Shown: positions 1 through 28,951 of the stretch, piece by piece
Layout: the number at the start of each line of letters is the position of its first letter
Numbering within the stretch: position 1 is the first letter of the stretch
Origin: a virus
Length of the DNA stretch: 28,951 bases
Direction: 5' to 3' (one strand)
IMG/VR virus record: IMGVR_UViG_3300024518_000258
Location: 1-28,951 of that record
Program-made: the position numbers and the translations under genes
The notes under the pieces: model-generated
Database searches by the model: none
What the model was told of the DNA's origin: nothing
What the model saw: only the letters and a program-made list of their open reading frames with translations

Positions 1-1
1 G

Positions 2-1417
2 GTACGAAACATTGTAGAATTTTATGATGCAACAACTATTGGAGGTAATGTAGTTTTATCTTCTACGGCTCAAGGTGGACCTATATTCCAGATAACTAGT
101 ATTCAGACTAATGCATTTAGTTTTGTTTTATCTTCTGTAGCTAATGCAACAAGTGCAGCTACAGGTACAGCAACAGGTTTCTTCTTACCTGTATCTATTA
201 CTACTACAGCAGGATATAGAACATGGGGAGAAGCGGCTGACGAGAGTGGTATAACCTTTGAAATATCTCAGTGGAGTTTAGATAACTGGGGTGAAGATAT
301 AATGGCTAACCGTAGGGGTGATGGTATCTACTATTATAATGTAGATGCAAGTTCTACACCTCAAAGAGCAGCATGGGTAACAGCAGGAGATGCACCTACG
401 AATGTTAGGACTATATTATTAGGACCAAAGAGACAGTTAATTGCATTTGGTTGTAGTGTCTATGGTGGAGACTATAGCCCAATGGCTGTACGATGGGCTG
501 ATACAGAAGATTATAATGATTGGACACCTGCTAGTGATAATACATCAGGAGATAATATACTTACAGATGGTACAGAAATTATAGGTGCAGTTAGATCACG
601 TAATGCTATCAATGTATGGACAGATAATTCCCTATGGTCAATGACATTTATTGGTGGTAATGATGTCTTTGGTTTTAAACAGATGGGTACTAACTGTGGC
701 TTAATAGCTACTCATGCAGCCGTAGACTTTGATGGTAGAACCTTCTGGATGGGGGAGGATAACTTCTATGCATTTGATGGACAGGTTAGAAACCTAGACT
801 GTACTGTTAAACGATATGTTTTTGATAGGATTAATAAGACTAATAAGGATAAGATTTATGCAGGAATTAATTCAGAGTTTAAGGAGATTTTCTGGTTATA
901 TCCATCAACAGGTCAGGATGAGTGTGATAGTTATGTTGCATTTAATCCAGTTGAAAACTACTGGGTATATGGCACAGGTTTCTGGACTACCTACTCTGAT
1001 AAGAATGTATATAATAATACCATTACTACTGGTACATCAAGCTCTGGTAATTCTTATATTTATGATAATGAGCCAGTAAGTATCTATACAGGAACTAACA
1101 ATACTGCATTGACATCTTACCTAGAATCTGCTACCTTTGAGATTGATGATGGCTCTAGATTAATGTTTATGGATAGAATGATACCTGACTTTACTATGGA
1201 TAATAGTGGTACACTACAGTTTAGTATTACAACTAAACAATACCCTGCAAATACATCTATTACTAAGGGACCATTTGAAGTTACACCTACAACACAGAAA
1301 ATAGATTTGAGAGCGAGAGGGAGGGAGGCTGCTATACGAGTATCATGTGATACGGCAGGTACTTCATGGAGATATGGCTCTCTTCGATTAGCAGTTCAGC
1401 CTGATGGGATGCGGTAA
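2..1417 (+). CDS. Virion tail/stabilisation protein, P22 gp10-like (5' partial)
   Basis: The reading frame is open from base 2, so the gene starts outside the window. The ATG at 302 is internal, because the residues before it (ending WSLDNWGEDI) run straight into the same fold. About 471 residues are visible, with no membrane segment or signal peptide. The repeated aromatic/glycine pattern (VRWADTEDYNDWTP, INVWTDNSLW, RTFWMGEDNFYAFDG, FNPVENYWVYG) suggests a beta-propeller. The C-terminus WRYGSLRLAVQPDGMR resembles a common ending of podovirus head-tail or tail proteins of the P22 gp10 (DNA stabilisation) and tail-tube type. The likely role is in the tail or at the portal-tail junction of the virion. 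It is the first visible gene of the plus-strand virion operon, and its stop overlaps the next start (TAATG). The virion role is fairly sure; the exact tail position is inferred. Confidence 0.72.
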   Translation, partial: VRNIVEFYDATTIGGNVVLSSTAQGGPIFQITSIQTNAFSFVLSSVANATSAATGTATGFFLPVSITTTAGYRTWGEAADESGITFEISQWSLDNWGEDIMANRRGDGIYYYNVDASSTPQRAAWVTAGDAPTNVRTILLGPKRQLIAFGCSVYGGDYSPMAVRWADTEDYNDWTPASDNTSGDNILTDGTEIIGAVRSRNAINVWTDNSLWSMTFIGGNDVFGFKQMGTNCGLIATHAAVDFDGRTFWMGEDNFYAFDGQVRNLDCTVKRYVFDRINKTNKDKIYAGINSEFKEIFWLYPSTGQDECDSYVAFNPVENYWVYGTGFWTTYSDKNVYNNTITTGTSSSGNSYIYDNEPVSIYTGTNNTALTSYLESATFEIDDGSRLMFMDRMIPDFTMDNSGTLQFSITTKQYPANTSITKGPFEVTPTTQKIDLRARGREAAIRVSCDTAGTSWRYGSLRLAVQPDGMR

Positions 1418-1692
1418 TGGCAAGATACCCTGAAGTCTCATCGTTTATTATGATTGATCTGTCAAGTGAGGAGAGCCGTGATGTTTATAACGAATTACAG
1501 TTATGGAGTGGTGCATTAATAAATGAACTTGATACTCGTGATATAGAAGTAGATGCGACACCAGCATCTACAGTACTAGCAGTAGTTACCGTCACTGATA
1601 TTGGTGCTCCTTTTGCTGGTAATATAGCTTTCTCTACAGGAGAAAGTAAATTTAAGGGTTATAATGGAACAGCTTGGCAGGACTTAAATTAA
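1417..1692 (+). CDS. Small putative virion protein, 91 aa
   Basis: The ATG overlaps the upstream stop by one base (TAATG), and the stop overlaps the next start the same way, so translation is probably coupled. The protein is soluble, with an acidic N-terminal half rich in S, E and L. The C-terminal half (about residues 45-91) is a small beta-type segment ending GNIAFSTG..FKGYNGTAWQDLN. Endings of this kind are common on tail and fibre-associated proteins of marine phages. No enzyme motif is visible. Its place between a tail protein and further virion genes suggests a minor structural or assembly role. I cannot name the family. Confidence 0.6.
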   Translation: MARYPEVSSFIMIDLSSEESRDVYNELQLWSGALINELDTRDIEVDATPASTVLAVVTVTDIGAPFAGNIAFSTGESKFKGYNGTAWQDLN

Positions 1693-1910
1693 TGGACATG
1701 AATGAATTTTATAAGTTTTTAAATGAGAGTACTTATATTAACAATGTAAATACAGGGCAGGTTCTAGTTCCAGAAATGTCTCAAGCCCAACAGTCTTTTA
1801 AACCTATGAAGTTAGGTGGACAAGTAGGAACAAATGTTTATGCAGATAGTACTAAAGCACAGTCTAATTATATGAACCCTAATAAGTTAAAGGATGGATC
1901 ATGGCAATGA
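1692..1910 (+). CDS. Small putative virion-associated protein, 72 aa
   Basis: I chose the ATG at 1692 because it overlaps the previous stop in a TAATG junction. A TTG eighteen bases earlier is possible but has no support. The protein has a short helical N-terminus (MDMNEFYKFLNES) followed by a low-complexity polar stretch rich in Q, N, S and K. It contains the short motif MKLGGQVGTNVYAD, which resembles glycine-glycine motifs in the neighbouring virion proteins. There is no membrane segment and no catalytic signature. The stop lies inside the start of the next gene (10-base overlap). Function is unknown; a virion assembly or accessory role is inferred from position only. Confidence 0.55.
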   Translation: MDMNEFYKFLNESTYINNVNTGQVLVPEMSQAQQSFKPMKLGGQVGTNVYADSTKAQSNYMNPNKLKDGSWQ

Positions 1911-2623
1911 TGAAGATGCCACCACTAGGTAGAATTGGACAGACTATGGGTCGTATGGGACGCATGGGTGATAATACTTTAGTTCATATGAACCCTCAAG
2001 AAGTTGATGGACTAGCTGCATTAGGTAAGCTTACTTATAATCCAGTTACAGGACTACCAGAAGCCTTTAATTTTAGTGAGGTTATAGAAGAGGCAGTTGA
2101 AGAAAAAGAAACAGATCTTGGTAAAAATCTTTTTATAGCTTTAGTAAATAAGATAGGTAAAGGTTTGATTGATTCACAACCTACAGGATTACCAGCGGCT
2201 ATGCCTAGCCCTCCGATGCCCCCTCAGATGGCCCCTGAGATGCCTCAGATGGCTCCACAGGGACCACCTATGCCACCACCTATGCCCCCACCTATGCCTC
2301 AACAGATGCCTCCTCAGAAGCCTCCTATGCCTCAACAGATGCCTCCTATAATGCAAGCTGCTGGTGGTGGTTATATAGAGGGACAGGGGCATGGTATGGA
2401 AGATAATCAAATGTTTCCTATTAAGGGTGGAGGATTAGCTGCACTATCTCCAAAGGAATATGTAGTACCTGCTGATGTTATGTCTGGTCTAGGTAATGGT
2501 AATCCTGATGATGGTGCTGAAACAATGGATGATTTTATATCTGACTTTAGAAAGAAGAAGTATGGAAGAGATCAACAACCTCCAGAGGTAGATGGTAAAA
2601 AAGCATTACAGAGCCTTGCTTAA
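1901..2623 (+). CDS. Met/Pro-rich virion-associated protein, 240 aa
   Basis: Three parts are visible. Residues 1-90 are a basic and Met/Gly-rich start followed by a helical acidic segment. Residues about 100-148 are a Met-Pro-Gln low-complexity tract (repeating PPMPP and PQQMPP units). Residues about 150-240 hold a conserved-looking module: GGGYIEGQGHGMEDNQM, then LAALSPKEYVVPADVMSGLGNG, then a charged tail. The SP-x-EYVVPADVVS-LGNG pattern recurs in virion proteins of many marine phages, usually without an assigned function. No transmembrane segment is seen. The start overlaps the preceding stop by ten bases, and the end overlaps the next ATG in TAATG. The role is probably structural or in assembly. 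The Pro tract is likely an extended linker. Confidence 0.62.
   Translation: MAMMKMPPLGRIGQTMGRMGRMGDNTLVHMNPQEVDGLAALGKLTYNPVTGLPEAFNFSEVIEEAVEEKETDLGKNLFIALVNKIGKGLIDSQPTGLPAAMPSPPMPPQMAPEMPQMAPQGPPMPPPMPPPMPQQMPPQKPPMPQQMPPIMQAAGGGYIEGQGHGMEDNQMFPIKGGGLAALSPKEYVVPADVMSGLGNGNPDDGAETMDDFISDFRKKKYGRDQQPPEVDGKKALQSLA
2206..2350 (+). repeat. Degenerate Met-Pro-Gln coding repeat
   Basis: A run of near-repeats with the core CCTATGCC(A/C/T)CC and CCTCAACAGATGCCTCC lies inside the 240-residue protein and encodes alternating Met-Pro and Pro-Gln units. The unit length is irregular (6 to 18 bases), so this is a coding low-complexity tract that can expand or contract by slippage, not a CRISPR or operator array. 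It also creates long open frames on the opposite strand, which are artefacts. Confidence 0.7.
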
Positions 2624-3102
2624 TGGATATTAGAGAAGCTCAACTAGCAGATATCTTTGAAATTACTAGTATCTTAATTGAGGAAATGTATGAGGAAGTA
2701 GGAATAGGAAAACCTATAAGATCTAAGATATTAGATTATATTACATACTTACATGAAGAGGGTATAATGTATGTAGTAGAAACGAATATTATAAAGAAGG
2801 ATGGGATGGGGAAAGAATTAGCAGGAATGACAGGAGCACACATTAGCCAGTGGTGGTGGTCTGATCAGGATTTTTTATCGGAAGACTTTACATTTGTAAG
2901 AAAGAAATTTAGAAAGGGTACACTAGCTTTAAAGCTTATGAAGAAGTTAGATACCTATGCCAAGAAATTAAAGATGCCACTAGTTACTGGTGTATTTAAT
3001 GATGTAGAACATGAAAGAAAGAACAAACTCTTTTCTAAATTATACCAACATTTCGGTTATATATATTTAGGTGGAGATTTAAAAGTGATAGGGAGAGAAT
3101 AA
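2623..3102 (+). CDS. GNAT-family N-acetyltransferase
   Basis: The 159-residue length and layout fit a single GNAT domain, which moves an acetyl group from acetyl-CoA to an amine. The N-terminus MDIREAQLADIFEITSILIEEM is the usual beta1-alpha1 segment. A central beta-strand pair (IMYVVETN, ELAGMTGAHIS) is followed by VRKKFRKGTLALKLMKKLDTYAKKL near residues 88-113, which fits the acetyl-CoA binding loop and helix (motif A). The C-terminus (KLYQHFGYIYLGGDLKVIG) resembles the usual final strands with a GF/GY turn. The start overlaps the previous stop (TAATG). GNAT genes within virion operons are common in marine podoviruses. The substrate is unknown and could be a virion or a host protein. Confidence 0.78.
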   Translation: MDIREAQLADIFEITSILIEEMYEEVGIGKPIRSKILDYITYLHEEGIMYVVETNIIKKDGMGKELAGMTGAHISQWWWSDQDFLSEDFTFVRKKFRKGTLALKLMKKLDTYAKKLKMPLVTGVFNDVEHERKNKLFSKLYQHFGYIYLGGDLKVIGRE

Positions 3103-4917
3103 ATGTGTTTTGGTGGTGGTAGTAGTAAGCCTCAAGTTGTCTCAACAGGAACTCAACAGATAACTGATAAGAGTTGGGAGACACTAGAGCCGTATATAAA
3201 GAATGTTCTAGAATCATCTAGGTCACGCTTTGAGGATCAACTAGCAACAGGTTATCAGCCTATGCCTGGAGGGTATGAGGCTAGGCATGAGGGTCCATCA
3301 GCAGAGGAACTAGCATCTAGAGAGGGTATCCTACAACAGGGATTATCTGGTATAGCTGGTACTGGTATGGCTTCTGCTCGTCCCTACTATGAATCTGGAC
3401 TCTCTGCATTAAGTTCTTCTATGGGTGAGTTTGGCCCACAACAAGCACAGCAGTATATGAATCCCTATCAACAGGCTGTGGTTGATGTAGCTAAACGAGA
3501 AGCAGTACGATCAGCACAACCTACCTTTAGAGGTATTGGAGATCGTGCAGAATCTATAGGAGCATTTGGTGGTAGTAGACAGGCTATTGCAGAGTCAGAA
3601 GCTAACCGTAATCTTCAACAGCAATTAGGAGATATACAGACTACAGGTATGCAACAAGCTTATGGTCAGGGAAGGGCTGCATTTGAGGCACAGAAAGCTA
3701 GAGAAGCGGCTGCTTCTGCAAGGTTATTTGGACAGGCTCCCCAGGCTTGGCAACAGGGACTTAGAGAAATGGGTGCTGTTGAACAAGTTGGTAGAGCTAG
3801 GAGAGGAGATGAACAGGGTAAGAAAGACTTCCTCTATGAACAGTTTGAGGCAGAGAAGGGGTATCCATCTCAGGTCTATGGTGAACATCTTGGTCATGTA
3901 CGTGGGTTCCCTTATCAACCATCTATGTATAAGACTACAACTTCCTCAAGACCAGATACTAGACCAGGAACGGCTCAGAGTTTACTAGGTGCTGGTATGG
4001 GTATTGCTAGTATGGGAAAAAACTTAAATTTATGGGGTGGAGCTAGTGGTGGACAGGTTCAGGGTGGTCTTAGTGGTCTTGTCCAACGACATCAGAATAA
4101 TGCCCCAGTAGATTATTCTAGTCTAAATGAATATGAACAACAGTTATATGATATTGGTGGTTCTCCTTATTTAGCTACTGAAACTGAAACAGTAGATGTT
4201 ACTGATCCTCAGACTTCTCCTACAGATTGGAGTGGGAAGTATCTAGAAAACTTATCAGAAACTAGTAATCTATATAAAGTATTAGCAGATAAAATAAAGA
4301 AAAGGTATGGTCCTGATTATAAGGAAAAAGAAACAGCAAGACTAGGTAAAGCTAAAAAGGATGCAGCCTGGGATTCATTTGGAAAATTAGGCCAAAGGCT
4401 TATGGTAGAGGATTGGCGAGATGCTGTGAGTAAATCTTCAATAATAGATGAAATGGCAGCAGCTAGAGAAGCTGAACAGGCTGGCCTACTTAAACTAGAA
4501 GATAAGGAAATAGAAACAGAGGGTCAACTAGCTGGTCTTAAATCTAAACAACTTCAACTGGAGACAGAGATTATTAAGGCTGGTCAGGCTGGAGATATAA
4601 AGAAGGCTGAACTACTAACAAAACAACATACTGCTCTTTTGAAACAGCAAGCATTTGAATTAAATGAAGCAGAGTATGGTACAAAAGTAGCTACCTTCTT
4701 AGCCTCAGATGCTTTTAAAGGTACTCTAGTTTCTGGAGATAAAAAGATAATTAGAGAAGCCTTAGAACAGAATGTAAGTAAGTTTGGTCTTACACAAAAT
4801 AAAGTTGAGGAGATTATGAAGGATATAGACAAACATATTCAATCGGCTAAAGTCTTACTACCAAGTAGACAAAGAAAAAATGTACAATCACTTGATGAGT
4901 CTGGTTTTACTGAGTAG
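3103..4917 (+). CDS. Internal-type virion protein, 604 aa
   Basis: This is probably an internal or ejected structural protein of the podovirus type. It begins MCFGGGSSKPQ and has a Gly/Gln/Ala-rich N-terminal half. That half includes YMNPYQQAVVDVAKREA and GAFGGSRQAIAESEANRNLQQQL near residues 120-185. This signature recurs in virion proteins of marine phages that are often labelled internal protein. Next comes DFLYEQFEAEKGYPSQVYGEHLGHVRGFPYQP, then a Gly-rich linker (GGASGGQVQGG). A predicted coiled coil rich in K, E and Q spans roughly residues 460-525. There is a good Shine-Dalgarno GGGAG seven bases before the ATG. It shares the MCxGG start with the 523-residue protein downstream. A structural role is well supported; the exact position in the particle is inferred. 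Confidence 0.68.
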   Translation: MCFGGGSSKPQVVSTGTQQITDKSWETLEPYIKNVLESSRSRFEDQLATGYQPMPGGYEARHEGPSAEELASREGILQQGLSGIAGTGMASARPYYESGLSALSSSMGEFGPQQAQQYMNPYQQAVVDVAKREAVRSAQPTFRGIGDRAESIGAFGGSRQAIAESEANRNLQQQLGDIQTTGMQQAYGQGRAAFEAQKAREAAASARLFGQAPQAWQQGLREMGAVEQVGRARRGDEQGKKDFLYEQFEAEKGYPSQVYGEHLGHVRGFPYQPSMYKTTTSSRPDTRPGTAQSLLGAGMGIASMGKNLNLWGGASGGQVQGGLSGLVQRHQNNAPVDYSSLNEYEQQLYDIGGSPYLATETETVDVTDPQTSPTDWSGKYLENLSETSNLYKVLADKIKKRYGPDYKEKETARLGKAKKDAAWDSFGKLGQRLMVEDWRDAVSKSSIIDEMAAAREAEQAGLLKLEDKEIETEGQLAGLKSKQLQLETEIIKAGQAGDIKKAELLTKQHTALLKQQAFELNEAEYGTKVATFLASDAFKGTLVSGDKKIIREALEQNVSKFGLTQNKVEEIMKDIDKHIQSAKVLLPSRQRKNVQSLDESGFTE

Positions 4918-4940
4918 GATTAAAAAAGGTATACTAAAAT

Positions 4941-7900
4941 ATGGCTGAACCAACACCTACGTATGAATCACTTCAGAATGATCCTAAGTTTCTGTCAGCG
5001 GCACATCATACGCTGAATGCTCTTAGTATTCCTACGTCTGAAAATCCTGAAGAGATTATAGATAATTTCTTGACACACCGTAGGTATTTTAATACAAATA
5101 TTGGGTCTACTATTAAGCAGGGTTCACGTATCATGGACTTACCTGATCAGTATAAGAAAGCTTATTCTTATGCTACAGATCAGATAGAAAAGATGCCTAA
5201 CTTTGGTGAGGGTGCTCCCCCTGTTATAGATGGTGTGTTAGACTATAGTATTGCTGGAGTAACAGACCCTACTAATTTAGCATCTATTTTAGCAGGAGCT
5301 TTTACAGCAGGAGCAGGAGGAGTGGTAGGATTTGCTGCTAAAGAGGCTGCTAAAAAAGGAATAATAAATCGTCTAAAAGCAGCTTTTACTAAAAATGCAT
5401 TAAAGGCATATGCAGTTGAGGGTACTATTGCTGGAGCAGGAGGAGCAGCACAGGCTGCAAGAGGACAAGAAGTAGATATAGATATTGGTAGACGTAAGGA
5501 TTATAATGCAACACATATAGCCCTTCAGGGATTAGCTGAAGGTATACTAAGTCCTCTAGCTGGTGCATTTTTAAATGTTGTAGGGGGAACAGCTAAAGAT
5601 GCAGTAAGTGGTCTAGCTAAAAAAATAGGTGATCATACATCTGTAGGTAATGCAGGACGATGGATAAAGAATAGGATTTTACCTACCTCTTCTCTAGATG
5701 AAGTAAGCCAACGTCTAGTAGAACGTAGTACAGGTGAGATGCGTCCTATTCAGAAGGCTGCTGAAAAATTATCTGTAGATATTGATGATACTTTTAAGAA
5801 AGATTTTAAACCTGATGAACATACAGACTTACTAAACCTAGCTTTAGAAGGAGATAAGGCAGCACTAAAGCAAGTTAAAGATATGAGTCCTAAGATGCAT
5901 CAGCATATCACTGATCTCTGGGATTATGTAAAACAGGCACAGGAAATAGCAGGTACAGCTAAGTATGGTTCTAATTATGTTAAGGGAATTTATAAACATG
6001 ATCCTAAGAAGCCTTATATTAGGGATATCTTTGAAAAGTTTACAGCTATCAATAGAGAACCCTTTGAGCAATTTATAAAGAAGTCAGAGAATAGTGGGAT
6101 ACTAGATGAGTTACGAACTTTAATTGTTAATAATAAAGATATTGCTAAACAAGCAGGATTTCTAGATCAGAAAGGAAAGTGGTTAGACTTATCTCCTGAA
6201 CGTACTGAACAATTAATTGATAAATTTGCCAGACAATTATATGATCCTATTGGTTCTGCTAAACGTAGAAAACTAGGTGTACTAAAAAAGAAAGAAGAGA
6301 TGCCAGAAGTTATGCGTAAGTTATTTGGATATAACTATGCACCTGGAGTTAGAGCTATGGAAACAGTACGAGGTATTGTTGACTCCTCTTCTAAATTTAG
6401 AATGGCTTCCTCTCTAGTAGATAGTTTATTAACTAGAGGTCAAGCAGTAAAAGCTCGTAATGCTTTAGAAGCTGAAAGTATGACAGGAGAACCAATGGTT
6501 CCTTATATTACTTCTCGTAATCCTGCTGGAGAAGCTTTTGAAGAGAATGCAGTATTTGCTATACCAATGGGGCCAAAAAACAAGGGACTTCTATCTCCAG
6601 AATTAAATAAAGTTTATGTTACAAAGGCTGAAGCTGCAAAATTAAAGATGCTTACTGATGAGTTTAATCAACCAGACTATGGTAAACTAAAACCTATAAT
6701 AGATGTAGCTTCAGCCGTACAGGGATATTTAAAGAAGGGAGCAACAATTTATAATCCTTTAGCTCATATAAGAAATTTTACAGGAATGACAGGGTATACT
6801 GTAGGTTCTGGTAACTATATGGGTCTTATAGATGGAATAAATTTCCTTGGAAAGAATTGGAATAATCCTGCCAAAAGAAAAGAAATTTTAAATGCTATTG
6901 ACAAGTTAGGTTTAACAGGTAGCCAAGTAGAACTAAACCAGATTTTAAATCGTATTAATGACTTTAATAAAATTAAAGATCCAAATAAATTAAGTAGTGG
7001 TATTTTAAATGCTATGACAGGATTTTTACCTGGATTGGAAAAGGTTGCATCTAGATGGAAAACAGGTAGTAAAGTAGTAAAAGCTGCTCAAGATATCTAT
7101 GGTGGTACAGATGACTTAGGAAAGATTATGACTTTCTTTAGGGAACAGAAACGATCTCAAGGTATTTGGGATGAGATGACACCAGAAAGACGTAATCAAT
7201 TACGTAAAGATTATGCTAATAACTTTCAAGAAAAACTTAGGGTTGAAGGGGATAATCCTAAATTACTAAAAGACTTTGACGATAAAGTTATAAGTGAAAT
7301 AGCTGTTGAGAAAACAATGAATATTGTTCCTGTCTATTCTCGTATTCCTAAAATACTAGAGTATATGAGAGGGATACCATTATTCGGTTCCTTTACTGCC
7401 TTTCCTGCTGAGAACATGAGAAATAAATATAAACTATTTCAGTTAGCTGGTAATGAAATTAGGGAGGGAATGGAGACAGGTAATAAGGCTATGGTAAAAG
7501 CAGGGGCAAATAGACTAGTATCTCAACTAGGAGTTGCATCTGCTCCCTCTATTGTAGCTTCTACTTATAATTGGTTAAACGAGACTGAGGGTGTAGCTGA
7601 TGCTATGGCAACTAGTTTACCTGACTGGGAGAAGGACCATGCTATTGTAGTACGTAAGGATAAGGATGGTAATTTTAAATATACTGATTTAAGTTATAGT
7701 AATCCTGATCAATATGTACTTGATTTTATTCTGCCTTTTATGCATGAGGTAGCTAGTGGTAGAGATGTGAAAGAGTCACTTGATGAAAAGTTTATGCAAA
7801 TTTTAAGAAATCAAGCAAAAGTTTTTCTTGACCCATCATTAGCTTCTAAACAATTGGATAACGTTACTGGTAATCTTATTAAAAGTTTTATGGGAAGTCC

Positions 7901-8690
7901 AGAAGAACAGGGTGATGCTTTAATTGATTGGTATAAACTTCAGGAAACTGGTCTAGGTAAGATGGCAAGAGAAACTCTTCAAGACTTAGGAGCACCTGAA
8001 TTAATAGATGAAATTACCAAACCTTTAGGTATGGGTACACCAGCTAGTAAATTTGAGACTGAACTTAATAAATTATATTATGGTGATCAACGATATAGGT
8101 TTAATGATACTGAAGAATTAGCAGACTTCTTTGCCAAGCATGGACTTAATACTAAGCATGGTTTAGCTGCCGCACCCTTTACTCTATCAGCAAAGGAAAG
8201 AACTTTTAATCCTCGTAAACAGTTTGCCTTTACTTTAAAGGGATTACTTAAAGCCACTAATACAAATAGAAGGGATTTAATGCAAGATATAACTAATAGT
8301 TTATCTGAAGTTAATCCTACTATGTCTCCAGAAGAGTTAATAGAAGATTATGATGATCAGTTGAGTACTGATTTTGAAGCTCATCGTGGGATATATGATT
8401 TAATCCAATCCTATCGTAGGTTTGTTCCACCTTCTACATTAAATAAATTTATTATGCAGGATAAAGATGTAACAGGATCATTATCTAAAAAACAATTACG
8501 AGGATTACTTAATGATCAATACATTCCTAAAAAATTAAGTACTAATACTAAATTTTTAATGAGAATAAAAAAGAACAATCCCACAATAAAGTTAAATAAA
8601 TTGAGAAATGTATTAGCTCAAATAGAAAATAGATATATGGGTAAAGATATTAGATTAGATATAGATAAGGTAGAGATAGTAGGAGATTAA
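4941..8690 (+). CDS. Large internal virion / DNA-ejection protein, 1249 aa
   Basis: The longest gene in the window sits where podoviruses encode their large internal core or ejection protein (T7 gp16-like by role, not by evident homology). Residues about 105-135 (VTDPTNLASILAGAFTAGAG) and 155-215 (AVEGTIAGAGGAAQAA, ALQGLAEGILSPLAGAFLNVVGG) are Gly/Ala-rich amphipathic or membrane-active segments of the kind found in ejected proteins. The remaining thousand residues are mostly helical and charged. I see no lytic transglycosylase or peptidase catalytic motif. A weak AAGG lies 12 bases upstream of the ATG. The product probably enters the host envelope and helps form the DNA channel. The function is inferred from size, composition and position. 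Confidence 0.66.
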   Translation: MAEPTPTYESLQNDPKFLSAAHHTLNALSIPTSENPEEIIDNFLTHRRYFNTNIGSTIKQGSRIMDLPDQYKKAYSYATDQIEKMPNFGEGAPPVIDGVLDYSIAGVTDPTNLASILAGAFTAGAGGVVGFAAKEAAKKGIINRLKAAFTKNALKAYAVEGTIAGAGGAAQAARGQEVDIDIGRRKDYNATHIALQGLAEGILSPLAGAFLNVVGGTAKDAVSGLAKKIGDHTSVGNAGRWIKNRILPTSSLDEVSQRLVERSTGEMRPIQKAAEKLSVDIDDTFKKDFKPDEHTDLLNLALEGDKAALKQVKDMSPKMHQHITDLWDYVKQAQEIAGTAKYGSNYVKGIYKHDPKKPYIRDIFEKFTAINREPFEQFIKKSENSGILDELRTLIVNNKDIAKQAGFLDQKGKWLDLSPERTEQLIDKFARQLYDPIGSAKRRKLGVLKKKEEMPEVMRKLFGYNYAPGVRAMETVRGIVDSSSKFRMASSLVDSLLTRGQAVKARNALEAESMTGEPMVPYITSRNPAGEAFEENAVFAIPMGPKNKGLLSPELNKVYVTKAEAAKLKMLTDEFNQPDYGKLKPIIDVASAVQGYLKKGATIYNPLAHIRNFTGMTGYTVGSGNYMGLIDGINFLGKNWNNPAKRKEILNAIDKLGLTGSQVELNQILNRINDFNKIKDPNKLSSGILNAMTGFLPGLEKVASRWKTGSKVVKAAQDIYGGTDDLGKIMTFFREQKRSQGIWDEMTPERRNQLRKDYANNFQEKLRVEGDNPKLLKDFDDKVISEIAVEKTMNIVPVYSRIPKILEYMRGIPLFGSFTAFPAENMRNKYKLFQLAGNEIREGMETGNKAMVKAGANRLVSQLGVASAPSIVASTYNWLNETEGVADAMATSLPDWEKDHAIVVRKDKDGNFKYTDLSYSNPDQYVLDFILPFMHEVASGRDVKESLDEKFMQILRNQAKVFLDPSLASKQLDNVTGNLIKSFMGSPEEQGDALIDWYKLQETGLGKMARETLQDLGAPELIDEITKPLGMGTPASKFETELNKLYYGDQRYRFNDTEELADFFAKHGLNTKHGLAAAPFTLSAKERTFNPRKQFAFTLKGLLKATNTNRRDLMQDITNSLSEVNPTMSPEELIEDYDDQLSTDFEAHRGIYDLIQSYRRFVPPSTLNKFIMQDKDVTGSLSKKQLRGLLNDQYIPKKLSTNTKFLMRIKKNNPTIKLNKLRNVLAQIENRYMGKDIRLDIDKVEIVGD

Positions 8691-8691
8691 T

Positions 8692-10263
8692 ATGTGTACA
8701 GGTGGACAGGATATTCCAGTAACCTTACGAGTAGCTGGAGGTGTAGAGGGTGGTAAGTGGAAGAGTAGTGAAGATGTACGTGCTACGCCATCTCCTGAAG
8801 AAGAGGTACAGACTACAGAGACAACTGAAACAACTGAAGTTCCAGAACCAGTTGGGCCATCTACTCCTCTATATCAACCTGTAATAGATCGTATCAATAA
8901 GCTATCTGAAAAGTTACCAGATGAAGTAGCTGATGAAACTGTCCAAGAAATGCAGCCGATGATGCATCATGGTTGGGGCATGAATGATAAAAATCATGCT
9001 AATACTATGCAAATGTTAGATCGTATTATGCGTAATACTAGACCTCGTGGACCTAGACCTCCTAGACCAGGTGGACCTGGGAAGTGGGGAGGTGGTGGTG
9101 GTAAGGGAGGGGGTCGTGGTGATCCTAGAAAACTACACGAACTAGTAAACCCAATAAGACCTCAACAAACTTTAGGAACACAACTAGGAGCTACTCAAGG
9201 ATTAGCAGGGTTATTTGGTGGACCTCAAAGAGAACAAGTTATGCCACAACAGGGTGGTGCTGGACCTCAGATGGGAACACTAATGCCAGCTAGAAATCCA
9301 GTTCATCCTTTCACTGGACAATGGAGAGGTTCAATGAGTCAACCAATGCAACCAGCAGTAATGGAAGAACAACAGATGGAAATATTAGGACAACCGAAAC
9401 AGTTTTCTAGTGGGGGTATTGTTAATGCTCTCATGGCTACACCTATAGGACAGTCTGCCATACGAGAGTATGCAGAGGGTGGGGATATTAAGTTTGGTGA
9501 CTATACCTTTGACTTAGGTCTTACTGGTGATGATCCTCTAGATATCTTACGTGGGAAAAAATATGATGATGGTAGGTTGGCAAGATGGTATGCATCTAAA
9601 AAACATATGGAAGATCCTTCTCAACCTGTAGTTGATTGGGGGAGAAAAGAAGAAGAAGTAGAAGAAAGTCCAACATTAAAAAGTGTTAGAAGAATTTTAA
9701 AACCTCCGAAAGAAGAACATCAGGATAGTGAAGGAGGTAGTCCTCCTGATCCTAATAGAGGGTTTGTAGGTACTGGGCCAGGTTCAGCTAATGATATTAG
9801 TAGAGGAGCAGCAACCGCAGTAGATACATTTAGTGGGATACGTGGTGATCCCCTAGGTCTTGCTAGTCTTCTCAGTGGTGCTATGAGCCAGCCAGGGAGA
9901 ACAATTGGTAATTTTGTAACAGGCTTTACACCTCTTGGTATTCCTAATCTTCTTAGTAATATCTTTGGTGGTCCTACTATTGGTGATTTATTTACATCAA
10001 AGAGTGACCTTGATAAGGTATTAGGGGAAGTAGCTAAAGCTGAACTAGGAACGGAAACTGCCCACGATTTATATGGTGGAAACTATGATGCTGCGGAGTC
10101 AATGGGATTAGATTATAGTGGAACAGATCAACCAAGTGTTGATGTTCAAAGTCAAGTAGATACCTTTAGTGATATAAACGATCAAAGCATGGATTCAGGA
10201 GATGATGATACAGGTGGTACAGGAGATTCTGATGATCCAGGAGGAGCACATGGAGGAGATTAA
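8692..10263 (+). CDS. Gly/Pro-rich virion-associated protein, 523 aa
   Basis: Its MCTGGQDIP start resembles the MCFGGG start of the 604-residue protein. It continues with a Thr/Glu-rich stretch (about 30-55), a His/Met-rich segment (MQPMMHHGWGMNDKNH near 85-100) and a Pro/Gly/Arg-rich tract (about 115-145). The middle part carries two small hydrophobic GG motifs (SSGGIVNALMATPIGQSA, REYAEGGDI, about 240-270). Next come an acidic/basic linker, a hydrophobic region near residues 380-440 (PLGLASLLSGAMS, LGIPNLLSNIFGGPTIGDL) and a very acidic Asp/Gly tail. AGGAG lies six bases before the ATG. It has no enzyme signature and is probably a virion protein that contacts membranes or DNA. The family is not recognised. 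Confidence 0.6.
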   Translation: MCTGGQDIPVTLRVAGGVEGGKWKSSEDVRATPSPEEEVQTTETTETTEVPEPVGPSTPLYQPVIDRINKLSEKLPDEVADETVQEMQPMMHHGWGMNDKNHANTMQMLDRIMRNTRPRGPRPPRPGGPGKWGGGGGKGGGRGDPRKLHELVNPIRPQQTLGTQLGATQGLAGLFGGPQREQVMPQQGGAGPQMGTLMPARNPVHPFTGQWRGSMSQPMQPAVMEEQQMEILGQPKQFSSGGIVNALMATPIGQSAIREYAEGGDIKFGDYTFDLGLTGDDPLDILRGKKYDDGRLARWYASKKHMEDPSQPVVDWGRKEEEVEESPTLKSVRRILKPPKEEHQDSEGGSPPDPNRGFVGTGPGSANDISRGAATAVDTFSGIRGDPLGLASLLSGAMSQPGRTIGNFVTGFTPLGIPNLLSNIFGGPTIGDLFTSKSDLDKVLGEVAKAELGTETAHDLYGGNYDAAESMGLDYSGTDQPSVDVQSQVDTFSDINDQSMDSGDDDTGGTGDSDDPGGAHGGD

Positions 10264-10267
10264 ATAA

Positions 10268-10648
10268 ATGGATTGGGTTTACTTCACAGAACAAGAACTA
10301 GCCTGTAAAGGTACAGATGAATGTGATATGCATTCAGAATTTATGGAGAAACTAATAGCAGTAAGAGAAGACTACAATGAGCCTATGATTATAACCTCTG
10401 GCTATAGGCATCTAGCTTATAATGATACCATAGGAGGGGCTAAGAACTCCCCTCATTTATATGGCAGGGCTGTAGATGTCAAGGTAGTAGGAGGAGACGC
10501 CTTAGAACTCATTGGAGCGGCTCTCAGGCATGGTATGACAGGCATAGGAGTGAAACAACGTGGTGATCATGATCGTAGGTTTATACATATAGATGATATG
10601 CCACAGTCAGATACCCATCCTAGACCTTGGATATGGAGTTATAAATAA
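10268..10648 (+). CDS. Peptidase M15-type endolysin (D-Ala-type carboxypeptidase fold)
   Basis: At 126 residues this is a single M15 (Peptidase_M15_3 type) domain, a zinc peptidase that cuts peptide bonds in peptidoglycan. The zinc-binding pattern is clear: SGYRHLAYN at about 44-52, SPHLYGRAVDV with His63 and Asp70 (SxHxxGxAxD), and RFIHID with His107. There is no signal peptide, so release to the periplasm would need a holin, and one lies at 11648-12058 on the other strand. A GGAG lies about nine bases before the ATG. It is the last gene of the plus-strand operon and its stop codon abuts the stop of the convergent gene. A second wall hydrolase (SleB type) lies at 25866-26384. Confidence 0.88.
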   Translation: MDWVYFTEQELACKGTDECDMHSEFMEKLIAVREDYNEPMIITSGYRHLAYNDTIGGAKNSPHLYGRAVDVKVVGGDALELIGAALRHGMTGIGVKQRGDHDRRFIHIDDMPQSDTHPRPWIWSYK

Positions 10649-10921
10649 TTACTTCAGTAAGTAAGATACCACTCCATTTAGATAGATGGATAACCCAACT
10701 GTATTTATTATTATTAAGGCTCTGTCATTCCATATTACGGAGACAATAATCCACCCTGTAAGACCAGCTATATTTACAAATAAATTAAAAGGGTAAATAT
10801 TATTTGATGTTAATATCATCCCTGCTAGTAGGATTATGGTTGCTATCCATTTTACATACCAATCCTTAGTGTGTAGTGGAGTATGTTTAGTTACTGTTTG
10901 TTTGTCTTCCACTAATCCCAC
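10649..10921 (-). CDS. Small integral membrane protein, 90 aa
   Basis: Three hydrophobic segments follow a polar N-terminus of about 20 residues. They lie at about 24-40 (WIATIILLAGMILTS), 45-65 (FNLFVNIAGLTGWIIVSVIW) and 68-87 (ALIIINTVGLSIYLNGVVSYL). The WNDRALIIINTVG pattern resembles small proteins in marine phages sometimes labelled DUF6552, but I cannot confirm this. It is the last gene of the leftmost minus-strand operon and starts ten bases inside the terminase small subunit gene. Three membrane helices next to a holin and an endolysin would fit an auxiliary holin or antiholin role, but this is inference. Its stop directly abuts the endolysin stop. Confidence 0.66.
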   Translation of the reverse strand: MGLVEDKQTVTKHTPLHTKDWYVKWIATIILLAGMILTSNNIYPFNLFVNIAGLTGWIIVSVIWNDRALIIINTVGLSIYLNGVVSYLLK

Positions 10922-11319
10922 TCACAAGTCTTCATTAATTTCTGCATCTCAATCTTACCTATGATCTTCATTGATGATTGAATATCAGTAACGATCTTTT
11001 CTACATTAAGAATATCTTCATCATTAGTTTTATTACCACGTACTCTAGATAAAATCTCTAAGGCTTTGATAGCACTGTTGGTGTGTCCATGTCCCTTGGC
11101 ATAGCCATATTGATTTTCTAATTCAGAGATAACATCTACATCTGTGGTCATCTCCTGTTCAGCATCATATATGCGTTGCTGTATAGCTTCCTCTTGAAGT
11201 AACCTACTTCCCTGGTTACGTGCAGATCGTTCACTATAGCCAGCTAGTCTAGCAGCCTCAGAAGCGTTACGAGTTAAGATATAATGTTGAACAAATAGTT
11301 CCTGCTTTTCATTAAGCAC
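10912..11319 (-). CDS. terS: Terminase small subunit
   Basis: The N-terminus LNEKQELFVQHYILTRNASEAARLAGYS..SARNQGSRLLQ (residues 2-42) is the typical Terminase_2-type start. It includes a helix-turn-helix at about 18-42 that binds the packaging site of the phage DNA. The rest (about 45-135) is helical and includes the oligomerisation region and a polar C-terminus. The length of 135 residues is normal for the family. No large subunit lies beside it: the neighbours are the membrane protein and the iron-sulfur carrier, so the motor ATPase gene must be outside the window. The start overlaps the upstream stop by one base. The product recognises phage DNA and recruits the large subunit to the portal. 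Confidence 0.85.
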   Translation of the reverse strand: MLNEKQELFVQHYILTRNASEAARLAGYSERSARNQGSRLLQEEAIQQRIYDAEQEMTTDVDVISELENQYGYAKGHGHTNSAIKALEILSRVRGNKTNDEDILNVEKIVTDIQSSMKIIGKIEMQKLMKTCEWD

Positions 11320-11651
11320 TAGTGTAGCTCCACATTAAAACTTTCACCACAACCACACATAGACTTAACATTAGGATTCTCAACCATTAATCTATGACCA
11401 AATAAATCTTTCTTGTAGTCTACTTGCATACCAGCTAGGTATAGTACAGACATACCGTCTAAGATTAACTGTCCATTATCTAAGTCTAACATAATATCAC
11501 CCTTCTCTATCTCTAGTTTTTCCATAGGTTGCCAATCATATGTAAAACCAGAACATCCTCCACCCTTTACTGCCAATCTAATAGCAGCAAAGTTATTCTC
11601 TGCGATGATAGAGGATAGGTGTATGTCTGCTTCTTCTGTGAGAGTTATCAT
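11319..11651 (-). CDS. A-type iron-sulfur cluster carrier, HesB/IscA family
   Basis: The 110-residue length matches the family, which receives and hands on Fe-S clusters during maturation of host or phage Fe-S proteins. The diagnostic cysteines are all present: Cys33 in GGGCSGFTYDW, and Cys99 and Cys101 in SMCGCGESF. The ITLTEEADIHL start and the DGMSVLYLAGMQVDY segment also fit the fold. It is an auxiliary metabolic gene of phage, placed between holin and terminase and overlapping both neighbours by one to four bases. It could support Fe-S enzymes during infection. The Cas4-like nuclease at 18017-18874 carries a Cys cluster and is a possible phage client, although this is inference. Confidence 0.9.
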   Translation of the reverse strand: MITLTEEADIHLSSIIAENNFAAIRLAVKGGGCSGFTYDWQPMEKLEIEKGDIMLDLDNGQLILDGMSVLYLAGMQVDYKKDLFGHRLMVENPNVKSMCGCGESFNVELH

Positions 11652-12058
11652 AGACTTCGTTTCATATTCTCTCTAGCTTTACCCTTAAACTTCTCCGCTG
11701 ATCTCATTGCACCAAGACCAAGAAGGCTAAGTGTTAAGCTCATTAGTCCTTCAGTAGGGATCATAGGGATAGCTAGATCAACCCCACTTACTGCTAATCC
11801 CCATATAAATACAGGCTGAAATACAAACTGCCAACCTAAACCAAAGGCACAGATCCATAGTATAGCTGGCCTTGCTCCGCTTACAAATAAGCTAGGATGT
11901 TTTGCAGCTTCTATATTAGCTTGTGCCTGTGCCAAGTCTAAGCTAACTACCTGTTGTTTTAGTTCAGCATTAAGCTTAGTCTTTAAGTCTTTGTCTTCTA
12001 TAAACTTATCTAATACCTTACCTGCTACACCAATTACTGACTCTGCTATTCCAAACAT
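11648..12058 (-). CDS. Holin, GTA_holin_3TM-like
   Basis: The 136-residue protein has an amphipathic N-terminus (MFGIAESVIGVAGKVLDKFIED), a helical charged region, then KHPSLFVSGARPAILWICAFGLGWQFVFQPVFIWGL (about 54-88). The ARP-x3-W motif and the two or three hydrophobic segments are typical of holins of the GTA_holin_3TM family. A third hydrophobic stretch (about 104-118) and a basic C-terminus follow. The product would form holes in the inner membrane that release the M15 endolysin. The gene overlaps the downstream carrier by four bases (ATGA) and the upstream fusion gene by 13. The holin call rests on family pattern and lysis context. Confidence 0.8.
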   Translation of the reverse strand: MFGIAESVIGVAGKVLDKFIEDKDLKTKLNAELKQQVVSLDLAQAQANIEAAKHPSLFVSGARPAILWICAFGLGWQFVFQPVFIWGLAVSGVDLAIPMIPTEGLMSLTLSLLGLGAMRSAEKFKGKARENMKRSL

Positions 12059-14334
12059 GGTAAGAACTCCTTGTAATGTTTAATCTTACTTATCCTAGAA
12101 TTATCCCATAGTTTTTTAACTAATGTATTTTCTCCATGCACCGTGATATCCATATCAACATCGTCCCTCTCAAATAGTTTCTCACAATCCTGTGCCATTG
12201 CAAGTAACTCACCTGTAGTCCAGAACTTATTATCATCTACAGTAACATTCATAAACTTAGGTCTTCCATCCTTCTCTTTCTTTTTCTTATCTTTTTCTGA
12301 TGGCTCTGGTATAACACAATCATAACCAAAGAGATCAAAGGTACGAAACCCTAAGACATGCATCATACCAATAGCTCTCATAGCTGCACAAGTTCCACCC
12401 GTGATAAATGTAGTGTCTGAGGGGATATCAAATTTCTCTGCAACGTGTATAGTGTTATCTAATACAGGCTTCTTCTTATCCTTTTCTGACCGTAGTGTTT
12501 CTGAAAAGGCATGCCATCCCCATACTGTAGCTCCCTTCTTCTTTAACAACCTAGTTACTGAAGGATTAGTCATAGAGGCTAAGAAGAATATAGTATCAGA
12601 ATCAACTTTTTTAAATAAGGTTTTACGTATAAGACCATGAGTAGACTTACCACTTAGTGGCCTTGGGTCTAGTATAACACATGCCCACGGTTGTATGCCA
12701 TTAGCTAGTAAGGTTGGGTAGGAATGTTTAACACATATAATACGAGTATCTTTCTTTCTACTCAATCGTTTAACGTGTTCCCAATCTGTACTCGCTCCAC
12801 CTGAAACAATTACAACCTTATCAGAATGTGCTCTTCCTTTCTCTAACCAATTGTCCATTAAATTAAGGTTCTTTGTAATGTTACCGACTAGGTTCTCATC
12901 AGGTACACAGTCTTTAGGTGTTACATGAATAGGAACTTGCATAACTTTTGTAGTAAGATCCTCAATACTATCATTGGTAAGCATCACAGCTAGGTGAGTA
13001 TGTCCTCCTTCACGTACTCCATCACTAGATGGTAAGACATACTTACGGTTATCAGTATTATCTATAATACGATTAACCTCTAGAAACTTTTCTTCTACAC
13101 AATTACCATCTTTATCTGCTGTAAAGAAGTCATCAAAGATTAAGACAGGGATATGTTTTAATTTATCATAATCATTCTGTACTGTTTCTGTACTATGACC
13201 ACCATCGATATATGCTAGGTCAGCCTCAACTCCTTCTTTCAAAGTTTCGTTAGTATCTCCTTTAATAAGTTCAAAGGTAAATGTTTTATTTTTTTCCTTC
13301 TTCATCTTATCTTTAAATGTTGTAAGATGCTTCTTTATATCTTTAAAGGTTACAGTTTTTTTAGCATTTAATTCTTTAATATTTAATTCTTCATTCCCAT
13401 CCTCAAATAAATCATAACCTATATAGTGAAAGTCATCTCTATTTTCAAAGGATGCAAGGGCCATCTCAATAGCACGTTGGCCTATCCATGTACCTGTTTC
13501 TATAACTCTTGCTGGCTTGTACTGTCGTATAACATGAGCTATCTGTCCATACCTCTGGGCTGGGGGGATTTGTTTAACTTCCTTACCTTTTCTAGTACCC
13601 TTCAGATGTTCCATAAACTCACTCAGTGGAAAGGATTCAAATGCTTGTTTACCTTTAACCATATCTTTAATATCTAAGTGACCAGTAAAGTCTTGAACTC
13701 TCATACCATGAGCACGATAGATAGTTAGTAAGCGTTCAAAAATAAAACCATCATGCCACTCACGATAGTTTAAAACCTCACCTGAATTATATGCACCACG
13801 TAGATCACCAAGTAAATCTAAGGGACTACGATACTTTAAATTAAAAGCAAGGAAGGATGTTTCACTGTAGTCAAAGTGTTTCCTTCCAAGAAAAGATAAC
13901 TCTGACTTAGGATTAAGAAACTTATCTAAGTCCTTGGAAGTAAACTCTTTCTTGGTAAAGGTATCAGCATCTAACCAGATACACCAGCCAGGATCACGGC
14001 TCTCATCTGCTAATTCAAATGCTAATTCTGTTAGAGCAAAAACTTTATGACAGAATTTAATTGCATCTAGTCGAAAGTTATATGCTATCTGTCCCTTCTC
14101 TGTACCGTCATGCTCTGCAAAGGTTTCTCTAAATGCAATCATCTCAGTAATAAGATTAAGATTACGATACTCAATATGTTCGCACCGAGGTACGTCATGC
14201 TTGTCAATATCAAAGTCATGATAGTAAGCAGTAAGTTTTAAAGGAGACTTCCAATTCCTTGCGGCAGTCTCCAACATCTTCATACCATAAACACTTAAAC
14301 CCTCTTCATTAAAAGAGGTAACAAAGTTATACAT
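12046..14334 (-). CDS. Three-domain fusion: glycosyltransferase, SAM methyltransferase, MAF/DUF115-like
   Basis: Three unlike modules can be seen. Residues 1-225 look like a GT-A glycosyltransferase, with the metal and nucleotide-sugar motif IWLDADTF (Asp122-Ala-Asp124) and LNYREWHDGFIFERLL. Residues about 255-450 look like a class I methyltransferase or cephalosporin-hydroxylase-like domain: RVIETGTWIGQRAIEMA (277-291), YIGYDLFED, LAYIDGGHSTETVQNDYD (373-390) and VLIFDDFF (397-404). Residues about 500-762 resemble the MAF flagellin accessory or DUF115 family: VVIVSGGASTDWEHV (507-521), PWACVILDPRP and FITGGTCAAMRAIGMMHVLGF..FDLFGYDC (643-673). It is followed by the holin and preceded by a second glycosyltransferase with an eight-base overlap. 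It may modify surface or virion glycans. The substrate is unknown; domain calls are by motif only. Confidence 0.78.
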   Translation of the reverse strand: MYNFVTSFNEEGLSVYGMKMLETAARNWKSPLKLTAYYHDFDIDKHDVPRCEHIEYRNLNLITEMIAFRETFAEHDGTEKGQIAYNFRLDAIKFCHKVFALTELAFELADESRDPGWCIWLDADTFTKKEFTSKDLDKFLNPKSELSFLGRKHFDYSETSFLAFNLKYRSPLDLLGDLRGAYNSGEVLNYREWHDGFIFERLLTIYRAHGMRVQDFTGHLDIKDMVKGKQAFESFPLSEFMEHLKGTRKGKEVKQIPPAQRYGQIAHVIRQYKPARVIETGTWIGQRAIEMALASFENRDDFHYIGYDLFEDGNEELNIKELNAKKTVTFKDIKKHLTTFKDKMKKEKNKTFTFELIKGDTNETLKEGVEADLAYIDGGHSTETVQNDYDKLKHIPVLIFDDFFTADKDGNCVEEKFLEVNRIIDNTDNRKYVLPSSDGVREGGHTHLAVMLTNDSIEDLTTKVMQVPIHVTPKDCVPDENLVGNITKNLNLMDNWLEKGRAHSDKVVIVSGGASTDWEHVKRLSRKKDTRIICVKHSYPTLLANGIQPWACVILDPRPLSGKSTHGLIRKTLFKKVDSDTIFFLASMTNPSVTRLLKKKGATVWGWHAFSETLRSEKDKKKPVLDNTIHVAEKFDIPSDTTFITGGTCAAMRAIGMMHVLGFRTFDLFGYDCVIPEPSEKDKKKKEKDGRPKFMNVTVDDNKFWTTGELLAMAQDCEKLFERDDVDMDITVHGENTLVKKLWDNSRISKIKHYKEFLPCLE

Positions 14335-15115
14335 CCTTTAGTCCTTCTTCAATTACTATTTTATCTTTTAAGTCTTCCCATTCCTGTGTATAGATTTTAT
14401 CTACATCTCTTGTGGGGTTCCATAATTCAAACCAAGGACCACCTGTTGTAAAGTGTACATTCTTTGGTGTGATGTGGTCAGGTGAATGACCATCTAACCA
14501 GTTCCATTCCTCTGGAATCTGACCTAGTGGAAACTGTGTAGGTCTTCCACGTTCCCAGTTATCCATCCATGCAAAGTTATGTAACCACCAGCCTGACTTC
14601 GTATTAACATCATCAACTGTTAAGTTAGTATGAACATCATGGGAACAATTCCATAACATAAAACTTGACCAGTTCTTTTTAGAGTAAGCCTGTTGTGCTT
14701 GGTTATCCATTTTAATTGTATCTTCAGGATAGTATTGATGCCACACACATGAGAGTCCATGTACAGGATCAGAATACTTATCAAAGACTTCCATGATATC
14801 TGACCGTACTAACATATCACAATCCATAAAGATTGCGTAGCCCTCATATTGATTTAAGTGGGGAATAAGGAACCTAGTAAAACTGAAGTCAGTGGAAAAA
14901 GGTTTGTTATCTACAAGATCAATTCTCTGATGGCTACCTATCTCTTGTTTCCATGACCTACGGTATAGGCCAGCAGAACGTAGTGCCATCTGATCTAGTT
15001 TAATAATATTTAATTCAGCAGAACTAGTATCCTTTAGGGATTGAACTAGTGTTTCAAATGCTAAGTTTTCTTTAGGGTCATACCCAATATAAATTGTTGG
15101 TTTTCTTTTATACAT
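14327..15115 (-). CDS. Glycosyltransferase, GT8-like
   Basis: The 262-residue protein begins TIYIGYDPKENLAFETLVQSL, a Rossmann-type GT-A start. It carries FSFTRFLIPHL near residue 80 and the DxD metal motif in FMDCDMLVRSDI (Asp98, Asp100), as in GT8 and related retaining glycosyltransferases that use a nucleotide sugar. It ends with a Trp-rich segment (WMDNWERG, EEWNWLDGHSPDHI) in the usual acceptor region. It is the first gene after the promoter at 15164-15192 and overlaps the fusion gene downstream, so the two are likely made together and may act on the same acceptor. The target could be host surface, virion or DNA sugars. Cytosolic, with no signal peptide. Confidence 0.78.
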   Translation of the reverse strand: MYKRKPTIYIGYDPKENLAFETLVQSLKDTSSAELNIIKLDQMALRSAGLYRRSWKQEIGSHQRIDLVDNKPFSTDFSFTRFLIPHLNQYEGYAIFMDCDMLVRSDIMEVFDKYSDPVHGLSCVWHQYYPEDTIKMDNQAQQAYSKKNWSSFMLWNCSHDVHTNLTVDDVNTKSGWWLHNFAWMDNWERGRPTQFPLGQIPEEWNWLDGHSPDHITPKNVHFTTGGPWFELWNPTRDVDKIYTQEWEDLKDKIVIEEGLKDV

Positions 15116-15152
15116 CTTCTTTTACCTGCCCTATGATAACAATAACTATCCC

Positions 15153-15165
15153 ATGATACTATCAT
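15153..15165. promoter_or_regulatory. Palindromic operator candidate at the third promoter
   Basis: The 13-base sequence ATGATACTATCAT is a perfect inverted repeat (six-base arms around one base) that overlaps the last two bases of the -10 box and the start region of the promoter. A related half-site (ATGATAAC, 15133-15140) lies downstream. The same 8-mer begins the palindrome at 19439-19451 in the promoter of the ssDNA-binding protein gene. This suggests a site for a shared repressor or activator, though I see no obvious regulator gene in the window. Confidence 0.4.
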
Positions 15166-15192
15166 TATATCAAATGATTCTGGATATGTCAA
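15164..15192 (-). promoter_or_regulatory. Perfect sigma-70 consensus promoter (P3)
   Basis: On the minus strand the -35 box TTGACA (15187-15192) and the -10 box TATAAT (15164-15169) both match consensus exactly and are 17 bases apart. An A-run lies just upstream of the -35. It points toward the glycosyltransferase gene whose start is at 15115, leaving an untranslated leader of about 40 bases. It should drive the operon down to the membrane protein at 10649. Confidence 0.85.
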
Positions 15193-15199
15193 GCTTTTT

Positions 15200-15277
15200 T
15201 TACATAATTTTAATTATATGTATAACCAACATAGCTACATGAACTGATGTGTAAACTATACAAAAAGTTGTAAGCAT
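15200..15277 (-). CDS. Hydrophobic micropeptide, 25 aa
   Basis: A 25-codon frame with an ATG start preceded by a full AGGAGG Shine-Dalgarno (plus strand 15283-15288), five bases from the start. The product is hydrophobic (MLTTFCIVYTSVHVAMLVI..), with about 20 residues that could form one membrane helix, then HIIKIM. It sits between RNR and the P3 promoter and follows a 37-residue ORF, so it would be translated from the RNR transcript. The perfect ribosome-binding site is the main evidence that it is real. Function is unknown; a small membrane regulator or lysis accessory would fit the composition. Confidence 0.42.
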   Translation of the reverse strand: MLTTFCIVYTSVHVAMLVIHIIKIM

Positions 15278-15286
15278 TTAAACCTC

Positions 15287-15400
15287 CTATTTTCTATATC
15301 TATTTACAGATTTATCTGGTATGTATGGTGTGTGTTTTGGTGGAGATATTTTTCTATATCCTTTCAACCAAGCTATTATTTTATAAATAATCTTTGTCAC
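15287..15400 (-). CDS. Basic small ORF downstream of RNR, 37 aa
   Basis: A GTG-started frame overlaps the last base of the RNR stop (TAGTG), a junction type used many times in this genome. The product is basic: V/M-TKIIYKIIAWLKGYRK, then ISPPKHTPYIPDKSVNRYRK. An amphipathic first half is followed by a Pro/Lys tail. Its stop overlaps the Shine-Dalgarno of the next micropeptide (AATAGGAGG), which also suggests coupled translation. It has no recognised family. It could instead be non-coding leader, but the tight junctions at both ends favour translation. Confidence 0.4.
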   Translation of the reverse strand: MTKIIYKIIAWLKGYRKISPPKHTPYIPDKSVNRYRK

Positions 15401-17091
15401 TATGCACACTCCTTCTGTCCTGTATCAGGATCAATAAAACAAGCTACTCCATTAGGTTCTTCTTTAACGGCTGGTTCACTCTTATTTAAGATCCCATACC
15501 TTTTCCCTGCTAATCTAAAGGTGGTCACTCCCTTTAGCTTTCCTCTCCAGCCACGTACATATACATCTTTAAACTCCTCAAATGTTACATTGTCTCCTAT
15601 ATTTATAGTCTTTGATACAGCACTATCAATGTATGGTTGAATAGCCATCTGCATTTTTAGATGATCATCCACCCTTAAATCTTCTGTTGTTTCTGAAGAC
15701 AATCCGTACATAGCATAAACATAATCTTTCAATTTAATAATCTGTGGTCCTCCCTCTGTTATTAAAGTCCTATCTATTTCATGGTTAAAGACAGGTTCGA
15801 TACCACTACTAATATTATCAGCCGTAAAACTAATAGTTCCAGTAGGGGCAATACTAGTTAAGTGACTGTTTCTAATTCCCTGTTTACTTATCTTATCTTG
15901 TAAATCAGGTGGAAGATTTTTAACATATGTTCCCAGTAAATACTCTGGCTTGAACAAGGGGAATGATCCCTTCTCTTTAGCTATATCAGAACTTGCTTCA
16001 ATACTAGTATAGCATAAGGCTCTCCCTATTTTTCTTGTGAACCTTACAGCACTATCAGAACCATACCTTAATCCTATAAGAGTTAAACAGTTAGCTAGAC
16101 CTGTGATACCTAAACCCATTCTCCGTTTATTCTTTGCTTCTACTTCCTGTTCAGGTAGAGGGTAACGAGTGCGATCAATAACATTATCCATAGCCTTAAC
16201 CACATGAGGTATATCTTCCTTAAACAGATTGAAATCAAAGTGATCATCTTCTATATACTTAACTAAATTAAAACTACCTAGAAGACATGCACCGTATGGT
16301 GGTAACGGTTGTTCTCCACATGGGTTGGTTGCTTCTATAGTTTCACAGTAGTAGAGGGGATTATCTTGATTAATCCTATCAATAAATAATACCCCAGGTT
16401 CAGCCCACTCCCAGTTAGCTCTCATAATTTCATCCCACAATGCCACAGCATTTATTTCTTTATATACTTTATCATTAAATGTGAGGTGGAATGGTGTATC
16501 CTTTATAACACTCTGCATAAACTCATCCGTAACCCCAATAGATATATTGAAGTTAGTGAGTTGGTCTTGGTTCTGTTTTGCTCTAATGAATTGTTCTATG
16601 TCTGGATGATCCACACGTAAAACTCCCATCATCGCACCACGTCTATGACCAGCCGATACAATCGTTCTACACACAGCATCAAAGATGTGCATGAAAGATA
16701 CAGGACCACTAGCGGAGCTATCAAGACTAACAATACGATCACCAGCAGGACGTATATTACTAAAGTCATAGCCAATACCACCACCTCTCCGCATTGTTTC
16801 AGCAGCTTGCGTGGCTCTAGACATAATAGATTCCATACTATCTTCGATAGTTCCTGATACAAAGCAGTTATATGCTGTAACATCTCTTGGACTCCCCATT
16901 GCAGATTGAACTCTTCCTGCTGGCATAAACCTTTGATTTAAAAAGATTTCTTTTATCTTACCACGATGCTCATCATCATCTGACATAGCGGCAGCATTAC
17001 GACTAGCTGCTTCTTCAAAACTTTCATTAGGTAATCTATATTTATTGGCGTGTAGTTCTTCACAGGCTGGCACTTGTGGACCGTACATCAT
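15400..17091 (-). CDS. nrdJ: Class II (B12-dependent) ribonucleoside-diphosphate/triphosphate reductase
   Basis: The 563-residue protein reduces ribonucleotides to deoxyribonucleotides for phage DNA synthesis, using adenosylcobalamin. The pattern of catalytic residues is clear: Cys76 in AYNCFVSG, the ATNPCGEQPLPPYGACLLGSFNL motif with Asn256, radical-bearing Cys258, Glu260 and partner Cys269, and MRRGGGIGYDFSNIRP (about 100-115). C-terminal Cys551 and Cys562 could serve as the external redox pair. The short single subunit and the absence of any nearby nrdB or nrdG support class II rather than class I or III. It follows the DUF3310 gene with a one-base overlap. It works with ThyX (22456-23118) in dNTP supply. 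Confidence 0.9.
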   Translation of the reverse strand: MMYGPQVPACEELHANKYRLPNESFEEAASRNAAAMSDDDEHRGKIKEIFLNQRFMPAGRVQSAMGSPRDVTAYNCFVSGTIEDSMESIMSRATQAAETMRRGGGIGYDFSNIRPAGDRIVSLDSSASGPVSFMHIFDAVCRTIVSAGHRRGAMMGVLRVDHPDIEQFIRAKQNQDQLTNFNISIGVTDEFMQSVIKDTPFHLTFNDKVYKEINAVALWDEIMRANWEWAEPGVLFIDRINQDNPLYYCETIEATNPCGEQPLPPYGACLLGSFNLVKYIEDDHFDFNLFKEDIPHVVKAMDNVIDRTRYPLPEQEVEAKNKRRMGLGITGLANCLTLIGLRYGSDSAVRFTRKIGRALCYTSIEASSDIAKEKGSFPLFKPEYLLGTYVKNLPPDLQDKISKQGIRNSHLTSIAPTGTISFTADNISSGIEPVFNHEIDRTLITEGGPQIIKLKDYVYAMYGLSSETTEDLRVDDHLKMQMAIQPYIDSAVSKTINIGDNVTFEEFKDVYVRGWRGKLKGVTTFRLAGKRYGILNKSEPAVKEEPNGVACFIDPDTGQKECA

Positions 17092-17447
17092 TACTTCCTC
17101 TCCTTCATCTCTATGAGTTTACTTTGATACCATTCAGCTTTCTTTAGATCTTCTACTCCGTTCTTATATCTATACCTCCATAAATATTTCATAACATTCC
17201 CCTGTAGATAATACTCAAAGCCATCACCTAATGCCGCTGCGATAGCATCAATACATTCTATACCTGCTTGATTGTAGTGGATAGGAGAATTAACTATATC
17301 TTGAATGGTAGATCTTTCTTCAGTATAAGATTTATCTTCTTCCTGATCTTTATCTTTTGTTTTGACTGTAGGAATTGGTGAGCGAATACTCTGGTATCTG
17401 AATAGTTTATTCCAGCGTAATCGCACACAGTTATAAAATCTGTACAT
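17091..17447 (-). CDS. DUF3310 family protein
   Basis: The C-terminal 68 residues match DUF3310, a small phage family with no settled function that often lies near nucleotide-metabolism genes. They read IVNSPIHYNQAGIECIDAI, YLQGNVMKYLWRYRYKNGVEDLKKAEWYQSKLIEM. The N-terminal 48 residues are variable and charged, and they overlap the C-terminal part of the upstream gene in another frame by 154 bases. There is no ATG between codon 1 and the conserved domain, so either the long overlap is used or a non-ATG codon near codon 48 starts translation. The last base overlaps the RNR start. Confidence 0.82.
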   Translation of the reverse strand: MYRFYNCVRLRWNKLFRYQSIRSPIPTVKTKDKDQEEDKSYTEERSTIQDIVNSPIHYNQAGIECIDAIAAALGDGFEYYLQGNVMKYLWRYRYKNGVEDLKKAEWYQSKLIEMKERK

Positions 17448-17665
17448 GTTACCCCCACACTAGCAAAGAACCAAGACTTTGCTCTCTCTCTATTATAACT
17501 AATATCCTCATCTTCATTCCCTATCTCAGGCTTACTAGCATCTAATAATGCTTGTAATACAACAGCAATGAAGAGGCATTGTTCTGGCCTCTCCTTCTGT
17601 AGTTTCTTTTCTAAATTAAAAATTAAATTTAATTTAGGGTGTTCGTTGTTATGTATTTTCTTCAT
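17294..17665 (-). CDS. Conserved-type phage protein of unknown function, 123 aa
   Basis: The core ERPEQCLFIAVVLQALLDAS (about 25-44), RERAKSWFFASVGVTCTDFITVCDYAGINYSDTRVFAHQFLQS (about 59-101) resembles a small phage family seen beside DUF3310 and nuclease genes. It contains a helical, tightly packed region with the recurring R-A-x2-WF-x6-C/T-F-x2-VC pattern. The tail from residue 102 is very Lys/Ile-rich and lies over the DUF3310 N-terminus. It begins 17 bases inside the nuclease gene. No enzyme signature is visible. The core looks real because of its ordered composition. Confidence 0.62.
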   Translation of the reverse strand: MKKIHNNEHPKLNLIFNLEKKLQKERPEQCLFIAVVLQALLDASKPEIGNEDEDISYNRERAKSWFFASVGVTCTDFITVCDYAGINYSDTRVFAHQFLQSKQKIKIRKKINLILKKDLPFKI

Positions 17666-18014
17666 CGTAATAAAAATAATCTTCTAAAAATTGTTCCGCA
17701 TCTAGAACAACTAAAGGTTTTCTCCTATTCATTTTAATAAAAGCTAGTGGTGGAAATCTACTGTGGTTACTTGCTTGATCAAGTATCTTATATAGACCGT
17801 GGAACTTCTCTTGGTTCTTACATTCGATAGAGAATGGGAACAGATGCGAACAAGCTTGGCTTAGTTTAACATCTGCCCCATGTTCTCCCATTATAGCAGT
17901 AGTTATCTCTTCACGTAAGTCATGAGTATGATCTTCATCTAAATATTCTATGAGCTTTTGTCTAACCCAATCCTGTAGCTTTCTACCTTTGGCTTTAGCT
18001 GAAGATGTCTTCAT
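17649..18014 (-). CDS. PD-(D/E)XK-type nuclease, resolvase- or VRR-like
   Basis: The 121-residue protein has the arrangement of small phage endonucleases: KGRKLQDWVRQKLIEYL (about 9-25), then GADVKLSQACSHLFPFSIECKNQEKFHGLYKIL (about 46-78) with Asp48 and the Glu64-x-Lys66 pair forming the active site. The downstream strand LAFIKMNRRKPLVVLDAEQFL is also typical. A role in recombination, branch resolution or host-DNA breakdown is likely. The gene starts a few bases after the stop of the Cas4-like nuclease gene and overlaps the 123-residue gene. The fold call rests on the D..ExK pattern. Confidence 0.65.
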   Translation of the reverse strand: MKTSSAKAKGRKLQDWVRQKLIEYLDEDHTHDLREEITTAIMGEHGADVKLSQACSHLFPFSIECKNQEKFHGLYKILDQASNHSRFPPLAFIKMNRRKPLVVLDAEQFLEDYFYYDEENT

Positions 18015-18016
18015 GG

Positions 18017-18874
18017 TTATACCCCCATTTCTGGAACATCAGGACGCCTACTTACACGAGTGAGATATGTTATACCTTTCTTATATTCAAAGGCTCGTAG
18101 ACCATGACCATTGTTTGCATCAGACCAACAATCCTTTTTATAGGCACAATAAAAACAATTCAATCCTAGTTTATAATTACCTGACTTACCATCTGGTACA
18201 TCAGGATAACATTTAGGTGGTGGAGTTTTAGACTTAACCACACGCTTTAAGTATTTAATTCTTTCTCCTGTATCTGTTATTTCTAATTCATGTAGAGGCA
18301 TTAAACATAATTCACCTGTAAGTTTATTCATAACTAGAAAAGTAGCTTCTCTATCTCCCTCTGCCGTAGCATAGGAAGACAACTGATCTAGATACCCAAA
18401 TGGATCATCAGTATATAAGCTATGATCTTGGAACTTCTTAAAACTTATATGTGATGCAGACTTAACATCTGTTAGTATACCATCTACACGTCCATCAATA
18501 TGTCCCTTTACTCCTTCCAGTTTAGTTTCTTTCTGCCGATCTGTTACTGTATGTCCAGCTAACTCTGATAGACATAATACTAATTCCTCTATGATATGAC
18601 CATACAAGAATTTAATATAGTCATTATCATTAAGAGGTTCCTTTTCTATGTCCTGAAACTGATACCATAATTGTCTATCTGGATGCCCAACATTAGACAT
18701 CCTTAGTTTCTTAGGCTGGATATCTTTACCTGTAACAGCGTTCACTAACTGATCTTTAATGTTAGATAGGCATTGATCTATGATCTCATCCCTCTTCTTA
18801 TTAGATAGGCTACAACCTCCTTCATCTTTAAATAGGTTATAAATATCTGGTATTAATGTATCTATTTTTTTCAT
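18017..18874 (-). CDS. Cas4/RecB-like PD-(D/E)XK exonuclease with Cys cluster
   Basis: The 285-residue protein shows the ordered motifs of this nuclease family: FLYGHIIEELVL (about 89-100, G-x3-E type), VKGHIDGRVDGILTDVKSASHI (122-143) with Asp127, Asp136 and Lys138, then QLSSYA near 164 (Q-x3-Y). The C-terminal Cys222, Cys240, Cys243 and Cys249 (CYPD, CFYCAYKKDC) fit the Fe-S cluster of Cas4- and AddB-like enzymes. It probably processes DNA ends in phage recombination and replication. It is the first gene after the terminator at 18876-18920 and needs read-through or an unseen promoter. The HesB-type carrier is a possible Fe-S source, which is inference. Confidence 0.8.
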   Translation of the reverse strand: MKKIDTLIPDIYNLFKDEGGCSLSNKKRDEIIDQCLSNIKDQLVNAVTGKDIQPKKLRMSNVGHPDRQLWYQFQDIEKEPLNDNDYIKFLYGHIIEELVLCLSELAGHTVTDRQKETKLEGVKGHIDGRVDGILTDVKSASHISFKKFQDHSLYTDDPFGYLDQLSSYATAEGDREATFLVMNKLTGELCLMPLHELEITDTGERIKYLKRVVKSKTPPPKCYPDVPDGKSGNYKLGLNCFYCAYKKDCWSDANNGHGLRAFEYKKGITYLTRVSRRPDVPEMGV

Positions 18875-18875
18875 G

Positions 18876-18920
18876 GTAAAAATAAGGGAGAGTATATAAT
18901 CTAAGGCTATACACTCTCCC
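18876..18920 (-). terminator. Intrinsic terminator after the ssDNA-binding protein gene
   Basis: In the minus-strand transcript a 13-pair stem (GGGAGAGUGUAUA with UAUAUACUCUCCC, one G-U pair) closes a nine-base loop. It is followed directly by UUAUUUUU. It lies 15 bases after the ssDNA-binding protein stop codon. The plus strand has no T-run after the stem, so it works in one direction only. Confidence 0.85.
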
Positions 18921-18935
18921 TCTCCTAGTTAAAGG

Positions 18936-19409
18936 TTAAGCTGAAAAGGGGATGTCTTCAGCTTCATCGGAAGTAAAACCATCAGGGACAACAGCGAATG
19001 CGTCATCCTCTTCGGTTGTGTACGGTACTAATTCGGTCACTTGTACCGCACGTAAATCGGCAGAAACGCCAGTTTTCCCACCGAAATTCCACTCAAAGGG
19101 TTCGTATAAAACATTAACCTTTGAACCATTACCAATCATCGTCTCTGTAATAAGACGCTTGTTAGCGTCCACTACATTAGGCTGACGATTGAGATTACCC
19201 TTGTTGTTACGCACCTTACGTTTGAACGTAACAAAGTCTTCCTTCTCATCACCCTTATTCTTAATCGTAAGCCCATCCTTCTGAGCCTTCTTCTTATTGA
19301 GATCATCCAAGTTCCCAACATCAATAGTCCAGACACCATCGGCATCGAACTTGGTGTTAGGGGAAATGACTGAAGCCCAATAAGACGTACCTGAAATTAC
19401 TTTACTCAC
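18936..19409 (-). CDS. Single-stranded DNA-binding protein, phage type
   Basis: The 157-residue protein has an OB-fold-like N-terminal region (ISGTSYWASVISPNTKFDADGVWTIDVG) and a basic middle part (FVTFKRKVRNNKGNLNRQPNVVDANKR). A further strand region (GSKVNVLYEPFEWNFGG, ADLRAVQVTELV) follows. It ends in an acidic tail with EDIPFSA, similar in plan to T7 gp2.5 and to bacterial SSB tails. It coats ssDNA at the fork and its tail can bind polymerase or helicase. The start is GTG at 19409 with AAGGAG seven bases upstream. It has its own promoter and terminator. Codon use is unusual for the window: Arg codons are mainly CGT and Lys mainly AAG, which suggests high expression. Confidence 0.82.
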   Translation of the reverse strand: MSKVISGTSYWASVISPNTKFDADGVWTIDVGNLDDLNKKKAQKDGLTIKNKGDEKEDFVTFKRKVRNNKGNLNRQPNVVDANKRLITETMIGNGSKVNVLYEPFEWNFGGKTGVSADLRAVQVTELVPYTTEEDDAFAVVPDGFTSDEAEDIPFSA

Positions 19410-19438
19410 TGTGTTTCTCCTTCATAAAGGTTTGCTTG

Positions 19439-19451
19439 ATGATAACATCAT
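19439..19451. promoter_or_regulatory. Palindromic operator candidate at the ssDNA-binding protein promoter
   Basis: ATGATAACATCAT is an inverted repeat with five-base arms around AAC. It overlaps the -10 box of the ssDNA-binding protein promoter and the region just past it. The first eight bases (ATGATAAC) recur at 15133-15140 near the third promoter, which has a similar palindrome. Shared control of the two operons is possible. Confidence 0.35.
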
Positions 19452-19475
19452 ACCAAATTACTATAGGTTTGTCAA
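19447..19475 (-). promoter_or_regulatory. Sigma-70-type promoter (P2)
   Basis: On the minus strand TTGACA (19470-19475) is a perfect -35 and TATGAT (19447-19452) is one base off the -10 consensus, with a 17-base spacer. The -35 overlaps the final codon and stop of the HNH gene. The leader to the GTG at 19409 is about 30 bases and includes the AAGGAG ribosome site. This would start the single-gene transcript that ends at the terminator at 18876-18920. Confidence 0.82.
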
Positions 19476-19948
19476 GTTTTATTTTCTCCTTTCTCATGTT
19501 TCTCTAAAAAATCTAAAGCTCTTCTTATATTAGAAATCTTCTCCTCAAAAAATCCTAGTGCGGAGTTACACTTCCAACATATATAACCTCTAAACTCTCC
19601 TGTATTATGATCATGATCTAATACAAAAGTAGCAGTATATTTTTTCTCTGGTTTACGTTCTGCTAATAAGTCATGTTTACTTTTATGACAGATAGGACAG
19701 AGATAATGTTCTTCAGGTAGAGGATGAATAGTTCTTAAATATTCTACCCTTTTGTTATTTAAATTAACACAGCCATTACATATGTTACCTCGTTGTGATC
19801 CAGAATTATTATTAAATCTTATTTTAAAAGACTTAATAGGTTTTTCTATACCACATTTATGACATACTCTAACTCCATTAGAAGTATCTATAGATCTTTC
19901 ATCTTTAAAAAACTCCAGTTGTTCCTCGTTTAGTGTGTGTCTGCCCAC
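19472..19948 (-). CDS. HNH endonuclease, endonuclease VII-like
   Basis: The C-terminal VLDHDHNTGEFRGYICWKCNSALGFFEE (109-136) is the recombination endonuclease VII signature. The His/Asp cluster 111-115 and Asn128 are the catalytic positions, and CPIC (84-87) with CWKC (124-127) is the zinc site. A second cysteine pair set (Cys29, Cys32, Cys57, Cys60) looks like another zinc motif. It could act as a free-standing homing enzyme or as a resolvase. The start is GTG at 19948. Its first codons overlap, in another frame, a relic of the DNA polymerase 3' end. It is AT-rich and uses AAA and AGA codons much more than the flanking replication genes. Its end overlaps the P2 promoter. Confidence 0.8.
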   Translation of the reverse strand: MGRHTLNEEQLEFFKDERSIDTSNGVRVCHKCGIEKPIKSFKIRFNNNSGSQRGNICNGCVNLNNKRVEYLRTIHPLPEEHYLCPICHKSKHDLLAERKPEKKYTATFVLDHDHNTGEFRGYICWKCNSALGFFEEKISNIRRALDFLEKHEKGENKT

Positions 19949-19966
19949 GTTACACCTACCTTATAC
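19919..19966 (-). pseudogene. Relic copy of the DNA polymerase 3' end
   Basis: Read on the minus strand, 19930-19966 encodes YKVGVTWADTH-stop. The true polymerase end (20202-20238) encodes YKVGSTWADTH-stop. Thirty of 37 bases match, and the changes are at third codon positions except for one Ser-to-Val codon. Similarity continues 11 bases past the stop, into the region that carries a Shine-Dalgarno in the true copy (AGGAGG versus ACGAGG). It is embedded in the 5' end of the HNH gene in a different frame. The pattern shows that it once was coding. Confidence 0.82.
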
Positions 19967-20189
19967 AAGGTATTTCAGGATCATTTATACACGCAGGATA
20001 ATGTAGGTGTGCTAAATGTTTTATCTCTAGTATTTCATCAGCATCGTATGTAGTACCATCATAGTAAACACATCCAAACTGTAATTGATTAGTTGAAAAC
20101 TTATTAGAAACTATCTTTTCAGCTTCTTCTTTAGAGGTAGCTCTAATTATTAGACTATCTACTGATACACTGTAATATTTCTTAACCAT
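19956..20189 (-). CDS. Small protein of unknown function, 77 aa
   Basis: A strong AAAGGAGG lies seven bases before the ATG and only two codons separate it from the polymerase stop. The protein has a beta-type start (KKYYSVSVDSLIIRATSKEEAEKIVSNKF) that resembles small phage proteins with an alternating strand-helix opening. A Tyr/Asp/His-rich second half (YYDGTTYDADEILEIKHLAHLHYPAC) follows. Its end overlaps the polymerase relic, and the whole gene lies between the two copies of the polymerase end. It could be a cargo gene carried by the same recombination event. Function is unknown. Confidence 0.58.
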   Translation of the reverse strand: MVKKYYSVSVDSLIIRATSKEEAEKIVSNKFSTNQLQFGCVYYDGTTYDADEILEIKHLAHLHYPACINDPEIPCIR

Positions 20190-20190
20190 A

Positions 20191-20238
20191 TTATACCTCC
20201 TTTAATGAGTGTCAGCCCATGTTGAACCCACCTTATAC
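20191..20238 (-). repeat. Intact partner copy of the polymerase-end repeat
   Basis: This is the last 11 sense codons of DNA polymerase, its stop and the Shine-Dalgarno of the next gene. It aligns with 19919-19966 at 38 of 48 bases with no gaps, 272 bases away in the same orientation. The two copies flank the 77-residue gene. It is listed as a repeat because it marks the insertion boundary. Confidence 0.8.
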
Positions 20239-21842
20239 TCATTATCAAGTGGGCATTTAATATTAAATATTTCTTCTGTCTCCTTCATAGCCTTCTTAGT
20301 TATGGAACCAAACTCTTCTATATCTTTTTTATGTACCTCAAACTGGTACTCATCGTGGATAGATGCTACTAACTTTACATCCAGGTTCTCCGAATGTTTC
20401 ATCATCTGAACTAACCACTGCTTACAGATGATTGCACCTGCACCCTGAATAAGAGTATTCAAAGCTGAATGAAAACTTCTGATATGTAACTTCCTACCAT
20501 CTAGACCAGTGATAAGTTTCTTCTTAGCAGCTATGTCTATTCTAGTACGTAGTTGTTTTAAAGCAGGGACATTCCTCAAAAAATTATCTATAAGTTTCTG
20601 TCCATCAGTAGCCTTAACACCAGCTACCTTACCTATCTTCTCTGCACCAGCCCCATAAATTAAGGCGTACAGGAAGGTCTTTGCTTGATCTCTAGTCTTG
20701 AGGTTAGCCATGCGTTGATTGGCACTGTGGATATCACCTCCAATAACTTCCTTAATGTAGTCTTTATCTCCCATGTAGTGGGCTAGTGCTCTGATCTCTA
20801 AGCCTGACGCATCCGTTCCAACTAACTGATAGTTCTCTGGATCAGATACCGTCCAACATGAACGACACTCCTTACCATAGGGAGAGTATACGGCTGGTAC
20901 TTGTGCCATGTTAGGGCTGTTGTGTGCCATACGTCCTGTAATAGTACGTAGGGTCATCACCCTACCATGTACTCTACCATTAATATCAACAGCTTCAATC
21001 CACTGCTTGATCTGTGATACTCTCTTCTGTAAGAGAAGATAACGTGCCATTAGTTTTGCTTCAGGAAAGTTTAAGCTCTCTAGTATATCATCACTAACAG
21101 CTATGTTACCCTTGTCTGTCTTTAACTTAGGCTTCCATCCCTTCTCTACTAACCTTTCTGCTATCTGCTTACGTGAAGCAGGGTTGAAGGGGATGGACTT
21201 GGTTTTAGTTTTTAGTTGTACTATTGTAGGTGGAAATACCTCCTGTAGTTTATCTTCAATCTCTGTAGCCTCATCCTGAAATCTATTCATCAGGATCATA
21301 GCCTGTTGTGCATCTAAGTAGAAACCATTTTCTTCTTGTTTATCAATGAGATAACGTATCTTATGTTCAAGTTTAATAGACTGAGGTGAGAAGTCTTTAC
21401 CCTCTCCTGTAAGTCTACGTAATAATTTATATGTAACATCAACATCAAGGTTACAGTAGGCTAACATCTCCTGTGTATAGGTGGAGAAGTCTGTCAGTGT
21501 TCCTTTAGGAAATCCTAACCTATCTCCCCACGCTGCTAATGAGTGTCCCTTATCTCTGATAGGATTAAATAGTTGAGATAGGATCAGAGTATCAACTATC
21601 TTATCCATAGGTAGATTAGCATCAGTTAGTTTATTAATAATCCTTCCATCAAAAGATATACCGTTGTGCATATAGAATTTATCTATAGTCTTAGACCACT
21701 GAGGAAACTTAGTATAACATTCTTCTTGTATAAACTCTGTGACCTCATCAGTCTTAACATCTCTAGCTACCATACAGTGTATCTGTGTAGCATCCAGAGC
21801 ATCAGTCTCTATATCAAGTACTACTCCCTTGCTCATTGTCAT
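20202..21842 (-). CDS. Family A DNA polymerase with 3'-5' exonuclease
   Basis: The start at 21842 (MTMSKGVVLDIETD) has a GGAG nine bases upstream; a longer open frame upstream is not supported. It replicates phage DNA. Exonuclease motifs: Asp10-Ile-Glu12, Asn60-x4-Asp65 and YCNLD near 129-133. Polymerase motifs: GTDASGLEIRALAHYMGD with Asp344 (A), RDQAKTFLYALIYGAG with Arg384, Lys388 and Tyr396 (B), and SIHDEYQFEV with His496-Asp-Glu498 (C). Tyr392 stands at the E. coli Pol I Phe762 position. The 546-residue length lacks a 5'-3' exonuclease domain, as in T7-type enzymes. HNH genes lie on both sides. Confidence 0.93.
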   Translation of the reverse strand: MTMSKGVVLDIETDALDATQIHCMVARDVKTDEVTEFIQEECYTKFPQWSKTIDKFYMHNGISFDGRIINKLTDANLPMDKIVDTLILSQLFNPIRDKGHSLAAWGDRLGFPKGTLTDFSTYTQEMLAYCNLDVDVTYKLLRRLTGEGKDFSPQSIKLEHKIRYLIDKQEENGFYLDAQQAMILMNRFQDEATEIEDKLQEVFPPTIVQLKTKTKSIPFNPASRKQIAERLVEKGWKPKLKTDKGNIAVSDDILESLNFPEAKLMARYLLLQKRVSQIKQWIEAVDINGRVHGRVMTLRTITGRMAHNSPNMAQVPAVYSPYGKECRSCWTVSDPENYQLVGTDASGLEIRALAHYMGDKDYIKEVIGGDIHSANQRMANLKTRDQAKTFLYALIYGAGAEKIGKVAGVKATDGQKLIDNFLRNVPALKQLRTRIDIAAKKKLITGLDGRKLHIRSFHSALNTLIQGAGAIICKQWLVQMMKHSENLDVKLVASIHDEYQFEVHKKDIEEFGSITKKAMKETEEIFNIKCPLDNEYKVGSTWADTH

Positions 21843-22089
21843 AGACCCATTCTCCTTTATAATACAAACCATCCCAATCATCTTCCCAATACTCAACATG
21901 ATCAGGATCACTCTTTAGTATCCTCACTGGCTGTATACATAAGTGAGGATCACCACAACAACTCCCATCATCTCTTGGACATAAAGGAACTTCTTCTTCG
22001 TATATATATTTTTTACTCCTACTCTTTCTTCTTATTACTGACCATCTTTCTCTCATTAATTCTTCTGGTGTTCTCCAATCATAACTCAT
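21814..22089 (-). CDS. Cys-rich small protein of unknown function, 91 aa
   Basis: The N-terminal third is basic (RTPEELMRERWSVIRRKSRSKK). The middle holds CPRDDGSCCGDPHLC (Cys37, Cys44, Cys45, Cys51), a possible metal or disulphide cluster. The C-terminal third is acidic and aromatic (HVEYWEDDWDGLYYKGEWVYD). The charge split and the Cys cluster suggest a real product. It overlaps the HNH gene end by 11 bases and the polymerase start by 29. No family is recognised. Lying between an HNH gene and polymerase, it may be part of an inserted segment. Confidence 0.5.
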   Translation of the reverse strand: MSYDWRTPEELMRERWSVIRRKSRSKKYIYEEEVPLCPRDDGSCCGDPHLCIQPVRILKSDPDHVEYWEDDWDGLYYKGEWVYDNEQGSST

Positions 22090-22453
22090 CTAAATCTCCT
22101 CTCAGTCGAGCATGTTCTATGCGGTGACAATTAGCACAGAGCATTAAACATTTATCTATTTCTTTTAATAAGTTTTCACGAGTACGTAAGTAAGGTATCT
22201 TCCTATCTAATGCCAGACCAATTTCAAAATCTTTTTTAGTCGGATCAGGATGGTGAAATTCATACACCCCATCATAAGTATATGAAACACTACAATGTTC
22301 ACATTTCCCCCCTTTATATTTTACTAAATCAGCTTTTAACTTTTGCCTACGTTGTGTTCTCCTTGGAGTACCTATTTCTCTCTCGTATTTTAGTTTCTTC
22401 TCCCTATTTTTTTTATAATATTCTAAATCATATTCCCTTCTAGAATAAGCCAT
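22079..22453 (-). CDS. HNH endonuclease (classical Cys-His-Cys type)
   Basis: The 124-residue protein has a highly basic, Arg/Lys-rich N-terminus (about 1-45) for DNA contact. The HNH core follows: GGKCEHCSVSYTYDGVYEFHHPDP (48-71) with zinc Cys51 and Cys54 and His67-His68, then KCLMLCANCHRIEHARL (101-117) with Cys106, Cys109 and His110. It is probably a homing-type nuclease. It begins three bases after the ThyX stop and overlaps the next gene by 11 bases. The first 20 codons are very AT-rich and A-biased compared with ThyX and polymerase, which suggests later arrival. Confidence 0.8.
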   Translation of the reverse strand: MAYSRREYDLEYYKKNREKKLKYEREIGTPRRTQRRQKLKADLVKYKGGKCEHCSVSYTYDGVYEFHHPDPTKKDFEIGLALDRKIPYLRTRENLLKEIDKCLMLCANCHRIEHARLRGDLDEL

Positions 22454-22455
22454 AA

Positions 22456-23118
22456 CTATTCTTCAACTCTATGAGTTAGAGCTTCCCAAGATATAGGAAA
22501 TAATTCGTGGACCTGTTCTGAAATTTGATTAGCCACTTGTCTAGTCTCCCATTGTGTATCTTCTTTACACCTAAGATTACATACTCTAGCAAAGGCAGCA
22601 AGACTACCACTCCAATACCATTCAGTGTACATATTCTGGGGCAGTACCATCCTTGCTTGTTCAGGACACACGCCCATTTTTAACATATTTTTATAGCATT
22701 GTAAAGTATAATCTATAACAGGTTTTAAAATATAGGATAGTGTATCCTCACTATCGCTACCCTGCTTAATATTATCTGCCTTCTTTCTAAAATATTTAGG
22801 TGTATAGAACTCAGGCTCAGTATCTACATATCTACGTGATACCTCATTCCATACTAAACCAACCTGATGCTTTACTAATTGTCTTGCTACAAATATCGGT
22901 GCTTTAATATGAAACTGTAATGATGCATGTCCAAAGGGACTCCAATGATTATGCTTTGCTAAGAACTTAATTAGCTTTTCATCCCCTATCTTTAGGTATC
23001 CCTTGACCTGCCCCCCTTCTGGTATGGAATCCCATTCAGAAACTTTAGCAAAAGATACACGGGCTGCATTCACTACAGATAGATCACTACCCATATGGTC
23101 TATTAATATAGCCTTCAT
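22456..23118 (-). CDS. thyX: Flavin-dependent thymidylate synthase
   Basis: The 220-residue protein converts dUMP to dTMP with methylenetetrahydrofolate and FAD for phage DNA. The family pattern is present: HWSPFGHASLQFHIKAPIFVARQLVKHQVGLVWNEVSRRYVD (58-99), and later ARMVLPQNMYTEWYWSGSLAAFARVCNLR. The signature usually written RHRxxSxNExSxRY reads KHQVGLVWNEVSRRY here: Lys83 and Gln85 in place of the two Arg, and one residue longer before Asn91. AGGAGAG lies close before the ATG at 23118. The start lies 32 bases inside the upstream gene. It works with RNR to supply dNTPs. Confidence 0.92.
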   Translation of the reverse strand: MKAILIDHMGSDLSVVNAARVSFAKVSEWDSIPEGGQVKGYLKIGDEKLIKFLAKHNHWSPFGHASLQFHIKAPIFVARQLVKHQVGLVWNEVSRRYVDTEPEFYTPKYFRKKADNIKQGSDSEDTLSYILKPVIDYTLQCYKNMLKMGVCPEQARMVLPQNMYTEWYWSGSLAAFARVCNLRCKEDTQWETRQVANQISEQVHELFPISWEALTHRVEE

Positions 23119-23590
23119 TTTTCTCTCCTAATGTTATTAGTTCAGCCTTATCCACTGGTACTTTAAAGAAGTATTCTCCTTCTCTTATAGCACGGTTAGG
23201 AACCTCAACTACTGGAGAATCTTTAACCATATTAGCATCCATCTTCCATGCTACCTCACAGTCTCCCCTAATAATATAGAAGTAGAAGTTAGCAAGGGGA
23301 TCGTCATTAAAGACTTGAACTATTAACCTGTTCTTTCTAAAGGGAATATTAATATCCTTCCACCACTCAGGCCAATCACCTTCCCACATATGTTTCATTT
23401 CAACTTCATGGTTGTATGCTATACCCTCTAGGGTGGACACTAAATCCACCCCAAAGTTTTCTTCTGTATCAAGAACTGTATGACCTAATGACATTAGATA
23501 ATTAGTAATACATTTCTTTGCCTTGCTGTCTGACTGCTTGTAAGCAATAGGATCAAAGCGTTTACGCTTAGACTTCAAAGGGTAGGTCAT
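23087..23590 (-). CDS. PD-(D/E)XK nuclease-like protein, 167 aa
   Basis: The start ATG at 23590 is chosen because AGGAG lies nine bases upstream; the ATG at 23596 would sit too close. Residues 10-66 fit a nuclease core: an alpha segment (SKAKKCITNYLMSLGHTVL), then TEENFGVDLV with Asp49, then HEVEMKHM with Glu64 and Lys66 forming the E-x-K pair. WEGDWPEWWKDINIPFRKNR is an aromatic/basic segment. The second half (IVQVFNDDPLANFYFYIIRGD) resembles restriction-type folds. It may degrade host DNA or process ends. It overlaps both neighbours. The fold is inferred from the pattern. Confidence 0.58.
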   Translation of the reverse strand: MTYPLKSKRKRFDPIAYKQSDSKAKKCITNYLMSLGHTVLDTEENFGVDLVSTLEGIAYNHEVEMKHMWEGDWPEWWKDINIPFRKNRLIVQVFNDDPLANFYFYIIRGDCEVAWKMDANMVKDSPVVEVPNRAIREGEYFFKVPVDKAELITLGEKNEGYINRPYG

Positions 23591-25229
23591 TTTCATTCTC
23601 TCCTGTCTGACGTTCTGGATCAAAAGGATTTTCTATAGAAGTCATACGTCCTGTATCTTTATCGTAGTAGAGGTGAGCAGCTACACCTGTATCACCAGTG
23701 TATCTATTCTTGAGTATCCTAATGCTGGTAGTGTTAGCCTCAGTCTCATCCTCACTCTGTTGGTTGCGTTCCAAGGCTATAACACAGTCTGATAAGTGAC
23801 CTATACTAGCTGAACCTCTAAGGTGAGACAGTGTAACTTCTTTACCCTCTTCAAAGCCCTTGTCACCTCCACGCCTACGTAAGTGAGACACCAACAGTAA
23901 GCCTATGCCTGTCTCTTCTACCAGAGAGCGCAGCTTAGTCATCAGGATATCAATAGACTTACGCTCATCACCAAAGTCTTCCTGACCAGACACTAGGATA
24001 GATAGGTGATCTAACATGATCCACTTACAATCCAATGCTCTAGCCATGTACCTAACTCTACCTAGTATCTCATCGTTAGATACAGAACCAAAGTGATCAA
24101 AGGCAAACAACCTACCAGTACCTAACGTAGATTTCTCCCACTCGTTAAGTTGTTCACGATTGAACTGGTCACGTATTTCTTTTATGTATAGCCTAGCGTT
24201 AGCTTCCACTGACATAATATTAAATGCAGTGTTCTTAACATTTTCTTCTAGTGCAAGGATACCTATATTATCTTCTGTTGTTTTAAGGATGTGATGCATT
24301 AACTCTCGTATGATACTAGACTTACCCATACCAGAGCCACTAGTAAAGCATACCAGTTCTCCAGTACGCATACCATATAGCTTCTCATTCAACCCTTCCC
24401 AAGGATAGAGGCATGTATCACAGAAGTCTTCCTCATATAAGGCTGATCCAATATCCCTAAGATTAATAATACCAGCAGGGGTATGAGGTGCAGCAGCCCA
24501 CCATGCCCTAGTAAAATCTTCACGCTTACCAATCTTTAGATACTCATTAGAATCTTTGAAGTCTAGCTTAACTATCTTAGCTTTGTTAGGTTCAAATAGT
24601 TCTGCTACTTTAGCACTAGCCTTACGTCCAGCCTCATCATTATCGAAACAGATAATAATATTCTCAAATGAATTTAAGTATTCCATCTGTGTCTTACAGT
24701 CACGCACTGCACTAGCTGCACCAGACTTTATAGACACACTGGGAAACTTTGAACCATTCATTTCAAAGACAGACATAGCATCTATCTCTCCCTCAGAGAG
24801 GGTAATATACTTAGCACTGGATGGTGGAAATAAATGCTGACCAAACAACTGACTAGAACTTAGATCGCCTTCAGTAAAGAAGTTCTTTGGATCAGTCTGT
24901 CGTACCTTGTTAGCAACGTGACAACTATCCTTATCAAAGTATGGATAGATATGTTTGTTTACCTTACTGGTAACACCATACTTCTTAACAGTATCTAAGG
25001 ATATATTACGTTTGGTTAAGGCTTCACTCTGCCCTTGAGATAATACATTATTAATTACACCCTTGATTGGTGCAGACTGTTGTTGGCTCATGGGATATTC
25101 CCCTTTCTCTCTGCCATATGTATCACACTTGTAACAGTACCAGTGTCCATCCGCATACAGAACTCTGGCTTGCTCTGCACCACACTCATCATGGGGCAGA
25201 CGTTCTTCAACTACATCATTGCTATCCAT
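23568..25229 (-). CDS. Primase-helicase, T7 gp4-like
   Basis: The 553-residue protein has a zinc region (Cys16, Cys32, Cys35 within HDECG and HWYCYKCD) and a TOPRIM primase part with LSEGEIDAMSVFEM (144-157) and ICFDNDEAGRKA (193-204). A RecA-like helicase follows, with Walker A SGSGMGKSS (297-305) and Walker B WIMLDHLSILV (403-413). The C-terminus is acidic and ends DLPFEV, as in polymerase- or SSB-binding tails. It unwinds the fork and lays primers. GAGGAG lies five bases before the ATG, 24 bases downstream of the promoter -10 box. Its stop overlaps the nuclease-like gene. Confidence 0.93.
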   Translation of the reverse strand: MDSNDVVEERLPHDECGAEQARVLYADGHWYCYKCDTYGREKGEYPMSQQQSAPIKGVINNVLSQGQSEALTKRNISLDTVKKYGVTSKVNKHIYPYFDKDSCHVANKVRQTDPKNFFTEGDLSSSQLFGQHLFPPSSAKYITLSEGEIDAMSVFEMNGSKFPSVSIKSGAASAVRDCKTQMEYLNSFENIIICFDNDEAGRKASAKVAELFEPNKAKIVKLDFKDSNEYLKIGKREDFTRAWWAAAPHTPAGIINLRDIGSALYEEDFCDTCLYPWEGLNEKLYGMRTGELVCFTSGSGMGKSSIIRELMHHILKTTEDNIGILALEENVKNTAFNIMSVEANARLYIKEIRDQFNREQLNEWEKSTLGTGRLFAFDHFGSVSNDEILGRVRYMARALDCKWIMLDHLSILVSGQEDFGDERKSIDILMTKLRSLVEETGIGLLLVSHLRRRGGDKGFEEGKEVTLSHLRGSASIGHLSDCVIALERNQQSEDETEANTTSIRILKNRYTGDTGVAAHLYYDKDTGRMTSIENPFDPERQTGENENDLPFEV

Positions 25230-25252
25230 ATTAGCTCCTCAACTCTAACATA

Positions 25253-25281
25253 AAGATACACTAGTGAAGGATAGATGTCAA
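25253..25281 (-). promoter_or_regulatory. Sigma-70-type promoter of the replication operon (P1)
   Basis: On the minus strand TTGACA (25276-25281) is a perfect -35 and TATCTT (25253-25258) is a moderate -10, 17 bases apart. The sequence CTTGACA with an A-rich upstream run is common to all three promoters. The -35 lies four bases from the stop of the 60-residue gene upstream. The leader to the primase-helicase ATG is short (about 20 bases). Confidence 0.72.
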
Positions 25282-25284
25282 GGT

Positions 25285-25467
25285 TTATCTATCAGCATAA
25301 GTCTTTTTAACTACATCATCTATAAAATCTAAGCTGTCTGTCATGATCTCTTCTGTCTCCTGTCTAGCTAACCTTCTAGATTCTTTACGAGTGTAACCCT
25401 CATTAAGATATTCTTTAGTTAGTTCAGTAAATAAAGAAGACCTATCTTTCTCCCATAAGTTTTTCAT
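25285..25467 (-). CDS. Small charged helical protein, 60 aa
   Basis: The composition is charged and helical (MKNLWEKDRSSLFTELTKEYLNEGYTRKESRRLARQETEEIM), with a Glu/Lys/Arg alternation typical of DNA-binding or adaptor peptides. A TTATGA overlap with the preceding 52-residue gene suggests coupled translation, and AGAGGGAC lies a few bases before the ATG. It is the last gene before the P1 promoter. Function unknown. Confidence 0.5.
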   Translation of the reverse strand: MKNLWEKDRSSLFTELTKEYLNEGYTRKESRRLARQETEEIMTDSLDFIDDVVKKTYADR

Positions 25468-25622
25468 AATGGTATGTCCCTCTTGTAGGTTAGTTTACCA
25501 ATCCGTTTGTATGAGTTCTGTAATTGTTCTTGAAGATCTTTCACATTATTTTCCATTATCTTTAGCCGTTCTTTTAAATCTAGGATCTCTTGCTGTTGTT
25601 TAATCCAATCATAACTAGGCAT
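25464..25622 (-). CDS. Coiled-coil small protein, 52 aa
   Basis: The reading frame runs MPSYDWIKQQQEILDLKERLKIMENN and ends RIGKLTYKRDIPL. It contains heptad-like L/I spacing (residues about 8-45) for a short coiled coil. AAAGGA precedes the ATG by eight bases, and its stop overlaps the next ATG (TTATGA). No family recognised. It may be a small oligomerising factor. Confidence 0.52.
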   Translation of the reverse strand: MPSYDWIKQQQEILDLKERLKIMENNVKDLQEQLQNSYKRIGKLTYKRDIPL

Positions 25623-25636
25623 CTTCTTTATCCTTT

Positions 25637-25864
25637 CTAGTGTATAGTTGTACCTGATGTGAACTCATCTTTTATATCTTCAGTAATGGTATCCATCAAC
25701 CTAGTAAATTCAACAGGTGGTAGTAAAGTTTTATAAATCATCTTAGCAGTAGCCATTAAGATACCAGCTACCATTAAAGGATTATAATTTTTATCCACAC
25801 ATAATTCATCTACTAAATTCTGTATATCTCTATACGCTTTTTGAAAGACTTCATCTTCAGTCAT
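25637..25864 (-). CDS. Small helical protein of unknown function, 75 aa
   Basis: The start at 25864 is chosen because GGAG lies six bases before it, inside the SleB-like gene's last codons. Two ATGs farther upstream lack such a site. The sequence MTEDEVFQKAYRDIQNLVDELCVDKNYNPLMVAGILMATAKMIYKTLLPP has amphipathic helices and one Ala/Met-rich stretch. It follows the hydrolase stop by one base (TAAG then ATG). Function unknown. Confidence 0.55.
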   Translation of the reverse strand: MTEDEVFQKAYRDIQNLVDELCVDKNYNPLMVAGILMATAKMIYKTLLPPVEFTRLMDTITEDIKDEFTSGTTIH

Positions 25865-25865
25865 C

Positions 25866-26384
25866 TTAATCTCCATTGTAATAGTAGAATAAATGTTTAC
25901 CAACTCTAGTTATAAAGTCTAACTCCTTTATCCAGTAAGGCATAACATAAGAGGCATGATAAAAGGTAGCACCCTGTACCTCTTCATACATGACACCATT
26001 GATAGCCATCCTGGCTACATCTTGTGCAGTCTTATGTGCTTGTTTTTCCTTCATAATTTCTGGTTTACCATCACACCAGTAAGAGAAAGCACACCTGTTT
26101 CTAACAGGATTACCCTCCCAATACCTACCAGCATGGACAACCTTACAAACTGTAGTAGGAAATCTATGATCTCTTACTCTTTCCATAATCACATTAGCTA
26201 CAGCGAGTTGTCCTATAAATGGTTCACCTCTTGCCTCAAAGTATACAGCCTCAGTTAAACATTCAACATCACTTTCTGTTGCATTAGCTTTACTATTTAA
26301 TATTAAACCTAGAAAAGATAAGCCTAATGTTAGTATAAATAATAGTGCTAATTTAAATGCTAAATTATTTCTTAGTTCCTTCAT
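25866..26384 (-). CDS. SleB-type cell wall hydrolase with N-terminal anchor
   Basis: Residues 9-29 form a hydrophobic membrane or signal segment (FKLALLFILTLGLSFLGLIL) followed by a small-residue region. From residue 40 the SleB (Hydrolase_2) pattern runs: ECLTEAVYFEARGEPFIGQLAVANVIMERV (41-70) with Glu45 and Glu50 as catalytic candidates, PTTVCKVVHAGRYWEG, then RCAFSYWCDGKPE. It probably cleaves the glycan strand. Being anchored or secreted, it could act as a SAR-type lysin or during entry. It overlaps the next gene's end by four bases (ATGA). It lies about 15 kb away from the M15 endolysin. Confidence 0.85.
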   Translation of the reverse strand: MKELRNNLAFKLALLFILTLGLSFLGLILNSKANATESDVECLTEAVYFEARGEPFIGQLAVANVIMERVRDHRFPTTVCKVVHAGRYWEGNPVRNRCAFSYWCDGKPEIMKEKQAHKTAQDVARMAINGVMYEEVQGATFYHASYVMPYWIKELDFITRVGKHLFYYYNGD

Positions 26385-26584
26385 GCTCTTATCCTCCAGT
26401 AAGTACGACCCTCTTCTTCTTGCCCATAGAAATCACTAATCCAATCCCCATGTTTTAAGTAGTGCCGCATAAATCTAATGTAACCTTCACATGATACACG
26501 TCTAGCTATTGCTCCTTTTATATCATGTCTTTCCTGTTTTCTATACTCACTTATTAAAAGTTTATTGTGATCAATCCACTTCAT
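26381..26584 (-). CDS. Small basic protein, 67 aa
   Basis: I chose the ATG at 26584 so that the overlap with the upstream gene is 14 bases; starts farther upstream would overlap by 50 to 113. The protein (MKWIDHNKLLISEYRKQERHDIKGAIARRVSCEG, then YIRFMRHYLKHGDWISDFYGQEEEGRTYWRIRA) is basic and aromatic. It has no recognised family and would suit nucleic acid binding. The ATGA junction with the SleB-type gene suggests coupled translation. The Shine-Dalgarno is weak (GAAAG). Confidence 0.45.
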   Translation of the reverse strand: MKWIDHNKLLISEYRKQERHDIKGAIARRVSCEGYIRFMRHYLKHGDWISDFYGQEEEGRTYWRIRA

Positions 26585-26915
26585 AACTTTCAGATAGTGG
26601 ATTGGATGATCGTCTGACATTTTTAGTAAAGTGCTGTGCAGTCCCTTGGTTGATGGCTTCTTTTCTACCTTTCTGCCACGCATCTTCTAACTCCTTTATC
26701 TTATGATCAGTGTATCCTAAAATGTCATGAGTTAAAACAGCCCATGCTATATCTTGTTCTCCTTCTGTTAAGGTTTGTTCCAAGATTAATTCATCCATCA
26801 TGGTACGTGCAGACCAGCCCTTAATCTTAGAGGCTTTACCCTTTGCCATCTTCGATAAGAAGATTTCTTTTACACCATCCATGAATGGAGTGTAATCACT
26901 ACGATCTAATTGCAT
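26571..26915 (-). CDS. Protein of unknown function, 114 aa
   Basis: GGAG lies seven bases before the ATG at 26915; the longer frame begins in the previous gene and is not favoured. The sequence MQLDRSDYTPFMDGVKEIFLSKMAKGKASKIKGWSARTMMDELILEQTLTEGEQDIAWAVLTHDILGYTDHKIKELEDAWQKGRKEA is helical with a charged C-terminus. It has no recognised motif. Its stop overlaps the next start by 14 bases. Confidence 0.55.
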   Translation of the reverse strand: MQLDRSDYTPFMDGVKEIFLSKMAKGKASKIKGWSARTMMDELILEQTLTEGEQDIAWAVLTHDILGYTDHKIKELEDAWQKGRKEAINQGTAQHFTKNVRRSSNPLSESYEVD

Positions 26916-26916
26916 T

Positions 26917-27084
26917 CTAATTCTCCAATGTCCCATAAATTGTAAGATTATGTTGATCCAAACCAAGCATATGCATAATTTGATACTCACTATATGCTTT
27001 AATTCGTAACCAAATTTCTAAGTCCTCATCATTTTTTTTATGTGATGAGCCTTGAAATCGTACAGTATATGTTTTCATTTCCAT
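26917..27084 (-). CDS. Small protein of unknown function, 55 aa
   Basis: The frame begins MEMKTYTVRFQGSSHKKNDEDLEIWLRIKAYSEYQIM and ends LDQHNLTIYGTLEN. The ATG overlaps the previous stop (TAATG). A second ATG six bases on is also possible. The protein is polar with a beta-type start and a helical middle. Function unknown. Confidence 0.45.
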   Translation of the reverse strand: MEMKTYTVRFQGSSHKKNDEDLEIWLRIKAYSEYQIMHMLGLDQHNLTIYGTLEN

Positions 27085-27299
27085 TACCACGCTTCTCCTT
27101 CTGCGCTAGGAGCACCAGAAATCTGATGCTTCTCTTCTTCATTGTCTAGGACATTATATAAATAATCTTCACCCTGTTCAATTATACGGGCAAAATCTTT
27201 ATGTCCATGATTTACAGCATCATCATACATTTCTTTTAATGTACCTAAAGTTTTTAATGCCCATTCTTCTTCAATTATTGCAGCCCCATATAAACTCAT
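27084..27299 (-). CDS. Acidic small protein, 71 aa
   Basis: The sequence MSLYGAAIIEEEWALKTLGTLKEMYDDAVNHGHKDFARIIEQGEDYLYNVLDNEEEKHQISGAPSAEGEAW is mostly helical and strongly acidic, with a Glu/Asp-rich end. It begins four bases inside the DUF932 stop region (ATGA). Acidic small proteins next to replication genes can be DNA mimics or inhibitors, but that is speculation. No family recognised. Confidence 0.52.
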   Translation of the reverse strand: MSLYGAAIIEEEWALKTLGTLKEMYDDAVNHGHKDFARIIEQGEDYLYNVLDNEEEKHQISGAPSAEGEAW

Positions 27300-28252
27300 A
27301 TCACCTCTCCAGTTTCTTCATAGTAATCCACCTGTGAGTTCTTCCAGATGTTAGACTGTAACATCTTACGCACCCTCTCTTCTCTCATTACACGTACATT
27401 CTGTGTGTTCTTTGAGCGAGAGTTAGGGGTATGGGTAGACCAATGCGTAGCAGCCTGATATGCAGTCCACAAACTACCTACTTGCCTACTACCATAGCTT
27501 TCATAAGCAGCGTTACCATGTAGATGCTGGTTTTCTTTATCAAATATTTTCATAAGGTGAGACAGCACCACTTTGTTAGGCTTGTTCTCACGGCTGACAT
27601 TATCAGTACGCTTTGCTAATGTTCTACTGAATAAAAATACCGCATCAGTACGATCTAACTTTGTCTGATACCAATCACGCATCTTAGTAAGACCATCACC
27701 TACTATGTATTCACCTGCATTCTTAATCTTTGCAGCAAAGGCAGGAAGATCAAAGCCCTTAGTATGTCTACCATATACGTAAGCAAGCTTATCACCAGAC
27801 ACTAGAGTATTATAGCACATGGATCTCCATAGTCCCATCATACCGTTGTTAGCCCACGTCCCATCATGGCTGGTGCGAAAGACAAACTCAGGGATTACAG
27901 CATCACCCTCATCTATCTTAACTTCTTCAGCAGGGAACTTAGCACGTAGCTCAAGTTGTCCACCATTCTTATAGACATTAGTCTTAAATGTTGCATCAGT
28001 TAAGTCCATGCCTGACTGACGCAGTGCACCCTCCACATCATAGACTATAGGGGTATATTGTTGCATCTCATACTTACCCTTAACTACAGCCATAGGCTGC
28101 TTAGTATCCTTCCTACGAATTAATTCACCAATGCCCTTTGGTACTTGCCAAGTAGTATCTTTATTAAGAACCTCAGTATTAAACAAGTGAACCAGTGGGA
28201 CTTGTTCAACCTCAAAGTCTACCTTACTCATATCAAACATTGCGTTCATCAT
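27296..28252 (-). CDS. DUF932 family phage protein
   Basis: The 318-residue protein has the DUF932 layout, a phage and plasmid family of uncertain function: VPKGIGELIRRKDTKQPMAVVKGKYEMQQYTPIVYDVEGALR (about 38-80), then FRTSHDGTWANNGMMGLWRSMCYNTLV (about 124-150) and GLTKMRDWYQTKL. AAAGGA precedes the ATG. Its codon use leans toward CGT and AAG as in the ssDNA-binding protein, which suggests high early expression. It overlaps both neighbours and is the largest gene of the right-hand group. Family call by pattern. Confidence 0.75.
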   Translation of the reverse strand: MMNAMFDMSKVDFEVEQVPLVHLFNTEVLNKDTTWQVPKGIGELIRRKDTKQPMAVVKGKYEMQQYTPIVYDVEGALRQSGMDLTDATFKTNVYKNGGQLELRAKFPAEEVKIDEGDAVIPEFVFRTSHDGTWANNGMMGLWRSMCYNTLVSGDKLAYVYGRHTKGFDLPAFAAKIKNAGEYIVGDGLTKMRDWYQTKLDRTDAVFLFSRTLAKRTDNVSRENKPNKVVLSHLMKIFDKENQHLHGNAAYESYGSRQVGSLWTAYQAATHWSTHTPNSRSKNTQNVRVMREERVRKMLQSNIWKNSQVDYYEETGEVI

Positions 28253-28391
28253 AGTATTCCTTTTGCTCTGTTAAAAATTCATTGATGTCTTCCATATCTA
28301 GATCACCAATGTCTTCCACGCCACTAACTGTTAGTATATAATCATATAGGGTTAGTGGCAAGTCTTTTACGTTCTTATAATTAAATGGCAT
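28233..28391 (-). CDS. Acidic small protein, 52 aa
   Basis: The reading frame is MPFNYKNVKDLPLTLYDYILTVSGVEDIGDLDMEDINEFLTEQKEYYDERNV with GGAG four bases before the ATG. Its end overlaps the DUF932 start by 20 bases. It is acidic and helical. The DUF932 Shine-Dalgarno lies inside it, so the two are probably translationally coupled. Function unknown. Confidence 0.5.
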   Translation of the reverse strand: MPFNYKNVKDLPLTLYDYILTVSGVEDIGDLDMEDINEFLTEQKEYYDERNV

Positions 28392-28568
28392 TTATATCTC
28401 CAGTTCTATATTTACTGTATCCTCTTCGCCAAATACCACAACGCTATGCGTTGAATCAGTTGAAGTAAGACTAATAGTTAGATACTCATAAGGATGATCA
28501 TCAGTCTTAGATACTTTATTAATGGTGATCTTACTTATACCATGATAGTTCGAACTAGTGTTACTCAT
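28392..28568 (-). CDS. Small beta-type protein, 58 aa
   Basis: The ATG overlaps the previous stop (TAATG), and the stop ends one base from the next ATG. The sequence MSNTSSNYHGISKITINKVSKTD, then YLTISLTSTDSTHSVVVFGEEDTVNIELEI alternates as beta strands and is rich in Thr, Ser and Val. It could be a small OB-like or sandwich fold. Function unknown. Confidence 0.48.
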   Translation of the reverse strand: MSNTSSNYHGISKITINKVSKTDDHPYEYLTISLTSTDSTHSVVVFGEEDTVNIELEI

Positions 28569-28870
28569 TATACTTCCCTTTCACTTTCCATTACATCTAA
28601 CATTTTCATATAGTACTTACCTTCATCGTGACCATGAAAGAACGCCCACTTAATTAGTTGTTCTATCTTAGCCCTCTTATTAATAGTTAAGAAACCAAAC
28701 TCACTATCGATATGATCGTACATATTATTATCATAGTTATGACTAGCTTCCATGAACTTATAGTAATGCTGGGCAGCAGTCTGGTCAGCACCAACCCCAC
28801 CATTGAGGTTGACGTGACCAGCTACTGCTTCTTTCAAAGTTCTTTCCATATCAAGCCTTTCGTATTTCAT
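28568..28870 (-). CDS. Protein of unknown function, 100 aa
   Basis: The protein (MKYERLDMERTLKEAVAGHVNLNGGVGADQTAAQHYYKFMEAS, then IDSEFGFLTINKRAKIEQLIKWAFFHGHDEGKYYMKM) is soluble and mostly helical with His/Tyr-rich patches. It overlaps the upstream ORF in an ATGA-type junction and the next gene in TAATG. No motif recognised. Confidence 0.5.
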   Translation of the reverse strand: MKYERLDMERTLKEAVAGHVNLNGGVGADQTAAQHYYKFMEASHNYDNNMYDHIDSEFGFLTINKRAKIEQLIKWAFFHGHDEGKYYMKMLDVMESEREV

Positions 28871-28951
28871 TTAGATAAAAGTACACTATCTATATCATAG
28901 TACTGTACGGAGGTATTCAGATCACATATTACAGGTTTATGACATCCCATG
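28867..28951 (-). CDS. ORF running off the right edge
   Basis: The minus-strand frame is open from the window end to a TGA that overlaps the next ATG (ATGA). It reads MGCHKPVICDLNTSVQYYDIDSVLLSK from the first ATG at 28950. It may be a 27-residue protein or the end of a longer gene. Only the overlap supports it. Confidence 0.35.
   Translation of the reverse strand, partial: MGCHKPVICDLNTSVQYYDIDSVLLSK

Follow-up and report, generated by a model that had tools for sequence, protein, structure and literature searches.

In this analysis we ask why a viral genome carries the last codons of its DNA polymerase gene twice, with another gene between the copies. The window, that is the whole stretch of 28,951 nucleotides analysed (IMG/VR record IMGVR_UViG_3300024518_000258), has pelagiphages as its nearest isolates, with a polymerase identity of about 50%; relatives are designated below by locus numbers. 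The family A DNA polymerase gene (20202..21911, minus strand; Pfam PF00476, E 2e-53) closes with YKVGSTWADTH*, its working 3' end (tail 1, 20202..20237, minus strand), and this end (20202-20238) is repeated on the minus strand at 19930-19966, where the second copy (tail 2, 19930..19965) reads YKVGVTWADTH*. Between the polymerase and an endonuclease VII-type HNH gene (19472..19948, minus strand) lies a gene of 77 residues (19956..20189, minus strand), which is preceded by a Shine-Dalgarno sequence and leader common to L004, AAAGGAGG (20190..20203, minus strand), and whose TAG stop (19956-19958) also falls within tail 2. Past the HNH gene comes a resident flank (19410..19475, minus strand) with GAAAGGAGAAAATAAAACTTGAC as in L060, L077 and L002, and with a promoter-like TTGACA..TATGAT before the ssDNA-binding protein gene.

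Compared without gaps on the minus strand, 20238..20191 and 19966..19919 are identical at 38 of 48 bases, and similarity drops to background beyond both limits. This agrees with an earlier reading made from the letters alone (the sequence-only reading). The next-best place in the window for the tail gives 25/48, and 200 Markov-1 random windows of the same size and neighbour statistics, searched on both strands, gave at best 32/48. A chance resemblance or an assembly error, for which the short length of the match speaks and nothing else, is already refuted by this control and by the occurrence of the 77-residue gene between two polymerase tails in three separate assemblies.

The two tails differ at 7 of 36 bases, and six of the twelve codons are changed, five of them synonymously and one from Ser to Val, as had been noted beforehand. 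Were they a target-site duplication or a recent tandem duplication, the tails would once have been identical and made when the 77-residue gene was inserted; the 27 identical bases that the two tails of L004 have in common would suit such an origin. In the window, however, the 7/36 differences stand beside a gene whose DNA is 94% identical to that of L004, and tail 2 is closer to the L009 tail (31/36) than to tail 1 and is continuous with the HNH gene. For the window this origin is already disfavoured and we consider it very improbable, in line with the claim of the sequence-only reading that the duplication is not a fresh tandem one.

The same reading had taken the second copy for a piece of a diverged polymerase allele tied to the HNH gene, and comparison with relatives agrees. 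The HNH product is of the endonuclease VII type (Pfam PF02945, E 1.3e-16), its D-H-H-R-N motif is intact (LDHDHNTGEFRGYICWKCN, residues 110-128) and its nearest solved structure is Hpy99I (E 4.1e-8). A close ortholog was found in L009 only; in other lineages the position is taken by more distant endonuclease VII genes. The L009 polymerase is directly followed by the HNH gene, whose start lies within the final polymerase codons, 18 bases ahead of the stop; the earlier reading had asked for relatives arranged in this way. The window and L009 are homologous without interruption from TATAARGTAGGTGTAAC to and through the HNH gene, so tail 2 is the polymerase tail that belongs with HNH. The GTG start of HNH (19948) lies within tail 2 in another frame, as previously pointed out, with the Shine-Dalgarno-like AAGGTAGG six bases ahead of it. 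Endonuclease VII genes also start at the -18 codon in L019, L108, L111, L117, L123 and L125, and other genes do likewise: in the 249 loci with enough downstream sequence, open reading frames of at least 70 codons start at -18 in 89 and at -13 in 72, these being counts of frames and not of proven genes. Because the tail in which HNH genes start is the real polymerase end in L009 and in several further lineages, the alignments identify tail 2 as the ancestral start region of HNH. As predicted ribosome site and first codons of that gene, the copy is not dead sequence, and the word relic, by which it had been described, does not fit it. Annotators should be aware that a supposed relic of this kind can turn out to be where a gene starts.

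The HNH gene is optional between conserved genes, since the site is filled in L009 and empty in L007, L008 and L005, with flanks about 81-93% identical. At the empty sites (L005, L007, L008, L015) a hairpin and then the gene for the ssDNA-binding protein follow the polymerase directly. The hairpin has a stem of ~18 bases and begins directly past the polymerase stop (L005 4304-4351; also L007, L008 and L015); in L004 and L009 it lies beyond the insert, and the window lacks it.

The pair L009 and L007 gives the clearest view of what an insertion leaves behind. Identity between filled L009 and empty L007 is 90% and 93% on either side of the insert. The last ~180 polymerase bases of L009 are 73-83% identical to L007, against 87-98% further up, and on this comparison the stretch looks like a conversion tract; it is clear in this pair only, other pairs having small dips. 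On the 3' side of the L009 HNH gene, AAAGTCGGCACTACA-CGGCTGAAACAGACTAACATATATCTCTTAG corresponds to a resident tail and flank of the L007/L008 type, that is, to a displaced native end. Its alignment score is 75 and the maximum in shuffled searches was 41; one base is deleted in the displaced tail. When second tails were sought without gaps, only carriers of the 77-residue gene came up, and a gapped scan added L009 and several more. The polymerase tail of L009 is unlike that of L007, and the tail of L004 is unlike that of L005, so that a foreign C-terminal end has been joined in frame in each. No relative combining an empty site with tail 2 was found for the window. Beyond the same CATGAGAAA at the right end of HNH the window enters an L060-type flank and L009 a displaced tail.

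The 77-residue gene was found in L004, L006, L079 and the window only. In the three relatives a polymerase tail stands on either side of it and HNH was not seen, though for L006 this absence is limited by a contig that ends soon past the second tail. At the DNA level the gene of the window is 94% identical to those of the three, and the flanking third of the polymerase gene about 83%. The protein had no Pfam family match and no relative among phage isolates, its best PHROGs hit reached only E 0.06, and its predicted structure (pLDDT 56) was too poor for a fold search; it is not recognisable as a nuclease. Relatives without the gene, for which the sequence-only reading had also asked, were found too. 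One of these, L005, matches L004 at 100% in the roughly 160 polymerase bases that precede the tail and at 96-100% from the hairpin through the ssb gene, and because the two are nearly identical on both sides, the borders of the cassette lie within the two tails. Both L004 tails have GGTTCAAC in common, which L005 lacks. The window and L004 share the junction CCTTG/TATAAGRTAGG, after which each continues with its own resident sequence; this fits a single original junction that may later have been spread by recombination inside the tail.

How the two genes came together in the window can be read in two ways. In the first, close to the sequence-only reading, a single block of 77-residue gene, foreign tail and HNH gene was inserted just past the resident polymerase stop, tail 1 being resident and tail 2 foreign. 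Tail 1 of the window matches the tail of L060, an empty site, at 33/36, the last 100 polymerase bases are 95-97% identical to L060, L077 and L002, and the flank past HNH matches these three as well. Nevertheless, tail 1 is equally close (33/36) to L004, a carrier of the 77-residue gene, and it shares GGGTTCAAC with the carriers of that gene and not with L060, its resemblance to L060, L077 and L002 being broken at TTC. Moreover, the two genes are separate in all other carriers found, and because they occur separately elsewhere the comparison favours two steps, with the 77-residue gene as a probable separate arrival; we hold the single block to be unlikely. Of the cassette from a related phage that had been proposed, the part concerning an HNH gene accompanied by a polymerase tail stands, and the part including the 77-residue gene probably does not, as this has its own tail pair in three contigs in which HNH was not seen.

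The polymerase 3' end turned out to be a general insertion hotspot, which the sequence-only reading had not foreseen. In an all-against-all comparison of 259 distinct loci, which are not independent events, 34 proved to have an insert at the polymerase stop when set against a relative whose flanks are 81-99% identical. The first 100-base bin after the stop held insertions in 34/256 loci and the next-best bin in 13/219, which makes the polymerase stop the strongest insertion point across the 259 loci. The 34 inserts form eight sequence clusters: endonuclease VII (17 loci), T5orf172 (6 loci), a 102-residue gene heading a two-gene unit (4 loci), a PDDEXK_5-like (PD-(D/E)XK-like) gene below the Pfam cut-off (3 loci) and four single cases, one of them the 77-residue gene. 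A stepwise series is formed by L057 (polymerase, nuclease-like gene), L059 (polymerase, HNH, nuclease-like gene) and L062 (polymerase, 72 aa gene, HNH), with about 16 bases around the stop repeated per step. The HNH-like gene of this series has no Pfam match, and the layout of L062 is that of the window, a small gene followed by an HNH-like gene with its tail-derived start kept.

Several further arrangements were seen at this site. A T5orf172 (GIY-YIG-like) gene occurs at the polymerase stop of L221, L240, L251, L256, L259 and L260, with its start at -13 in the tail. The two-gene unit (102 + 206 codons) lies at the polymerase stop of L044, L045, L046, L048 and L136, as compared with L070; the L046 pair has no Pfam match, and the 206-codon gene closes with a displaced polymerase tail, which it reads in the polymerase frame. 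L107 and L124 have a 234-codon frame beginning MGRNTLIIFYSLIFF from -18 in the polymerase tail, apparently a membrane or exported protein and not a nuclease. In the cyanophages L180 (S-CBP2) and L181 (7B11-B) an endonuclease VII-type frame overlaps the polymerase end, and in S-CBP2 this frame has no annotated gene of its own.

Tail stretches of 13-37 bases are often duplicated at the inserts at the polymerase stop. Overlaps of at least 10 bases accompany 21/34 insertions there and 26/76 elsewhere in these loci, so short repeats alone prove nothing; the longer repeats, the location and the filled and empty pairs carry the argument. The main rival for the mechanism dispenses with an endonuclease: phage genomes would be joined at random everywhere, and the survivors would be those that keep the polymerase and the start of the next gene, leaving short duplications of the tail. 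Overlaps at insertion borders elsewhere are what it would predict, and the displaced genes do mostly retain a tail-derived start. Most inserts, however, are nuclease genes, of several families and at one site; no gene starts at the displaced tails of L009 and L004, which selection for a start codon therefore cannot explain; and L009 has its apparent conversion tract. We regard this selection-only explanation as quite unlikely.

For the observed duplication, the link of tail 2 with HNH, the separate 77-residue gene, the filled and empty sites of near relatives and the hotspot, we favour, at a probability of roughly two in three, serial arrivals at a homing hotspot, primed by polymerase homology and joined to a remnant of the recipient's tail. 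HNH or another endonuclease would cut the recipient within or close to its polymerase 3' end, and the break would be repaired on the left through homology with the donor polymerase. On the right it would be closed by end joining to the remaining recipient tail or by a crossover inside the tail, a step supported by the divergence of the window and L009 past CATGAGAAA. The arriving gene, usually an endonuclease, would thus bring a short donor polymerase 3' end to take the place of the recipient's in frame, and the codons with which the recipient gene had ended would come to lie downstream of the new gene. Because genes here often start inside the tail, a later arrival would move an earlier gene with its ribosome site and start codon intact. 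In the window, tail 2 and HNH would have come first, arranged as in L009, and the 77-residue gene would then have entered between, bringing its own tail. Against these serial arrivals speak the L060/L077/L002-like character of tail 1, of the last 100 polymerase bases and of the flank past HNH; a 77-residue gene that does not look like a nuclease; overlaps of at least 10 bases also at insertions elsewhere; and a conversion tract that is clear in one pair.

The nearest parallel to serial arrivals comes from fungal mitochondria. Mobile ORFs in Allomyces macrogynus atp6 and in Glomus atp6, atp9, cox2 and nad3 combine a foreign C-terminal end in frame, a mobile gene and a displaced native end, with mostly synonymous differences between the ends (PMC3630166). 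L009 has the same order of foreign end, mobile gene and displaced native end, and the gene between the two ends is an endonuclease there, as it is in L059 if its HNH-like gene without a Pfam match is counted. Unlike the fungal elements, ours lie in phage DNA, their duplicated ends measure 13-37 bases as against about 50-300, the next gene often starts in the displaced tail, and in the window it is the 77-residue gene, not the nuclease, that the tails enclose, HNH lying beyond.

Among phages, seg and mob of T4 are free-standing homing endonucleases, optional and located at the borders of essential genes, and in segC, segF, mobA and mobC there is an overlap of 11-24 bases with the ORF upstream (PMC2988022), which is a precedent for genes starting inside the polymerase tail. 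Searched by terms, that review did not mention duplication, and in contrast to T4 several nuclease families share here one landing site at the polymerase stop. F-CphI of cyanophage S-PM2 is a DHHRN homing endonuclease, free-standing beside its target, in a 'collaborative homing' whose partner is a group I intron in psbA and in which insertion near the target protects it (PMC6083498). The window HNH has the same catalytic motif, but its target can only be surmised and no intron accompanies it: a group I intron in the polymerase was rejected, as Rfam gave no match in 18800-22500 and the polymerase frame is closed by tail 1. An integrase-mediated element was rejected too, the inserted segment having no integrase and only the 77-residue unknown and the HNH nuclease. 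Homing endonuclease genes (HEGs) beside DNA polymerase and other essential genes have been described as marking recombination borders, with T5orf172 and IPA-HNH genes bordering large islands (PMC10448857); unlike here, exchange of a gene's last codons is not described there. In the literature searched, of which coverage was partial, a duplicated gene end did not come up for any phage. The feature is real and explained, as a form of the known phage homing-gene theme with the fungal tail-exchange layout.

More tentatively, and with less than even confidence, we suggest that the polymerase 3' end may be a gene-capture site in marine phages. A substitute ending would act as homology arm and its last codons be recycled as ribosome site and start codon, the newest gene coming to lie beside the polymerase, so that non-nuclease genes (of 77 or 72 residues) could move as passengers of nearby nucleases. 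If true, this would explain how unrelated genes collect behind an essential gene and yet leave it and its neighbour intact, and would extend to phages the fungal mitochondrial layout. With several nuclease families at one site and both filled and empty relatives, the choice of insertion points by nucleases becomes testable, as does the movement of small non-nuclease genes with homing nucleases.

A second HNH gene lies upstream of the polymerase in the window (22079-22453, minus strand; PHROG 3106, E 1.2e-22). It is optional among relatives, so that optional HNH genes occur on both sides of the polymerase region.
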